Assembly (NCBI RefSeq): GCF_000379025.1
Contig: NZ_KB900617.1
Span: forward strand, 369,547 to 433,546
Reading direction: 5' to 3'
DNA: 64,000 nt
From: Orenia marismortui DSM 5156
GTDB taxonomy: Bacteria; Bacillota; Halanaerobiia; Halobacteroidales; Halobacteroidaceae
A program made the translations under genes and the position numbers. The notes below the pieces were generated by a model. It saw nothing but the letters and a program-made list of their open reading frames with translations, ran no database searches and was not told the DNA's origin. How positions within the stretch are numbered: the stretch's first letter is position 1; every line of letters starts with the position of its first letter. This document shows, in pieces, positions 1 to 64,000 of the stretch.

Positions 1-244
1 TACGTAATTTTTCAATCCCAAAAGCAGCTAAAACAGAAACAAATAATGCAGTATATATAGGATAAACACCTAAGATCATCCCAATTGCTACACCAGTTAA
101 GGCCACATGAGATAATGTATTACCAATTAAAGATAACCTTTTTAATACTAGAAAAACACCAATTAAAGGACAAATAACTGCTATAATATTCCCAACTATA
201 AAAGCTCGTTGCATAAAAGAGTAAGTAAATATATCTAACAACAT
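1..244 (-). CDS. znuB: Zinc ABC transporter permease, N-terminal part (cut by window edge)
   Basis: Only the first 81 codons are in the window; the gene runs off the left edge. The ATG at 244 overlaps the last codons of the ATPase gene by 10 bp, a translational-coupling arrangement. The visible protein starts MLLDIFTYSFMQRAF and continues into the conserved permease segment GVFLVLKRLSLIGNTLSH followed by VALTGVAIG, typical of ZnuB/AdcB/MntB inner-membrane permeases. It would form the membrane channel for the ZnuC ATPase and ZnuA binding protein encoded just upstream. Metal specificity is inferred from ZnuA, not from this fragment. Confidence 0.93.
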   Translation of the reverse strand, partial: MLLDIFTYSFMQRAFIVGNIIAVICPLIGVFLVLKRLSLIGNTLSHVALTGVAIGMILGVYPIYTALFVSVLAAFGIEKLR

Positions 245-1008
245 TCGCTATCCCCCCCTTGATGTTGATGCTTTGGTATTAATGTACTATTATCTCCCTT
301 AATCTGATTCAAATAACTTATATAATCAAACTCATCAGCATCATGTGAAAATACTTTTCCATCGCCAAAACATAAAATCTTATTAGCCTGATCACTAATA
401 ACATAGATATCATGAGAAATCATCACTACAGTAATACCTAACTCTTTGTTTAATTTACTTAATAGTTGATAAAAATCATCTTGTGATTTAGCATCTACTC
501 CAACTAAAGGTTCATCCAAGAAGATCATCTCTGGATCGGTAATTAAAGTTCTAGCAATAAAGATACGCTGTTGCTGCCCTCCAGATAATTCACCAATCTT
601 TTGATATTTATAATCAGACATATCTACCAACTCTAAGACTCTATCAATCTTAGTCCCTAACTTTTTATTTAGAACTTTAAAAAGACCCATTTGTTGATAT
701 AAAGCTGCTCCAATAATCTCCTTTACAGTAGCTGGAAAACTGCTATTGAAATCTCTGACCTTCTGTGAAATATAACCAACCTTGTCCCATTCTTTAAAAG
801 CTTTAATAGGTTCTCCTAATAGTTCAATTCTTCCCTTAGTTGCTTTTAGGTCACCAATTAATAACTTCAATAAAGTACTCTTCCCTGATCCATTAGGACC
901 AATAAAGGCGACAAAGTCGCCTTTATTGATATCTAGACTGATATTCTTTAATACATATTTATCTTCATAGTTAAAGGATAAATTTTTCACTTTGATTATC
1001 TGACTCAT
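235..1008 (-). CDS. znuC: Zinc ABC transporter ATP-binding protein
   Basis: This 257-residue ABC ATPase should energise zinc import through ZnuB. Walker A is GPNGSGKST (about residues 37-45), the ABC signature is LSGGQQQR, Walker B is MIFLDEP and the switch histidine is in VVMISHD. The ATG at 1008 lies 1 bp after the znuA stop and is preceded by a GGTGG ribosome site, so znuA-znuC-znuB form one operon. The C-terminus ends in a His/Cys-rich tail (KHQHQGGDSECC) beyond the ATPase fold, which could bind metal; that role is inference. Confidence 0.93.
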   Translation of the reverse strand: MSQIIKVKNLSFNYEDKYVLKNISLDINKGDFVAFIGPNGSGKSTLLKLLIGDLKATKGRIELLGEPIKAFKEWDKVGYISQKVRDFNSSFPATVKEIIGAALYQQMGLFKVLNKKLGTKIDRVLELVDMSDYKYQKIGELSGGQQQRIFIARTLITDPEMIFLDEPLVGVDAKSQDDFYQLLSKLNKELGITVVMISHDIYVISDQANKILCFGDGKVFSHDADEFDYISYLNQIKGDNSTLIPKHQHQGGDSECC

Positions 1009-1009
1009 C

Positions 1010-1963
1010 TTAATCCACCAAAGCCTTTCTTAAACTTTGTAAATTCTTCTTCATAATAGAGATATAATCTTCGCCTTGCTCTTGTTCTGTTTCTGTTAAC
1101 CCTGAAATTGGATTAAGGGGTAGAATCTCTAAATTGGCCTCTTGAGCCAATACTTCTGCTGTTTTTGGATTAGCTAGACTTTCCATAAATATATACTCTA
1201 AACTATGCTCTCGTGCTTCTTCAGTCAATTTAGCCAAAACCTTTGGACTAGGCTCTTGGTGTGGAGATACTCCAGCTACAGCTAATTGCTCTAATCCATA
1301 TCTTTTTGCTAAATATCCAAAGGAGGCATGAGAAACTAAAATATACTTATGCTCCTTGTTGGATAAAGTACTTTTATATTCTTCATCAAGTTTCTTAATT
1401 TCATTGATAAAACTAAGAGTATTCTCTTTATAATAATCTTTATTTTTAGGATCTAATGCTATAAATTCTTTATTCATCCTTTTAGCAATATCGATCATAT
1501 TAATTGGATCTAACCAGATATGAGGATCATACTCCCCATGGCCATGACTATGCTCTTCATCATGATTATTCTCTTTCTCATGATTATGCTCTTCAAATTT
1601 TAATAATTCAATATTCTTACTCACTTCAATAGTTTTAACACCAGCATTCTTTAAATTATTCACTACTTTATCAGCCCAAGGTTCTAATCCTAGGCCATTA
1701 TAAAAGAAAACATCTGCCCTTTCTAAATCAGCTAACTTCCTAGGAGAAGGCTCATAACTATGTACCTCAGCACCATTTGGAATCACTAACTTGGCCGCTA
1801 TCTTTTCTCCACCGATTTGATTAGCCACATAATACAATGGATAAAAACTAGTAAAAACCTCTAATTTATTCTGATCAATTTTATTTCCAGTCTTCTGCTG
1901 TTGACTACAGCCAGTGATTAACAAAGAAAACACTATTAAAAACACCAATAAATTCTTTTTCAT
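1010..1963 (-). CDS. znuA: Zinc ABC transporter substrate-binding lipoprotein
   Basis: Cluster A-I metal-binding protein of about 317 residues. I chose the ATG at 1963 because it has a GGGGTGG ribosome site and begins a lipoprotein signal (MKKNLLVFL, lipobox LITGC); an in-frame start at 2035 would run through the promoter and operator. The mature protein carries a His/Glu-rich loop (EEHNHEKENNHDEEHSHGHG) before YDPHIWLDP, the mark of zinc-specific ZnuA/AdcA proteins, and the conserved metal ligands in VSHASFGYLAKRYG. It captures extracytoplasmic zinc for ZnuBC. Two perfect 7-1-7 palindromes flank its promoter, so zinc-responsive repression is likely. Confidence 0.94.
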   Translation of the reverse strand: MKKNLLVFLIVFSLLITGCSQQQKTGNKIDQNKLEVFTSFYPLYYVANQIGGEKIAAKLVIPNGAEVHSYEPSPRKLADLERADVFFYNGLGLEPWADKVVNNLKNAGVKTIEVSKNIELLKFEEHNHEKENNHDEEHSHGHGEYDPHIWLDPINMIDIAKRMNKEFIALDPKNKDYYKENTLSFINEIKKLDEEYKSTLSNKEHKYILVSHASFGYLAKRYGLEQLAVAGVSPHQEPSPKVLAKLTEEAREHSLEYIFMESLANPKTAEVLAQEANLEILPLNPISGLTETEQEQGEDYISIMKKNLQSLRKALVD

Positions 1964-1983
1964 CTTACCACCCCGTTCTCTTT

Positions 1984-1998
1984 TGCAAATCATTTGCA
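1984..1998. promoter_or_regulatory. Zur-like operator 1 of znuA
   Basis: Perfect 7-1-7 inverted repeat TGCAAAT-C-ATTTGCA directly upstream of the znuA ribosome site and just downstream of the predicted transcription start. The geometry equals the 15-bp Fur/Zur/PerR consensus but the half-site is its own. A near-identical site lies at 2064-2080. Confidence 0.72.
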
Positions 1999-2018
1999 TT
2001 TGTCTTTTTGATAAGTTA

Positions 2019-2047
2019 ATGATAACAAATATCAATAACTATGTCAA
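2019..2047 (-). promoter_or_regulatory. znuA promoter with an embedded Fur-family-like box
   Basis: On the minus strand, -35 TTGACA (2042-2047), a 17-bp spacer and -10 TATCAT (2019-2024) form a good sigma-A promoter starting transcription near 2012. TGATAACAAATATCA at 2020-2034 covers the -10 and spacer and differs at two positions from the Fur box TGATAATNATTATCA. The two TGCAAAT palindromes lie on either side. Confidence 0.7.
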
Positions 2048-2063
2048 CTATCTTCTTTATATT

Positions 2064-2080
2064 ATGCAAATTATTTGCAT
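2064..2080. promoter_or_regulatory. Zur-like operator 2 of znuA
   Basis: Perfect 8-1-8 inverted repeat (ATGCAAAT-T-ATTTGCAT) upstream of the -35 hexamer. It shares the 15-bp core TGCAAATNATTTGCA with the site at 1984-1998; the centres are 81 bp apart, so a repressor bound at both sites would bracket the promoter. Confidence 0.7.
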
Positions 2081-2139
2081 TAAATAACTGCATTAATCTT
2101 CCCCGCTAAAAACATCTCCCTATTTTAGATAAATAACTC

Positions 2140-2250
2140 TAAATAGTTTCGGAGTTAGGAGATAGGTGATAGGTATTAGGAAAAACTAACTCCCAATTCC
2201 TAGCAACTAAAACCAAAAAAGTGACACTCCCCACTAAGTTACACTTTAAA
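2140..2250 (-). repeat. Heptad hairpin repeat, copy A
   Basis: Intergenic element made of 7-bp units: one arm reads GGAGTTA, GGAGATA, GGTGATA, GGTATTA, and the other arm carries their complementary form. It ends with the family edge CGGAGTTA on one side and GTGACACT on the other. It is a diverged copy of the elements at 27.8 and 33.0 kb, lying between the znuA promoter and the flavodoxin terminator. Confidence 0.7.
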
Positions 2251-2326
2251 ATTAGATATTTAAATGCATAGACTTAATTATAGTTCCCTATTTTTATAGA
2301 TTTAATTCAAAAAAAGCATAAAGAAA

Positions 2327-2352
2327 AGGAGCCCAATAGCTTTTAGGCTCCT
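2327..2352 (-). terminator. Terminator of the flavodoxin gene
   Basis: Stem AGGAGCC/GGCTCCT followed on the minus strand by a T-rich tail (TTTTCTTT), 23 bp after the flavodoxin stop codon. Confidence 0.8.
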
Positions 2353-2374
2353 GATAGCATTGAATGAGTAAATA

Positions 2375-2797
2375 TTATAATCTTTCTGCCCAACTTTGAA
2401 TACTCTCTTCTGCTTCTGATGTAATATCTCCATCCCATTTAAAACCTTCTATAATAATCTCTGCTCCTAAGTCCTTTAATTTATCTTCTAAGACTTCTAC
2501 GGATCTACAAAATTCTGGAAAAGCACTATCTCCCACCCCAAAAGCTCCAGCCTTTTTGCCAGATAGATCAATATCATCTAAATTATTATAAAAGTCATAG
2601 AAATCATCTTGTAATTCACCAGAACCCCAAGTTGAAGAACCAAATAAAATTAAATCAAAATTATTTAACTCATCTACATTAGCTTTTGATACATCTTTAA
2701 TAAGAACCTCAAACTTGTCATCTAAAGCACTTGCTAAAGATTCTGCTAAACTTTCTGTACTACCTGTAGTTGAACCATATAAAATAATTGTTTTCAT
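2375..2797 (-). CDS. Flavodoxin
   Basis: A 140-residue short-chain flavodoxin, a soluble FMN electron carrier that replaces ferredoxin when iron is scarce. The N-terminal beta strand and FMN-phosphate loop are intact (IILYGSTTGSTES), as are the isoalloxazine-contact loops GSSTWGSGE and FGVGDSAFPEFC. The length and acidic composition are normal. It has its own promoter (-35 at 2885-2890, -10 at 2861-2866) and a perfect 7-1-7 Fur-like box in the leader, which fits induction on iron starvation. It is separated by a terminator from the related upstream operon. Confidence 0.95.
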   Translation of the reverse strand: MKTIILYGSTTGSTESLAESLASALDDKFEVLIKDVSKANVDELNNFDLILFGSSTWGSGELQDDFYDFYNNLDDIDLSGKKAGAFGVGDSAFPEFCRSVEVLEDKLKDLGAEIIIEGFKWDGDITSEAEESIQSWAERL

Positions 2798-2833
2798 TAT
2801 ACTCTCTCCTTACATGGTTAATTTTTTATGTAT

Positions 2834-2890
2834 TGAAAATGATTTTCATTATATATATTTACTATATCACTTCTCTAATAATCATGTCAA
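2834..2890 (-). promoter_or_regulatory. Flavodoxin promoter with Fur box
   Basis: Minus-strand -35 TTGACA (2885-2890), an 18-bp spacer and -10 TATAGT (2861-2866). Just downstream, 2834-2848 is a perfect 7-1-7 palindrome TGAAAAT-G-ATTTTCA, matching the Fur-box pattern. A repressor there would block early transcription. Confidence 0.78.
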
Positions 2891-2922
2891 GGTTCTTTAA
2901 AAGATTTAATAAGATTCAAATA

Positions 2923-2964
2923 TTATAAAAAGCTTATTACTTTAAAGTAATAAGCTTTTTATAA
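2923..2964 (-). terminator. Loopless 42-bp palindrome, terminator of the DUF3793 operon
   Basis: Perfect 42-bp inverted repeat without a spacer, overlapping the last codons and stop of the DUF3793 gene. The stem contains GCTTATTAC and ends in a T-rich strand, so it probably stops transcription in both directions. Confidence 0.7.
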
Positions 2965-3555
2965 AGCTTCATAGAATCTACTTATATTATCCAACTCTGT
3001 TAATTGATCTTTAAATTTCTTTCTGGCTTGGTCAAATCTTTTCTGTTGCAACTTAGAAATTCTATCATTTCCATAAAACTTCCATTCACCATAACCACTA
3101 GGTTCCAAATCCAAATAGCCCATAAAAGCTAATACATCCTTCAGTGGATAACCAAAAAAGATACCAATCTCATGGGGAAATTTATCACTCTCCAACCTTC
3201 TTTTTAAATGTTTCAGATATAATTCTAAATTATATTCCTTGGGATAACCTAGACCCTGCAAAAATTTAAGATTGTTTTTCTGTTGAAGGTAATCATTTAA
3301 AGAGGACTGGTGATAAAAAATCACTTTCTTTCGCCTCTTATTATTCAGAGATTTTAATTCTAAAATTCCTATTTCTTCATAAGATAATATAGTCTTTTTG
3401 CAATATTTCCAATATTCACAGTCACCACAATTACAAATCATTACATTCCTTAATTCTGATGGCTTAACTCCCATTATAGTTGCTCCTATATACTCTAATA
3501 AAGATTTAAGGTAATTTTTATTACATACCACTGAATTTTTTAGATTAGCTCTCAT
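2959..3555 (-). CDS. DUF3793 family protein
   Basis: A 198-residue protein of the clostridial DUF3793 family, recognised from FPHEIGIFFGYPLKDVLAF in the centre and from the length. No biochemical role is established for the family. The N-terminal part holds a cysteine cluster, CNCGDCEYWKYCKK (about residues 42-55), with spacing that could bind a metal or Fe-S cluster. The start codon abuts the stop of the upstream flavodoxin-like gene with no gap, so the two are translated together. Shared Fur-type control upstream suggests a task in iron limitation; this is inference. Confidence 0.8.
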   Translation of the reverse strand: MRANLKNSVVCNKNYLKSLLEYIGATIMGVKPSELRNVMICNCGDCEYWKYCKKTILSYEEIGILELKSLNNKRRKKVIFYHQSSLNDYLQQKNNLKFLQGLGYPKEYNLELYLKHLKRRLESDKFPHEIGIFFGYPLKDVLAFMGYLDLEPSGYGEWKFYGNDRISKLQQKRFDQARKKFKDQLTELDNISRFYEAL

Positions 3556-4029
3556 TTATATAATCCCTTCTCTCTTTACTTCAACCTTATTACTTGAAAC
3601 TTTCTTAATCCATCTTTTTATCTCTTCTTTAGATTGAGGATTTAAATCCCCATCACATTTTAGTCCTTCATTAGCTAATTCTAAACCCATATTTTTTAAT
3701 TCCTTCTCTATTACATCCACTGTTTCACAAAAGTTCAAATCTTTTTTATCTATTGGACAGAATGTAGCTAATTTTTTATTTGACAAATCAATATCTGATT
3801 CAGTTAAGGAATTATATAAATTTATAAATCCATCTTGACTAATCTTAAAATTAGAATTTGCTGATCCCAAAATTATCAAATCAAAATCATTCAATTCTTC
3901 GATATTTATGTGAGCTATAGATTTCTTTAATACATCATAATCATCACTCAAATATTTAACTAATTCATTAGATAACTTCTCTGCCTTCTCTCCTACAGCA
4001 TCATGGATAATAATCGCTTTCTTCATCAA
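3556..4029 (-). CDS. Flavodoxin-like protein with degenerate FMN loop
   Basis: A 157-residue protein with the flavodoxin fold pattern and clear relation to the flavodoxin at 2375: both have FDLIxxGSxxxxF, a C-terminal EGLKCDGDLNPQSKEEIKRW-type end and a CETVDVIEKEL helix. The FMN-phosphate loop is not conserved: the Ser/Thr-rich GSTTGSTES of the neighbour is replaced by HDAVGEKAE, and the WG loop is replaced by SANSNFK. Loss of the phosphate ligands suggests weak or no FMN binding. It is fused transcriptionally to DUF3793. Possibly a regulatory or scaffold version; function not known. Confidence 0.8.
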   Translation of the reverse strand: MMKKAIIIHDAVGEKAEKLSNELVKYLSDDYDVLKKSIAHINIEELNDFDLIILGSANSNFKISQDGFINLYNSLTESDIDLSNKKLATFCPIDKKDLNFCETVDVIEKELKNMGLELANEGLKCDGDLNPQSKEEIKRWIKKVSSNKVEVKREGII

Positions 4030-4084
4030 TCTTCCTCCTTCTCTATTCAGATAAATATATTCTTATATCTCAGCCTTATCAACT

Positions 4085-4141
4085 TGATAATGAATTTCAT
4101 TTTCTACTATTAATATATCATTATTCCTCTACTTATGTCAA
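4085..4141 (-). promoter_or_regulatory. Promoter of the flavodoxin-like/DUF3793 operon with degenerate Fur box
   Basis: Minus-strand -35 TTGACA (4136-4141), 18-bp spacer, -10 TATATT (4112-4117). TGATAATGAATTTCA at 4085-4099, just after the start point, matches the Fur consensus except at two positions. Confidence 0.68.
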
Positions 4142-4190
4142 TAATCTTAATCAGCAAAGATTATATTATTTTAAATAAATTATTTTATTA

Positions 4191-4240
4191 TTGACATTTA
4201 AGACCATAAATTGATAGAATAACATTGATAACCATTATCA
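4191..4240 (+). promoter_or_regulatory. HD-GYP promoter with near-perfect Fur box
   Basis: -35 TTGACA (4191-4196), 18-bp spacer, -10 TAGAAT (4215-4220). At 4226-4240 TGATAACCATTATCA differs by one base from the 7-1-7 Fur consensus and sits on the predicted start point. The gene has a strong AGGAGG ribosome site at 4253-4258. The divergent minus-strand promoter starts only 50 bp away. Confidence 0.78.
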
Positions 4241-4266
4241 ACGTTATCTTTTAGGAGGTTAATTAT

Positions 4267-4902
4267 ATGATTGATAATTTTTCAAAGATAGAATTACACG
4301 AATTTATAGAGAGTTTAGTGAAAGGTTTAGAATCAAAAGATTTGTATACATCTGGTCATTCAGAAAGGGTTGCCCATTTAGCTGAAAGAATTGCCCTAGA
4401 AATGAACTTAAGTAAGGAAAGAGTATTCAATATACATATAGCAGGACATCTCCATGATATCGGAAAGATAGGGGTTCCTGACTCTATATTAAAGAAAAAT
4501 GGAAGACTAACTGAAAAAGAATATGAAGAGATTAAAGAACATAGTGTAATCGGATATGAAATAATTAATAAGATAAAGAGTTTTAAAGAAATAGCAATAT
4601 ATATAAAACATCATCACGAACACTATGATGGTAAAGGATATCCAGATAATATTAAAGCTAAAGATATTCCTTTAGAATCCAGAATAATCTCAATTGCCGA
4701 TTCTTTTGATGCAATGACTAGCCCTAGGCATTATCGAACTCCAGTTAAAATTGTAGAAGCCATTAAGGAAATTAAATTAAATAGTGGTACACAATTTGAC
4801 CCTCAACTTGTTCAAGCTATAAATAATATCTATCAACATGACTATTCATTCTTAGAAAGAATTGTGCATAGTGCCTTTCAATCTGAGCATAAATTAGCCT
4901 AA
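4267..4902 (+). CDS. Stand-alone HD-GYP domain protein, predicted c-di-GMP phosphodiesterase
   Basis: A 211-residue cytoplasmic protein consisting almost only of an HD-GYP domain. Metal and catalytic motifs are present: HSERV, the HD pair in HDIGKIGVPDSIL, HHEHYDGKGYP with the GYP signature, and DSFDAMTSPRHYR. Such domains hydrolyse cyclic di-GMP to GMP or pGpG with a di-iron or tri-metal centre. There is no receiver, PAS or membrane sensor domain, so activity would be set by expression or iron loading. It is divergent from the flavodoxin-like operon and carries the best Fur box in the window. Confidence 0.9.
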   Translation: MIDNFSKIELHEFIESLVKGLESKDLYTSGHSERVAHLAERIALEMNLSKERVFNIHIAGHLHDIGKIGVPDSILKKNGRLTEKEYEEIKEHSVIGYEIINKIKSFKEIAIYIKHHHEHYDGKGYPDNIKAKDIPLESRIISIADSFDAMTSPRHYRTPVKIVEAIKEIKLNSGTQFDPQLVQAINNIYQHDYSFLERIVHSAFQSEHKLA

Positions 4903-5044
4903 AGCTCTCAAGTAATAAGAAGGATACTTCTCTCAATAATATCTGTCCATTAATTTTTTCAATATACATCGAGGCTAAAAAGTTTTGAAGCTTTAATCAT
5001 ATACTAATAAAGTAGGACCAGCCTCACGGCTGGGACCCCTTGTC

Positions 5045-5077
5045 AAACTGTACGTACGGTTTTCCCGTATACAGCTT
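5045..5077 (-). ncRNA. Group II intron domain V
   Basis: On the minus strand the sequence folds as the canonical catalytic hairpin: lower stem AAGCTGTA/TACAGTTT including the AGC triad with a G-U pair, a two-base CG bulge on the 3' side, upper stem TACGG/CCGTA and a GAAAA loop. It lies between the maturase stop and domain VI. Confidence 0.85.
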
Positions 5078-5151
5078 TCGGTTATTGGTGCTCCTTATCA
5101 GAGAGTAAGTCTTCGACTCTATGTTACCATAGATGTATATTTTACCCTTAA

Positions 5152-6315
5152 TTAGAGCACATCAGTAAGTAATGATTGAAGTCCTTTATCTCTTAGATAA
5201 CTATTTGAAAAGCGATAATTTTGATACATTATCGCCTTTTTCTTTTCGATAAACGAACGCATTCTCATTCTAATCCATTTATCCAACCTCGTAAACAAAG
5301 TCTTCACATTTCCTATCTTGAAATAGTTACCCCAACCTCTCAAAACTGGATTTAATTTTGCAATTATTACTTCTACAGGAAAAGGTCTAGTTCTTCTAGT
5401 AATCTTTCTTACTTTGTTTTTGAATTTTGTTATTGCTTTATCTTTAGGTCTCTTGTATTCAGAATGGTGAAATTTGAATCCTAGAAATTCAAATCCATCA
5501 TAAAAGTTAGTTACTACCGTCTTACGAGGATGAAGTTTCAACTTCAATTCATCCTCTATAATTTTACGGGTAACTTTTAACGCTCTCTTTGCTTTGCGCT
5601 TATTTTTAGTTAAGATTACAAAGTCGTCAGCAAAGCGGACTATTTTGTAACCTCGACGAGTCATTTTCTTATCAAAGTAATGTAAATAGATATTAGCTAA
5701 TAGAGGAGAGATGACACCTCCTTGAGGTGTCCCTTCTCTAGTTTCTTCTCTACCTTCTTCAGTCATAACTCCAATTGTCAGCCATGACCTGATAATATCT
5801 AATACCCAACCATCACTTATATATTCCGCTATAAAATCCATTAATAACTCATGGTCTATAGTATCAAAATAAGATTTAATGTCTGCGTCTACCACCCAGT
5901 AGTAACCTTGTTCTTTATATTTCTCTATCTTTTCTATCGCATCGTGAGCAGACCTATTAGGTCTGAAACCAAAGGAACATTCACAAAATTCTCGCTCAAA
6001 GTATATTTCTAGTACTTGCCTCACTGCTTGTTGAGCAATTCTATCTTTGATTACTGGAATACCTAGTGGTCTCTTTTCTCCATTTCCTTTGGAAATGTAC
6101 GTCCGTAACACTGGTAATGGCTCGTAAGTATTCTCTATCAGCTGTCTATGAAGTTCTCGCATATTCATCTTGTAATTATTTTTAAACTCTTCTATGCTTA
6201 CATTATCAACTCCACCACAGCCACCATTATCCAGTACTTTTTGTCCTGCAATATATAAGTGAAATTTCTTTGTGATTTTATCCTTCAAACTATATAGAGT
6301 TCGAAATTTTAACAC
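5152..6315 (-). CDS. ltrA: Group II intron reverse transcriptase/maturase
   Basis: A 387-residue maturase. Reverse-transcriptase blocks are in order: GEKRPLGIPVIKDRIAQQAV, SFGFRPNRSAHDAI, WVVDADIKSYFDTIDHELL, GTPQGGVISPLLANIYL and the active-site FADD. The maturase (X) domain ends with NPVLRGWGNYFKIGN. No HNH endonuclease domain follows, so mobility would use nicked or replicating DNA. VVDADIKSYFDTID and GTPQGGVISPLLANIY look more like class E/F intron proteins than class C; this class call is by eye. No frame interruption is seen, so it may be active. Confidence 0.92.
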   Translation of the reverse strand: MLKFRTLYSLKDKITKKFHLYIAGQKVLDNGGCGGVDNVSIEEFKNNYKMNMRELHRQLIENTYEPLPVLRTYISKGNGEKRPLGIPVIKDRIAQQAVRQVLEIYFEREFCECSFGFRPNRSAHDAIEKIEKYKEQGYYWVVDADIKSYFDTIDHELLMDFIAEYISDGWVLDIIRSWLTIGVMTEEGREETREGTPQGGVISPLLANIYLHYFDKKMTRRGYKIVRFADDFVILTKNKRKAKRALKVTRKIIEDELKLKLHPRKTVVTNFYDGFEFLGFKFHHSEYKRPKDKAITKFKNKVRKITRRTRPFPVEVIIAKLNPVLRGWGNYFKIGNVKTLFTRLDKWIRMRMRSFIEKKKAIMYQNYRFSNSYLRDKGLQSLLTDVL

Positions 6316-7081
6316 CTATCCTAACTTCACTACTTACTAGTTCTTCCTGTCTCACCTTAATATCTTAATCCCTATATTCATAGCACTCCTGAGCACGTCT
6401 CTAAGCTCTCACCAATCGCACCTCTCAGTTTACCATTACTTAGGTTATGGTGTTCTCTAGGTTATCCATACTTTACAGTTATGATTTCCTGTTTGTAATT
6501 CTACTAGAACCCACTATAGTACTAGTGTTTAAACCACTCAAAATTAAGATATCATTAGTAATCAAATCTTAAACTTCAATAACCTAGATATCCTTCGCTA
6601 TAATCAACTTTCGTTGATTTTTTTTCTCACTACTATGATATCTTCTGAACTCTAATATATCATCACTCTGGCTTTCCTGTTGGAGTTATACCATCACTTA
6701 TCTCTATAGATTTCTATAAAGAATTATATTAGAGATTCCCTCGGTCAATTACGTAAACCCTACAATCATTCCGACCCTAATCACACCTAGTTTTCTAACA
6801 TGGGCACTTCCAGTTACACGTATTTACCAGCGCTACCTGTCTCTCCTTTGTACAGAGCCCCAAGCTAACATTGGACTTCCCCGTTTTTATGGCGGGTCGC
6901 CAAAGCTAAATGCCACCTCTGGTTCACATATTGTTCCGGACTGATTGCTCATCTCAAACTCTTCAGATTCTACCTCACGGTAGACACCCTGCTACTGTTG
7001 ATTTCACACACCGTACTGGCGAAAACAGCATGGATAGGATTTTCACCTACTGTTTACTAAATCTACGAGGCACACATAAAA

Positions 7082-7111
7082 AAACAGAAAGGTTATATAA
7101 CCTTTCTGTTT
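7082..7111 (-). terminator. hup terminator and intron target site
   Basis: Perfect 30-bp palindrome (AACAGAAAGG/CCTTTCTGTT) 14 bp after the hup stop, continued on the minus strand by TTTTAT, after which the group II intron begins. Confidence 0.85.
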
Positions 7112-7125
7112 AATAATATAGCTAA

Positions 7126-7437
7126 CTATTTTACATTTACAGTATCTTTAAAGCTTTTACCAGCCTTGAAAGCAGGTACTGTACGTGCAGGAATCTGCAT
7201 CTCTTCACCAGTTTGAGGGTTACGTCCAGTTCTAGCTGGTCTATCACGAACCTCAAAACTACCGAAACCAATTAATTGAATCTTTGATCTTTCATCAGCA
7301 GGCTTCTTAGCTTCAGCTTCTAAATTTTCAGCAATTACTTCTAATAAACCATTTAATGCTGCTTTAGAATCCTTTTTTGTAATTCCTGTTTTTTCAGCAA
7401 TCTGATCAACCAAATCTGTTTTTGTAATATTCGCCAT
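7126..7437 (-). CDS. hup: DNA-binding protein HU
   Basis: A 103-residue histone-like dimeric DNA-bending protein. The conserved arm region is intact ([20 protein letters not shown], then [17 protein letters not shown]). It is longer than usual (about 90-92 residues) because of an insertion [11 protein letters not shown] between helix 2 and the first beta strand. A GAGG ribosome site precedes the ATG. Monocistronic, with its own terminator and an extended -10 promoter. A chromosome-compaction role is certain for the family. Confidence 0.97.
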
Positions 7438-7491
7438 AATAAAATCTACCTCCTATTAATAAATAAAGATATTTAAGCACGTCTTGTACTT

Positions 7492-7500
7492 ATTATACCA
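7492..7500 (-). promoter_or_regulatory. hup extended -10 promoter
   Basis: Minus strand TGG-TATAAT (7492-7500), an extended -10 element about 55 bp before the hup ATG. No good -35 hexamer lies at 17 bp, as is usual for this promoter type. Confidence 0.55.
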
Positions 7501-7568
7501 CAGTTAGATTTCTTGATATCCTTTATTATTCCTTCTTTTTTTGAAAAAAAAACATAATTTAAGAAAAA

Positions 7569-7591
7569 AACCGGTCTATAATAGACCGGTT
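7569..7591 (-). terminator. spoIVA terminator
   Basis: Stem AACCGGTCTAT/ATAGACCGGTT with a one-base loop, then a run of T on the minus strand, 4 bp after the spoIVA stop. Confidence 0.9.
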
Positions 7592-7594
7592 AAC

Positions 7595-9073
7595 TTATAA
7601 TATTATACAAATTAAGCCTCCACTACCTTCATTAATTATCTTTTGCAAAGTATCTTGTAACTTTTCTTGAGCATTAACAGGCATTCTATATAACTTCTGA
7701 TTAATTCCATCTTTAACTAAATCATGAAGTGAACGCCCTAAAAAATCACTCTGCCAAATAGCATCTGGATTGGCTTCAAACTCAGTAGCGAAAAATTCAA
7801 TCAATTCCTCACATTGCTTTTCTGTTCCTACTACTGGAGAAACCTCTGTATTAATATCAGCCCTAATCATATGAATAGATGGAGCACTAGCTCTTAATTT
7901 AACACCAAAATGACCGCCTCGTTTAATTAACTCCGGCTCATCAAAAAGTAGATCTTCTAATTTGGGAGTAACTATACCATAACCAGTTTCATTTACTTGC
8001 TGTAACGCATCTGCTATTTGATCATACTCTTTTTTTACTACACTTAATTCCTTAACTAAATTAAATAAACTGTGCTCTCCTTTAATTTCTAAATCAGTCA
8101 TCTCTTCTAAAATGTTGTAGAAAAGATCATCCTTGAGATCAAAAGTTAAACTTGCTACCCCACTACCTAAATCCATATCTGAAATAAATATATCCCCTGC
8201 ATTATCAGAATCAGATAATTTCTCAACTAAATGATTGACATCTCTTAAAGTATATATATCTTGGATTGAATCATTAATTGTTTGATTAAGATCTTTACTT
8301 AACCAATGTTCTTTCTCTAACTCATCTATCCAAATTGGCAAATCAAGGTTTACCTCTTTTAATGGAAATTCATATAAGACTTCTTTTAATAAATTATTAA
8401 TATCTTCTGAACTTAAATTTAAGCAATCTACTGGAACTACCTTTTTATTGTACTTTTCTTCTAACTCTTTAGCCAGCTCTTGAGTCTCTGGACTATGAGG
8501 ATGGGCTGAGTTTAAAGCAACAATGTAAGGCTTATCTAACTCATTTAACTCTTTAATAACCCTTTCCTCTGCATCTGTATAGCTTTCACGGGATAAATCA
8601 GTAATACTTCCATCACTTGTTATTACCAATCCTATAGTTGAATGATCTTGAACTACTTTTTGCGTGCCAATTTCAGCAGCCTTTTGAAATGGAATTGCCT
8701 CTTCAAACCAAGGTGTTGTTACCATCCTAGGACCTTCTTCTTCTTCATATCCTAAGGCCCCATCTACTCTATAACCTACACAATCTACTAATCTAATCTT
8801 GAAATCCACATTTTCATCCAAGCTTATCTCAGTAGCTTGATTAGGTACAAATTTAGGTTCAGTAGTCATTATTGTCTTTCCTTCACCACTTTGTGGCAGT
8901 TCATCTCTAGTTCTTTCTTTGTCATACTCATCATCCATATTAGGTAAGACCAATAAGTCCATAAATTTCTTAATAAATGTTGACTTACCTGTTCTAACTG
9001 GTCCAACTACTCCTACATAAATATCACCATTTGTTCTAGTGGCAATATCCTGATAAATATTAAACCCTTCCAT
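7595..9073 (-). CDS. spoIVA: Stage IV sporulation protein A (spore coat morphogenetic ATPase)
   Basis: A 492-residue protein of the expected length. Walker A GPVRTGKST (residues 24-32) and the TRAFAC-like GTPase-derived fold with DCVGYRVDGALGYEE identify SpoIVA, which hydrolyses ATP to polymerise on the forespore surface as coat basement layer. The C-terminal end GGLICIIL matches the family's membrane/SpoVM-contact region. An AGGAGG-type ribosome site precedes the ATG. Expression in the mother cell under sigma E is expected from the family; I could not identify a convincing sigma E promoter. Proof of sporulation ability in this lineage. Confidence 0.97.
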   Translation of the reverse strand: MEGFNIYQDIATRTNGDIYVGVVGPVRTGKSTFIKKFMDLLVLPNMDDEYDKERTRDELPQSGEGKTIMTTEPKFVPNQATEISLDENVDFKIRLVDCVGYRVDGALGYEEEEGPRMVTTPWFEEAIPFQKAAEIGTQKVVQDHSTIGLVITSDGSITDLSRESYTDAEERVIKELNELDKPYIVALNSAHPHSPETQELAKELEEKYNKKVVPVDCLNLSSEDINNLLKEVLYEFPLKEVNLDLPIWIDELEKEHWLSKDLNQTINDSIQDIYTLRDVNHLVEKLSDSDNAGDIFISDMDLGSGVASLTFDLKDDLFYNILEEMTDLEIKGEHSLFNLVKELSVVKKEYDQIADALQQVNETGYGIVTPKLEDLLFDEPELIKRGGHFGVKLRASAPSIHMIRADINTEVSPVVGTEKQCEELIEFFATEFEANPDAIWQSDFLGRSLHDLVKDGINQKLYRMPVNAQEKLQDTLQKIINEGSGGLICIIL

Positions 9074-9451
9074 TTTTCACCCTCCTTTATAGTATTTCAA
9101 CGAATATAGACTAACCAACTATGAAGATTAACTATTTGGCTATAATAAGTTATAAGATTCATAATTAACCTTCAAACCAAAATAATAAACCCACTAATTT
9201 ATTTGAACCTCCTTTATCTCTAAAGCAAATATCATTATATATATATGACCTGTATCTGAGATTATTCCATATAGCTATAAATAGGGAGATTTCAATGGAA
9301 CATTAAACAAGTAATTAATTTCTATTTGCTTCTTTAATGTTACTAATAAATTTTATTAACTAAAGATTCTTTAAAAAATCAAATATGACTTACTACTTAA
9401 ATAATATGTATTATAGTATAAATAAAATAACTAATTAGATCACAAAAAATA
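9074..9451. other. Intergenic region upstream of spoIVA
   Basis: About 380 bp of AT-rich DNA with no credible ORF. It must contain the spoIVA promoter. A long imperfect hairpin at 9299-9341 (AACATTAAA...TTTAATGTT, 12 bp with one mismatch) has no T tail and is unexplained. Confidence 0.5.
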
Positions 9452-9478
9452 AAAAAAGCATCCTCAGGATGCTTTTTT
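9452..9478 (-). terminator. gpsA terminator
   Basis: Stem AAAAAAGCATCC/GGATGCTTTTTT with a TCA loop, 21 bp after the gpsA stop; its T-rich arm would serve both strands. Confidence 0.9.
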
Positions 9479-9498
9479 ACTATTTTAAAATTTTATTT

Positions 9499-10527
9499 TT
9501 ACCATTCTTTTTCCATAGCTATAGACTCAATTTCATATTTTGCTCCTCTAAGCATTAAATCACTTACTACTAATTTCGGATCTTTATTCTCAAATAATAT
9601 TTTATACATCTGATCTACAATTGGCATCTCTATATCTAATTTATGTGATAAATTATAAACAGCCTTAGCAGTTCTAACACCCTCTGCTACCATTTCCATT
9701 TCTGATAATGCCTCTTCCAGACTCTTACCAGAACCTATTTTAAATCCTAGACGTCGATTACGACTATGTTCACTAGCACAAGTTACAATTAAATCTCCTA
9801 ATCCAGTTAAACCTGAAAAAGTAACAGATTCTGCTCCCATAGCTACACCTAAACGCTTAATTTCTGTAATACCTCTAGTAATTAATGCAGCCAAAGCATT
9901 ATCTCCAAAATCTAATCCATCAGAAATTCCTGCAGCAATAGCGATAATATTTTTAACTGCACCACCTAATTCAACACCTATTATATCAGGATTTGTATAT
10001 ACTCTAAAAGAATCAGACATGAACATATTCTGAACCTGCTGAGCCAACTCTTTATTCTTATTTGCAACTACAACTGTAGTTGGATGATTTAAAATAACCT
10101 CTTCAGCATGACTTGGTCCACTTAAAGCAACTATCTTATCAGAAAATTTATCATCTAATTCTTCTTTTATAACCTCTGACATTCTCAAATGACTTTCTTC
10201 TTCTATACCTTTAGAAGCAGTTACTATAACTATATCCTTATCCAGTAAACCTTTTAGTTCCTTAGATACAGTTCTAACGATATGAGAAGGTACAACTACA
10301 ACTACTGCTTTAGCTCCTTTAACAGCTTCTTCTAAACTAGTAGTTGCTCTAAGCTCTTTTGGTAGCTCAATTCCTGATAAATAAGAATTAACATGCTCTT
10401 CATTTATTTCCTTTACTCGCTTTTCAGAAATATCACGTAAATAAACATTATATCCATTATTATTAAGCACAACAGCTAGAGCAGTCCCCCAACTACCGCC
10501 TCCAATAACAGCTATCTTTTCTTTCAT
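9499..10527 (-). CDS. gpsA: Glycerol-3-phosphate dehydrogenase [NAD(P)+]
   Basis: Reduces dihydroxyacetone phosphate to sn-glycerol 3-phosphate for phospholipid synthesis. The nucleotide-binding loop is GGGSWGTALA near the N-terminus, and the catalytic segment is GAVKNIIAIAAGISDGL; both are intact. About 342 residues. I chose the ATG at 10527, which has GGAGGGG at the right distance; an upstream in-frame start at 10548 would put the ribosome site inside the gene. It lies just downstream of plsY, the next enzyme in the same pathway, in the order der-plsY-gpsA-spoIVA seen in many Firmicutes. Confidence 0.97.
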   Translation of the reverse strand: MKEKIAVIGGGSWGTALAVVLNNNGYNVYLRDISEKRVKEINEEHVNSYLSGIELPKELRATTSLEEAVKGAKAVVVVVPSHIVRTVSKELKGLLDKDIVIVTASKGIEEESHLRMSEVIKEELDDKFSDKIVALSGPSHAEEVILNHPTTVVVANKNKELAQQVQNMFMSDSFRVYTNPDIIGVELGGAVKNIIAIAAGISDGLDFGDNALAALITRGITEIKRLGVAMGAESVTFSGLTGLGDLIVTCASEHSRNRRLGFKIGSGKSLEEALSEMEMVAEGVRTAKAVYNLSHKLDIEMPIVDQMYKILFENKDPKLVVSDLMLRGAKYEIESIAMEKEW

Positions 10528-10680
10528 AATTCCCCTCCTAACAATCAATAAGCAACAATAACTTAACTATTAAGATAGTTATATTGACTCTTTATTTATT
10601 ATTTGCTAATCCAAAATTTTTATATTTATCAAATAATAAATTTTAAAGAAAATAAAGGGAAAAATAAAACTCTTCTTCCC

Positions 10681-11292
10681 TTATTTATTATCTAAATTAT
10701 TCTTTAGGCTTACTTTATTTTCAGTTCCTGATAATAGCCTCTTAATATTAGGCAAATGCCTATAAATTACAAAGATTGATATTAATAAAGTAAAAATTAA
10801 GACAAATTTATCTTGTCCAAATAATAACATCAAAATTGGAATCAATATAGCTCCTGTAATAGATGCCAGTGAAACATACTGCGTTGTAACTACTATTATA
10901 ATCCAAACTAAAAATGTAATTAATACAGCTTTAGGAGATAAACTTATCAAAACCCCTACAGAGGTAGCAACACCTCTTCCACCATTGAATTTAAGAAATA
11001 TAGGCCAATTATGACCAGCAATTGCTGCCAACCCAGCCAATAATAAAATCAACGATTGATCAGGAAAGAAGATCCTTGCTATACTTACTGCTAAAAAACC
11101 CTTTCCTATATCTAATAAGGCTACCAAAATTCCCATACTTAATCCTAATAACCTAAAAGCATTTGTTGCTCCAATATTTCCACTACCATACTTACGTATA
11201 TCAACACCTTTTACTAACCTTACTACTATTAAAGCAAAAGGAATTGAACCTAGTAAATAAGAAAAAAGTATAACTAAAAACTCTTTAACCAT
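10681..11292 (-). CDS. plsY: Glycerol-3-phosphate acyltransferase PlsY
   Basis: A 203-residue polytopic membrane enzyme that transfers an acyl group from acyl-phosphate to glycerol 3-phosphate, the first step of phosphatidate synthesis. The three family motifs are visible: GSGNIGATN, GHNWPIFLKFNGGRGVATS and the C-terminal RHLPNIKRL segment. About five hydrophobic helices. It lies 21 bp after der and before gpsA, so enzyme and substrate supplier are neighbours. Confidence 0.96.
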   Translation of the reverse strand: MVKEFLVILFSYLLGSIPFALIVVRLVKGVDIRKYGSGNIGATNAFRLLGLSMGILVALLDIGKGFLAVSIARIFFPDQSLILLLAGLAAIAGHNWPIFLKFNGGRGVATSVGVLISLSPKAVLITFLVWIIIVVTTQYVSLASITGAILIPILMLLFGQDKFVLIFTLLISIFVIYRHLPNIKRLLSGTENKVSLKNNLDNK

Positions 11293-11313
11293 TATAATCT
11301 CCTCCGAAATTTT

Positions 11314-12630
11314 CTATCTCTCTCTTGTAATAAGTTTAATTGGGCTTCCCTCAAAACCAAAAGCTTTACGAATTTGATTTTCTAAATAACGCTTATAAGA
11401 AAAATGCATTAGCTCAGCATCATTAACAAACAAAACAAACAATGGTGGGTTAACCTTAGGTTGGGTAGCATAGAAGATTTTCAACCTCTTGCCATGTTTA
11501 TCTGATGGTGGCTGAAACATTGCTACTGCATCTTCAATTACACTATTAAGCAAATTAGTCTTAACCCTTCTACTATGTTGTTCAGAAACATAATCTACAA
11601 GATCTAAGACTTCTAATACTCTTTGTCCAGTTAACGCAGACACAAAAGTAATTGGTGCATAATTTAAAAAACCTGCCTGATATCTAATTTCTTCTATATA
11701 ATGGTTCATAGTATTATTATTCTTTTCAACTAGATCCCATTTATTAACCACTATAATAATTCCTTTACCCTCTTCATGGGCATATCCTGCAATCTTTTTA
11801 TCTTGATCAGTAATCCCTTCAGATGCATCAATCACCATCAATACTACATCAGACCTATCTACAGCTCTTAAAGAACGGATCACACTATATTTTTCTACAC
11901 CTCTACCTACTTTCCCTTTTCTTCTCATTCCTGCTGTATCGATGATTACATAATTATTATCTTGATGTGTAAAAGGGGTATCAATTGCATCACGAGTAGT
12001 TCCTGCAATATCACTAACAATTACTCGCTCTTCACCTAGAATCTTATTTACTAGAGAGGACTTTCCTACATTAGGTCGTCCAATTACTGAAATTTTGGTT
12101 GTTTGATCATCATATGGATCTTCTTCTAAATCTGGAAAATGATCTATAACTTGATCTAATAAATCTCCAGTTTGTTGACCATGCTGTGCAGAGATTAAAT
12201 ATGGTTCACCAAATCCTAATTCATAAAAGTCATACTTATCCATCTCTGCTTGTTTATAGTTCTCTGCTTTGTTTACCGCTAAAATCACTGGTTTATTTGA
12301 TTGTCTTAAAAAATTAGCAACATCTCTATCCATGTTAGTCAATCCTGTTCTAACATCAACTACAAACAAAATAACTTCAGCCTCATCAATTGCTATTTCT
12401 GCCTGATAACGCATCTGTTCTTTAATTGTATTTTCTGTATCTAACTCAATACCACCTGTATCAACTAAGATAAAAGGGCGACCTAACCATTCAGCATCTC
12501 CATAAATTCTATCTCTTGTAATACTTGGCTTATCTTCTACAATTGAAATTCTCTCTCCTACTATTCTATTAAAAAGAGTAGATTTTCCTACATTTGGCCT
12601 ACCTACAATTGCAACTATAGGTTTTATCAT
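11314..12630 (-). CDS. der: Ribosome biogenesis GTPase Der (EngA)
   Basis: Tandem GTPase needed for assembly of the 50S subunit. Two G domains are present, each with a GRPNVGKS P-loop; the first has DTGG and NKAE, the second [11 protein letters not shown] and NKWD. A KH-like C-terminal domain follows. The start at 12630 (ATG) has GGAGGTG at the correct distance; an upstream TTG at 12645 overlaps that site. The gene overlaps the end of the upstream radical SAM gene by 32 bp. Confidence 0.97.
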
Positions 12631-13990
12631 TATTTCCACCTCCAAGTTCTTTTCCTAACACCTTTTCAACTAAATCAACAGCCTGATTTTTAACTGTAAC
12701 AACCAAATTAGGCACTTTATTAACAAATTCATCCCAACTTATATTATCTAAAAATAACTTATCCTCATTTAATACAATTTCAGGAATAATAGTTATTTCA
12801 CCCAAATCATCAACTGAAGTTAACTTAGCTAAGATATCTTCTCCAGTTAATAAACCAGTTACAGTTACTTCAGATCCAAAATATTTATTCTCTACCTCTA
12901 CTATATTAATATCTAAATTAATAATTTGATTCAATCTATCTATTATAGGTTTAATTGATTTTGCACCTAATACAGATGTTACTAATGAAACTTTACGATT
13001 TTTATTCAAACTACTTGGTAATTGTGACTTTAAACTATTAAATTCATCTAATAATAACCTCACCATCCCAATTCCATTTTCTAATTGGGGAAAGTTATCA
13101 TAATATTGGCTACTTGGCATATCTTCATCAGCCAACAAATAAAATTCATCTGATAAGTATACAAAACTCATATTATATTCTCTTCTAAATTTATTTTGCC
13201 ACTCTTTTACCATATTAATTAATTCTTTTGCTTCTTTAGGATTAAAAGATCTTAACTCTTCTAAATTATCTCTATATTTAGTTAATCCTACTGGCACAAT
13301 TGCTAAAGACTTAATTTGTGGTATATATTCTCCCAAATCTCTAATAGTCTTTTCTAGACATTTACCATCATTAATCTCAGGACATAGTACAACTTGAGTA
13401 TTAAGCTCTATACCAGCTTCTACTAAATCTTTAATTTGATCTAGTATCTGCCCAGCTTTTTTATTATTCAACATTCTTTTTCTAACTTCAGTATCTGTTG
13501 CATGAACTGAAATATTTAAAGGGCTTAAATGCATCCTTTTAATTCTATCAAATTCTTCTGCTGATAGATTAGTTAAAGTTGTATAGCTTCCTCCAAAAAA
13601 AGAAAAACGATAATCATCATCTTTAATATTTAGAGTGTCTCTAGACCCTGGAGCAGTTTGTTTAACAAAGCAAAAGATACAATTATTATGACACTGTTTT
13701 AGACCATCAAAAACAATTTTATCAAATTCTATACCTAAATCCTCATCATAATCTTTATCAATCTCTAAAACCCAATACTCTCCACCTTCTTTAATAATTT
13801 CTACTTCTAGATATATATCTGTTATTAAGAATTTATAATCGATAAAATCTTTAATTGTTTGTCCATTAATTTTTACTAAATTATCACCAGCCTCTATTCC
13901 CAACTCATCTGCAATACTACCTTGGACTACTTTTTTAATCTTTATGTATCTGCTTACATCTTCAAAATCAGCAAATACTCCTTTTTCCAT
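12599..13990 (-). CDS. DUF512 radical SAM protein with N-terminal PDZ domain
   Basis: A 463-residue protein. Residues about 12-60 form a PDZ-like domain ([20 protein letters not shown]). A radical SAM cluster motif CHNNCIFC follows (CxxxCxxC), then [19 protein letters not shown] and ISVHATD. The C-terminal half is DUF512. The protein lies directly upstream of der, as in many clostridia. The reaction is not known; a role tied to ribosome or membrane biogenesis has been guessed only from context. All cluster cysteines are intact. Confidence 0.92.
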
Positions 13991-14241
13991 TTATTATCAC
14001 CTCAGTCTGTACACTCCCTCTATTATTATTATATATTCAAGTACTTTCGTCAAGTAGATTTATTAAATCCTAAAATTTATAGACTATTCAAGATAGCCAA
14101 ACTTTATAATTATAATATTAATTGAATTAGCCACCTTATGATTAGAATTTCATAAAGTTTAGCCACTATATATAACACAAAAAAAGAATTTAAATATTTA
14201 ACCACGAATTAGAACGAATTGAACACTAGTAAATATAGAAA

Positions 14242-14273
14242 TGACTAGCTTAATACTCAGATTAAACTAGTCA
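14242..14273 (-). terminator. Terminator of the YIEGIA/DUF3189 operon
   Basis: Stem TGACTAG/CTAGTCA extended by TTAAT/ATTAA with one bulge, overlapping the DUF3189 stop codon and followed on the minus strand by TTTCTATATTT. Confidence 0.7.
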
Positions 14274-14738
14274 GCTATCTATTTCTATTAACCTCTTCTT
14301 TACCTCTGAAACTAAATCTATATATCTATAATATACACTTTGCAAGGTATAAGTAGTCAAATATCTTCCAATGCTAATAACTCCCAAACGCCGGGATAAA
14401 ACTCCTCCTACTTTGGTTAAAAACTTAACATAAGGTAATGCATCCACTAAAATAAGTTCACTATGATTTATATTTGAAATTTCTAAAAATCCCAATAAAA
14501 TATCTTTTACTAAAATTCTTTTACTCCCCATCCCTAAAACATAAACCTGATTATTAAATTCATCTTCTCCATAATAAAATGGAGTTCCAATCTGTTTAGA
14601 ATCTGTCTTATCATAATGAGGTAAATTATAAATTGAATTTTTATCAGGAACCTCCGAAGTGGGTAGCATATTAGTATGAATAGCAGCAGCTAAAACAGAA
14701 GAGTGAGCACTTCCATAGCAATAATAGATAATCTTCAT
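14271..14738 (-). CDS. DUF3189 family protein (canonical copy)
   Basis: About 155 residues from the ATG at 14738; an in-frame start at 14810 would lie deep inside the upstream gene. It begins MKIIYYCYGSAHSSVLAAAI, the family's conserved motif, followed by GTPFYYGEDEFNNQVYVLGMG. DUF3189 has no known reaction; in Firmicutes it occurs with the YIEGIA membrane protein in sporulating species. It starts 1 bp after the stop of a second, divergent copy, so the pair is likely made together. Confidence 0.82.
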   Translation of the reverse strand: MKIIYYCYGSAHSSVLAAAIHTNMLPTSEVPDKNSIYNLPHYDKTDSKQIGTPFYYGEDEFNNQVYVLGMGSKRILVKDILLGFLEISNINHSELILVDALPYVKFLTKVGGVLSRRLGVISIGRYLTTYTLQSVYYRYIDLVSEVKKRLIEIDS

Positions 14739-14739
14739 C

Positions 14740-15192
14740 TTATGAATCAACCTTCTTAGTAGTATAGTTAAGCAACTTAATAATCTCTTTATAACTTCTT
14801 TTAATACCACTTTTTATAAAAAAGAAGCCTATACTATTTAATCCTATATCACTTAAATATCTTCCAACTTTTATTGACTTATTGATACATTTATCTGTAT
14901 TAATAAATAAAATTTTCTCTTCTAACTTAAAAACCCTTTTAACTCCATATAACATTCTTTTGATAATCTCACCTTGTTTCTGACAATCCAAAGCTAAAAC
15001 ATCATGATTATACTTGTCTTTACCTAAAAAGATTAACCCTTTTGAAGATATTCCCCTTTCAAAAACTTGCTTAATAAATGAAACTTCAATAACTTTATCT
15101 ATAGATAAGTTGATATTAGATTCTTTTAAATAAAGACATGCTACTAACTTTGCAATAAAGTCATCAGATTGACTGTAATAAATAATCTTCAT
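14740..15192 (-). CDS. DUF3189-like protein, degenerate paralogue
   Basis: A 150-residue paralogue of the next gene. It shares the start MKIIYYS, the strand G-x-D-x-x-x-x-x-V-x-x-L (GKDKYNHDVLALD) and the C-terminal GRYLSDIGLNSIG, which aligns with GRYLTTYTLQSV of its partner. The family motif CYGSAHSS is replaced by SQSDDFIAK, so the presumed functional loop is lost. This suggests a structural subunit paired with an active one. Spacing to both neighbours is under 10 bp. Function not known. Confidence 0.72.
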   Translation of the reverse strand: MKIIYYSQSDDFIAKLVACLYLKESNINLSIDKVIEVSFIKQVFERGISSKGLIFLGKDKYNHDVLALDCQKQGEIIKRMLYGVKRVFKLEEKILFINTDKCINKSIKVGRYLSDIGLNSIGFFFIKSGIKRSYKEIIKLLNYTTKKVDS

Positions 15193-15201
15193 ACTTTACT
15201 C

Positions 15202-15396
15202 CTAATGTTTAACTAATATATAAATCCCATTTCCTAAATCGTGCACCATAGATGTCGTCAAACGTGAGATCATCATCGCTATATATTCTAGCTCCTCATC
15301 ATCTTCTGCATAAAAAACTGGTGCAGAACCAGCTTCAACCTTATTCTTATCCTCTTTTAATGTAACAATAGCTAAAATAAAATTATTAATGTCCAT
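15202..15396 (-). CDS. Capping complex subunit for YIEGIA
   Basis: A 64-residue protein (MDINNFILAIVTLKEDKNK...) that matches the small protein family found directly after YIEGIA genes and named for that association. It contains VEAGSAPVFYAEDDEELEYI, an acidic stretch, and ends LGNGIYILVKH. Its ATG lies 29 bp after the YIEGIA stop with a GGAAG ribosome site. No enzymatic motif is seen. Confidence 0.8.
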   Translation of the reverse strand: MDINNFILAIVTLKEDKNKVEAGSAPVFYAEDDEELEYIAMMISRLTTSMVHDLGNGIYILVKH

Positions 15397-15425
15397 TAAA
15401 TCTTCCTTTCATCTCCAACATTTAT

Positions 15426-16349
15426 CTAATCAGCAGCTATTCTTCCAGCTTTAGTTGATAAAGGTTTTCTGCGTGACCCTTCCAAAACCGGAGTAGTCCT
15501 TACTGCTTCTTTGATACATTCCCTATCTGGTTCCATAGGTATAATAATCATATATACTCTGCCACTGTGTAGATTTAATCTTGCTAAAGGAGTATAATCC
15601 TGAACCCCAAGATCTAATTTTACTCCTAACTGTGTTACTACATCATGAATAATGGCTTGCCTTTGGCCTATATTTGCTAAAGTAGCTCTAGAGTTATCAT
15701 CCTTAGGTTCAATAACTATGCCTAAACCAGATTTCTCCCAACTTTCTAAAGATTCTTTTAATCCTACATTCATAATCACATTATTCTCAATAGTAATGTT
15801 ACTTTTATTAGGTCCAGTAAACTCTAGATCTATTACTCTAACCTTAGCAATATCTCCTATAGAGTCATCTTTCATAAGAATATATAAAATATAAGCTATT
15901 ACTCCCCCTATTAATACTCCTCCAATTACATTTAAAGTTTGATATCCAATCATATTAAATAAATAATAACCTATAGCTGTTATAAAAGAAGTAATCATGG
16001 CCAAATAATTTCTTGATTCAAACACTTTAGCTATCCCTTCAATATATGCCTTTCCCCTTGGAACAAGCTCAGTATCTTCAAGCTGACTTAAAAAATTTCT
16101 TTCCATATTTCTAATATCTCTAAATTGTTGAGCTGCAGCTCCTAAAAAAGTTACAGCCACATAATTTTCTTCTAATAAAGCTGGGAAAACTAGCGCCCCC
16201 AAAGATGAAGCAATAAATCCTAAGGTTAAATGAACGATATAACCATGGGGATAACCAGGATATTGTCTATAATCTACTTTTAAGATCATTAAACGTGATA
16301 AAGTGCCCATTATAACAGCTAATAAGATCATTTCCCCATACTTAATCAT
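15426..16349 (-). CDS. YIEGIA family membrane protein
   Basis: A 307-residue protein with several membrane segments in the first 160 residues and a soluble C-terminal domain. The family's namesake motif is present (KAYIEGIAKVFESRNYLAM). It is found in sporulating Firmicutes next to spoIIP, DUF1614 and DUF3189 genes, and here lies 15 bp after spoIIP in one operon. Its role is unproven; the context suggests a forespore or mother-cell membrane complex. Confidence 0.85.
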   Translation of the reverse strand: MIKYGEMILLAVIMGTLSRLMILKVDYRQYPGYPHGYIVHLTLGFIASSLGALVFPALLEENYVAVTFLGAAAQQFRDIRNMERNFLSQLEDTELVPRGKAYIEGIAKVFESRNYLAMITSFITAIGYYLFNMIGYQTLNVIGGVLIGGVIAYILYILMKDDSIGDIAKVRVIDLEFTGPNKSNITIENNVIMNVGLKESLESWEKSGLGIVIEPKDDNSRATLANIGQRQAIIHDVVTQLGVKLDLGVQDYTPLARLNLHSGRVYMIIIPMEPDRECIKEAVRTTPVLEGSRRKPLSTKAGRIAAD

Positions 16350-16364
16350 ATTACCCCTCCATTT

Positions 16365-17510
16365 CTATCTATCATCCTTTCTTTTATCTTCTTTATCTTT
16401 CTCCTCTTTTACCCCAAGTGAATTGCTCATCTCTCCACTACCAACACTCTTAATCCTATTTAATGCACCACCAAATCCCCCTTCATTAGCTGCAAGCAAT
16501 AGTCCACCTCCGACAACAACAATAGCTAAAATAATTATTATAGCACTAAAGGCACCAGAAGATTCGTTCTTCTTAGTTTTTTCTGTTGTTGTTCCACCTA
16601 TACCTAAAGCTCCTTCTTTTGTTCCTCCATAAAGTAATTTAATCACAGAATCAGCTAAAGATCCTACACTAACATTTGCTGCTTCTTGAGGAAGAACATG
16701 AGTCCCCATTTCTAAAATCAAAGAACGAGGAGATAAATCTTGATTATATTTACCTTTAGCATAAAAAATCCCCTTTACTAACCCAGGATAGTATTTATCT
16801 GTAACAGCTTTTAATTCTTTAGCAAACTTATCATTGACTTTCATTTGGGGGTTTTGTCGCCCTACTACCAATCTGATCTTCCCATATTTTTTTCCATTTA
16901 TAGTTGCTACATACTCATCTGGATTTGGAACCCCATCACGATGAATATCAAAGATAGCATCTGGTCTCTTTCTGACCAATCTAGTAGCTGTTCTTCTTGA
17001 ACGCTCATAGGCTCCTCCATCATGAGGATCATGTTTAGATTTATTATGAATTACCTTAATCCCTTTTTCCTCTAACTTTTTAGCAAACATATCTGCAACA
17101 TTATAAATATCTCCATTCCCAGGCTCACTATGAGTTCCACTAGTAGGTTTATAAGATTCATCACTATGAGTATTATAAATTCCAATTAATTTCTTACCTT
17201 TATCTGCTACTAAGCCCTGAGACAAGGCAAATAGATTATCCTCACCTTCTAATAACTTTACTGTTTCTTCAAATTTAGCAACTCCCTTTTTACCATCCAC
17301 TTTGACTACTTTATACTTTTTATTCTGTTCATTAATATAATAATCACCTAGATTAACAGCCATTGCTGTTTCAAATATAACCTCTCCAGTACTTTCTGCT
17401 ACTACACTAAAATAATTATCTTTCTTATTTTTTGCAAAAGACATAGGTGTAAAGATTAAGTTAAACACTAAAAATAATAATGATAAAATTAAAATAGTCC
17501 TTTTATTCAT
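16365..17510 (-). CDS. spoIIP: Stage II sporulation protein P (cell wall amidase/endopeptidase)
   Basis: About 381 residues. An N-terminal membrane anchor is followed by the SpoIIP catalytic domain: GIYNTHSDESY with the zinc-ligand His and Glu/Asp region, FDIHRDGVP and LEMGTHVLP. SpoIIP degrades septal peptidoglycan with SpoIID and SpoIIM during engulfment. Unlike the usual form, a second membrane helix (AIIIILAIVVVGGGLLLA) and a charged tail follow near the C-terminus. The start at 17510 has GAGGTG; an in-frame start at 17540 lies inside the upstream gene. Confidence 0.9.
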   Translation of the reverse strand: MNKRTILILSLLFLVFNLIFTPMSFAKNKKDNYFSVVAESTGEVIFETAMAVNLGDYYINEQNKKYKVVKVDGKKGVAKFEETVKLLEGEDNLFALSQGLVADKGKKLIGIYNTHSDESYKPTSGTHSEPGNGDIYNVADMFAKKLEEKGIKVIHNKSKHDPHDGGAYERSRRTATRLVRKRPDAIFDIHRDGVPNPDEYVATINGKKYGKIRLVVGRQNPQMKVNDKFAKELKAVTDKYYPGLVKGIFYAKGKYNQDLSPRSLILEMGTHVLPQEAANVSVGSLADSVIKLLYGGTKEGALGIGGTTTEKTKKNESSGAFSAIIIILAIVVVGGGLLLAANEGGFGGALNRIKSVGSGEMSNSLGVKEEKDKEDKRKDDR

Positions 17511-18216
17511 TCTCTTCACCTCTATCCTCTTTTTCTTCATGCCCTAACTCAGCGAATTCAACACTAGAATGGGCTAATTTATGCTTATTAAATTTTTCTT
17601 TACTTTCTTGATTAGCTTTAAATAAATTTTCTCTAGATTCTCCTAAAATTTCAGCCAATAAGATAGCTAAAATCCCACCAATAACTATTGAATCAAAAGC
17701 ACCTGCTCCACCAATATCAGCTTCTCCTGGTACTCCACCCATAGTAATTCTAACTACATGAATAAGATCATAAACTAAAAATCCTAAAGTACCTGCCACA
17801 AAAGCAGCTTTTCGAGACCGACCAATTAGATAAGCAACAACTCCAGAAATAATAGGAAATAAATAATTGGTATCAATTAATGTATGACCTTCTTCAAATC
17901 TATAAATCTGGGTTAAAGCAAATATAGCCCCCCCCGCGATAAGTGTAGCAATTATTGCTCTAAACAATTCTCCTTTTTCATCCATTTTAGACAAGAGATA
18001 GAAAGCTAAAACAATCGGAACTATAGCTCCACCTAAATTAATTGTAATTAGAGGATCTCTAGTAATTGGTATATCTATAAAGCTACCTATTATCATTAAA
18101 GCAAAGAAGATAATTAACGAAGTTTTACTTAAGCCCATCTTTATAATCATTCTTTCTGCAAATCCAAAATAAATTATAATTTCTAACAAAATTAATAATA
18201 TAACTCCCATTGGCAT
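17503..18216 (-). CDS. DUF1614 integral membrane protein
   Basis: A 237-residue protein with about seven hydrophobic helices and conserved GRSRKAAFVAGTLGFLVYD and the glycine-rich GAGAFDSIVIGGILAILLAE. DUF1614 proteins cluster with spoIIP and YIEGIA genes in sporulating Firmicutes, with no known reaction. Its stop overlaps spoIIP by 8 bp. It is first in the operon DUF1614-spoIIP-YIEGIA-capping subunit-DUF3189 pair. Confidence 0.85.
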   Translation of the reverse strand: MPMGVILLILLEIIIYFGFAERMIIKMGLSKTSLIIFFALMIIGSFIDIPITRDPLITINLGGAIVPIVLAFYLLSKMDEKGELFRAIIATLIAGGAIFALTQIYRFEEGHTLIDTNYLFPIISGVVAYLIGRSRKAAFVAGTLGFLVYDLIHVVRITMGGVPGEADIGGAGAFDSIVIGGILAILLAEILGESRENLFKANQESKEKFNKHKLAHSSVEFAELGHEEKEDRGEENE

Positions 18217-18383
18217 AATTCATCTACCTCCTTTAGAGTATAGAATTAAAATATACTTAATTATTAAATAGTTTTGTCTCTAAATAATTTAATTATTCAC
18301 TATAAATAATAATTTAATATAAAACATCCAATAAGATCTTTTTCATTAATCAATTCATCAATAATTCTTATTAAAATTAAAAA

Positions 18384-18408
18384 AAAAGCAACCTCTTTGG
18401 TTGCTTTT
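18384..18408 (-). terminator. spoVS terminator
   Basis: Stem AAAAGCAACC/GGTTGCTTTT, loop TCTTT, about 40 bp after the spoVS stop, T-rich on the minus strand. Confidence 0.88.
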
Positions 18409-18447
18409 AACATCTATATATCTTCTATATATACCTTCTATTTAAAT

Positions 18448-18708
18448 TTATCTCGGTTGTACAATTAATTTAATAGCTGTTCTTTCTTCTCCATCAATCT
18501 CAATATCAGTAAAAGCAGGAATACAAATTAAATCCACACCACTTGGTGCTACATAACCTCTAGCAATAGCTACAGCTTTAACTGCTTGATTTAATGCTCC
18601 AGCTCCTATCGCCTGAAGTTCAGCCCCACCATTATCTCTTAATACTCCAGCTAAAGCTCCAGCTACCGAATTAGGACTTGAATTAGATGATACTTTTAGT
18701 ACTTCCAT
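18448..18708 (-). CDS. spoVS: Stage V sporulation protein S
   Basis: An 86-residue, highly conserved Alba-like protein (MEVLKVSSNSSPNSVAGALAG, RGYVAPSGVDLICIPAFTDI). It affects septation and coat assembly in Bacillus and lies beside ymdB and rny in many Firmicutes. GGGAGG ribosome site. The upstream DNA matches a sigma H promoter, the factor that transcribes spoVS in Bacillus subtilis. Confidence 0.97.
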   Translation of the reverse strand: MEVLKVSSNSSPNSVAGALAGVLRDNGGAELQAIGAGALNQAVKAVAIARGYVAPSGVDLICIPAFTDIEIDGEERTAIKLIVQPR

Positions 18709-18764
18709 GTTTGAATACCTCCCATTTGATTTGATTAATTATTTATTATTTACTTACATATACT

Positions 18765-18793
18765 TATTTCAATATTTACAAAATAATTCCTTC
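18765..18793 (-). promoter_or_regulatory. Sigma H-like promoter of spoVS
   Basis: Minus strand -35 GAAGGAATT (18785-18793), fitting RnAGGAWWW, an 11-bp spacer, and -10 ATTGAAATA (18765-18773), one mismatch from RnnGAATWW. The known sigma H control of spoVS in Bacillus supports this. Confidence 0.55.
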
Positions 18794-18825
18794 TTTTTTT
18801 GGAAAAATTATTTTTTATTCTAAAT

Positions 18826-19611
18826 TTAATCAACTGTATAAACTCGAGCAATTCTTTTAACTGATATTGCTTTAGCCGTTTTATCATCAATTTCAATAAT
18901 TAATCCTGATAACTTTGTATCACCTTTAGCCACTTTAAATCTATTTGGCATCTGAGTTAAAAATCTTTCTAATGGTTCATCGATATTCATACCTAATATT
19001 GAATTAACAGCACCAGTTAAACCCAAATCTGTTATGTATGCAGTTCCTTCAGGTAATATTCTATCATCAGCTGTTTGAATATGTGTATGAGTACCTACCA
19101 AAGCCGACACCCTACCATCAGAATACCATCCCAAAGCCTCCTTTTCAGCAGTAGCCTCTGCATGAAAATCAACTATAATAGCATTTACTTGCTCCTTCAA
19201 TTCTTGAATAGCTTTATCTAAAGAACGAAAAGGAGAAAGGTAATTCCCTATATAAACCCTTCCTATTAAATTAATAACTCCCAGAGTAAATTCATCTTTC
19301 TCAATAGTTTGAATTCCAACCCCTGGTGTTCCTTTTGGATAATTATAAGGTCTAATAATCTTGTCACTTTCACCAATGAAATCAAATATTTCTTTATTAT
19401 CCCAAGTGTGATTCCCCATAGTTAATATATCGATTCCATAGTCTAAAAGTTCTTCCATTACACCTTCAGTTAATCCAAATCCTCCTGCTGCATTTTCAGC
19501 ATTTGCTATTACAAAGTCTACTTTCTCTGTTTTGATAATTTGTGGCAATAATTCTCTAACAGCCCTTCTTCCTGTTCTTCCTACAATATCCCCAATTGCA
19601 AAAACTTTCAT
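18826..19611 (-). CDS. ymdB: YmdB-family metallophosphoesterase
   Basis: A 261-residue phosphodiesterase with 2',3'-cAMP activity in homologues. Motifs: GDIVGRTGRRAV (metal ligands), NAENAAGGFG, GNHTWDNKE, and GTHTHIQTADDRILP. In Bacillus subtilis YmdB affects biofilm and RNA turnover and lies beside rny, as here. Length and motifs are standard. Confidence 0.95.
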   Translation of the reverse strand: MKVFAIGDIVGRTGRRAVRELLPQIIKTEKVDFVIANAENAAGGFGLTEGVMEELLDYGIDILTMGNHTWDNKEIFDFIGESDKIIRPYNYPKGTPGVGIQTIEKDEFTLGVINLIGRVYIGNYLSPFRSLDKAIQELKEQVNAIIVDFHAEATAEKEALGWYSDGRVSALVGTHTHIQTADDRILPEGTAYITDLGLTGAVNSILGMNIDEPLERFLTQMPNRFKVAKGDTKLSGLIIEIDDKTAKAISVKRIARVYTVD

Positions 19612-19750
19612 TTAAAGACTTCCCCCTTATACTATCCAATAAAATAAGCATTATACATCAAATTTTATTTACTACTAAATTATACAATCATATTTTGAGT
19701 AAAATCACCTAATGCTATTCACACTTTATAAAGATTAATTTTGGATAAGT

Positions 19751-20275
19751 TTAATCTTTTCGATTCTTATTAAAAACTAATACTTTATCTTCTTCTATAA
19801 AACCTAAGTACTCATCACCTTTCTGTTCTTGAATATTTTCTTTTCTAACTCTCTCTAATAATTGATCTATAGAACTAAAAGCAGAAGAAGGATATAAATT
19901 CTCATTTTTTAATAACTTGTCCCCAAAAATATTCTCTATAACTTGAATCATAAAGCTTAACTCATTTTCAGAACATTGATCTAAGCTTCTAATAAATTTT
20001 AATCTGCTTAAATCTTCATAATCATCTTTAATAAATTTAACAGTCTGATTTGTTCTATTTTGAAACTTATTAAATAACCTAAAATTTTGTTCTAATTTAG
20101 ACTTCTTATCTAACCAACTATTATCAGTCATTGAATAATCAATTAAAAAAGAAATTTCCAAACCTTTATTTTCAAGATTAATATCAACAGTATTGATAGT
20201 TGGATAAGTAATCAAAATCGAGGTCACTAACTCTACACTATTATCTTTATCTAATTTCAACTTATTTGATTTCAT
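19751..20275 (-). CDS. Hypothetical protein between rny and ymdB
   Basis: I do not recognise this 174-residue protein. I chose the ATG at 20275, which has AAAGGAG 8 bp upstream, over an in-frame GTG at 20284 that overlaps the ribosome site. It has no signal peptide or membrane segment; the first third alternates strands (VDINLENKGLEISFLIDYS) and the rest is largely helical and charged. Codon use resembles its neighbours, so it is a real gene. Its place between two RNA-turnover genes suggests, but does not show, a related task. Confidence 0.7.
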   Translation of the reverse strand: MKSNKLKLDKDNSVELVTSILITYPTINTVDINLENKGLEISFLIDYSMTDNSWLDKKSKLEQNFRLFNKFQNRTNQTVKFIKDDYEDLSRLKFIRSLDQCSENELSFMIQVIENIFGDKLLKNENLYPSSAFSSIDQLLERVRKENIQEQKGDEYLGFIEEDKVLVFNKNRKD

Positions 20276-20502
20276 AACTTGCACTCCTTTAGTTAGTATA
20301 TCTAAATTTTATTCTTTTATCGTTTATTACTTATTTAATTAAATATTATATTACAAATTCCTGCCTTAGATAAAGAAAAAGCTTTCTAAAATAATACCTA
20401 TTTAAAAATTTTCTTCTATAAATAAAATAATAAAACTAATTAATCCAAAAGTTAAGAGTAACGATAAATTTTAATGCTTTTAGAAATTACATTATGATAT
20501 AA

Positions 20503-20533
20503 AAAAAGTGACCATTAAAAATGGTCACTTTTT
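20503..20533 (-). terminator. rny terminator
   Basis: Stem AAAAAGTGACCAT/ATGGTCACTTTTT with a five-base loop, just after the rny stop. Confidence 0.9.
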
Positions 20534-20535
20534 AC

Positions 20536-22065
20536 TTATTTCGCATATTGAACTGCTCTTGTTTCTCTGACAACAGTTACTTTAATTTGTCCAGGATATT
20601 CTAAATTATCTTCTATTTTTTTAGCAACATCATAAGCAACTTTACTTGACTTAATATCATCTACCTCATCAGGTTCAACCATAATCCTGATTTCACGTCC
20701 AGCTTGAATAGCATAAGACTTTTCTACACCTTCAAAAGAATCAGCTATATTTTCCAAGTTTTCTAAACGTTTAATATAGGATTCTAAAGTTTCACGACGT
20801 GCACCAGGTCTAGCTGCTGAAACAGCATCTGCTGCTGCAACTAATACTGCTTCTATTGATTTAGCTTCTACATCACCATGATGTGCTTCAATTGCATGTA
20901 TAATCTTATCAGATTCTCCATGCTTACGAGCAAAGTCTACACCTATTTTAACATGTGAACCTTCAACCTCATGATCAATTGCCTTACCTATATCATGAAG
21001 AAGACCAGCCCTTTTGGCTATATTCACATCCACTCCTAATTCAGCTGCCATAACACCAGCTAAATGACAAACTTCTATAGAGTGTTTTAATACATTTTGT
21101 CCATAACTTGTCCTATATTTTAGTCTTCCTAGTAAATAAATAGTTTCTCTATCTAAACCATGAACTCCTGTATCAAAGGTAGCCTGCTCACCAACTTCAT
21201 AAATCTTGTCATCAATCTCTTGACGAGCTTTTTCTACCATCTCTTCTATACGTGCAGGGTGAATTCTTCCATCCACAATCAGTTTTTCTAAAGCAATTCT
21301 AGCTATCTCACGTCTGATTGGATCAAATCCTGATAAAACAACAGCTTCAGGAGTATCATCAATAATTAAATCAATCCCCGTTAAGCTTTCTAAAGCTCTA
21401 ATATTTCTACCTTCTCTACCAATAATTCTTCCTTTCATCTCGTCATTTGGTAAAGAAACTACAGAGACTGTAGTTTCAGCTACATGATCTGCAGCACAAC
21501 GTTGAATTGCAGAAGATATAACCTCTTTAGCTCTTTTATTTGATTCTTCTTTAGCTCTTGTTTCAATCTCTTTGACCTTCTTAGCCATTTCATGCTCTAC
21601 TTCATCCTCTACTCGACTTAATAATAAGTCTTTAGCTTGTTGAGTAGTTAATCCGGCTAATTTCTCTAATTCTTTAACATGCTTTTCAAATAAATTATCA
21701 ATCTCTTCTTCTTTCTTCTCAATAGCAGATTCTCTATTTTTAAGACTACTTTCTTTAGCTGTTAGATTGTCAGCTTTACTTTCTAAATTTTCTTCTTTTT
21801 TAAGCAGACGATTTTCAAATCTCTGTAATTCATTCCGACGCTCACGGCATTCTTTCTCAACTTCATCTTTCATTTGATGAGCCTCTTCTTTTGCCTCTAC
21901 TAATATTTCACGTTTATTAGACTCACCTTCTCGTTTTGCATCTTCTATAATTCTTTCTGCTTCTGTTTCAGCAGAGCCAATTTTGCTCTCTGCAATATAT
22001 TTTCTAATGGCAAAGCCAATTATTCCTCCAACTAGTAATCCGCTAATCATTAATACATATGCCAA
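20536..22065 (-). CDS. rny: Ribonuclease Y
   Basis: A 509-residue membrane-anchored endoribonuclease that starts mRNA decay. Order: N-terminal membrane helix, long coiled coil (to about residue 205), KH domain ([15 protein letters not shown]), then an HD domain with [12 protein letters not shown]. The likely start is TTG at 22065, 7 bp behind GGAGGTG; the first ATG is 15 bp further in. It has its own promoter upstream of which the IS30 element inserted. Confidence 0.96.
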
Positions 22066-22148
22066 ATAACTTCACCTCCATCCATTATTTAATTGTTAAT
22101 TAAAGAATATATCATTTTCTAATATAGTAAAAAAGGTACCACGTTTAT

Positions 22149-22177
22149 ATTTTATCTTTTAACAATAGTTATGTCAA
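22149..22177 (-). promoter_or_regulatory. rny promoter
   Basis: Minus strand -35 TTGACA (22172-22177), 17-bp spacer, -10 TAAAAT (22149-22154). The insertion sequence begins 27 bp upstream of the -35 hexamer and leaves it intact. Confidence 0.72.
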
Positions 22178-22204
22178 GACAGAATACTCTTTAAAGATAC
22201 TGTT

Positions 22205-23437
22205 ATAAATTGCAATATAAAATGCACGGTTTTTTATTACTCAATACCTCATAAATTTTAAGCTGCCTTTAACTGTTCTTCAAATATATAATTTGCATTC
22301 TTAAACCCAAACATTTTTCGTGGATAATTATTTATCCATCGCTCAATTCTTTTAACTTCATTTCTGCTAATATTCTTAAAGCTACTTCCTTTTGGTAAAA
22401 ACCTTCTAATCATTTTATTTAAATTCTCATTACTACCTCTTTGCCAAGAACAATAAGCATCAGCATAATATTGACTAGTTCTTGAGATATCACTTCCTGT
22501 AAAGGAAGTTTCTATCCCTTCATAATCATAGAATTCTTTACCATTATCTGTAGTTATAGTTTTAAATAAGTCTCTAAATTTTCTAACTCCTATTCTTCTT
22601 TCTACGCGATCTAATCCTTTTATTACAGATTCTTGAGTCTTATTAGGTATTAGTTCTATTATTTCTTTGCGACTATATCTCTCTGTTAAAACTAATAAAA
22701 AGGGCTCATCTTTACCTTTCCTACCCTCTACTAAGTCCATTTCCCAATGACCTATTTCTGACCTTTTATCAGCTTCCTTAGGCCTATCTGATATCTTTCT
22801 TCCCTCTTTTCTCCTTTTTGTTGATTCTTTTTCTTTCTGTTTAGATTTATTAGTCTTTTTATATCTACCATAAACCAAATCTTCTCTATCTATAAACAGA
22901 ATGCCTTTATCTATATAATTATATATCGTCTTCCAATGTATTTTAATTTCAAACCCATCATCCTCTTTAATCATCTCTGCAATTACCTCTGGAGAATAAT
23001 TTCCTTTTATTTTTTCTTCTATGAATTCAGCTAATTGATGATCTTTTCCTATTTTAATCTTAGCTCCTTTAGCAGTCGCATTGTTATCATATAAGTTTTG
23101 AGCTATATCAGCATCGTATTCTATTCTTTTAGTGTAATCTGAATTTAATAATACAAGCTTTCCCCTTTCAATTTCTCGACTTATTGTCGTCCTATGCCTC
23201 CCTAACTCTCTTGCTATTGCTGTCTTCGATTTGTTTTGTATATTATATAAATGTTCTATTATCTTTCTCTCTTCCCACTTTAAATGTTTTCCTTTTCTAC
23301 TTTTTGTGTTATAATTATTTTGGCACATATTTAATACCTCCAATGTTTGCTTTGGTCAGTTAACATTATATATGAGGTATTAATGTGTGTCATTTTTTAT
23401 TTTTTGAACTATCCGTGCATTTAATTATACAATGCAC
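22205..23437 (-). mobile_element. IS30-family insertion sequence with 16-bp direct repeats
   Basis: A 1233-bp element. Its ends at 22205-22229 and 23413-23437 are 25-bp imperfect inverted repeats (18 of 25 identical, sharing AAATGCACGG). Exactly abutting them are two identical 16-bp copies of CTTTAAAGATACTGTT (22189-22204, 23438-23453), read as target duplication. A second shared subterminal motif, AATACCTCATA, lies inside both ends. It separates the Rad50-like operon from rny. Confidence 0.85.
22258..23328 (-). CDS. IS30-family transposase
   Basis: About 356 residues from the ATG at 23328. An N-terminal helix-turn-helix (RELGRHRTTISREIERG) precedes the DDE domain: GHWEMDLVEG (first Asp), TTDNGKEF (second Asp) and WQRGSNENLNKMIR (Glu), the IS30 signature spacing. 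No frameshift or missing catalytic residue is seen, so the enzyme may be active. Confidence 0.95.
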   Translation of the reverse strand: MCQNNYNTKSRKGKHLKWEERKIIEHLYNIQNKSKTAIARELGRHRTTISREIERGKLVLLNSDYTKRIEYDADIAQNLYDNNATAKGAKIKIGKDHQLAEFIEEKIKGNYSPEVIAEMIKEDDGFEIKIHWKTIYNYIDKGILFIDREDLVYGRYKKTNKSKQKEKESTKRRKEGRKISDRPKEADKRSEIGHWEMDLVEGRKGKDEPFLLVLTERYSRKEIIELIPNKTQESVIKGLDRVERRIGVRKFRDLFKTITTDNGKEFYDYEGIETSFTGSDISRTSQYYADAYCSWQRGSNENLNKMIRRFLPKGSSFKNISRNEVKRIERWINNYPRKMFGFKNANYIFEEQLKAA

Positions 23438-23496
23438 CTTTAAAGATACTGTTGAATTTAATAGTTTTGATAATCTATATCGAAATTAATTAGCTA

Positions 23497-24180
23497 TTAA
23501 TAAATAATTTCTGTTGATATTTGACTTTTGGCTTCTTTTAGCTCTACTCTAAAAGCTTTATCTGCTACCTCACTTAAGTGTTGTTGATGAGTTACAACTA
23601 TAATCTGTCGGCCAAACATTTCATTAACTTGCTTTAAAAATCTTGTCACCTTTACTATATACTCTTCACTAACATGTTTAGCAGGCTCATCCAATATAAC
23701 TGGACCATTGATCTTAGGCTTCTGATGACTTTCTAAAATAGCAATTCTTAATGCTAAAGAAACAACATCAACTACACCTCCACCTCGAGCATCCTGAGGT
23801 TCATTCTTAACTCTATACTTGCCCTGTTGGGAGACAACATAAAAATCAGCCCAAGGTTGTCCACCACGATTACGAATTTCAATTTCAAAACTAAAGTTTT
23901 CTCCAAAAACATACTGTAAAAAATTTGTTACCAAAGATTCTATCTGTTGTCTTGACTGCTCTCTAGCAAATTCAGATGTTTCATGGAAGAGTATATTTAC
24001 TTGTTCCAAAAGTTCAATCTCTGATTTACATTTGAGTAGTTCTTTCTCTTTCTTCTCTATATCCTCTTCTAATTGTTCTTTTCTTCCTTTCTGCTGATTA
24101 TAGCTACTTTTTAAGTGATTTATATTAGCTTCTAATTCTTTAATCAACATATTTGGATTATTTAAATTAGATTCTAACAT
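23497..24180 (-). CDS. Rad50/SbcC-like ATPase, C-terminal half (signature and Walker B)
   Basis: A 227-residue protein that looks like the C-terminal lobe of an SMC-type ATPase made as a separate protein. Residues about 10-85 are coiled coil. The head follows: ARGGGVVDVVSLALRIA (131-147) in the place of the ABC signature, Walker B PVILDEP (160-166) and the switch histidine VVTHQQH. No Walker A is present; that is in the protein encoded at 24446-26038. Its ATG is 1 bp after the stop of the small coiled-coil gene. Function would need both halves plus the nuclease at 26038-27018. Confidence 0.8.
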   Translation of the reverse strand: MLESNLNNPNMLIKELEANINHLKSSYNQQKGRKEQLEEDIEKKEKELLKCKSEIELLEQVNILFHETSEFAREQSRQQIESLVTNFLQYVFGENFSFEIEIRNRGGQPWADFYVVSQQGKYRVKNEPQDARGGGVVDVVSLALRIAILESHQKPKINGPVILDEPAKHVSEEYIVKVTRFLKQVNEMFGRQIIVVTHQQHLSEVADKAFRVELKEAKSQISTEIIY

Positions 24181-24181
24181 T

Positions 24182-24442
24182 CTATTTCACTCTACCTTCT
24201 AAGACATCTTTATCTGGTAATAAATCTCGTGCCTGGTTAATTAAACTAGTTAATTCTTCTTCTAATTTATTAATCTCCTGCTCTAAATCTTCAGGCTCAA
24301 CTCCATACTTCTTAATTTCCTTTAGTAACTCTTCTCTTTCTTGCTTTAGATGCTCCATTCTTGTTTCTGCTTGAACTTTCATCTTATTAGCCTTATCTAA
24401 CTCTTTTTTTATTTCATCAATCTCTTTTTTATATTTACTCAT
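24182..24442 (-). CDS. Small coiled-coil protein of the Rad50-like operon
   Basis: An 86-residue highly charged coiled-coil protein (MSKYKKEIDEIKKELDKANK...), broken near the middle by YGVEPEDL. It lies between the Walker A and Walker B halves of a split SMC-type ATPase, with gaps of 3 bp and 1 bp. It reads like a piece of the returning coiled-coil arm made as its own protein. It is in the frame of the upstream gene, one codon after its stop, but has its own AAAGGGGG ribosome site, so separate translation is likely. Confidence 0.7.
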   Translation of the reverse strand: MSKYKKEIDEIKKELDKANKMKVQAETRMEHLKQEREELLKEIKKYGVEPEDLEQEINKLEEELTSLINQARDLLPDKDVLEGRVK

Positions 24443-24445
24443 TAT

Positions 24446-26038
24446 TTATTCCCCCTTTAATTCTTTTATAATTTTATCAACAGTATGATTATCAATTGAT
24501 TCAAAACAGGTTGGACATTTACCTATCTTCTTTAAGACTTGACTATATTGAGCAGCCAAAGTTTCTATCTTCTTATCTAATTTCTTCATATAGACTTTTC
24601 CTTTATTAATACTTTCTTTATTCTTATTCAGCCCTACTTGAACCTCTTTTAGATCAGATAACTGATTATATCTCTTTTCTAATGACTGTTGAATATTAAC
24701 TATCTGATCATCAGATGGTAGTTTATTCAAAATGATTTCCTTCTTATTGATACTCTTTTCTAAGTCTTCAATTTTATTGTTAATATAAATTATTTCTTCT
24801 ATCTTCTTTTCCAATTCAGGCAGCTTTTCTTTTAAGATAAATTTAACATCTTTAACCCCTGAGGTTTGATCTAATATTTTTCCATTAATAAGAATATCAT
24901 CTTTAATCTTATTCCATTTTATATCAAATCCATTTAACTTTGAAAAATTATCTTCTATCTTTTTGGCCTGTGAAAAATAATCTAATCCGTGATCAACCTT
25001 ATTCAATTCAGTTAAAATATTCTTTCCTAGATTAATTCTAGATTTATTATCTTTATATTTATTTAATAATTTTATTCCCAGATCTAATTTTTGATATCTA
25101 TTATTTAAATCTTTGTAAAGAAGATTAATTTGATCTAAATCTGATAATTGATCAATTACATCTTCTAGCTTTACAAATTTCTTCCTTATTACTTCTTCTT
25201 TCTTTACTAATTCAACTATATTTTCAAATTTAATACTTCTATCATCTAATCTCTGATATATATCTTCTATCTTTTCTAAATCATTCAATTGATTTAATAA
25301 ATCACTGTATTTATTCATTCTGTCATCACTTTGATTTAATTTCTCTTGTAACGAAATTAAGCTCTCTAATTTTTGATTATATGTTCTGAGGTTATCTAAA
25401 ATAGTCTCCTTAGATTTAATATCTTTTTTTAAATCATCCAAATTATCAAATTCTTTTAATTTCTCTCGATTAATTTCTAGCTCTTCTTTTAATTGTTTAT
25501 TCCTCATATTTAATCTACTAATATCAGTCTTAGTTCTACGAATTGCAGAATCTACAATATGAACATTGATTAAGCGGCCTAGAGTTTTAGCTCTTACTGA
25601 TCCACTATCGGTTAATAAAAAAGCTCCTTCTAGTTGATAATCAATATTAAGTGTAGTTTCATTATCTGTATCTAGATCAATCTTTGGCATCCCATGTACC
25701 TTTATTATTTCTTCAGGAACTCCACTTCCTACCCGCTCAAATACATGTTCTTCACCTTCAGGATTAACTAATATATATCTATTCTTGCTTGGAGTTCTCT
25801 TTCTAATAATCTTAAATTTATTATCTAACTCTATAGCAACTTGACAATCACTTTGATTATGACGAATGAAGTCAGTACCACGGGGTTCATTATATAAAAC
25901 CCAGCGTAAAGCTCTAATAATTGCTGATTTTCCTTGATCAGAAGGTCCAGTAATTACATTCAATCCCTTATCAAACTCTAATATTGTATGTTCATGAGAT
26001 TGAAAATTTATTATCTCCATTCTCTCGATTATTCTCAT
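24446..26038 (-). CDS. Rad50/SbcC-like ATPase, N-terminal half with zinc hook
   Basis: A 530-residue protein: an N-terminal ATPase lobe (MRIIERMEIINFQSHE, Walker A GPSDQGKS at 31-38, RALRWVLYNEPRG), then some 300 residues of coiled coil, ending in a CxxC hook (CPTC at 508-511) 19 residues before the stop. Thus the protein ends at the apex of a Rad50-type arm, and the other half of the ATPase is a separate gene. The start codon overlaps the stop of the Mre11-like gene by 1 bp (TAATG). Predicted to form a DNA-end-processing complex; SbcC of other bacteria is a single chain of about 1000 residues. Confidence 0.85.
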   Translation of the reverse strand: MRIIERMEIINFQSHEHTILEFDKGLNVITGPSDQGKSAIIRALRWVLYNEPRGTDFIRHNQSDCQVAIELDNKFKIIRKRTPSKNRYILVNPEGEEHVFERVGSGVPEEIIKVHGMPKIDLDTDNETTLNIDYQLEGAFLLTDSGSVRAKTLGRLINVHIVDSAIRRTKTDISRLNMRNKQLKEELEINREKLKEFDNLDDLKKDIKSKETILDNLRTYNQKLESLISLQEKLNQSDDRMNKYSDLLNQLNDLEKIEDIYQRLDDRSIKFENIVELVKKEEVIRKKFVKLEDVIDQLSDLDQINLLYKDLNNRYQKLDLGIKLLNKYKDNKSRINLGKNILTELNKVDHGLDYFSQAKKIEDNFSKLNGFDIKWNKIKDDILINGKILDQTSGVKDVKFILKEKLPELEKKIEEIIYINNKIEDLEKSINKKEIILNKLPSDDQIVNIQQSLEKRYNQLSDLKEVQVGLNKNKESINKGKVYMKKLDKKIETLAAQYSQVLKKIGKCPTCFESIDNHTVDKIIKELKGE

Positions 26039-27018
26039 TAAGCTATCTCACCACCTTCTCCTAACTCTTCTTGTACTACAGCTAATCGATCAAGAGCTTC
26101 TTTAGTTACCTCTTGATTTATCCCCTTATTAGTGGCTATCTTATCTAAAATAGCATTTATACTAAAGACTTCAAAACTATCATTAGCCTTAATCTCTCTG
26201 ATGAACTCAGATAACTTTTTCTCTCTAAACTTTTGCCCTTCAATCGCACTACGATCTAAAATCTCTTTACCAGGTTTGGCAGATTTCAATTTTCTTAAAC
26301 TTATTTTTACTTCATCCTTTAATTCTACAATAGCTACTTGTGGAGTTCTCTTTATCTCCTTAAGATCAGCACTTGATCTAACTAAGGAGCCTGGATTCAA
26401 AAAATACTTCCCCTTAAACTTCTTTACCCCAAATCCGATATGGTAATGACCAGCTACTGTTATATCTGCTTCTGTATCTACATCTTCAATTAATGTATAG
26501 CCGGATTCAAAAAATGGTTTTTCTAAGAGCATTCCATGAATTAAATGCAATGCATAATTAGCTTTATCATCCTTTTTAACTGTATAAGCAGTGGTATTTT
26601 TCTCATCAATACTGTAATCAAAATTTCTCCCTGATAATTGTAATACTAAGCCATTATCATCCTTGAGAAAGATCGGTTCTTCTGGAACTAAATTAACTAT
26701 TCCAGAAGTGATTAGTATTCCTAACATTGTCCTACTTAAAGTTTCAGGATTATGACCATAAAGGTCATGATTCCCAGCAACTATATATATTGGTTTGGGA
26801 TAAGTTCTTAACACCTTAATAAAATCATTTACTACTGATGGAGCAGTATCTGGACGGTCAAATAGATCACCACCATGTAGGATATAATCTACATCTTCTT
26901 CTATGGCAATCTCTTTTACCTCTCTTAACTTATTTAGTAAAGTTTCTTTAAAATCATCTAGCCTTCTACTAGGTGTTGTTCCTCTAATATGAGTATCTGT
27001 TAAAACTAGTAATTTCAC
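26038..27018 (-). CDS. Mre11/SbcD-like metallophosphoesterase
   Basis: A 326-residue calcineurin-type nuclease. Metal-binding motifs are in order: DTH (8-10), HGGDLFDRPDT, AGNHDLYGH, HGML and GHYHIGF. A capping domain and a Lys/Glu-rich tail follow that could contact the ATPase arms. GTG start at 27018 with GAGGTGA upstream. It is the first of four tightly packed genes downstream of recX, and pairs with the Rad50-like halves that follow. Confidence 0.88.
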   Translation of the reverse strand: MKLLVLTDTHIRGTTPSRRLDDFKETLLNKLREVKEIAIEEDVDYILHGGDLFDRPDTAPSVVNDFIKVLRTYPKPIYIVAGNHDLYGHNPETLSRTMLGILITSGIVNLVPEEPIFLKDDNGLVLQLSGRNFDYSIDEKNTTAYTVKKDDKANYALHLIHGMLLEKPFFESGYTLIEDVDTEADITVAGHYHIGFGVKKFKGKYFLNPGSLVRSSADLKEIKRTPQVAIVELKDEVKISLRKLKSAKPGKEILDRSAIEGQKFREKKLSEFIREIKANDSFEVFSINAILDKIATNKGINQEVTKEALDRLAVVQEELGEGGEIA

Positions 27019-27061
27019 CTATCTCACCTCTTTCTTATTAGCTAATAGCAATAAGTAACAG

Positions 27062-27697
27062 CTAATTATTAATCAAATCTTTCAAAACTAGATTAATAAT
27101 ATCAAAAGAAAAACCTTTTCTTTGCAGAAATTTAGATAACTTTCCTCTTTTCTTCCAATCATCTAACTTCCGATATCTTTTTACCTTCTTAGCTGCTAGC
27201 TTTTGAGCAATCTTATATTGTAGATCTGAATTATATTCTCGATCAAGCTCTTCCTCTATAATTCTTTGCTTTACTCCTTTTTCTTTAAGCTGCATTTTAA
27301 TTACCCAAGGGCCATATCTTCTAGTGATTCGATCTTTAATCCAAGCATTTGCAAATTCTCTGTCATCTATATAATCTAAACGTTCTAAAATTCTAATAAC
27401 CTGTTCAATAATAAATTCATCAAAACCTTTCTTAGCCAACCTATCCTTCATCTCTTTATAACTTCTTTGACGGTATGATAATAGATTAAAAGCTGCTTTC
27501 TTGGCTTGAATAAAATCTTCTTGATCTAGAATATGTTCTAATATATCTTCAGTTAATTTATGTCCTTTCTCTAAGTTAAACTTGTAAACTATTTCAGCAT
27601 CAACTCCAACTAGAAATTGACCATCTAGGAATATAGAACAACGACCTTGGTTATTCTTTTGGGCTTCAATTTTTGTAATTTGGCCAATATAACTCAT
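27062..27697 (-). CDS. recX: RecX, regulator of RecA
   Basis: A 211-residue protein with the three-helix RecX repeats (AAFNLLSYRQRSYKEMKDRL, RILERLDYIDDREFANAWI, YGPWVIKMQLKEKGV). RecX caps or disassembles RecA filaments. It follows recA as usual, but a repeat element lies between them. GGTGG ribosome site. Confidence 0.93.
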   Translation of the reverse strand: MSYIGQITKIEAQKNNQGRCSIFLDGQFLVGVDAEIVYKFNLEKGHKLTEDILEHILDQEDFIQAKKAAFNLLSYRQRSYKEMKDRLAKKGFDEFIIEQVIRILERLDYIDDREFANAWIKDRITRRYGPWVIKMQLKEKGVKQRIIEEELDREYNSDLQYKIAQKLAAKKVKRYRKLDDWKKRGKLSKFLQRKGFSFDIINLVLKDLINN

Positions 27698-27764
27698 TAT
27701 TTATATACACCACCATATAATTATTACCATAACTATAAATTTATTTATAGACAAACAACTTTAA

Positions 27765-27915
27765 TGTGAAACTTCATGGAGATAGTGCGACATGGTTATA
27801 TTGCGATACTTTTAGGTGATAGGTCATAGGGGTTGGGCGTTAGTTTTTCCTAATACCTATCGCCTATCTCCTAGCGCCGAAACTGTCGCAATATCTATCT
27901 ATAACGATATATTTA
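27765..27915 (+). repeat. Heptad hairpin repeat, copy B (recA-recX gap)
   Basis: About 150 bp between recA and recX. The left arm has units ending in TAGG or TGGG (TGATAGG, TCATAGG, GGTTGGG); the right arm has the complement form (CCTAATA, CCTATCG, CCTATCT, CCTAGCG). The edges are GCGATAC and CTGTCGCAAT, a short terminal inverted repeat. Bases 27808-27892 are identical to the reverse complement of 32909-32993. The rest of the 350-bp gap is AT-rich with no ORF. Confidence 0.85.
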
Positions 27916-28020
27916 TAAATTAAATTCTAAAGTTAGACCTCTTATTATATTAAAATCTTTCTATATATCTTATCTAAAACCTCTAATTAATAACTTTAGA
28001 GTATTGATCTTTTATTAAAA

Positions 28021-28043
28021 AAAGCCCTTCACAGAAGGGCTTT
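28021..28043 (-). terminator. recA terminator
   Basis: Stem AAAGCCCTTC/GAAGGGCTTT with an ACA loop, 4 bp after the recA stop, followed by T on the minus strand. Confidence 0.92.
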
Positions 28044-28046
28044 AGG

Positions 28047-29105
28047 TTAAGCAGACTCTTTATCTTTTGTCTTTTTATTCTTTTTTTCTTCTTTCTCCTC
28101 TTTAACCTCTTCTTCAATCATTCCCAATTCCACTTTAACTTTATGTTCAATCTCTTTTAATAATTCTGGCATTTCTATCAAATATTCTTTAAAATTATCT
28201 CTTCCCTGTTGTCTGTGATCATCTCCATAGGAATACCAAGATCCTGAACGTTCAACTATATCATACTCTACAGCCATATCTAGAATACACCCAGCTTGTG
28301 AAATTCCTGTTCCATACATAATATCAAATTCTGCTGTTTTGAAAGGAGCAGCCACCTTATTCTTCACAACTTTCACCTTAGTTCTATTACCTTGATAATC
28401 ATCGCCATCTTTAATTGTTTGTCTTCTTCTAACATCTAATCTAACTGAAGAATAAAATTTCAATGCTCGTCCACCAGAAGTAGTTTCTGGATTTCCAAAC
28501 ATTACTCCAACCTTCTCACGAATCTGATTAATAAAGACACAAGTACACTTAGACTTACTTAATACACCAGATAACTTTCTCATAGCCTGAGACATTAAAC
28601 GTGCTTGTAATCCAACATGAGCATCGCCCATTTCTCCCTCAATTTCTGCCTTTGGTACTAATGCAGCTACCGAGTCAATGACTATTAAATCTACTGCTCC
28701 ACTTCTTGCTAAAGCTTCACAAATTTCTAAAGCATCTTCTCCTGTATTAGGTTGTGATACCAACAACTCATCAATATTTACTCCTAGGTTTTGAGCATAT
28801 TTAGGGTCTAATGCATGCTCTGCATCAATAAAAGCAGCTACTCCACCTTCTTTTTGCACCTCAGCAATCATATGTAGAGTTACAGTAGTTTTACCAGAAC
28901 TTTCTGGTCCATAAACTTCAATAATTCTTCCTTTGGGAACTCCTCCTACTCCCAAAGCTACATCTAAAGAAAGGGCTCCTGTAGAAATAGCTTCTACATC
29001 CATTGCTTTAGCTTCACCTAGCTTCATAATAGATCCTTTACCAAATTCCTTCTCAATCTGATTTAATGTTCTTTGTAATGCCTTCTTCTTTTCTTCTAAT
29101 GACAT
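28047..29105 (-). CDS. recA: RecA recombinase
   Basis: About 352 residues. The ATP site is [21 protein letters not shown] (partly VIDSVAAL here) and [19 protein letters not shown] mark the loops that bind DNA. The C-terminal tail is acidic and lysine-rich as usual. I chose the ATG at 29105: GAGGGAG is 8 bp upstream, whereas an in-frame GTG at 29114 overlaps it. No clear LexA box of the Firmicute type (CGAACnnnnGTTCG) is visible upstream. Confidence 0.98.
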
Positions 29106-29172
29106 TTTCTTCACTCCCTCTATAAATATTGCCTGTTAACAGAGCCTAAAATTAAGTACAAATTATTAAGTT

Positions 29173-29218
29173 AAAGCTTACTTATTAGATTTAAGCTTAA
29201 ATCTAATAAGTAAGCTTT
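29173..29218. terminator. Loopless 46-bp palindrome between thpR and recA
   Basis: Perfect inverted repeat centred on AAGCTT with no spacer. It lies 165 bp after the thpR stop and 68 bp before the recA start. T runs at either end are short, so it could be a terminator of the thpR operon or a recA leader element. Confidence 0.5.
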
Positions 29219-29382
29219 GTAGGTATTTTAAAATATTTTTCATAAATTAAAATTCTTTAAAAACTAAGATATGATACAATTATATTATATATTTTTTTAA
29301 AAAGCAATTACATAAAATTACTTAAGTATAACAATTAATAATTTAGAAATAAATATTACTTTATTGATAATTTCTTCGCTTT

Positions 29383-29952
29383 CTAAAGTTTAAATTCTGC
29401 TAATGATGTATAAATTGGACCTTTAGAAGTTAATCTACTTTTAATTAATGATATTTTTTTAACTTCTTGATAAAAATCAATTTTGAAGGGAAATTCTTTT
29501 AATCTTTTACTTATAAGACTAAAATTTTTTTCTTTACGACTTGTCCTACCCAAAGTAATATGAGGTCTATATTTATTATTTTCAGCTTTAAACCCTAAAT
29601 TAATCATAACTTCTTCTAAATATTTATGCAAGCTAATAAGTTCTTCCTGCCCCTCTTCTATTCCCGTCCAAATTACTTTTGGATAATCTAAATTTGGAAA
29701 GGCTCCTAAACCCTTTATTTGAACTTTAAAAGAAGATACTTTCTCTGTTACCTCTAATATTTTTTCATTAATATCACTAAGTTCACCTTGACTTACTTCT
29801 CCTAAAAACTTAAGTGTAATATGAAAATTATTCTTATCTACCCATTTCACCTTTAATGAGCAATCACGCAAAATATTTTGAATCTTCTCTAATTTACCCT
29901 TTAATACTTTCTCTAACTCTATTGCAATAAATAACCTATACTTATCTGCCAT
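29383..29952 (-). CDS. thpR: RNA 2',3'-cyclic phosphodiesterase (LigT-like)
   Basis: About 189 residues of the 2H phosphoesterase family, with both catalytic motifs (HITLKFLGEV and HITLGRTSR). It opens 2',3'-cyclic phosphates on RNA. Start at 29952 chosen because AGGAGGGAG lies upstream; an in-frame start at 29976 would overlap it. It lies between recA and a membrane phosphoesterase gene in a run that includes cinA, an order seen in other clostridia. Confidence 0.92.
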   Translation of the reverse strand: MADKYRLFIAIELEKVLKGKLEKIQNILRDCSLKVKWVDKNNFHITLKFLGEVSQGELSDINEKILEVTEKVSSFKVQIKGLGAFPNLDYPKVIWTGIEEGQEELISLHKYLEEVMINLGFKAENNKYRPHITLGRTSRKEKNFSLISKRLKEFPFKIDFYQEVKKISLIKSRLTSKGPIYTSLAEFKL

Positions 29953-30029
29953 CTTAAATCTCCCTCCTTTTAACAAAAGAAGTATTCTATAATAGAAGAT
30001 TTAATTATATACTTCTAGAAGCATAGCCT

Positions 30030-31439
30030 TTATTCCTCTGCCTTAGCTTTTTTACTATTTCTGGAATTTATTAATTGTCTTTCTAAAATAAAACCACTAT
30101 GTCGATCATAAAACTTAATAATATCAACAACATCTAAAGACCATCTCTCTCTTTCTTCTTCTTTCAAATTATTATAATGTAGCAAGGCTACTGAATAAGG
30201 AATTCCTTCTTCACTTTCTAAACCTCTAATTCCAGCAGCTCCTGTAGTTCCTGCATCTATAACAGTTGTTCCTTTCATTTTATAGATTTTAAATGCGTGA
30301 TCATGGCCATGTAATAAAAGAGGGATCCTTCCAGTTAAATCTTTCCCTACTGTAAAGTTATGTGTTATCACAATGTCAGGTGGTAACTTTAACCTCTCAA
30401 CTAGCTCTTCTAATCCTTCTTTATAATTGACAACATCTTCCTCATCAACTGGTTTTATCTGATTAGTCTTAGCAGCTGGATCTTCTACACCAGCGATTAC
30501 TAACCCTTTAATATTTATCACATCTGCTTGGATTACTACTACATTTTCAAAACTACTCATCTTATCTACAATATCTGGCGAGTCATGATTACCAGCAATA
30601 AAGACATAGGGAACCTTTAAATCATTGATCTTCTTTAAAAGCTCACCTTCTAATGGCGTGCCATAATCTGTTATATCTCCTGTATCAATAATAAAATCAA
30701 CCCCAAAGCTCTTTACAATCTCCTCAATATAAGGTAAGGCTACTGGGTTATTATGAATATCTGTTATATGTAAAACCTTCAAATCACCAGTTACTCGACT
30801 CAAAGGACGTAAAGTATCAACCTTAGAAAATAATTCTGACATGTTTGAGGCAATTAATTGCATCTCATAACCTAATTGATCTAAACTATTTAATCCTTCT
30901 TGAATTAACCCTATCATCCAAGGAGCAGCTTCTAGCATTCCTTCAAAATTAGGATCATTGAATTTACTGATTTCATAGGTATAATAGGTTGATAAAGTTA
31001 ATATTGCAATAATTGTTATTCCTACTAACAATCCAGCTATAATAGATTGACGATTATAAACAACAATACTTGCTCCAATTATCCCCCCTAAGACAGATAT
31101 AACAAGCAATCTAATAATGAACAATTGAATAATAACCTTAGACCTGGCTTTTAATAAAGTGATTAATTCATCCTTTGATCCCATATTATTAATAATTTGA
31201 CTTAACCTATCTTGGTGAATAGCAGCCAAAGTTAAATTCAAATCTACAGGAGCCTTATGAGTAGCTGCTCTTATCTCTCCAATCGGAGGAAAATCAATAA
31301 TAGTTTGGGGATGAGTAGATAGATTCAAATCAATCTCTACTTCAAAAACACTTAATTTATAAACCTTTGCAGCTGTAAAATTAATTAAGAATAATACAAT
31401 TAAAGTTGCTATAAGTACCTTGGCTACTAGCTCCTTCAT
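30030..31439 (-). CDS. Membrane-anchored metallophosphoesterase
   Basis: A 469-residue protein. An N-terminal membrane helix (residues 7-23), an extracytoplasmic stretch of some 80 residues, and two more helices (about 103-155) precede a calcineurin-like domain from about residue 220: ITDIHNN, DTGDITD, AGNHDSPD, THNF and HGHDHAF. All metal ligands are there. The substrate is not known. Located between cinA and thpR, 48 bp after cinA. The catalytic domain could face outside the cytoplasmic membrane, depending on helix number. Confidence 0.8.
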   Translation of the reverse strand: MKELVAKVLIATLIVLFLINFTAAKVYKLSVFEVEIDLNLSTHPQTIIDFPPIGEIRAATHKAPVDLNLTLAAIHQDRLSQIINNMGSKDELITLLKARSKVIIQLFIIRLLVISVLGGIIGASIVVYNRQSIIAGLLVGITIIAILTLSTYYTYEISKFNDPNFEGMLEAAPWMIGLIQEGLNSLDQLGYEMQLIASNMSELFSKVDTLRPLSRVTGDLKVLHITDIHNNPVALPYIEEIVKSFGVDFIIDTGDITDYGTPLEGELLKKINDLKVPYVFIAGNHDSPDIVDKMSSFENVVVIQADVINIKGLVIAGVEDPAAKTNQIKPVDEEDVVNYKEGLEELVERLKLPPDIVITHNFTVGKDLTGRIPLLLHGHDHAFKIYKMKGTTVIDAGTTGAAGIRGLESEEGIPYSVALLHYNNLKEEERERWSLDVVDIIKFYDRHSGFILERQLINSRNSKKAKAEE

Positions 31440-31487
31440 CTTACCTTTCCTTCCTTACTTTAGTAACTAGCAATTACAAACTAATAA

Positions 31488-32729
31488 TTACTTACATAAT
31501 AATTTCTTTCTCAATAAATTTAAAATCATTTGAGAAGTAAGATACTTAACTCTATTTCTACTTCCATTAAATTTATACTCATAACTTTCAATACCTTCTT
31601 TATCTGCTATAGCCATATATACTAGACCTACAGGTTTCTCTAAGCTACCCCCTCCTGGTCCAGCAATACCAGTAGTAGCGATAGCAATATCGGTATTTGC
31701 CAATTCTCTAATTCCCTGAGCCATTTCTTTTGCAGTTTGACTACTAACTGCACCATGTTCTTGTAAAGTATCTTCCTTGACATTTAATAATTCTATCTTT
31801 GCTTGATTACTATAGCTAATTACTCCTCTTTCAAAATAATTTGAACTTCCTGGAATACTGGTTAATCTATCTCCAATTAATCCTCCTGTACAGGATTCAG
31901 CCGTTGCTATTGTTAGGCCTTTTTCTGATAATAATCTAGCTATTACCTTCTCTAATGTATCATCATTATAACCATAAATATATTCCCCTATTCTTTCTTT
32001 TAACTCATTTTCTTTACTATTAATTAATTCAAGCGCTTCTTTCTCACTATTGGCTTTGGCAGTTAATCTTAACTTCACTTCCCCTTGACTAGCTAAAGGA
32101 GCTATTGTAGGATTACTTTGATCTTCTAAAATATCATCAATAATTTCTTCTAGTGATGATTCTCCTATCCCACAAGTTTTTATTACTCTAGATTTTATTA
32201 TTTGATTTGATAAGTACTTATCCTTTAAGTAAGGAATTATCGTCTCTTGCATCATTGTTTTCATTTCTATTGGAACTCCAGGCATTGATATAATAATCTT
32301 CCCATCTTTATCCAATAATATACCTGGTGCTGTTCCTTCAGAATTATTAATCGGAAGAGCCCCTTGTGGTAAATATGCTTGCTTTAAATTATTATTAGCC
32401 ATTTGATATCCCATTTTATCAAAATAATTTTTAATTTCTATTAATAAATCTTCATTTTTAACTAGATTTAAGTCTAAAGCATCAGCTATTGCTTCTCTAG
32501 TTAAATCATCTTGAGTAGGACCTAAACCTCCTGTAGTGATAATAATATCTGCTCTTTTAAAACTATGATCTAATGTATCTAAAATTCTCTCTTTGTTATC
32601 TCCTACTGCTACTTTATAATATAGATCAATACCTATTTCAGCTAATTTTTGTCCTATCCATTGTGAGTTAGTATCTACAATCTGACCTAATAAAAGTTCT
32701 GTTCCGATAGTAATAATTTCTGCTTTCAT
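31488..32729 (-). CDS. cinA: CinA, NMN deamidase/ADP-ribose pyrophosphatase-like
   Basis: A 413-residue two-domain protein. The N-terminal molybdopterin-binding fold (IITIGTELLLGQIVDTNSQW, TTGGLGPTQDD) and the C-terminal deamidase domain (TAESCTGGLIGDRLT, ATTGIAGPGG) are complete. It acts in pyridine-nucleotide recycling and is often joined to recA transcription in competence-related operons. GGTGGTG ribosome site. Confidence 0.95.
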   Translation of the reverse strand: MKAEIITIGTELLLGQIVDTNSQWIGQKLAEIGIDLYYKVAVGDNKERILDTLDHSFKRADIIITTGGLGPTQDDLTREAIADALDLNLVKNEDLLIEIKNYFDKMGYQMANNNLKQAYLPQGALPINNSEGTAPGILLDKDGKIIISMPGVPIEMKTMMQETIIPYLKDKYLSNQIIKSRVIKTCGIGESSLEEIIDDILEDQSNPTIAPLASQGEVKLRLTAKANSEKEALELINSKENELKERIGEYIYGYNDDTLEKVIARLLSEKGLTIATAESCTGGLIGDRLTSIPGSSNYFERGVISYSNQAKIELLNVKEDTLQEHGAVSSQTAKEMAQGIRELANTDIAIATTGIAGPGGGSLEKPVGLVYMAIADKEGIESYEYKFNGSRNRVKYLTSQMILNLLRKKLLCK

Positions 32730-32886
32730 TAACTTTTCACCACCTAATAAATGTTTAAGTAAAACTTTCTACCTAATATTATTATAATAATCTTTCTTAA
32801 AATGAGTATAGCAAATTTATATATATAATTCAAAACAAAAAATTAAATCAATATCTTTATAGATATCCAAACTCAGAATAAAATTT

Positions 32887-33035
32887 AAATATGTTGTTAT
32901 AGATGGAGATTGCGACAGTTTCGGCGCTAGGAGATAGGCGATAGGTATTAGGAAAAACTAACGCCCAACCCCTATGACCTATCACCTAAAAGTGTCGCAT
33001 TATACCCATTACGTTTCACTTTGAAATTGAATACC
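32887..33035 (-). repeat. Heptad hairpin repeat, copy C (upstream of cinA)
   Basis: About 150 bp, the inverted twin of copy B: 32909-32993 equals the reverse complement of 27808-27892 at all 85 positions. Its ends are TTGCGACA and GTGTCGCA. The whole 540-bp gap (32730-33270) holds no ORF; a TTGACA at 33128 and a hairpin after it are the only other signals. Confidence 0.88.
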
Positions 33036-33270
33036 TATAATTAATATAACTACTATTATTATGAATTAACTAGCTCTAATTTATTTTTTAACAATGCAAC
33101 GATAGTGATAAATTATAATATATTTTATTGACATTATGATTTTAAGTATCAGAATAATACAAACTAAAAAAACGATTAGTTATCTTTTGCCATCTAGCAA
33201 ATAATCTTGGGTTATACGTTCATTTGAGAATTACTTTTGAAAGTTATAGGTATCCAAAACCTAAACTAAT

Positions 33271-33308
33271 AAACAGAGAACTCTACTTTCAAGCAGAATT
33301 CTCTGTTT
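33271..33308 (-). terminator. Terminator of the beta-propeller gene
   Basis: Stem AACAGAGAA/TTCTCTGTT with an inner imperfect stem, 10 bp after the stop of the gene at 33318. Confidence 0.75.
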
Positions 33309-33317
33309 GTATGAATA

Positions 33318-35096
33318 TTATTTTAAATTAACTTTAACCAAGTAAGCATTAATATCATTATTGTCTACTTCTCTGCTTCCTGCTATAATAACAGAATTAT
33401 TAGGAAGTATATCTAAATCTTCAAAGATATCTCTTCCTTTACCTCCATATAATTTACTCCATTCTGCAATTCCATTCCTAGTTAACTTAACTATATATCC
33501 ATCTCTTCCTTTATCATCTAAAATTTTCGTTTCTCCAACTAATACTATATCTCCATTTTTAAACTCCTTAACACTAGTAAATACATCCCATTCCTTCCCT
33601 CCTAAAGTCTTAGACCACCTTTTCTTACCTTTTGAGTCTACCTTAATTACATAACCATCTCTTCCTCCTGCACCAAAAGACTCTGTCCAGCCTGCCAATA
33701 TATATCCAGAATTTGAACTTTTAGTGATAGAATAAATTTTATCATTACTTTGACCACCAAATTCTCTTGACCATTCTTTATTTCCTTTATAATTCAGTTT
33801 AGCTAGATAGCCTTGATAATTACCAGGACTACCACTATATCCTACTACAACAAAACCACCATCTGAGGTTGTTTCAACAGAATAAATTTCATTTCCTTCT
33901 TTAACTCTAAATACCTTATCCCATTCTTTATTTCCTCGTTTATCAACTTTAACTATATAGCCATCTCTTCCACCAATACCAAAAGCACTAGTTGATCCAA
34001 CTAGGATATAACCTCCATCAGCAGTCTCTCTTACTTCCTCAAACCAATCACTTTTATCTTCACCAAATTTTTTAGCCCAGGTTACATTACCTTTATTATT
34101 CAATTTAACTACATAAGCATCTCTTCTGCCTGCTCCAAAAGATTTTGTTAGACCCGCTAAAATATATCCTCCATCTGAACATTGCTGAACTGAATAAAAT
34201 CTATCAATATTTTCTCCCCCAAAAGTCTTATACCATTCCTGCTTACCACTATAATCTGTCTTTACTATGTAAGCATCCTCTGCTTTAGAAGCAAAAGACT
34301 CGGTCCATCCAGCTAAAATATATCCTCCATCAGATGTTCTCTTAACAGATTTAAATAAGTCTTTCTTCTCTTGACCAAACATAATTTTAAACTCTTTATT
34401 CTTCAATCTTTCTTTTCTCTTTCTTTCTAATTCTGCTTGTCGTTTTCTCTCTAACTCTTCTTTTCTCTTTCTAGCCAATTCCTCTTGTCTTTTCTTCTCT
34501 AGCTCTTCTTGTTTCTTCCTTTCTAATTCTGCTTGTCTTTTCTTTTCTAACTCTTCTTGTTTCTTTCTTTCTAATTCTGCTTGTCTTTTCTTCTCTAGCT
34601 CTTCTTGTTTCTTTCTTTCTAATTCCTCTTGTCTTTTCTTTTCTAGCTCTTCTTGTTCTTTCTTTTCTAACCCTTCTTCCTTCTTTTGTAATTCAGTTTC
34701 ATCTTTCGCTCCTAACTCTTTTCCTCCACTCGTTTCTATTTTATCTTTATCTTCTAACTCTTCTTTATTTTTAGATTTAACTTCTGGCTTATTATTTATC
34801 TTATAAAATACTGCTTTAATCTCAACATCATCAATTAATGATACTTTTTTAGGATTTTCTTTGCCACTTATATCACCAGACCAATGATCAAATCTCCAGC
34901 CTGCTACTCCAGTAGATTTTAAATTTATATTTCTTCCTTTTCTGTAAATTCCAGAAGTATAATTGACTTCTCCTTTTCCAACTACATTTATTGTGAGTGT
35001 AGATTGAGAAACTTGCCTTAACGATCCCACTACAAATCCCAAAAACACTATTACTCCAAGCAGATTAAGTAGCTTTAATTTTTTATGTTTAGCCAT
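33318..35096 (-). CDS. Surface or periplasmic beta-propeller protein with long charged helix
   Basis: A 592-residue protein. An N-terminal membrane helix (GVIVFLGFVVGSLR) is followed by an InlB-type B-repeat domain (residues about 30-95, GAGWRFDHWSG-like VAGWRFDHWSGD), then some 80-100 residues of 8-residue repeats such as KKRQAELE and RKKQEELE, and then at least seven propeller repeats of the type DGGYILAGWTESFGAGGRDG. The repeats predict a single long alpha helix that holds the propeller away from the membrane. No catalytic motif. Likely an envelope protein, function unknown. Confidence 0.78.
   Translation of the reverse strand: MAKHKKLKLLNLLGVIVFLGFVVGSLRQVSQSTLTINVVGKGEVNYTSGIYRKGRNINLKSTGVAGWRFDHWSGDISGKENPKKVSLIDDVEIKAVFYKINNKPEVKSKNKEELEDKDKIETSGGKELGAKDETELQKKEEGLEKKEQEELEKKRQEELERKKQEELEKKRQAELERKKQEELEKKRQAELERKKQEELEKKRQEELARKRKEELERKRQAELERKRKERLKNKEFKIMFGQEKKDLFKSVKRTSDGGYILAGWTESFASKAEDAYIVKTDYSGKQEWYKTFGGENIDRFYSVQQCSDGGYILAGLTKSFGAGRRDAYVVKLNNKGNVTWAKKFGEDKSDWFEEVRETADGGYILVGSTSAFGIGGRDGYIVKVDKRGNKEWDKVFRVKEGNEIYSVETTSDGGFVVVGYSGSPGNYQGYLAKLNYKGNKEWSREFGGQSNDKIYSITKSSNSGYILAGWTESFGAGGRDGYVIKVDSKGKKRWSKTLGGKEWDVFTSVKEFKNGDIVLVGETKILDDKGRDGYIVKLTRNGIAEWSKLYGGKGRDIFEDLDILPNNSVIIAGSREVDNNDINAYLVKVNLK
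34410..34672. repeat. 24/48-bp tandem repeats encoding the charged helix
   Basis: DNA repeats within the beta-propeller gene. They encode about ten 8-residue units alternating between KKRQxELE and RKKQEELE, so the DNA period is 24 bp with a strong 48-bp double unit. Copy number may vary by slippage. Confidence 0.7.
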
Positions 35097-35299
35097 TTTA
35101 TTTGCTTGCCCCTTTCTTTTTTATTTAAATTAAATGATTTTTTATTACATTATTTCTATAAAAAAACATTTTACTTTTACATATATTTCTTCTAGATTAA
35201 TCTTTCTATTCCTTCATTTTATAAAATATATTGTAATAATTCCTCAAAATTTCTAATATTAAATTATCAATGTATAATATTACTGTTTATGTATAAATA

Positions 35300-35328
35300 A
35301 AAAAAGCTAGGGATTCCCTAGCTTTTTT
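35300..35328 (-). terminator. Terminator of the HhH-DUF4912 gene
   Basis: Stem AAAAAGCTAGGG/CCCTAGCTTTTT, small loop, 33 bp after the stop, T-rich on the minus strand. Confidence 0.85.
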
Positions 35329-35360
35329 ATCCAGATATAGATTAAGATTGTTAATTAATA

Positions 35361-36257
35361 TTATTGAATTTCTGATGAACCATCTAGTAGATTATCAGAA
35401 CTATAGCTCTCCTCTAATTTGGACAAATCAGTAATTGATTCCAATTTCCTAACTACATCCTTAGAGCTATAATTATTATTTTCATTCTGATATAATAGAC
35501 TTCCTGACAATACATATATCTCATCCATCTTCTCCTTAACAGTCATCCATTTTTCATCTAAATTATCACTTATTTTATTTACTGGCATAGTGACTTTATT
35601 TGATTCAAGAATAGAATAAAAATTATCATCTTCATCTAAAAAACCTAATTCAGCAAAATAAGTCTGATCAGCTTCCATACCATTTAGCCACCAACTATCA
35701 TTATCCAAGCCTATATTTATATATTGTTCTGATTTCTTGCTTAAATTATAAATTTTTAATACCAGATTAACTTCAGAAATATCACTATATTCAGTTTGAG
35801 CAATAACCTCTTCTACTTTATCATTCGTATATTCCCAATATAGATGAGCAGTTTTCGGATTCTTTACCTGTAATACCAATTTATTACTACCATAACTTTC
35901 AGGAACCTGATACTGATTAAGGTTATCTATATTATCTTCCTGATCATCTTTAGCATCTTCTACTAGAGATAAATCAGAACTTGACCCTGAACTAGAAGGA
36001 GATTCTTCTTCATCCAACTGCTTTAAATTAACCTCCTGAATTTCATTTGTAATATTAGATTTTATACTAGAAAAAAGCTTCTTCCCAATTCCTGAGACCT
36101 TCTTTATCTCTTCTAAGCTATTAAATTCACCTTTATTCTTCCGATAATTAATTATTCTTTTTGCTAAAGCCGGTCCAATCCCCTTTAATCTAGTTAGTTC
36201 TTCTGACATAGCTGTATTAATATTCACTTTAATAGATGTAAGTTTTTCCACTGCCAT
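35361..36257 (-). CDS. Helix-hairpin-helix plus DUF4912 protein
   Basis: A 298-residue protein. Residues about 10-70 form a ComEA-like double helix-hairpin-helix (VNINTAMSEELTRLKGIGPA, IINYRKNKGEFNSLEEIKKV) of the type that binds DNA. An acidic, Ser-rich linker leads to DUF4912 (about 115-240), with PESYGSNKLVLQVKNPKTAH, LYWEY, and SWWLNG. DUF4912 is usually found without the HhH part. No signal peptide, so probably cytoplasmic. Function unknown; the fusion may link DNA with a sugar- or protein-binding fold. Confidence 0.72.
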   Translation of the reverse strand: MAVEKLTSIKVNINTAMSEELTRLKGIGPALAKRIINYRKNKGEFNSLEEIKKVSGIGKKLFSSIKSNITNEIQEVNLKQLDEEESPSSSGSSSDLSLVEDAKDDQEDNIDNLNQYQVPESYGSNKLVLQVKNPKTAHLYWEYTNDKVEEVIAQTEYSDISEVNLVLKIYNLSKKSEQYINIGLDNDSWWLNGMEADQTYFAELGFLDEDDNFYSILESNKVTMPVNKISDNLDEKWMTVKEKMDEIYVLSGSLLYQNENNNYSSKDVVRKLESITDLSKLEESYSSDNLLDGSSEIQ

Positions 36258-36456
36258 ATCTTTAACCCCCTTTTTTAATTCTCAACTTTTAATATTAATA
36301 ATTTATTTTAATACAAAGTAGTTGTTAATTTTTATAATCTAATAGTCCTATTATTTAATTGATTCATACTTAAGTAATTATATAAAGCATTCTTTTTTCC
36401 TGCTTAATATTTAAATTTTTCCATTTTTTTCTATTTAGGGGGGTTGATACGTATCT

Positions 36457-37119
36457 TTAGAATCTATAAGCCACACTCAAACCAACACGCAAACCAGAAA
36501 TTTTAATCTTTTCACCATCTTTATTTTTTATCAGCTCATCTTTCTTTGAACTATATCTTTTCTTAATTTTAATTCTAACTATGCGATATCCAGAGTCTAA
36601 TATAACTGATAAATTATTATTAATTGGATAATCAACCTTCATACCTAATAAAACACCTATTCCATTTCCTCTAATAAGGTCATTGTCAAATCCCGCTTTC
36701 TGATAATGTTCCTTATATCTATAGTTAATAATATTATTATATAATCTTATATTATCATTTAAGTTATAGATCATTTTAGCATAAGGTCCCTCTAACTGAG
36801 AACTATATTTATACTTTTCTAAATTATCACACCATTCAGAAACCATCCTATTGCTTTCTAAACCTAAACCAACTCCAAATCTATTATTAACCCAATATAT
36901 GATTTCTCCTAAATAACCTTTTCCATGATGTAAGTCCTCTCTAATATAATTATCTTCTTCCACATTATCTCCATAAGTTTTGTAAACATAATTACTATAA
37001 TTAATCATAAGATCTAACTCTAACTTATTTGAATCAATTATTCCCTTAGCTTTAGTAGAGAAATTGTAAGTAAAGATAACTACTAAAACCATAAATAAAA
37101 TAACTAAGTACCTTTTCAA
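36457..37119 (-). CDS. Predicted outer-membrane beta-barrel protein
   Basis: A 220-residue protein with a Sec signal (MKRYLVILFMVLVVIF..., cleavage near TKAKG) and a mature chain rich in alternating polar/hydrophobic strands. It ends in LRVGLSVAYRF; a terminal Phe in such a strand is the usual outer-membrane barrel signal. Start is TTG at 37119, with GGAGTG 6 bp upstream. No family is recognised. It supports an outer membrane in this organism. Confidence 0.68.
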   Translation of the reverse strand: MKRYLVILFMVLVVIFTYNFSTKAKGIIDSNKLELDLMINYSNYVYKTYGDNVEEDNYIREDLHHGKGYLGEIIYWVNNRFGVGLGLESNRMVSEWCDNLEKYKYSSQLEGPYAKMIYNLNDNIRLYNNIINYRYKEHYQKAGFDNDLIRGNGIGVLLGMKVDYPINNNLSVILDSGYRIVRIKIKKRYSSKKDELIKNKDGEKIKISGLRVGLSVAYRF

Positions 37120-37163
37120 TTATAGTCACTCCTAACTATTGAATCTGAAATTAAAATTAAAAC

Positions 37164-37192
37164 AAAAAGGCGACCACAAGGATCGCCTTTTT
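37164..37192 (-). terminator. Terminator of the lipoprotein gene
   Basis: Stem AAAAAGGCGA/TCGCCTTTTT, 9 bp after the stop of the gene at 37202, near the 5' side of the barrel gene. Confidence 0.85.
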
Positions 37193-37201
37193 ACTCTTAA
37201 T

Positions 37202-38623
37202 TTATTGCCTATCCACTAATTGTCCAGTATCTGGATCGATCTTAACTACATAATTATAAAAATCTATTGAAGTACCTGCTAAGAGATAATAACCATCTGT
37301 AGATTTAGTAATTGCATGAAGATAGTTACCATAGCTTCCTAAAAGCGTTGCATTATTAGTACTTTCATCAACTTTATAAACTACTCCTTCTTGACTTGAT
37401 CTATCTTGACCAACTAGAATAATATCACCATTATCTACTAAAATATCTCTAAAGCTTAAATTAGAATCAATATTCAATTTTGTCAAAATACTTCCCTTAG
37501 AATCCACAATTCCCACATATCCATCTTCTCCAACTACTACAAATCTATTATCTCCTACCTTCTTAATTTGATGTAACCTTTGACTATCCTCAATATCAAC
37601 TATTCCAGTCTGTGTTAACTCCGAATCTAAACTAATTATGAAAGCACGATTAGTACCAGCATAATCAGACTCTCCTACAGCCAAGTAACCTTGACTAGTC
37701 TCTGCAATCGCACTTAAACTACTATATGAGCCATCAATTCCTGGGATTATTTTAGTTTCCATCTCATTAGTTTCAACATTTACTTTGGCTAAATAAGGAA
37801 CTACTGCTCCAGATTCAATCTGATAACTTCCTGCAGCTACTATATGAGTAATTCCCATTGATACATTCTCTTCAATCCCTATAGCACCTTTCAAAAAAGA
37901 ATCACCATAAATTGGTTTTGGATAAGTATATTGTTCCACCTTTTCAAATTTCTTATTTAATTTAGCAATATAAGGTTCAAAATAATCTCTGTTAAGTCTA
38001 CGATAACCAATCACATAATATCTATCTCCTACTCCAGTCAAAACTATATCTTCAATATCATAAAACCTTCCATCACCTTCATACTCCTTTTCATGAATCA
38101 TCAAACCACGATTATCGGCTTTAACTATATATGGGCTTGGTTCAAGATCTCCAACATCTTTAATATAACCCCCTGCTAAATACCCCTTGTAATTACTAGT
38201 AAGACTGCTGTCCTTTGTTGCAACTATAGAATGAAAACCACCCTTATAAAATTTATTTTCATGCTTACTTCCTAATACTTCTATCTCAATCCACTCTTGA
38301 GGTTCATTACTTATTAAAGCTCTTATCTCTATTGTATCTTTTTCTAAAGCCTCTGTTGAAGCTACAAATCTAGTTTTAGAGCCAGTTTGGTTAGTAAAAT
38401 AACCTAAATTCTCCCCACTTAATTCTTTAACCTCCCAATAATATGTAGAACCTGTCTTGCCTGTTACTGTAAATTCATCACTCTCTTCACCAACTATAAC
38501 TTGACTTGGACCATCTACATCTTTTGTTAATTCAACTATCGAAGTATCTCCTGAACATCCTGTTATTACTATAGCTGTAACTAATGCTAGTAATAACAAT
38601 ATTAATTTCTTTTCTTTAAACAT
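37202..38623 (-). CDS. Beta-propeller-like lipoprotein
   Basis: A 473-residue protein with a lipoprotein signal (LVTAIVITGCS). Residues about 35-120 form an Ig-like domain (QVIVGEESDEFTVTGKTG, YYWEVKELSG); the remainder has repeating segments of the pattern xxYVVGx or GYYLLAGTSID that resemble the propeller repeats of the gene at 33318. No active-site motif. A surface or periplasmic binding protein is likely. AGGAGG ribosome site. Confidence 0.7.
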   Translation of the reverse strand: MFKEKKLILLLLALVTAIVITGCSGDTSIVELTKDVDGPSQVIVGEESDEFTVTGKTGSTYYWEVKELSGENLGYFTNQTGSKTRFVASTEALEKDTIEIRALISNEPQEWIEIEVLGSKHENKFYKGGFHSIVATKDSSLTSNYKGYLAGGYIKDVGDLEPSPYIVKADNRGLMIHEKEYEGDGRFYDIEDIVLTGVGDRYYVIGYRRLNRDYFEPYIAKLNKKFEKVEQYTYPKPIYGDSFLKGAIGIEENVSMGITHIVAAGSYQIESGAVVPYLAKVNVETNEMETKIIPGIDGSYSSLSAIAETSQGYLAVGESDYAGTNRAFIISLDSELTQTGIVDIEDSQRLHQIKKVGDNRFVVVGEDGYVGIVDSKGSILTKLNIDSNLSFRDILVDNGDIILVGQDRSSQEGVVYKVDESTNNATLLGSYGNYLHAITKSTDGYYLLAGTSIDFYNYVVKIDPDTGQLVDRQ

Positions 38624-38872
38624 TATTAATCTTCCTCCTTAATATTAATAACTAAAAGTTCAGATAATATTTATAATTATTATAAATTTATTATATCTCT
38701 ATTAAAGTTATTATGCAATAAAAAAGCAATTTATTACTAAAAAGCAATTAATTAAGAGAATTTTATAATATAAAACCCAAAATAACAGTAAATAATATCA
38801 AAATCCAATTTATTAATTAATAATTTGTTTTATTTCAAAATATTTCTTCATGATTATATTTTATATAAAAAA

Positions 38873-38899
38873 ACAGACCAGTTTTATCAACTGATCTGT
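38873..38899 (-). terminator. Terminator of the FtsH-like gene
   Basis: Stem ACAGACCAGTT/AACTGATCTGT with one mismatch, 6 bp after the stop, with a T-rich tail on the minus strand. Confidence 0.75.
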
Positions 38900-38904
38900 C
38901 TTAA

Positions 38905-40401
38905 TTAAGCAACATTATCTTCTTTTCTTTCTTCTGTTAATAATCTTCTAAATTCATCACCTATAATACTCTCTTCTTCTAGTAGTATTTCTACAACTTG
39001 GTGAATAAAATCTTTATTATTCTTTATCTCTTCTCTTACTATTGCTTCTTGTTCATTAATAATTTCAGAAATTGTATCATGTAACATCTTTCCTGGTAAA
39101 CTATCTTTACCTACAACTCCTAGCTTAGACATACCTGAAAAGATAATCTGTTGAGCTACTTTGATTGCTTTCTCAAAGTCATTACTTGCTCCTGTACTTC
39201 TATTACCTAAGATCTCTTCTTCTACTAAAGAGCCCGCTACTAATACTGCAATCTGATTCTTTAGATAATCGATAGTCTGTAGGTAGTAGTCATCTTCAGG
39301 ATTATGGCGCACATAACCTAATGCTTTACCACGAGAAGTAATAGTAATATTAGATACAGAATTAGGATTTACAACTTCTCCTAATAAAGCATGCCCCACT
39401 TCATGATAGGCAACTCTCTTTAATTCTTCTATATTTGGGCGACGGTTTAATTTCTCACCCATCATTACCTTATCTATCGCTTCTTTAAAATGCTCTCGAT
39501 TAATTTTCTCTGCTCCTGCTCTCATAGCCATAATAGCAGCTTCATTACTCAAACTTTCTAATTGAGCACCAGAAAAACGGAAGGTCTCTTTAGCTAATTG
39601 TGTTAAATCAACATCATCTGCTATTGGTTTATTCTTGGTATGAATCTTCAAAATATGCTCTCTTCCTTCTTTATCAGGAAGATCCACTTTAACAATTCTA
39701 TCAAAACGCCCAGGTCTTAATAACGCTTCATCTAAGATATCAATTCGGTTAGTAGCACCAACTACCAATACATTTACTTGATCATCTACAGAGATACCAT
39801 CAAGCTCAACTAATAATTGATTTAAGGTTTGATCATACTCCATATGGCTTGAACTCTTTCCTCTTTTTCCTCCTAAGACATCAATTTCATCAATAAAGAT
39901 AATTGCATTATTCTTATTAGATTTTTTAGCTTTATCACGAGCTTCTTTAAATATCTTTCTAACTCTTTTAGCACCTACCCCTGCATACATCTCAATAAAT
40001 TCACTTCCTGAAGTAGAGATGAATACTGAATCTATATAATGTGCTGCTGCTTTAGCCATTAAGGTCTTACCGGTTCCTGGAGGACCACTTAACATCAGAC
40101 CCTTTAATGGTCTAATACCTAATTTTTTAATCTTTTCTTTACTTTTCACAAACTCTAAAGCCTCTAATAACTCATTTTTAGCTGTATCCTGCCCACCTAT
40201 ATCAGAAAAGTCCACCTCAGGGACTTTAATTTCATCCTTATTAGAAATAGAAAAGTTATCTCCCAAAGCCTGTTTGCTTACAGTATTAAATAGAAAATAA
40301 CCTATTCCTCCTAAGAATAGAATCGGAAGTAGGTTAATTCCATTAAAGGCTAAAAAGATAACTGCTGCTAAGCCAACTCCTAATCCTAAGTCCTTAGCCA
40401 T
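38905..40401 (-). CDS. FtsH-like AAA+ zinc metalloprotease
   Basis: A 498-residue ATP-dependent protease, shorter than FtsH (about 600-650). Two adjacent N-terminal membrane helices (residues about 6-40) come with almost no loop between, so the extracytoplasmic domain of FtsH is missing. The AAA part has SGPPGTGKTLMAKAAA, IIFIDEIDVLGG and GATNRIDILDEALLRPGRFD; the protease part has HEVGH and the third-ligand region TGASNDFEKA. It overlaps the upstream membrane-protein gene by 8 bp and may be its partner. Confidence 0.88.
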   Translation of the reverse strand: MAKDLGLGVGLAAVIFLAFNGINLLPILFLGGIGYFLFNTVSKQALGDNFSISNKDEIKVPEVDFSDIGGQDTAKNELLEALEFVKSKEKIKKLGIRPLKGLMLSGPPGTGKTLMAKAAAHYIDSVFISTSGSEFIEMYAGVGAKRVRKIFKEARDKAKKSNKNNAIIFIDEIDVLGGKRGKSSSHMEYDQTLNQLLVELDGISVDDQVNVLVVGATNRIDILDEALLRPGRFDRIVKVDLPDKEGREHILKIHTKNKPIADDVDLTQLAKETFRFSGAQLESLSNEAAIMAMRAGAEKINREHFKEAIDKVMMGEKLNRRPNIEELKRVAYHEVGHALLGEVVNPNSVSNITITSRGKALGYVRHNPEDDYYLQTIDYLKNQIAVLVAGSLVEEEILGNRSTGASNDFEKAIKVAQQIIFSGMSKLGVVGKDSLPGKMLHDTISEIINEQEAIVREEIKNNKDFIHQVVEILLEEESIIGDEFRRLLTEERKEDNVA

Positions 40402-40930
40402 TCATCTCACCTCCTGATTTTTCCTTTTGATTTCGTTCAACTACTTTATATAATTCTTGCTTCCCTTTAACTAAAGTCAAATAAATATAGTTATTATCAA
40501 CTTTAACCTCTTTTCGATCCAGCTGATAATTATTGGCATAAACATTAATTCTATCTCCTAATTTAACAAATTCTCCAGTCTCTAAAGCCTCATATAAAAC
40601 CAAATTTATTTGTTCATAAATCTTATCTAATTCTTTAGAATCTTCAGTTTCTAAAATTATAGTATACTTCTCTTCCACAGCCTCATCAATTCTATCTTTA
40701 ATTTCTTTAAAATTCTTTTGTAAGTTGTCTACTTCTTTTAATCTTAATCTAATTTTATAGTCTACTTTCTCTTTATCAATTTTAACGGATTTTACTCCAC
40801 TTATCTCTTCTAAATCATTGGCTAATGAATGATTTAATTTATAACTATCTAAAAAATAACTTCCAGCAAATAAGATACTTAAGGTCAAAATTAATGCTAT
40901 TATTGTCCTTTTCATCTTAATTTCACTCAT
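40394..40930 (-). CDS. Membrane-anchored protein paired with the FtsH-like protease
   Basis: A 178-residue protein with one N-terminal membrane helix (TIIALILTLSILFAGSYFL) and a soluble domain that should lie outside the cytoplasm. The domain begins LANDLEEISGVKSVKIDKEK, an alpha-beta pattern. It overlaps the protease start by 8 bp, so the two are coupled. I do not recognise the family. It could supply the extracytoplasmic domain that this FtsH-like protein lacks; that is inference. The ATG at 40930 has GGAGG. Confidence 0.7.
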   Translation of the reverse strand: MSEIKMKRTIIALILTLSILFAGSYFLDSYKLNHSLANDLEEISGVKSVKIDKEKVDYKIRLRLKEVDNLQKNFKEIKDRIDEAVEEKYTIILETEDSKELDKIYEQINLVLYEALETGEFVKLGDRINVYANNYQLDRKEVKVDNNYIYLTLVKGKQELYKVVERNQKEKSGGEMNG

Positions 40931-41088
40931 TTTTTTATTCCTCCTTTCCTCTGATTAACCCTTATCTAAAACGACAAAAATTATTATAACACATATTTTT
41001 ACAGGAATCTAATGTAATTTGCTGTTATTTTATGTAAAATAATTTCACTTATAATAATTTAAATATATATCTTTTTCAAAACGAAAAA

Positions 41089-41113
41089 AGATTCACCAAA
41101 TTTTGGTGAATCT
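41089..41113 (-). terminator. Terminator of the methyltransferase gene
   Basis: Stem AGATTCACCAAA/TTTGGTGAATCT followed by TTTTTT on the minus strand. It lies 160 bp after the stop of the gene at 41276; the rest of the 345-bp gap shows nothing else. Confidence 0.75.
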
Positions 41114-41275
41114 ATAATAAATATTTATATCTATTTGTAAATTATCTCAATCAATATGCCTTAACTATAATAATATATCTTCTCCTATTTTTTTAGGATA
41201 AAATAGCTTTCTATTGGATTATTTAATCTTTAACTTTAAAACTATATACTACTTTTGGTGAAAATTATTCCCTTA

Positions 41276-42055
41276 TTATTTCTTCGCCAATACATTAATC
41301 CTTCTAAAGGTCTCAAAGAATCTTCCATCTTCTAATTTAGTATTTTCTAGCATTCTTTTAATCACTGTCTTTCTAAATGCTTCAATATCTTCTTCTGAAA
41401 TAAACTTTAAAAAAGGAACTAAAGAAGGTTGCTCGATCCATTTGATTAACTCCTCAGAATTTGGGAAATGCCAATCAGCATTCTCTTCCCATACCGCTAT
41501 TTCACTAAATTTACAATCTTCAATCAGCTCCTTATAATTACTAATTTTAGGCATATACCAAGGCCATTCAAAGCCCTTAAAGTACTTTCGATATCTCGCT
41601 TCTTTAATTGTTCTTCTAATTACATCAAAATAATTAGAACAATTCCCATCAGCAGCAAAATTAAATCTAATCATCCCATTGGGTTTTAATGCCTTAAAGC
41701 AATTATCAAGTAAGTTCTTATGATCTTTAACCCAATGCAAGGCTGCATTAGAGAAGATAAAATCAAACTGTTCTATAAAATTAATCTCAGTAATATCCAT
41801 TACTTGAAAATCTAAATTATTTCTAATTAATTTAGTAGCAGTCTCAATCATTCCTAAAGAAGAATCAATCCCCAAGACTCTCCCCTGTGGAACAGCTTCA
41901 GCCAATTGAGCTGTCAATATCCCATCACCACAGCCCAAGTCTAGGATAATTTCATCCCCTTTTAAATTTAGATCTTGTATCAGTCTACTTCCCCATTCTT
42001 TCTGATGTTTTGAAGATTCTTTATATTTCTCACCATCAAAATCAAAACTTTTCAT
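41276..42055 (-). CDS. SAM-dependent methyltransferase, trans-aconitate methyltransferase-like
   Basis: About 259 residues. Class I fold: motif I ILDLGCGDGILTAQLAE, acidic loop VLGIDSSLGMI, and motif IV-like FDFIFSNAALHWVKDH. The last, with NAALHW, is typical of the Tam (trans-aconitate 2-methyltransferase) group. The true substrate is not certain. ATG at 42055 chosen; an in-frame start at 42094 has no ribosome site. Confidence 0.82.
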   Translation of the reverse strand: MKSFDFDGEKYKESSKHQKEWGSRLIQDLNLKGDEIILDLGCGDGILTAQLAEAVPQGRVLGIDSSLGMIETATKLIRNNLDFQVMDITEINFIEQFDFIFSNAALHWVKDHKNLLDNCFKALKPNGMIRFNFAADGNCSNYFDVIRRTIKEARYRKYFKGFEWPWYMPKISNYKELIEDCKFSEIAVWEENADWHFPNSEELIKWIEQPSLVPFLKFISEEDIEAFRKTVIKRMLENTKLEDGRFFETFRRINVLAKK

Positions 42056-42187
42056 TATAAACACGCCTTTCCACTCTGCTTTCAAAATCAACAACTTCTT
42101 TAATTATATTTTAAGTAATCCAAAAATATAATTAAACTATTATGATAAATTATATTTAATATCAGTACTTCTATAGAATTTAAATTA

Positions 42188-43363
42188 TTACTTAGCTCTT
42201 CTATATCCACATTTTATACTATACTGCCAATACTTAGTGTTATTTTCAGGCCTAAGTAAGATAGCATAAATCTCTGAGTTAGCAGGAACCTTAGTTAAAT
42301 AAGGTAATCCTTGACTACTACTAACATTAATAGCTTTAGATAAATCAAGCTCTATTTCCATATCATATGGATAGGCATTTCTAATATAAACTATAACTGT
42401 ATCATCAAGTTCTTCTCGTCTTATAGTCAAAGTATAATCTGTATCGATCTTTTTAAGATAATTTTCTAAGTCATAATCTGTTATCTCTTCACCTAAGTGA
42501 ACCTCAAACCTTTCACGATTATAGTGAGTAGAGTAATAATAATTACCTTCTTTAACTCTTACTATTTGACCATCATAGTTCAGAAAACTAGTAGGAATAG
42601 TTCTTAGCCCCATATAAACAGGCTCTAATATCTCTAAATGAAGGTGAGGACCTTGAGACCATCCTGTATTTCCACTATAAGCAATTATATCTCCTGCTTC
42701 TATCTTATCCCCTATTTCTACTAATACTCCATTATATTTAAGATGTGCATAATCAGCAAAAGTACCATCTTTTTGATAAATAGTAATATAATTAGCATCA
42801 TCTAAATATTCATCATAAGGGCCACCTAGATTAGAATCTTCTCGCAACTCAACAACTACACCATCACCTATAGCCGTAACCTCTGTCCCCTCATCTAAAT
42901 CAAAATCAATCGCATATTTGCCTTGATGGCTATAATCTCCATTATATCCTTGAGTTACTTTCTGCTTAGTACCATGTTTATATGGAAATAAATAATAATT
43001 ATTTAAATAAACTCTGTCTGGGTCTCCTTTTATAACTTCATATTGATATTTAAAAGCATAGCGTTTATTAGCTTCTCCTTTTATAGAGAATAAATATTCT
43101 TCTCTTCTTTGGGCTGCTATTACTGTATAATAAGGAAAGTTAACCGCTGAAGTTATATTTTTCAATTTTAAAAAGGAAATCCTTAGCTGATAAGGAGCAT
43201 AACTATTGTTACTAGCATAAAAATCAACCTTATTCCCATCTTTTTTATAATAAACCTTAATTGCTTTATTATTAGTTGCAAAGACTAATTGAGTAATGCT
43301 AATAATTAACAGGATTATTAGTAAAAAGAGGCATATCTTCTTAGAAAAATTTATGTTGCTAAT
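42188..43363 (-). CDS. M23 (LytM-like) peptidase, probably starting at AUU
   Basis: The M23 domain is plain (HQGKYAIDFD, YAHLKYNG and PHLHLEI, with the zinc ligands). The first conventional start in frame is a TTG at 43165, which would give no signal peptide. Reading further up, the frame is open for 66 more codons and encodes a signal peptide (KKICLFLLIILLIISITQLV then FA). The only initiation site that fits is ATT at 43363, 7 bp after a perfect GGAGG. The resulting protein has 391 residues and would cut peptidoglycan cross-links outside the cytoplasmic membrane. Confidence 0.75.
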   Translation of the reverse strand: MSNINFSKKICLFLLIILLIISITQLVFATNNKAIKVYYKKDGNKVDFYASNNSYAPYQLRISFLKLKNITSAVNFPYYTVIAAQRREEYLFSIKGEANKRYAFKYQYEVIKGDPDRVYLNNYYLFPYKHGTKQKVTQGYNGDYSHQGKYAIDFDLDEGTEVTAIGDGVVVELREDSNLGGPYDEYLDDANYITIYQKDGTFADYAHLKYNGVLVEIGDKIEAGDIIAYSGNTGWSQGPHLHLEILEPVYMGLRTIPTSFLNYDGQIVRVKEGNYYYSTHYNRERFEVHLGEEITDYDLENYLKKIDTDYTLTIRREELDDTVIVYIRNAYPYDMEIELDLSKAINVSSSQGLPYLTKVPANSEIYAILLRPENNTKYWQYSIKCGYRRAK

Positions 43364-43508
43364 TCTAACACCTCCCTTTGATTCAGCTAAAAAATTATAT
43401 TATATAATTAATTATAATAATATTATTATATATTTTTTTAATTTATATCTTAGATGATAAAAAACTATTACAAGACTTTATATTCTTACGTACCCAAAAT
43501 AAAATTCT

Positions 43509-44720
43509 TTAATTTTTGGGGGACCAAGTAGAGAATACTACATTAAATCCTCCATTAATTAATCTATAAACTTGATTTCCATGATAATCAAAAACATATA
43601 ATTCATTGTTAGCAAATAAGCCAGGCTTAACTTCACAAAGAACCTTATTGCTATTAGGTCCCCAGCCAACTATAGACGATAAATTACTAACAGGAACTTT
43701 TATATAGCCTTTTTGGCCAGAAATCTTAATATGTACATAACTACCATCTTGATGAGCAAACTTTAAACCATCTGGAGACCATTTAGGAAGTGACCCTTTT
43801 ATTCTTTGAGGATTAGCATTCTTCTTAGCAGCAACTATATATCTTCTATAATAAGTTTTAGTATTTTGGTCAGTTATATGAGCTTCAGGATTTGTTACTT
43901 TTTCATATTTGACAGAAAATAAAATTGCTTTACCTGCCGGATCTAATGAAATATTACTGATATGATCTTCTTTAACTACCAGAATGTTATTCTTTCCACT
44001 ACTGTCCATTATATAGATTCCTTCTTTTGCCCCAAATATTTGGAATAAGTGTTTCTTATAAATATAAGCAATCTTGCTTCCATCAGCTGACCATTGAGCT
44101 TGTATATATTTTCCTTTCGAATCAGTTAACTTCTTCTTTTCTTTCTTTTCTGAATCGATAATATATAAACCGTCTTCATCATCCCCCTTTAAATAAGCTA
44201 ATATCTGAGATCTATTAGGAGAAAAAGAGATATAATCGGCTTGAATATCTTTATCAGTCAAAATTCTTCTATTGTTTCCATCAACATCGATTATTGTCAG
44301 TAAATCATCTTCTCCTTTTCTCGATAAGAATATAATTTTATTACTATCAGCTGACCAGTCTATATTATTAAGAGAATTATGACTAAGATCATCAGCCAAG
44401 ATATGAGCATTACTCCCATCACTATTAACTACCCATAGCTTATATTTCTTTTGTATAAAATCACCTTTATGACTAGAAAGATAAAGAAGCTTAGTTCCAT
44501 CAGGTGACCATTGTGGTGAAAATTCTGGAAATGGATTATCAGTTAATTTAATCAACCCTGTTCCATCATCATTAATCACCCAAATATCTTTATTATGATT
44601 TATTACTGACACAAAAGCAACCTGATCCTCACCTTTAAAACTGCTGTTATTTGCTAAAGCTCCTAAAGATATAGTAATTATTAAAGTTAAACAAAAAAAT
44701 ATTCTCATTATTATCTTCAT
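43509..44720 (-). CDS. TolB-like beta-propeller protein
   Basis: About 403 residues. Signal peptide (MKIIMRIFFCLTLIITISLGALA), then WD40-like/PD40 repeats of the TolB type: WVINDDGTGLIKLTDN, FSPQWSPDGTKLLYLSS and four or more related units. Ends WSPKN. A periplasmic interaction protein is likely. ATG at 44720 preferred (GGGAGG upstream) over an in-frame start at 44762. Confidence 0.8.
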   Translation of the reverse strand: MKIIMRIFFCLTLIITISLGALANNSSFKGEDQVAFVSVINHNKDIWVINDDGTGLIKLTDNPFPEFSPQWSPDGTKLLYLSSHKGDFIQKKYKLWVVNSDGSNAHILADDLSHNSLNNIDWSADSNKIIFLSRKGEDDLLTIIDVDGNNRRILTDKDIQADYISFSPNRSQILAYLKGDDEDGLYIIDSEKKEKKKLTDSKGKYIQAQWSADGSKIAYIYKKHLFQIFGAKEGIYIMDSSGKNNILVVKEDHISNISLDPAGKAILFSVKYEKVTNPEAHITDQNTKTYYRRYIVAAKKNANPQRIKGSLPKWSPDGLKFAHQDGSYVHIKISGQKGYIKVPVSNLSSIVGWGPNSNKVLCEVKPGLFANNELYVFDYHGNQVYRLINGGFNVVFSTWSPKN

Positions 44721-44850
44721 GTTTTTCCTCCCAATAAAATATATTATTATTCTATAATTCAATAAAATATCGGATTTATCCTTTTTTTTGCAGGAATAAC
44801 TAAAATATCATTGAATAATAAAGTTAAACCATAAAAATGGAGGGAAAATG

Positions 44851-45330
44851 ATGAAAAAAATTATATTAATCACAATATTACTAACATTCATGATAGGAAC
44901 TAATACTTTAGCCTTTGAGATGGTCGAAGAAGAAGAAAGTAAGGCATATAGTGGTGGTATCGAATTAGGTATAGCAGTGAATGATGAAAGCAGTACCTAT
45001 ATTGGCTTAGTTGGAAACTACGATTTCAACAATAAAATTAGCCTACAAGGAATATTAGGACAAGTAACAAAAGAAGGAGAGGACTCTTCAGATGATGAAA
45101 CAGAGCTTTTAACATTAGTCAAAGGGCTATATCGCTTCACTAGTGACCTTGACTCTAGCATGTACCTTTTTAGTGGATTAGGAAATATAGATGATGACAT
45201 AAGTTTGAGTGCTGGTTTGGGATTAGAAAAAACAAATGAGTATTTTACATTTCTAAAAAACAAATACGAAATAGGATACACTACTAATGGCTCTATACTA
45301 TTAAGCTATAATATAAATGTTAGTTTTTAA
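44851..45330 (+). CDS. Small outer-membrane beta-barrel-like protein
   Basis: About 159 residues with a signal peptide (KKIILITILLTFMIGTNTLAF) and alternating strands (SGGIELGIAV, YIGLVGNYDF, ISLQGILGQV), ending SYNINVSF with a terminal Phe. The second of two adjacent ATGs (44848, 44851) has better spacing from GGAGG. One of few plus-strand genes, convergent with the NUDIX gene and ending in its own terminator. Function unknown; supports a diderm envelope. Confidence 0.7.
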   Translation: MKKIILITILLTFMIGTNTLAFEMVEEEESKAYSGGIELGIAVNDESSTYIGLVGNYDFNNKISLQGILGQVTKEGEDSSDDETELLTLVKGLYRFTSDLDSSMYLFSGLGNIDDDISLSAGLGLEKTNEYFTFLKNKYEIGYTTNGSILLSYNINVSF

Positions 45331-45356
45331 ATTTAACTAATGTATATTATAAAATG

Positions 45357-45395
45357 CCCTATAAGATAGATACTAAAAAGTATTTTCTTATAGGG
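45357..45395 (+). terminator. Terminator of the small barrel gene
   Basis: Stem CCCTATAAGA/TCTTATAGGG with an inner ATAC/GTAT hairpin, followed by TTTTG. Confidence 0.85.
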
Positions 45396-45495
45396 TTTTG
45401 TATAGTAAAACTCTTTAAATAACTTTTTAAAATTAATTCTATAACTAATAATTATTCCCTTTAGTAAAAATATATTATAGATCTATTATAACTTC

Positions 45496-46155
45496 TTAAT
45501 CAATAAGATTAACCACTTCTCTTATCAATTCAGCTGTTATCCCCCAAATAATTCCTTCTGAAGTATCATATAAATAGAGTTTATGCTTCCGCCCACCCCA
45601 AGGTTTTCTATACCTTTCAGGTAGACCTAGTTCTTCAGCAGGGAATAATTTTATTTCTTCTCCCGCTTGATTTATATAACTTGGTTGAACCTCTAATCTA
45701 ACTTGATATTCTTCTGCTATCTTATCTCTAAAGTAAGCAATTGGGACAGTAAAGACTTTCTCTACCTCTGCAAGGTTTATATTTAATTGCTCTAAATCAT
45801 CTACTTTAAAAATTCCAATAAAAGAGTCAACTGTAGCCCCCATAGTTGCCACAAGAGTATCTAATTGCCCTATAATTTCAATCTTTTCTTTCTCTACCCC
45901 CAACTCTTCAACGCTTTCTCTAATAGCAGTCTCCTCATAGCTATTATCTATACCCGGTTCATATCTCCCCCCTGGAAAACAGATCTCTCCTCCCTGTCTA
46001 ATATCAGCAGCTCTTTTCTGAAATAAGAAATGATACTCTCCGTCGATATAAATTAATAAGATTAAAACTGCAGAATTAAAATATCTATCTTTACCTTGTA
46101 TACCTGGAAATTTTGGCAATTTCTTTTTTATATTTTTTAATAATTGATCTTCCAT
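45496..46155 (-). CDS. NUDIX hydrolase, CoA pyrophosphatase type
   Basis: A 219-residue protein with the CoA-pyrophosphatase extension (LFQKRAADIRQGGEICFPGG) and the NUDIX box (SYEETAIRESVEELGV). Homologues cut coenzyme A or its oxidised form to phosphopantetheine and adenosine 3',5'-bisphosphate. The NUDIX Glu pair is intact. AGGGGG ribosome site. Not in an operon. Confidence 0.88.
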   Translation of the reverse strand: MEDQLLKNIKKKLPKFPGIQGKDRYFNSAVLILLIYIDGEYHFLFQKRAADIRQGGEICFPGGRYEPGIDNSYEETAIRESVEELGVEKEKIEIIGQLDTLVATMGATVDSFIGIFKVDDLEQLNINLAEVEKVFTVPIAYFRDKIAEEYQVRLEVQPSYINQAGEEIKLFPAEELGLPERYRKPWGGRKHKLYLYDTSEGIIWGITAELIREVVNLID

Positions 46156-46211
46156 AATCTACCCCCTAACAACTATAATTTCTATTAATATAATCTATTT
46201 TAGTAGTTAAA

Positions 46212-46320
46212 TGATAATGGGTATAAAGTGACACTTTTAGGTGCTAGGGGTTAGTAAGTTCTTTCTAACTCCTACCTCCTAACGCCTAATTCCTAAACTG
46301 TCGAAATCTCTATCTATTAT
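46212..46320 (+). repeat. Heptad hairpin repeat, copy D
   Basis: Between the NUDIX and M48 genes. Left edge GGGTATAAAGTGACACTTTT, then GGTGCTA, GGGGTTA, and on the other arm CCTACCT, CCTAACG, CCTAATT, with the right edge AAACTGTCGAAAT. Same orientation as copies B and G. Confidence 0.8.
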
Positions 46321-46354
46321 GCTATCTTTTCTACTAAAGCAAAAGTAAAATTAT

Positions 46355-47485
46355 CTATTTATTCTTCTCATCCCATTCTAATGCTTTCTCTATCCTCTGA
46401 CCTATTGGTGGATGAGATGCCTTAAATAATAGTTTATACCAACCAAACTTTAAATTACTCAAACTTTCATCAGCCAATTTTGCCATAGCTGTAGCAAAAT
46501 TTCTAGGGTTAGCTATCAATTCAAAAGCAAATTCATCTGCTTGCTCTTCAGATTTTCTACTAATATAAAGTGGAATTGGACTTATCAACCAACTAATTCC
46601 TCCCCAAATTATAATCAATAATGGCAAAGACACAATACTATAAGAAGCTTCATATTCCTTCCATTCTACAAAAATAGGAAATAACTTTGAGACAAAAACA
46701 GAAGTAAATACTAAAGTAAAAAATTGTATTAGCAGTTGTTTAAAAATATCTTTATGGGCATGGTGACCAATCTCATGGGCCATAATTGCTTCAATCTCTT
46801 CTTCGCTATATTTATCGATTAAATTATCACCTAAAATAATCTTTCTAGTCTTACCTAGCCCCATTACAGCAGCATTAGCAGAATTAACTTTAGAGCTTAA
46901 ATTAAATTCATAGATATCAGCTACTCTTACTTTAGCTTTTTTAAACAGATTTTCTAACCTTTCTCTTAATAAATTATCAGGATAAGGAGTTAGCTTAAAG
47001 AATATAGGAAATAAAATTACTGGAAAGATAAAATTTATTATGAGAATAAATAACATAGCTATAATAGAAAAAGCTAACCACCATAAAGAACCATAACTCA
47101 TTTCAAAAGTTAAAATCAATCTAGATATTATGTATATAAATATAATCACTAAAAAAGACATCTTGACTTTATCTATTAGCCATTCCTTAGCTTCTTGATT
47201 TGATAGTCTATATTCTCTAGCTAATTTATAACTAAGAAAATAGTCTAGACTCCAAGCAAAAATAGCATATATTAGATATAATCCTATAATAAAACTGATT
47301 AATTTCAAATCAAAATTTCTAGTCCAATTAGTTAATAATTCATAAAACTTAATTTCTAAATTAAGTTTTAAAAATATCAAAATTAATATAATTTTAGAAA
47401 TCAAATAATAAATATTCCTTAGATCTTTCTGATAATTATATTTTTTAGCTAAGCTTCGTCTATCAGCCTTATATAAGCTCTCCAT
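46355..47485 (-). CDS. M48 family (Ste24-like) membrane metalloprotease
   Basis: A 376-residue integral membrane protease. About six hydrophobic helices; the zinc motif is MAHEIGHHAHKD, with the third ligand in RKSEEQADEFAFE. This matches the CAAX prenyl protease 1/HtpX group that in bacteria degrades misfolded membrane proteins. AAGGAG ribosome site. No operon partner is clear. Confidence 0.88.
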   Translation of the reverse strand: MESLYKADRRSLAKKYNYQKDLRNIYYLISKIILILIFLKLNLEIKFYELLTNWTRNFDLKLISFIIGLYLIYAIFAWSLDYFLSYKLAREYRLSNQEAKEWLIDKVKMSFLVIIFIYIISRLILTFEMSYGSLWWLAFSIIAMLFILIINFIFPVILFPIFFKLTPYPDNLLRERLENLFKKAKVRVADIYEFNLSSKVNSANAAVMGLGKTRKIILGDNLIDKYSEEEIEAIMAHEIGHHAHKDIFKQLLIQFFTLVFTSVFVSKLFPIFVEWKEYEASYSIVSLPLLIIIWGGISWLISPIPLYISRKSEEQADEFAFELIANPRNFATAMAKLADESLSNLKFGWYKLLFKASHPPIGQRIEKALEWDEKNK

Positions 47486-47562
47486 TTCATCACTCCTTTC
47501 CTAATATATTACTCTAAAATCTATTATTATCCTTCTAAGTCAAAGCTTTAAATTATAGAAAA

Positions 47563-47590
47563 AGAGTACAGCAAGTTAACGCTGTACTCT
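47563..47590 (-). terminator. pgpA terminator
   Basis: Stem AGAGTACAGC/GCTGTACTCT, loop of eight bases, 2 bp after the pgpA stop, followed by TTTCT on the minus strand. Confidence 0.88.
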
Positions 47591-47592
47591 CC

Positions 47593-48054
47593 TTAAGCAA
47601 ATACTAGAACGATTCTAATTAGTATATTAGCTATCAATCCAGCCAATATATCATCTAACATAATACCTACTCCACCATGAAACTCCTGTAAATTACGAAT
47701 TGGTGGAGGTTTTAAAATATCGAAAACTCTAAATAGAACAAATGCCGGAATTAACATCCCTGCTGATAAACCATACATTGCTACTAATAATCCTGCAAAC
47801 TCATCAACAACAATCTGCGGTGCATCCTTTTCATCATAGATATTCTCAGCATGATGTGATAGATATGTTCCGGCAAGAGTAACAATAAAAATCAAAGGAA
47901 AATATACTCTTCCCATCCCAAGCTTAAAACTAATCCATAATAATATCATTCCTAAAAAAGTTCCGACTGTACCGGGAGCATAAGGGCTTAAACCACTATA
48001 AAAACCAGTAGCTAAAAATTTAATCACCTTATCTCTGTTCCAACCTCTCATCAC
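47593..48054 (-). CDS. pgpA: Phosphatidylglycerophosphatase A
   Basis: A 152-153-residue membrane enzyme that dephosphorylates phosphatidylglycerol phosphate. Motifs: KFLATGFYSGLSPYAPGTVG, VVDEFAGLLVA, and DDILAGLIAN at the end. Overlaps pgsA by 26 bp, so substrate maker and consumer are coupled. The start is either GTG 48054 or ATG 48051, both behind AAGGAG. Confidence 0.94.
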   Translation of the reverse strand: MMRGWNRDKVIKFLATGFYSGLSPYAPGTVGTFLGMILLWISFKLGMGRVYFPLIFIVTLAGTYLSHHAENIYDEKDAPQIVVDEFAGLLVAMYGLSAGMLIPAFVLFRVFDILKPPPIRNLQEFHGGVGIMLDDILAGLIANILIRIVLVFA

Positions 48055-48565
48055 TGATCAGCTCCTTAGATTTTAATAGATAATCTATTCCTGAAATAAG
48101 AGTTAATATAACAGCAATCCATAATAGAACTTGAGAGAAAGGCAAGCCAAGAATTAGAGCAATAATAGCAAATATCTGTGCATTAGTTTTATATTTCCCC
48201 AAATTGCTTGCTGCAATTACTATTCCTTCTGCTGCTGCTAAAACTCTAAGACCAGTAACAGCAAATTCACGAGCAATAATAATTATTGCCGGCCATGCAC
48301 TAATAATTTGCATATCAACCAAAGCAATTAAAGCTGCTGAAATTAATAATTTATCAGCCAATGGATCTATAAACTTTCCTAATTTAGTTACCAATCCTTC
48401 TTTTCTAGCAATATATCCATCTAAAGCATCAGTAATAGCTGCTAAAATAAAAACTCCTAAAGCTAAATACCTTCCAGCAGTCCCTAAAGACTCTATTAAT
48501 AAAAAAGCCATAAAAATAGGTACTAACCCAATTCTAAGTAAAGTTAACTTATTCGGTAAATTCAT
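48029..48565 (-). CDS. pgsA: CDP-diacylglycerol-glycerol-3-phosphate 3-phosphatidyltransferase
   Basis: A 178-residue integral membrane enzyme making phosphatidylglycerol phosphate. The CDP-alcohol phosphotransferase motif is complete (DALDGYIARKEG, then GKFIDPLADK). The ATG overlaps the rimO stop by 1 bp (TAATG). With pgpA this gives two consecutive steps to phosphatidylglycerol, while plsY and gpsA are elsewhere in this window. Confidence 0.96.
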   Translation of the reverse strand: MNLPNKLTLLRIGLVPIFMAFLLIESLGTAGRYLALGVFILAAITDALDGYIARKEGLVTKLGKFIDPLADKLLISAALIALVDMQIISAWPAIIIIAREFAVTGLRVLAAAEGIVIAASNLGKYKTNAQIFAIIALILGLPFSQVLLWIAVILTLISGIDYLLKSKELISDERLEQR

Positions 48566-49890
48566 TAAATTTCCACTCCCACCAAATCATACTCATAAGC
48601 ATCAGTTACTTTAACCTTGATCATATCTCCTATCTTTGCAGAGCTACCTTCAATGTAAATTACTCCATCAACATCTGGTGCATCACGCCTTGTTCTACCA
48701 ACCATAATCTTTGGATCTTCTGATTGAACTTCTTCTACTAAAACTTCAATTTCTTTAGCAATCCACGATTGATTCCGCTCATAGGAAATATCTTGTTGCA
48801 AATTCATTACCCTTTCAAATCTTTCCTGTTTTCTCTCCTCTGGAATTTGACAGTCCATCTTAGCAGCAGGAGTTCCTTCTTCTTGAGAATAAGTAAACGC
48901 ACCTAAACGATCAAATTGAGCTTCTTTTATAAAGCTTAGTAGATTATCAAACTGCTCTTCTGTCTCTCCAGGAAATCCTACAATTAAAGATGTTCTTAAA
49001 GTAATATCAGGAATTCTGTCTCTTAATTTCTTAATTGTTGCTAAAACATCTTCTTGGCTTCCACCACGATTCATCTTTCTTCTAATCTCATCATCGGCAT
49101 GCTGTACTGGTAAATCTAGATAATTACAAATTCTATCCTCTGTAGCAATTATCTCAATTAAGTCCTCACTTAAATGGCTAGGATAAGCATACAATAACCT
49201 AAACCACTTTATACCATCAATTTTTAGTAACTCTTTTAGTAATTCTACTAACTTAGACTCACCATAAAGATCAATCCCATATTGTGTAATATCTTGGGCA
49301 ATAATATTAATCTCTTTAACACCTTGTTCAGATAGCTTTTTAACTTCTTTAACTATATTTTCTATTGACCTACTCTTAAGGTCACCTCTTAGTTGAGGGA
49401 TAATACAATAAGAACAGAAATTATTACATCCCTCTGCTATCTTAACATAAGCTGTATGTTGTGGGGTTAAATTATTTCTTGGTAAATCTCTATCATAATC
49501 AAATTCAGGATCTACAACTTCTACCCTTTTCTTACCACCAAAAGCATCATCAATAATTTCTACAATTTTATCAAAATTACCTGTCCCCACAATGGCATCT
49601 ACTTCAGATATTTCATCTTCTAACTCTTTACTATATCTCTGAGATAAACATCCTGTTACTATTAAAAGTTTACAATTGCCATCTTTCTTATACTTAGACA
49701 ATTCTAAAATACTTTCAATTGATTCTTCCTTAGCATCAGATATAAAACCACAAGTATTAACAATCAATACTTCAGCTTCAGAATAACTCTTAATTATCTC
49801 ATGTCCAGCATCTTTGATCAATCCTAACATAATCTCTGAATCAACTTGATTCTTAGCACAGCCCAAACTTAGTAATCCTATTGTACTCAT
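48565..49890 (-). CDS. rimO: Ribosomal protein S12 methylthiotransferase RimO
   Basis: About 441 residues. The N-terminal UPF0004 domain has SLGCAKNQVDSE and further cysteines; the radical SAM motif is EGCNNFCSYC (CxxxCxxC). A TRAM domain ends the chain. Adds a methylthio group to Asp of S12. ATG at 49890 preferred; an in-frame GTG at 49902 overlaps the ribosome site. Confidence 0.95.
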   Translation of the reverse strand: MSTIGLLSLGCAKNQVDSEIMLGLIKDAGHEIIKSYSEAEVLIVNTCGFISDAKEESIESILELSKYKKDGNCKLLIVTGCLSQRYSKELEDEISEVDAIVGTGNFDKIVEIIDDAFGGKKRVEVVDPEFDYDRDLPRNNLTPQHTAYVKIAEGCNNFCSYCIIPQLRGDLKSRSIENIVKEVKKLSEQGVKEINIIAQDITQYGIDLYGESKLVELLKELLKIDGIKWFRLLYAYPSHLSEDLIEIIATEDRICNYLDLPVQHADDEIRRKMNRGGSQEDVLATIKKLRDRIPDITLRTSLIVGFPGETEEQFDNLLSFIKEAQFDRLGAFTYSQEEGTPAAKMDCQIPEERKQERFERVMNLQQDISYERNQSWIAKEIEVLVEEVQSEDPKIMVGRTRRDAPDVDGVIYIEGSSAKIGDMIKVKVTDAYEYDLVGVEI

Positions 49891-50064
49891 TATAAATGTC
49901 ACTCCTTCTGAATTTACTACTACCTAATACATCCATTAAACTAATATTATAATCACTAGTAATTTTCTTAATCTATTCTATTGCCATTTTTATATAACTT
50001 TTGAATTATGGGATCTAGTAATAAAAACAACCTTAATATAAAATTTAAAAACCTTAGTTACAAC

Positions 50065-50100
50065 ATATTAAGAGAGCAAATTAATTTGCTCTCTTAATAT
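50065..50100. terminator. Loopless 36-bp palindrome upstream of rimO
   Basis: Perfect inverted repeat (ATTAAGAGAGCAAATTAATT on one side) 43 bp after the small ORF that follows the amylase gene, and 175 bp before rimO. Likely the amylase operon terminator, though its T tail is weak. Confidence 0.6.
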
Positions 50101-50142
50101 CTACAACTATTATATACTATTTAATTATTTACTTCAAAAAAT

Positions 50143-50265
50143 TTAATCAATTTTAATTAATTCATAGTCTCTGCTTCCTAAACCAATATTTTCTCCATGA
50201 ACTAATTGTGCTGTCCAATCAACATTAGGATAAATTACTCTAAAATATTTAAATACACTAATCAT
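50143..50265 (-). CDS. Small ORF (40 aa) overlapping the amylase stop
   Basis: The ATG at 50265 overlaps the amylase stop codon by 8 bp. The product, MISVFKYFRVIYPNV and on to SRDYELIKID, has normal amino-acid composition and lies before the palindromic terminator. I do not recognise it. It could be a coupled small protein or a remnant of a longer C-terminal region after a frameshift. No separate ribosome site is obvious. Confidence 0.4.
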   Translation of the reverse strand: MISVFKYFRVIYPNVDWTAQLVHGENIGLGSRDYELIKID

Positions 50266-52558
50266 GAACTACTAAGATTTTCCCTTCTAAGGGATTTAAA
50301 GTTATGTTTACTTTACTATCTCTAATCATATACTCTTGATCATTCAATAAATCTACTAATTGATCTTCTTGAGATAGATTTTGTCCACTTAGGTCAACCT
50401 CTATATCTGACTTATTGTCCTGATTATTTATTATAACTAGTACTTCTTGATCTAAATTCTTTTTGATATAAACCCAAATTCCATTATTATCATCAACAAT
50501 TATATCTATTCGTTCTTTACTTCTTAATGCCCCATATTCTTTTCTGAATTGGCATAACTTTTGATAGAAATGGTATAAGTCTTTATCTTGCTCTTCTCCC
50601 CATAGCATAAAATCCCTAGAATAATCAAAGATAATTCCACCAGTATTATCATCACGACAATCATTATGTTGGGATACTCCTACTTCAGTACCATAATAAA
50701 TAAATTGAGTTCCTGCTAAAGTAAATTGGCAAAGAGCAGCTAATTTTAATTTTCTCTTGTCTCCCTCAGCTTCCCACAAAAATCTAGTCATATCATGATT
50801 ATCTAAAAATCTACCTAAAATAAATTCATCTGGATAAACATCTATCAAATAATCTACATCATCTCTAAAATCTGAGATAGTTTTACTACTATGAATAAAT
50901 AACTCTCTAAAAGACCAAACCAAAGAAAAATCAAAACATCCATCTAATTCTCCAGCAAATTCTCGAGTAATACCCGGTCCTTCCCATACTTCTCCAAAAA
51001 TATAAATATCTGATTTAAATTCTTTTAATCCCATTCTAAACTCAGTCCAAAAATCATGGGATAGTCCATAAGCATAATCCATTCTTAAGCCATCAACCTT
51101 ATAATTTTTTACCCAATATAAGGCTTGCTGATAAATTGTATAATCTCTAGCAGACGGATAATCATTATTAATATGTGGCAACTCTTTTACTCCACAAAAA
51201 TCTTCATATTCATCAGGCCAATTAACGAAATTAAACCAATTGTAATATTCACTTTCTTTATCTTGTTGCGCTTCTAAAAAGAATGGATGATCTTTAGAAC
51301 AATGATTAGGAACAAAATCTAAGATAACTTTAATATCTAAACTATGAGCTTGATCTATCAGTTCTTTTAACAATTTATTATCTCCAAAATGCTTATCTAC
51401 CTTTAAAAAATTAGTAATATGATAGCCATGATACGCCATACCTTCATAAAATGGAGAAAGCCAAATAGCAGTGGCACCCAAATTCTTAATATAATCTAAG
51501 CTATCAATAATTCCTTGCAAATCACCACCTTGATAATCTGTAGCAGTATATCCTAAATCATAATTGTTGCTTGGATCTCCATCACAAAATCGATCAATAA
51601 ATATTTGATAAACTATTGCTTCTTTAGCCCATTGAGGGGTTTGGTAATCTTGGACCAAATACGAGAAGCTCCCTTTTTGAGAATCAACCTTATCTTCAAC
51701 AAAATATGATCTATCATTCTTAGTATCATAGCCCTCAATTATGTATCTTACCCTAGTCCCCTTTTCCTGGGCAGGGAGTTTAGCCTCCCACCAATCTATC
51801 AATCTATCTTCTTGAGGATCTGCCTCTGTATACTTCCTCTTCAGCTCTAATTTATTCCCATTAACTACTTCTCCTTTCTCTCCTTTAGGAAAAGTATTAT
51901 CAACTGTATAATATAGATATAATCTATCAATTAACTTCCTTTTACTGCTAACTCTAATAGAAACCTGATCGTTATCTGTAGGTAGGTTAGGAGAATAATT
52001 ATAGTTATGAAACAAATCAGTATTAAAAGATGTTTTCTCACCTGGATTATAAAAGGATCTCATATTGACATGATGATAGGGACTCTTTCTATAAATTTCA
52101 TCCCATAATGATACTGAAGAAAACACCTTATCTAAAGCTCTATCTTTTAAAGTATTGGAAATCTCCTCTTCTTTTAAATACTCTGTGATTTTATCTTTTG
52201 AAGGTATACCTCCTATTATCTGCTCACTATAGGTACTATAAACCTCTGTCTTTAAACCATTGCTCATCACAAATAATGGTGCAACTGGATTTAATAAACG
52301 AGCATAAGATATTACTTGTTCTTTATTATGCTCAGTTAGCTCTTCTGTCCCAGCCCTAACTGATATTACCATAGCAGGTTTATTATCTATCATTATTAAT
52401 AGATCAGTATTAACATATATCTTTCGCCTTCCCTTTTCTACTAAAAGCTTAGCATCAAAAGTTATCTCTTCTTCCTTATAACCTAATTTATATAACTTAG
52501 GTAAGATATATTTATCCCTAACTAAATTCCTATACTTTGCTTTGGTGAATTTATCCAT
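50258..52558 (-). CDS. GH13 alpha-amylase/neopullulanase fused to an HsdR_N-like domain
   Basis: A 766-residue cytoplasmic protein (no signal). Residues about 1-125 match the N-terminal domain of type I restriction subunit R (HSDR_N_2): KYRNLVRDKYILPKLYKLGY, then NTDLLIMIDNKPAMVISVRAG and LFVMSNG. The nuclease Asp is kept (NTDLL), but the E-x-K is replaced by SVR, so cleavage is unlikely. A CBM34-like domain (about 190-300) and a GH13 barrel follow: DFVPNHC, DGLRMDYAYG (nucleophile), IFGEVWEG (acid), FLDNHD. All three catalytic acids are there. Expected to cut maltodextrins; the fusion is unusual. Confidence 0.87.
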   Translation of the reverse strand: MDKFTKAKYRNLVRDKYILPKLYKLGYKEEEITFDAKLLVEKGRRKIYVNTDLLIMIDNKPAMVISVRAGTEELTEHNKEQVISYARLLNPVAPLFVMSNGLKTEVYSTYSEQIIGGIPSKDKITEYLKEEEISNTLKDRALDKVFSSVSLWDEIYRKSPYHHVNMRSFYNPGEKTSFNTDLFHNYNYSPNLPTDNDQVSIRVSSKRKLIDRLYLYYTVDNTFPKGEKGEVVNGNKLELKRKYTEADPQEDRLIDWWEAKLPAQEKGTRVRYIIEGYDTKNDRSYFVEDKVDSQKGSFSYLVQDYQTPQWAKEAIVYQIFIDRFCDGDPSNNYDLGYTATDYQGGDLQGIIDSLDYIKNLGATAIWLSPFYEGMAYHGYHITNFLKVDKHFGDNKLLKELIDQAHSLDIKVILDFVPNHCSKDHPFFLEAQQDKESEYYNWFNFVNWPDEYEDFCGVKELPHINNDYPSARDYTIYQQALYWVKNYKVDGLRMDYAYGLSHDFWTEFRMGLKEFKSDIYIFGEVWEGPGITREFAGELDGCFDFSLVWSFRELFIHSSKTISDFRDDVDYLIDVYPDEFILGRFLDNHDMTRFLWEAEGDKRKLKLAALCQFTLAGTQFIYYGTEVGVSQHNDCRDDNTGGIIFDYSRDFMLWGEEQDKDLYHFYQKLCQFRKEYGALRSKERIDIIVDDNNGIWVYIKKNLDQEVLVIINNQDNKSDIEVDLSGQNLSQEDQLVDLLNDQEYMIRDSKVNITLNPLEGKILVVHD

Positions 52559-52627
52559 ATTAATTCAACTCCTTATTCTCTTATATCCTCTGTAATAAAT
52601 TAAATATCCCTTCTTACTTTCTCATAA

Positions 52628-52681
52628 ATAAAGAACCCCGGTTAATTATTAAGCGCTTAATAATTAACCGGGGTTCTTTAT
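52628..52681. terminator. Loopless 54-bp perfect palindrome
   Basis: Perfect inverted repeat centred on AGCGCT, including AAGAACCCCGGTTAATTATT on one arm. It lies 78 bp after the stop of the membrane-protein gene at 52760 and 70 bp before the amylase start, so it may end the former and insulate the latter; an operator role cannot be excluded. Confidence 0.65.
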
Positions 52682-52759
52682 AAAAAGATTGCCCTCAAAT
52701 TTTAATATTATATTTTGATTATATATTATTTATTTCTTACTGTCAATTTAGAAGAATAA

Positions 52760-53458
52760 TCAATTACAACTTTGATAATCATCAAACTTAGAATTATAAT
52801 AGATAAATTCATCTTGTGGCGAATTAGCAATTTGCTCCTTTCCAAGCCCATTAAAACTTTTTAATGATAAAGCAGTAATTTTTATTTTGGGTAATTGATC
52901 AACCTTAATTAATGGAATAGTCACATAATCATTTGGCTGAATTGTTTTGGCAATAATTGTTGTAATTCTTCTACTAATATTTAACTCTTCGTCTAAACCA
53001 AATATATCTATTACATACTCTAACTTAATATGTGATATTAACCTTCTTCCAGAATTAAATAATCGAATAGCTAAAAAATTAGAATCATAATCTAATTCCA
53101 AATTATTATTAAAATCTTCTTTACCCCTTAAAACATTATCGTTTTCTACAAACTTTATTTCTTTACTTCTTTCTTGCTTTCCATTAAAAAGATCATTATT
53201 ATCTATAGTTATGAACATAAATTTTATATCTTCTTCATACTCTTTCTCAAAAGAGTATTTCATAAATTCTAGAGTTTTCTGACTAGAATAAGCATACTGC
53301 CAAGTTACATAAGCTAATAATAATGAAGTAGACAGTTGTATTATTTCATCATAACTCTGTAATATCTTAATAACTCTATCTAAATCTCCTCCTAATATTG
53401 CAAAAAGAAAAAGAGAGAAAATAATCACAATTACTACTTTAAGAATAGTCTTAATCAT
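52760..53458 (-). CDS. Hypothetical membrane-anchored protein
   Basis: About 232 residues. Two N-terminal hydrophobic helices (ILKVVIVIIFSLFLFAILGG, ending near residue 20, and about 38-55) precede a soluble domain of beta character (FLAIRLFNSGRRLISHIKLEYV). That domain resembles small membrane-linked beta-sandwich proteins, but I do not recognise a family. ATG at 53458 chosen over GTG at 53464 because AGGGG overlaps the latter. Confidence 0.65.
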   Translation of the reverse strand: MIKTILKVVIVIIFSLFLFAILGGDLDRVIKILQSYDEIIQLSTSLLLAYVTWQYAYSSQKTLEFMKYSFEKEYEEDIKFMFITIDNNDLFNGKQERSKEIKFVENDNVLRGKEDFNNNLELDYDSNFLAIRLFNSGRRLISHIKLEYVIDIFGLDEELNISRRITTIIAKTIQPNDYVTIPLIKVDQLPKIKITALSLKSFNGLGKEQIANSPQDEFIYYNSKFDDYQSCN

Positions 53459-53683
53459 TTTCACCCCTAAAACTAATTATTATTTAGAATTTATTCTAAG
53501 TATAAATATTATTTCCAAATTATATAAAAGATTAATCTCAATTTTATTATCTCTTTTTTTAAAATTAATATTCTAATTAATATTAACTACTATTAGCTAT
53601 TTTTACTAACATTATTAACCTAACTTTAACAAATACTATAAATAAGCTTAAATTAATGCCTAATATTAAGGAGGATAACATAT

Positions 53684-53857
53684 ATGCTAGATTACACAAG
53701 TTTAAATGGACTAAAACAAATAGTAACCGATCTAGAAAAAATCCAAACTAGAGAAGTAGACAATGTTAGGTATATCAAAGAAGATGAGCTTGACGGAGTA
53801 ATAAATCTCTTACAGGCAATTATTAATACAAAAGAATTTAATAAAAAAATAAGATAG
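53684..53857 (+). CDS. Small conserved-looking protein (57 aa)
   Basis: A plus-strand ORF with a textbook AAGGAGG ribosome site (53668-53674) 9 bp before the ATG. The product starts MLDYTSLNGLKQIVTDLEKI and ends KEFNKKIR; it is predicted to be two amphipathic helices with no membrane segment. It is flanked on both sides by minus-strand genes. The strong ribosome site and even codon use support a real gene; function unknown. Confidence 0.65.
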   Translation: MLDYTSLNGLKQIVTDLEKIQTREVDNVRYIKEDELDGVINLLQAIINTKEFNKKIR

Positions 53858-53879
53858 CCTCTCATCTAAAAACAGGCTA
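53855..53879 (-). terminator. Short hairpin between convergent genes
   Basis: Stem TAGCCT/AGGCTA; on the minus strand followed by TCTTATTTTTTT, 7 bp after the stop of the gene at 53886. A weak terminator. Confidence 0.5.
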
Positions 53880-53885
53880 CCTAAC

Positions 53886-54335
53886 TTAATAATAAAAACT
53901 AATTAAAACAAGAGCATTAAAAGCATACGCAAACTCAAATAATCCTAAATAAAATTTTAATTTTTGCTGTTTATGATATTCTTTCTTCTTAAATTTAATT
54001 CTATTCTCAAAATCATTTATAGAATTGATACTAATCTTTTTACTTAATTTAATTATTGTAAATAAGATTAACAAATAACTAAAAACATCTATTATTGTAT
54101 AAGAAAAAATAAGTAAATTAGCAATATAGTACAATAATAATAATGAATAAAAAACTGTATGACTGAACTTCATTACTATAAAAGGATTTTTTCGCTGGCT
54201 TATTAAATTTAACTGGAATTTAATCTGCTTGTATTCTTCTATGTAATGCTCAAAACTTTTTTGGTTATCCTTTAATTTAACAATAATAACTAGTATATAG
54301 ATTATCGACAATAGTCCTATATATTGCTTCACCAT
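53886..54335 (-). CDS. Hypothetical membrane protein
   Basis: About 149 residues. Four hydrophobic helices: YIGLLSIIYILVIIVKL, VFYSLLLLYYIANLLI, IIDVFSYLLILFTII and a last one near the C-terminus (LFEFAYAFNALVLISFYY). A lysine-rich loop lies between the third and last. ATG at 54335 has GAGGAG; an in-frame start at 54392 lies within the upstream hairpin. No family recognised. Confidence 0.6.
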   Translation of the reverse strand: MVKQYIGLLSIIYILVIIVKLKDNQKSFEHYIEEYKQIKFQLNLISQRKNPFIVMKFSHTVFYSLLLLYYIANLLIFSYTIIDVFSYLLILFTIIKLSKKISINSINDFENRIKFKKKEYHKQQKLKFYLGLFEFAYAFNALVLISFYY

Positions 54336-54350
54336 ACCACTCCTCAAGCT

Positions 54351-54381
54351 AAACTCCGAGGAACTTAGCTCCTCGGAGTTT
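54351..54381 (-). terminator. GC-rich hairpin downstream of the LysM gene
   Basis: Stem AAACTCCGAGGA/TCCTCGGAGTTT with a 7-base loop, 70 bp after the stop of the LysM gene and just upstream of the next start. Terminator or attenuator; only a short T run follows. Confidence 0.6.
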
Positions 54382-54450
54382 CCATTAATCAATTCTTAAT
54401 TTAAATTTAATAAAATACTGGAACTCAATATTTTCTAAAGTTAATATTAA

Positions 54451-55575
54451 TTAATAATCTAATGGGTCTTTAGTTGGATCATAATCTCCATCTTTAACCC
54501 CTGGATTATTAGTCTTATTTTCTGTTTGATCTTTTACCTTTTGTAGTTCTTTTATTAACTGATTATATTTATTCTTAATTTCTTCAATTTCTTTATCCTG
54601 TAATCTGATTTGTTCAGTTTGCATCTTAATTTTGTCTCTGTATTCCTTAATTTCAACTTCACTAATCAAATCTTTATAATTAATATCAGACATATCACCA
54701 TTAGTTAACTGATAAGCCTTTACTACTAATCTACTAATATCATCTTTACGCTTAATATTAGCTTGATAGGATATATTAGATGTATAATAAAAATATGCTG
54801 GATAATTAATCGTTGAATAATTCCTCTTTGGCATATAAATCCTTTCATTAGGATAAATCATATCCGGATTTTCTATATGACTATTTAATTTCAATAATAA
54901 ACTCAATGGAACCTCATACTTCTTAGATAAATAGTATAAATTATCTCCCTCTTCAGCCTTAACTACAAACAGATTATTAAAAGATTGAGCTTCTAAAGTT
55001 AACTGTAGATAATCTTTAACCTTCTCAGCTAAAATGCCATTCTCTAATATCTCCAGCTTTGCTTCCGATAATAAACTTCCTGACTTAATTTGATTGATCC
55101 ACTCTGGATTATAATCCCAAGAATTATTATTCTTTATATCTATATTGATTTCTAATGGTGGTAAATTAGCAACCAAATAATTAGCTAGTCCAATTAGAGT
55201 ATCTACTTTTCTTTTAGCATCTAATTGATAATTATCTATCTTAAGTGCAAATTCTTCTCTTCTATCTTTTTCTTTAAAAGGAATTTCATTTGCCCCAATT
55301 GAAAAAATATTTTTCAATTCCATATTCTTATCAATTTCGGCAGCCAATAAAATTGTTTTTAAGTAAATAGATTTAGCCAAATAATCAGAATAAGATAAAT
55401 CATTTAGAACAATTTCATCAAAGTAATGATCGGCTTCTGACCAATCTTGATTTTCAAAGGAAATAACACCTTGTTTATAAATTTCAAAAGGCAGGTCCTT
55501 GGCTAACACCTGGAAATTAATAATAAGTATAAGAACTAATAAAACAGACATGACTATAGATTTATTTGTCTTCAC
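54451..55575 (-). CDS. LysM-domain envelope protein
   Basis: A 374-residue protein with a signal peptide (MKTNKSIVMSVLLVLILIINF), an N-terminal helical, TPR-like region (GVISFENQDWSEADHYFDEI), a LysM domain (FVVKAEEGDNLYYLSKKYEV to YPNERIYMP) and a C-terminal coiled coil. LysM binds peptidoglycan, so this is likely a cell-wall-attached protein. GTG start at 55575 with AGGAGG 9 bp upstream. Confidence 0.82.
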   Translation of the reverse strand: MKTNKSIVMSVLLVLILIINFQVLAKDLPFEIYKQGVISFENQDWSEADHYFDEIVLNDLSYSDYLAKSIYLKTILLAAEIDKNMELKNIFSIGANEIPFKEKDRREEFALKIDNYQLDAKRKVDTLIGLANYLVANLPPLEINIDIKNNNSWDYNPEWINQIKSGSLLSEAKLEILENGILAEKVKDYLQLTLEAQSFNNLFVVKAEEGDNLYYLSKKYEVPLSLLLKLNSHIENPDMIYPNERIYMPKRNYSTINYPAYFYYTSNISYQANIKRKDDISRLVVKAYQLTNGDMSDINYKDLISEVEIKEYRDKIKMQTEQIRLQDKEIEEIKNKYNQLIKELQKVKDQTENKTNNPGVKDGDYDPTKDPLDY

Positions 55576-55713
55576 TAAACAAAACCTCCTTAACCTTCTA
55601 AATCATCATTAAAATAATTGTTATTATACTACTTCTACATTTTTAGATTATTTCCTTCAAAATAAATAGGGTATTACTGATTATTAGAAATTAATTCAGC
55701 AATACCATAATAA

Positions 55714-56013
55714 TTATTTGACAAATTTTTTCTCCTTAATTAACTTCATTGCTTTATCCGTCTCATCTGTCACCACAAAAACTTCCTGGATTGACGAACT
55801 ATTTTTAGCTAATATCTTTATTCCACTGGGAGTAGGATATTTTAATTTCAAATGAGGAGGAATTCCACTTCCACCTCTTCGGTTAATTCTTCCAGGAATT
55901 ATGCTCTTAATTATATCTAATTCTGCCAATTCCTTTAACAAAGGCAGAATATCTTCTATAATAGTATGCTCTTGTTTAACCTTATCTGATCTATATTTAT
56001 TATCTTTACTCAT
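55714..56013 (-). CDS. DUF2103-like protein
   Basis: A 99-residue cytoplasmic protein. IIPGRINRRGGSGIPPHLKL and TPSGIKILAKNSSSIQEVFV recall DUF2103, a small, predicted metal-binding family of unknown function. GGGAGG ribosome site. The family call rests on pattern memory only. Confidence 0.6.
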   Translation of the reverse strand: MSKDNKYRSDKVKQEHTIIEDILPLLKELAELDIIKSIIPGRINRRGGSGIPPHLKLKYPTPSGIKILAKNSSSIQEVFVVTDETDKAMKLIKEKKFVK

Positions 56014-56113
56014 CTTTACCTCCCTTCTACAAATTGAGCAATTATATTAATATTATATAATAAAATACTTATTTCTCCAAATAAGATTACATTTGAAGTA
56101 ATAAATATCTTTT

Positions 56114-56165
56114 GGAGTTAGATGATAGGTATTAGGTATTAGGAAAAAATAAATACCACCCCGAA
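56114..56165 (-). repeat. Heptad repeat, degenerate copy E
   Basis: Units GGAGTTA, GATGATA, GGTATTA, GGTATTA, GGAAAAA in tandem with a short damaged second arm. A decayed member of the hairpin family in the 544-bp gap between the DUF2103 and DUF350 genes. Confidence 0.6.
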
Positions 56166-56252
56166 AAATTTCATTACAATAAACCACTACAAAACAGCAC
56201 AATTCTTAAATTATTTGATTATATAGATGAACATAAGAATTGATAATTTTTT

Positions 56253-56280
56253 GTAGGAGGTGGTCGCGACCATCCCCTAC
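56253..56280. repeat. REP-like GC-rich palindrome
   Basis: 28 bp, GTAGGAGGTGGTCG and its inverted partner, with one mismatch and one G-T pair and no loop. Far higher GC than the surrounding DNA. It resembles the GTAGGGGCG-type short palindromes dispersed in many genomes; only one copy is seen here. Confidence 0.5.
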
Positions 56281-56424
56281 GCATATCATTCCTAAAATAT
56301 ATATTAATTTTTCATTTTGAATTAGACTTTAATAATTGTAATTGCAATTGCAGCAAAATATGAATAGGACTTAACTTCTAAATCTTATCAATCAATTATT
56401 GTCCATTTGAGCCAGTTTAATAAT

Positions 56425-56490
56425 TAAGAGTTAGGTGATAGGTTATAGGTAAACTCTAACTCCCAGCCCCTATCACCTATTACCTAAAAA
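56425..56490 (-). repeat. Heptad hairpin repeat, short copy F
   Basis: Left arm GTTAGGT, GATAGGT, TATAGGT; right arm CCCTATC, ACCTATT, ACCTAAA. It lacks the GCGACA edges of the longer copies. Located before the DUF350 terminator. Confidence 0.7.
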
Positions 56491-56526
56491 TCTTTATCCC
56501 CATAAAACAAAACTTCACAAAAAAGA

Positions 56527-56554
56527 AAAAAAGCGTTCTTAAGAACGCTTTTTT
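56527..56554 (-). terminator. DUF350 gene terminator
   Basis: Perfect 28-bp palindrome AAAAAGCGTTCTTAAGAACG and onward, 3 bp after the DUF350 stop, T-rich on both strands. Confidence 0.88.
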
Positions 56555-56557
56555 CTA

Positions 56558-56752
56558 CTAAATAATAGATGCAGCTACTACAATAGCCACAGCAACAAAG
56601 ATTCCAGATACAACTATTCCAGCTGCTGTATTACCTTTTTGAATTTCATCATCTAATTTAAATGGAGTAGCAACATCAAAAAGTTTATAACCAATTAAAC
56701 ATAAAGCAATTCCAATAATTGAGTAAATAACTGTAGATAAGATAGGATTCAA
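56558..56752 (-). CDS. DUF350 family small membrane protein
   Basis: A 64-residue protein with two membrane helices and the DUF350 core between (GYKLFDVATPFKLDDEIQKG, NTAAGIVVSGIFVAVA). DUF350 proteins often have two such units; this is a single unit and would have to dimerise. TTG start at 56752, 7 bp after GGAGG. Function unknown, membrane stress suspected in homologues. Confidence 0.82.
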   Translation of the reverse strand: MNPILSTVIYSIIGIALCLIGYKLFDVATPFKLDDEIQKGNTAAGIVVSGIFVAVAIVVAASII

Positions 56753-56905
56753 TTTCTTACCTCCTTTCTAATATAATAACTAAGATAAAAATTACTGCTT
56801 AATTAATAGTCTCTTAATACAGATATAATAAGCTGTATTTTAATATTAAAATTCTAGATGAGTATATTTTATTCCTTTTTATCAGGATAAATTATCCATG
56901 CTAAA

Positions 56906-58801
56906 TTAGATTAGTTTTTCCATTCGATCTATTAAATCAGAAAAAATATCCAAAGCCTCTTCTATAGCTTTAGAATCGGTCATGTTTACCCCAGCCTTAT
57001 TAAGTAAGCTAATTGGATCATTTGAACTTCCTGATTTTAAGAAATCAATATAACGATCTACTGCTGGCTGACCTTCATCAAGTATTTGCTGTGATAATGC
57101 TATAGCTGCTGAAAAGCCTGTAGCATATTGGTATACATAAAAGTTATAATAGAAATGTGGAATTCTTGCCCATTCAATATCAATCTTCTTATCAATTATT
57201 ATCTGATCACCAAAATATTTTTGATTTAAGTGGTGATAATAGTTGGATAGAGATTCAGCAGTTAAAGCTTGACCTTGTTCAGCTCTTTGATGAATTTCCT
57301 TTTCAAATTCTGCAAACATAGTTTGACGATAAATTGTTGATTTGAATTGTTCTAAATAATAATTCAATAAGTATTTTCTAGCCTCTTTATCTGTAGTATT
57401 CTTTAATAAGTACTGCATTAATAAAGATTCATTAACTGTAGAAGCCACTTCTGCTACAAAAATACTATAATCAGAATAAATATATGGCTGTTCTTGATTT
57501 GAATAATAAGAATGAAGTGTATGCCCCAATTCATGAGCTAAAGTAAACAAATCAGAAATTCCTCCACCATAATTTAATAAAATATAAGGATGAGCATCAT
57601 AACTTGAAGCCGAATAAGCACCACTTCTCTTCCCTTGATTCTCATAAACATCAATCCATCTCTCTTCAAAGGCTCTTTTAACTACCTGTAGATATTCTTC
57701 TCCCATTGGTTCTAGAGCTTTTAAAATAATATCTTGAGCTTCTTCATAATCAAATTCCATCTCTACATCCTTAACAATTGGAGTATACAAGTCATACATA
57801 TGTAACTGATCTACATCAAGAGCTCTCTTTCTTAAAGCAACATACTTATACATAGAATTCATATTATCAGAAACTGTTTTAATTAAATTATCATAAACCT
57901 TCACTGGTATATTATTTCCTGCTAAAGAGGATTCTAAGGCACTATTATATCCTCTAACTTTACTATAAAATATATTCTTTTTAACATTAGCATTTAATGT
58001 AGCCGCAAAGGTATTCTTCAAGTCTAGATAAGTATTATAAAGAGCATCAAATACATCCTTTCTCACTTGCCTATTATTACTTTTTATAAATTGATAATAT
58101 CTGCCTTTAGTTAATTCTACTTCTTCACCTTCTTCATTTCTAATTGTTGGAAACTTTAAGTCAGCATTATTAATCATAGCAAAAATATTACTTGGAGTCT
58201 GAGCTAACTCAGATGTTGAAGCAATAATCTGCTCTTCCTTAGGAGATAAATAGTGCTCTTTTCGTCTAACAATCTCCTCTAAATATCTCTGATATAACTT
58301 TAGTCCTTCTTTCTCTTTTACAAATTGATTTATCTTATCTGTTGGTATTTGAATAATCTCAGCTTCAATAAAAGAAACAGTACTAACAAATTTACCGTAT
58401 AGTCCTTGTACCTTAGAAAACATTACTTGGTATTTATTATTTCTTGTATCTTGGTCTCTTTTTCGTGCAGCATAATTATATAAATTTGAAAGACTTCTAT
58501 CAAAACTACTTTGTAATTTTAGAGCTTCAAATAAATTAGTAGATGATTTACTTAATTTACCTTTATATACCTTTATACTAGATAAGCTTTGTTCTAACTG
58601 ATTAAAGTCATCTTCCCAGGCTTGATCACTTGCATAAATATCACTTAGGTCCCACTTATATTCTGTAGGAATCTCCTCTCGACCTGGGAGAGTATTCTTA
58701 GCCTCTCCGCATTGAGATAAAGTAAATACCACTAAAATACTTAAGCTCACTAATATTAACAGTTTATTTTTCTTCTTTAAATAATTGCTTTTGAATATCA
58801 T
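56906..58801 (-). CDS. pepF: Oligoendopeptidase F, lipoprotein form
   Basis: About 631 residues. The start at 58801 (AAGGGAG upstream) begins a lipoprotein signal with lipobox TLSQC. The rest is M3 family PepF: HPYILLNYGGGISDLFTLA, zinc motif HELGHTLHSYY, and the Glu ligand in FVAEVASTVNE. It would cut short peptides on the outer face of the cytoplasmic membrane or in the periplasm. Its neighbour is a cytoplasmic copy, about 60% alike by eye. Confidence 0.9.
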   Translation of the reverse strand: MIFKSNYLKKKNKLLILVSLSILVVFTLSQCGEAKNTLPGREEIPTEYKWDLSDIYASDQAWEDDFNQLEQSLSSIKVYKGKLSKSSTNLFEALKLQSSFDRSLSNLYNYAARKRDQDTRNNKYQVMFSKVQGLYGKFVSTVSFIEAEIIQIPTDKINQFVKEKEGLKLYQRYLEEIVRRKEHYLSPKEEQIIASTSELAQTPSNIFAMINNADLKFPTIRNEEGEEVELTKGRYYQFIKSNNRQVRKDVFDALYNTYLDLKNTFAATLNANVKKNIFYSKVRGYNSALESSLAGNNIPVKVYDNLIKTVSDNMNSMYKYVALRKRALDVDQLHMYDLYTPIVKDVEMEFDYEEAQDIILKALEPMGEEYLQVVKRAFEERWIDVYENQGKRSGAYSASSYDAHPYILLNYGGGISDLFTLAHELGHTLHSYYSNQEQPYIYSDYSIFVAEVASTVNESLLMQYLLKNTTDKEARKYLLNYYLEQFKSTIYRQTMFAEFEKEIHQRAEQGQALTAESLSNYYHHLNQKYFGDQIIIDKKIDIEWARIPHFYYNFYVYQYATGFSAAIALSQQILDEGQPAVDRYIDFLKSGSSNDPISLLNKAGVNMTDSKAIEEALDIFSDLIDRMEKLI

Positions 58802-58835
58802 TATAACTTCTCCCTTCTTGATATAGGTTTCCAAT

Positions 58836-58980
58836 CTAAAGTGAAATTTAATGGGTATATTGTGACATTTTTAGGTGATAGGAGTTAGGTTATAGGGGAT
58901 AGTAAGGTCTTCCTACCTCCCATTTCCTAACGCCTAACTCCGAAACTGTCGCTTTATCTATCTATAACAACCTATTTAGA
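58836..58980 (+). repeat. Heptad hairpin repeat, copy G (between the pepF genes)
   Basis: Left edge GTGAAATTTAATGGGTATAT then TGTGACATTTTTAGG; units TGATAGG, AGTTAGG, TTATAGG; other arm CCTACCT, CCTAACG, CCTAACT; right edge CCGAAACTGTCGC and TATCTATCTATAACAAC. Complete copy in the same orientation as B. Confidence 0.82.
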
Positions 58981-59001
58981 CTTTATCCTAAAATTCAATA
59001 A

Positions 59002-60810
59002 CTATAATAATTCTTCCATTTCATCTACTAAATCACTAAATAAGTCTAATGCTTTCTCAATTGCTTCAGGCTTAGTCATATCTACTCCTGCTCCTTTTAA
59101 CAATTCGATTGGATAATCTGAACTTCCTCCTTTTAAGAAGTTTAGATATTTATCTATATCCTCTTGGCCTTCTTTTAGTATCTTCTGTGATAAAGTAATC
59201 GCTGCAGAGAATCCGGTAGCATATTGATAAACATAAAAATTATAATAAAAATGTGGAATTCTTGCCCATTCAACATCAATCTCCTCATCAATTATAATAT
59301 TTTTACCATAATATTTCTCATTTAATTGATGATACCTTTGTGATAATATATCTGTAGTTAAGGCTTCACCCTGTTCTGCTATCTCATGAATTAACTTTTC
59401 AAATTCAGCAAACATTGTTTGACGATAAACCGTTCCTCTAAATTGCTCTAAATGATGATTAAGAATGTATTTTTTCTTATTTTCGTCATCTGTTGTCTTC
59501 AATAAGTACTGCATCAATAATGCTTCATTAACTGTAGAAGCTACCTCTGCTACAAAGATACTATAATTAGCATAGATATAAGGCTGCTCTTGATTAGAGT
59601 AATATGAATGCATTGCATGACCCAGTTCATGGGCTAAAGTAAATAAATTATCTATATCATTGTTATAATTAAGCAAAATATAAGGGTGAGCATCATAACA
59701 AGAAGATGAATAAGCTCCACTTCTTTTACCTTTATTTTCATAAACATCAATCCAACTACTTTCAAAGGATTCTTTTATTACTTTTAGATACTCTTCACCT
59801 AATGGTTTTAATGCCTGTAATATAATATCTTGAGCTTCCTCATAGCTTATTTTCATCTCTATATCTTTAACTATAGGTGTGTATAAATCATACATATGTA
59901 AATCGCTAACTTCCAAAACACTCTTTCTTAAATCAACATAACTATACATTGTATCTAAATTATTGGACACTGTATCTATTAAGTTATTATAAACCTCAAC
60001 TGGTATATTATTTCCTGCCAAAGAAGCTTCTAATGAATTATTATAATTTCGAACCCTAGTATAGAAAATATCAGATTTTATATTTGAACTTAATGTTGTA
60101 GCAATTGTATTCTTTAGCTCCTGATAGGAACTATAGTAAGCTTTGAAAGCATCTCTTCTAATATGTCGATTATCATTTTTTAATAACTCAATATATCGTC
60201 CATGACTTACTTCAATCTCCTCACCATCTTCACCTTTTATAGTTGGAAAGGACATATCTGCATTATTAATCATACCAAAGATATTCTCTGGCCCTTGAGT
60301 AATTTCACTTGCTAAAGCAATGATTTTTTCTTCTTCTGGACTTAAATAGTGTTCTTTCTGTCTCATGATATCATCTAAATAATGTTGATATAATTTCAGT
60401 TCTTCCTTCTCTTCTATAAAACTATTTAATTTGTCAGTTGATATTTGAATAATTTCTGGTACCATAAAAGAAATACTACTAGAAAATTTACTAAATAATC
60501 CTTGAATCCTAGCTCGCATTGCTTGATAGGTATTATTAGCAGTATCTTCATCACTCTTTCTAGCAGCATAATTATAAAGTCTCTCTAGTAATCTACTTAA
60601 TTCCATACTAAGATTTAATCCACTTAATAATTGATCAGCACTATTACCTAATTTACCTTTATAATCTTGCATTTCTGGCAATCTATTTTCTGCTTCTTTA
60701 AATTCTTGTGTCCATTTTTCATCACTTTCATAAATGTTACTTAAATCCCACTTGAACTCTTCTGCTATTTCATCTCTACTTTTTAAAGCTTGATTTTTTC
60801 CTTCCTTCAT
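59002..60810 (-). CDS. pepF: Oligoendopeptidase F, cytoplasmic form
   Basis: A 602-residue M3 peptidase without signal. Zinc motif HELGHAMHSYY and FVAEVASTVNE ligand. Starts with the same EEFKWDLSNIYESD region that begins the mature part of the lipoprotein copy, so one gene arose by tandem duplication and gain or loss of a signal. Digests imported or degraded peptides. AGGGGG ribosome site. Confidence 0.92.
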   Translation of the reverse strand: MKEGKNQALKSRDEIAEEFKWDLSNIYESDEKWTQEFKEAENRLPEMQDYKGKLGNSADQLLSGLNLSMELSRLLERLYNYAARKSDEDTANNTYQAMRARIQGLFSKFSSSISFMVPEIIQISTDKLNSFIEEKEELKLYQHYLDDIMRQKEHYLSPEEEKIIALASEITQGPENIFGMINNADMSFPTIKGEDGEEIEVSHGRYIELLKNDNRHIRRDAFKAYYSSYQELKNTIATTLSSNIKSDIFYTRVRNYNNSLEASLAGNNIPVEVYNNLIDTVSNNLDTMYSYVDLRKSVLEVSDLHMYDLYTPIVKDIEMKISYEEAQDIILQALKPLGEEYLKVIKESFESSWIDVYENKGKRSGAYSSSCYDAHPYILLNYNNDIDNLFTLAHELGHAMHSYYSNQEQPYIYANYSIFVAEVASTVNEALLMQYLLKTTDDENKKKYILNHHLEQFRGTVYRQTMFAEFEKLIHEIAEQGEALTTDILSQRYHQLNEKYYGKNIIIDEEIDVEWARIPHFYYNFYVYQYATGFSAAITLSQKILKEGQEDIDKYLNFLKGGSSDYPIELLKGAGVDMTKPEAIEKALDLFSDLVDEMEELL

Positions 60811-60824
60811 CTATATCCCCCTCT

Positions 60825-60859
60825 TTACTTGTCACTCGTTACTTGTTACTCGTTACTCG
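60825..60859. repeat. Five tandem 7-bp units (TTACTCG type)
   Basis: TTACTTG, TCACTCG, TTACTTG, TTACTCG, TTACTCG in direct tandem, a second heptad family, upstream of the cytoplasmic pepF start. Confidence 0.75.
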
Positions 60860-60918
60860 TCACTACTATACTTCTCTTTTAAAGTAATTTTACCTGTAGT
60901 AATTTAAGAACAAAATAT

Positions 60919-61446
60919 TTAAATTTTATTCTTAAGGCTATAAAAGCATCCATTTTTTACTCCATCTATAGTTTCAAAGGATATTAAAGAATTATAATCT
61001 TTATCTTTAACTAAATCCTCTAGTTCTCCTTTCCTTTCTAACTCTAAAATTACATTAATTATATCTATTCTAGTATCAGTCCCTTCACCTTTTGTGATTG
61101 TTGCTCTAAATTCTTCTTCCTCAATCAATTTTAATAAAGAATTAGAATCATCTTTTACCATAATAGTAGCCTTAAGTATACCTTTGCTAAGCCTTTTTTC
61201 CAAATCTAAACCCAAAATAGTCCCACAAGAAAAACCTGCACAATAACTAATTACATTCAAAATATTACTAGTATCTTGAAGTACTTTACTAACTATCAAT
61301 ATATATATTAAGACTTCAAAAAAACCTATGATAGCTGCTAAATATTTTTTCCTATTAACAACCATTCTAACTCTTAAAGTACCTAAAGCAACATCAATTG
61401 CTCTGGCTATGAAAATTAAAATTGCCCATAATATAACTTTTACCAT
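60919..61446 (-). CDS. DUF2179/DUF5698 membrane protein (UPF0316)
   Basis: A 175-residue protein. Three N-terminal helices with the family motif ARAIDVALGTLRVRMVVNRK, then a soluble DUF2179 domain (FRATITKGEGTDTRIDIINV). Members are thought to be membrane regulators, perhaps binding nucleotides. AGGGGAGG ribosome site. A single-gene unit. Confidence 0.85.
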   Translation of the reverse strand: MVKVILWAILIFIARAIDVALGTLRVRMVVNRKKYLAAIIGFFEVLIYILIVSKVLQDTSNILNVISYCAGFSCGTILGLDLEKRLSKGILKATIMVKDDSNSLLKLIEEEEFRATITKGEGTDTRIDIINVILELERKGELEDLVKDKDYNSLISFETIDGVKNGCFYSLKNKI

Positions 61447-61557
61447 AAAACCTCCCCTTTATTCTTATTTTTCATTTTTAATTTAAAAAATAAGCTATAA
61501 ATTAAAAGCAACTAATATTTTAAATATATTACTTATAGTCTTCAGATATTAATAACT

Positions 61558-61593
61558 AAAAAAGGTGAAACAAATTTTTGTTTCACCTTTTTT
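61558..61593 (-). terminator. Terminator of the lipoprotein phosphoesterase gene
   Basis: Stem AAAAGGTGAAACAAA/TTTGTTTCACCTTTT with a two-base loop, 69 bp after the stop; strong U tract on either strand. Confidence 0.88.
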
Positions 61594-61661
61594 AAAACTA
61601 TTTTATATAATTTTAATTATAATTAAAAACTCTAAACTTTCTATATCCTTTTATAATTTTG

Positions 61662-63224
61662 TCACTTTAAATCAATTTCAATATTATTATCAACTGAATC
61701 ATCATTCCAAATCGACCATAGGACAATTCCTGTTGAATCTCCAGAATCCTTTAAACTTTTAATTATTCCTTGATTTCTAGTATCGAGATTATTAAAATCC
61801 TCATCTCCTTCATAATGTGCTATTAGAGAAGAAACAATTGCTGGGGTTAAGAACTCTATCTTCTCTTGTGGAACTCCATCTGCATTTAACATAGCTTGAG
61901 TTAGACCTACTAAACCTTCTTCTATGTATTCTTTTGCATATTCTTGAAATTCTAAGCCTTCAGTATCATCATTTATTTCTATTATCTTATTAGTCTCTAC
62001 CTTTAATTTATTATTGCTAAATGTCAATATTCTATAGGGAGATGGATAAGTAACTAAAGAACCTGTCTCTATATCATATAATTTATTTCCTCTATCTGTA
62101 GTTTTTGTAGCAATATCATTAGCATGATAATGGCCTGTAAATATAACTTCCATTCCCAAATCAGCTAATTCTTGGGATATATTATCCCAGTCTTGGACCA
62201 CATACTCTTCAAACAAAACAGTTTGCCCAGAAAAATGCTCTATTATTCCATGATGCATCATCCCAATTACAGTCTTTCCTTTACTTTTTCCTTCTTGAAT
62301 CTTCTCTTTTAGCCATTCTAGAGTAGAAGCTTTAAATTTACCAGCTGTAACTGGGTCTTCTCCGTTTTCATCATAGCGACAAGTATCCATAGCAATCAAC
62401 CAAGCCCCTTGAATAGGCTCTACAAGATAGCTTAAAGAATTTTCATCCCTTGCTAGGTATTCATCTTCAGAATAACCATTCTTTTGGTAGATACTTGCAA
62501 ATTCATCTGCTGTCACTGTATCAATTTGAACCGCTTGATCTCCTTCATATCTAACAGCATGAGGGTTGTTAATATCATGATTTCCTGGAATAACATAAAC
62601 TTGAACCCCTTGCTTCTCAAGTTCTGTAAAATAATTTGCTACTTGTTCATGATTTATTTTCTCTCCATCTTTGGTCAAATCACCTGGAATTAATACTACA
62701 TCTGGAATATCTTTCTTTAAAGATTCTAATATAGATTCTAAGATTGCTTGACTCTCAGCAATTAATTTTCTATCCTGAGCTAAATATTCTTCAAAAGCAG
62801 CTCCTTCTATACCTAAACTAGGATCAAAGTAATGTAAATCTGATAATACAGCTATCTTATACTCTCCTTCTCTTCTAGCCACAAAGTCAACTGAGGAAGA
62901 TTCTTGACTTACCATTCTAGTTTCTGGTATAAACCTCCAATTATCTTTAACAGGTGTGATAACATCAGTATCCTTTACCTTATTCTTCTTCCAATTCCCA
63001 TCCTGATCAGTTGTAGTTATGCCATCAGTATGATCAAATTTTAATGTTACATCTTTAATACCTACTTTTTCTCCAGTTTCAGTAACATAAGTTATCCTAC
63101 CAGAAACATTATAATTTTCTAGATGATCATTGTTATCATCACTACAGCCTACTAATAAGAATAAACTTATGACTATCACTATTATCAAGAAAATATTGGC
63201 CCTTTTAAACTTATTAAATACCAT
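61662..63224 (-). CDS. Lipoprotein metallophosphoesterase
   Basis: A 520-residue protein. Lipobox LFLLVGC; an N-terminal carboxypeptidase-regulatory-like or Ig-like domain (residues about 38-112, VSGRITYVTETGEKVGIKDV); then a calcineurin-like domain with LSDLHYFD, PGDLTKDGE, IPGNHDINN, MMHHG and TGHYHANDI. All metal ligands are intact. It would act outside the cytoplasmic membrane on an unknown phosphoester. AAGGAGGG ribosome site. Confidence 0.85.
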   Translation of the reverse strand: MVFNKFKRANIFLIIVIVISLFLLVGCSDDNNDHLENYNVSGRITYVTETGEKVGIKDVTLKFDHTDGITTTDQDGNWKKNKVKDTDVITPVKDNWRFIPETRMVSQESSSVDFVARREGEYKIAVLSDLHYFDPSLGIEGAAFEEYLAQDRKLIAESQAILESILESLKKDIPDVVLIPGDLTKDGEKINHEQVANYFTELEKQGVQVYVIPGNHDINNPHAVRYEGDQAVQIDTVTADEFASIYQKNGYSEDEYLARDENSLSYLVEPIQGAWLIAMDTCRYDENGEDPVTAGKFKASTLEWLKEKIQEGKSKGKTVIGMMHHGIIEHFSGQTVLFEEYVVQDWDNISQELADLGMEVIFTGHYHANDIATKTTDRGNKLYDIETGSLVTYPSPYRILTFSNNKLKVETNKIIEINDDTEGLEFQEYAKEYIEEGLVGLTQAMLNADGVPQEKIEFLTPAIVSSLIAHYEGDEDFNNLDTRNQGIIKSLKDSGDSTGIVLWSIWNDDSVDNNIEIDLK

Positions 63225-63364
63225 AAATTAATCCCTCCTTAAAGTAACTCTTCATGTAAAAATTATTTTCTTACTTACTATTATCACATGTATATATTAA
63301 GGAAAAATTACAATTTAGTTAATCAGTTGTTAAATATTACATATCAATCTTCTTGTTGGACTTT

Positions 63365-63400
63365 TATTCAAACTATAATATATATATTATAGTTTGAATA
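63365..63400. promoter_or_regulatory. 36-bp AT-only-core palindrome upstream of the phosphoesterase gene
   Basis: Perfect loopless inverted repeat centred on ATATAT, with arms starting TATTCAAACTATAAT. It lacks the GC stem of a terminator and sits 141 bp before the phosphoesterase start, so an operator is possible; this is speculative. Confidence 0.4.
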
Positions 63401-63417
63401 TGATTTATATATCCAAT

Positions 63418-63451
63418 AAAAAAGACGGAACCTGAAGGTTCCGTCTTTTTT
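63418..63451 (-). terminator. metA terminator
   Basis: Stem AAAAGACGGAACC/GGTTCCGTCTTTT, TGAA loop, 4 bp after the metA stop. Confidence 0.92.
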
Positions 63452-63454
63452 AAA

Positions 63455-64000
63455 TTATTTTATCTCATTTAAGTTATATGGTGTCTGTTGATATACATAA
63501 TAATTAAGCCAATTTGAGAATAATAAATGAGCATGAGACTTCCAATTTACTAAGGGTTCTTTGCTAGGATCATCTTCGGGATAATAATTTTTAGGAACTG
63601 CAATCTCTAATCCTTTATTCCGATCACGTTCATACTCCCATTGTAATGTATATGGATCATACTCAGAATGTCCTGTAACAAATATATCCCTTCCATTCTT
63701 ACTAGCTACAATATAAACCCCTGCTTCTTCAGACTCAGCTAAAATTTGAAGTTCAGACACCTTTTCAATATCTTCTCTTCTTACTTCTGTATGACGAGAC
63801 TGTGGTACTAAGAAATTATTGTCAAACCCTCTCAGAAGTTTGATCTTCTTATTATTAATAGTATGTTCAAAAACTCCAAATAACTTTTCTTCAAGAGGGT
63901 ATTTAGGAATTCCATAGTGATAATAAAGTCCAGCCTGTGAAGCCCAACAGATATGTAAAGTAGATGTTACATTGTGAACCTTCCAATCCATTATCTCAGT
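63455..64000 (-). CDS. metA: Homoserine O-acyltransferase, C-terminal part (cut by window edge)
   Basis: The frame is open to the right edge and the visible part begins within the family sequence ([17 protein letters not shown]), so this is an internal fragment and the Met at 63991 is not the start. The catalytic Cys is in [16 protein letters not shown] and the His/Glu region is [11 protein letters not shown]. The enzyme acylates homoserine for methionine synthesis; acetyl or succinyl preference cannot be judged here. Confidence 0.92.

Follow-up and report, generated by a model that had tools for sequence, protein, structure and literature searches.

Organization of the locus

The window (64,000 nucleotides of the Orenia marismortui DSM 5156 genome) contains recA, recX, and four genes denoted here PE, A, B, and C, in a single minus-strand run recA–recX–PE–A–B–C:

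28047..29114, minus strand: recA, upstream neighbour (in this position in about 57 of the 65 bacterial split loci)
27062..27697, minus strand: recX, upstream neighbour of PE (assigned by order and homology across relatives)
26038..27018, minus strand: PE, Mre11/SbcD-type phosphoesterase, 326 aa
24446..26038, minus strand: A, Rad50 N-lobe chain, 530 aa
24182..24442, minus strand: B, small helical/coiled-coil protein, 86 aa
23497..24180, minus strand: C, Rad50 C-lobe chain, 227 aa

PE and A overlap by 1 base (TAATG), the gaps between A and B and between B and C are 3 nt and 1 nt, respectively, and a purine-rich, ribosome-site-like stretch is found at the start of each of the four genes. The locus has the coordinates and lengths given in the original prediction, which described four packed genes downstream of recA–recX, each with its own ribosome site.

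An IS30-type element with approximately 21-nt imperfect inverted ends (22209–23433), encoding a transposase with the HTH_38 and rve domains (22258–23343, minus strand), sits between C and rny; it fills a gap that is only about 230 bp long in two congeneric genomes.

The phosphoesterase and the ATPase head

The profile of PE matches Mre11/SbcD chains (~1e-7), and the protein itself matches Pfam Metallophos (6.8e-15). All eight putative metal-ligand residues (D8, H10, D51, N83, H84, H161, H191, H193) are invariant in 13 relatives, one phage included. These data agree with the proposed assignment to the Mre11/SbcD type and with the metal-ligand set of SbcCD/Mre11–Rad50 nucleases, the score of PE (39.3 bits) being below the curated sbcd cut-off (77.65).

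SbcC and Rad50, the latter a motor of DNA-break repair, are normally one chain. Here, the two lobes of the ATPase head had been predicted to reside in different proteins, Walker A in A and Walker B with the signature in C, and both the motifs and the Rad50 matches follow this division. A contains the Walker A motif GPSDQGKS and Q135, and matches AAA_23 (9e-18); GPSDxGK and Q135 are invariant in A, in line with the Walker A and Q-loop of the Rad50 N-lobe. In the comparison with PDB, the A profile matches the Rad50 N-lobe (3qkr_A, 1.2e-11) and the Rad50 zinc hook structures 1l8d and 6zff (2e-4), and the C profile matches the Rad50 C-lobe (3qkr_B, 5e-9), 3qkr_A and 3qkr_B being the two Rad50 lobes expressed separately. 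C consists of an N-terminal arm helix (approximately residues 9–92) followed by RGGG (132–135), Walker B with the catalytic glutamate E165 (VILDEP), and H198, and hence has the Walker B, glutamate, and His switch of the Rad50 C-lobe. In place of the Rad50 signature LSGGE, C has the aligned RGGG-V, with R132, G133, G134, and G135 invariant in a 14-row alignment; due to this replacement, ATP hydrolysis may differ from that of Rad50. Among the matches listed, none was to the curated sbcC model TIGR00618, for either A or C.

AlphaFold2 models point in the same direction. Residues 70–225 of C superpose on residues 738–882 of Rad50 from P. furiosus (VIA Z 13.2), and residues 1–128 of A superpose on residues 2–133 of Rad50 (VIA Z 12.6), the model of A being weak (mean pLDDT 66, low at the P-loop and linker). 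The covered Rad50 regions do not overlap and form complementary halves of the head.

Natural fusions provide another view of the same question. In every complete split locus the lobes are encoded by separate genes; they are joined only in one genome, G091 (locus L156, 3152–5254, minus strand), where a 700-aa chain combines PE (6–325), A (334–502), and C (509–682) without the arm and without CxxC, and B is not found beside it. As PE, A, and C are joined while the arm, hook, and B are all missing, this fusion, although a single case, argues that PE, A, and C would act as one head and that B would belong with the arm. Together, the lobe folds and this fusion point to one ATPase head, as the original prediction implied. 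Two plasmid loci (L191 and L193) encode PE–A fusions of 801 and 841 aa that end 20–22 aa past CPxC and are followed by separate B and C.

The hook and the 47-residue-repeat arm

The predicted CxxC zinc hook motif is present in A as CPTC at residues 508–511 of 530. It is followed by a 19-aa tail, and so the split is not exactly at the hook apex, as had been suggested, but just past it. CPxC lies at the extreme C-terminus in 101 out of 101 A proteins, picked for having A, B, and C, its distance from the end being 16–26 aa in bacteria and 5–13 aa in viral proteins; the motif is missing from the distant phage relative Magritte. A CxxC hook at the arm tip is a feature of SbcCD/Mre11–Rad50, and the motif in A would have the same zinc-binding role.

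Most viral A chains (L120–L147) have at least two extra Cys/His residues within 13 aa after CPxC, the mean number of such residues being 1.8 in viral vs. 0.6 in bacterial A. These could form a self-contained zinc site with no partner required.

The arm of A (approximately residues 165–505) is composed of tandem helical units of about 47 residues. Self-alignment of 38 non-redundant A arms yields a sharp peak at shift 47 (Z 38) and a second peak at 94 (Z 26), and viral arms alone yield Z 35 at shift 47; the periodicity was not seen in 19 one-chain SbcC arms treated in the same way (Z 0.6 for the outgoing and −0.7 for the return strand). According to the phase analysis, glycine and proline are enriched in one stretch per unit. 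The hook positions cluster near 410, 460, and 507, that is, approximately one unit apart, and A varies by 47-residue steps while the lengths of B and C are nearly constant. The tandem 47-residue units in the arm of A, absent from SbcC arms, and the stepwise hook position are new features described here.

In SbcCD/Mre11–Rad50, the two strands of the arm are of similar length (~320 vs. ~345 aa in our SbcC controls). In the split set they are not: the arm of A comprises ~295 aa in bacteria and ~323 aa in viruses, and the A tail, B, and the C helix combined provide ~183 and ~171 aa, respectively. The return arm had been described as much shorter than the outgoing one and made of two pieces; the first part is evident from these lengths, and the second depends on B, which would be one of the pieces. 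As the return-strand material is far shorter than the arm of A, an ordinary two-stranded arm is impossible with one copy of each chain, and either multiple copies of B would be present or the A arm would be partly folded onto itself. The unequal strands and the 47-residue units mean that the set is not merely Rad50 cut in three.

One possible, still tentative, reading is a Rad50 with an adjustable arm, in which an array of 47-residue units ends at the hook, the number of repeats sets the reach, and the return strand comes from separate chains. Since the latter are separate, the head-to-hook loop would never be covalently closed, creating a built-in gate absent from one-chain Rad50.

Protein B

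B was expected to be an 86-residue coiled-coil protein, and is indeed 86 aa long and predicted to be helical, with a match to phrog_18563 (7e-9). It has a conserved GVxPExL break and no cysteine pair, CxxC being found in none of 92 B proteins. That B is helical, lies between A and C wherever the split locus is complete, and has gone together with the arm and hook in the single armless fusion speaks for its place in the arm. The other reading, that B is a regulator or loader binding the head or PE, is consistent with the nearly constant length of B against the 47-aa steps of A and with the profile comparison, which gave no significant link of B to either A or C; given the location of B and its joint loss with the arm, we consider this reading rather unlikely and tentatively place B in the arm.

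Distribution and gene order

A phmmer search with C yields one strong match in each of 13 sampled genomes from the GTDB order to which the window belongs, and no comparable match in 28 genomes of the class that belong to other orders. PE–A–B–C lies between recA(–recX) and rny in 12 out of 12 relatives within the order. A relative of C is encoded by 160 stretches of the GTDB collection; among the 80 retained, about 65 have A–B–C in this order (A scored where the contig reaches), and about 57 of these have recA upstream, the synteny of the split bacterial loci being recA–(recX)–PE–A–B–C–rny. In the Bacillota sample, C is present in 48 out of 299 genomes, all 48 of which have A; A is found in 49, the additional one on a 3.4-kb contig. 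Acetivibrio-type genomes are organized differently: C is apart from PE–A–B, flanked by a folD-like gene on one side and by rny, or the position of rny, on the other (loci L153 and L154 compared with L074, L108, L052, and L088; folD named by eye from sequence).

Outside bacterial chromosomes, the order is A–B–C–PE in 27 out of 28 viral contigs. A phage copy is located near genes for a Holliday junction resolvase and a UvsW-like helicase. In Bacillus phage vB_BboS-125 (L023), the order is A, an AP2-domain gene, B, C, PE; the AP2-domain gene (6584–7156) is possibly a homing-type insertion, and PE (8424–9404) is unannotated in the record. Megaplasmids of Alkaliphilus, Geobacillus, and Paenibacillus also carry the set, with PE fused to A in the last two; in plasmid records, A is labelled as a generic AAA-ATPase or metallophosphoesterase, and B and C as hypothetical. 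In the trees, bacterial and viral sets form separate sides of one branch. Between A, C, and PE, the distances are correlated with r 0.95–0.96, and hence the set travels as a unit. Thus, a split three-protein Rad50 with an Mre11-like nuclease occurs in many Clostridia-type bacteria and in some phages and plasmids.

The presence on phages and megaplasmids, together with weak similarity to SMC-like models, LmuB among them, might suggest a defence or mobile-element system (a Lamassu- or Wadjet-like SMC ATPase) rather than housekeeping repair. We find this improbable, as bacterial copies hold one chromosomal place by recA and rny (with recA, recX, and rny as neighbours), branch apart from the viral ones, and rarely co-occur with SbcC, and all PADLOC matches look like generic ATPase or coiled-coil similarity. 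Even less probable is that stop readthrough or frameshifting yields one protein from A, B, and C: A and B of the window, as it happens, share a frame, with one stop and one codon between them, but across 61 loci the A–B and B–C frame relations take all three values, so that no conserved recoding joins the chains, and in Acetivibrio-type genomes C is located elsewhere. Finally, although SbcC and Rad50 are usually one chain, local decay or an assembly error of a normal sbcC is practically refuted by recurrence of the split, with every motif retained, in 13 out of 13 order genomes, in phages, in plasmids, and in 48 out of 299 genomes of the phylum sample.

The original prediction had regarded simple decay as unlikely, and had named a search of relatives for the split and its gene order as a check, one fused gene there indicating a local mutation. 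No ordinary fused gene is present in the relatives, and the split, with its gene order, is found across the whole GTDB order and well outside it. The suggested tie to RecA is one of gene neighbourhood, seen in most split bacterial loci and lost in Acetivibrio-type genomes, phages, and plasmids.

Relation to SbcC

SbcC was called in 120 out of 299 phylum genomes (TIGR00618, E ≤ 1e-12, a threshold at which SbcC goes undetected in some of the control genomes); a large number of genomes have neither C nor SbcC. C and one-chain SbcC co-occur in two genomes out of 299 (in one of them, SbcC is a weak 650-aa frame), compared to 19.3 expected (Fisher p 1e-9); since genomes share ancestry, the exclusion is weaker than this p value implies. 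At the family level, the overlap is 4 vs. 10.7 expected (p 0.002, assuming approximately 125 families), a value likewise inflated by relatedness. In the sampled bacteria, the split set thus nearly always replaces the ordinary one-piece version. This near-exclusion, the linkage to recA–recX, the preserved catalytic residues, and the location of the phage copy beside recombination genes are most simply explained if the set replaces SbcCD.

Comparison with known systems

The split set shares with SbcCD/Mre11–Rad50 both ATPase lobes, the CxxC hook motif, an Mre11-type nuclease with all metal ligands, and the operon partnership. It differs in that the head lobes are on separate chains, the arm is returned by separate chains, the strands are unequal, the arm is made of 47-residue repeats, RGGG replaces LSGGE, and scores are below the curated cut-offs of TIGR00618 and TIGR00619. 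The set lacks three traits that define SbcCD, namely a single chain, arms of equal length, and LSGGE, and stays below the curated cut-offs; we therefore regard it as a variant rather than as SbcCD itself.

In PHROGs, A, B, and C match the phage families 16465 (exonuclease), 18563 (unknown), and 15167 (ATPase; 6e-66 for C), respectively, which are catalogued separately, with no link between them as parts of a single complex. SbcCD is handled as an ordinary pair in a survey of recombination genes (PMC1193525). Mre11/Rad50 fusion proteins are known, namely, the Mimivirus R555 group, mostly with full Rad50 chains, showing that one machine can combine PE and Rad50 parts; that paper also notes a Bacillus phage fusion and an Anaerostipes fusion without one NTPase segment, and does not describe a split at the hook (PMC3175470). 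The latter two might be PE–A fusions of the present kind, although the fusion of phage 0305phi8-36, named in the same paper, was not recovered by tblastn with the plasmid PE–A fusion. Our search, which covered open-access papers, found no description of a split Rad50 or SbcC.

Proposed function

Taking all this into account, PE, A, B, and C very likely form a split-chain Mre11–Rad50 (SbcCD-like) DNA-end-processing complex replacing SbcCD, whose assembly and nuclease activity we infer from the features above. It resembles Mre11–Rad50 and probably works alike. The N-lobe of A and the C-lobe of C would join into one ABC ATPase head, and two A/C heads would dimerise around ATP, seated on a dimer of the PE nuclease. 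The arm of A would be a row of 47-residue helical units, whose cysteine hook at the tip could link a second complex via zinc. The arm helix of C would pair with the head-near portion of this arm, and B, in its presumed place and copy number, would pack onto it as a separate strand. ATP-gated opening would then let PE cut blocked or hairpin DNA ends, acting ahead of RecA.

The seeming lack of SbcCD in Clostridia-type genomes is in part accounted for by the split set. In the usual view of how Rad50 and SMC machines work, the arm is closed and runs from the head to a hook or hinge at its opposite end. A Rad50 from nature that is both old and widespread, and whose arm is non-continuous, tests which of these links are needed, and the split chains, together with the armless 700-aa fusion, are natural tools for studying the role of the arm and hook.
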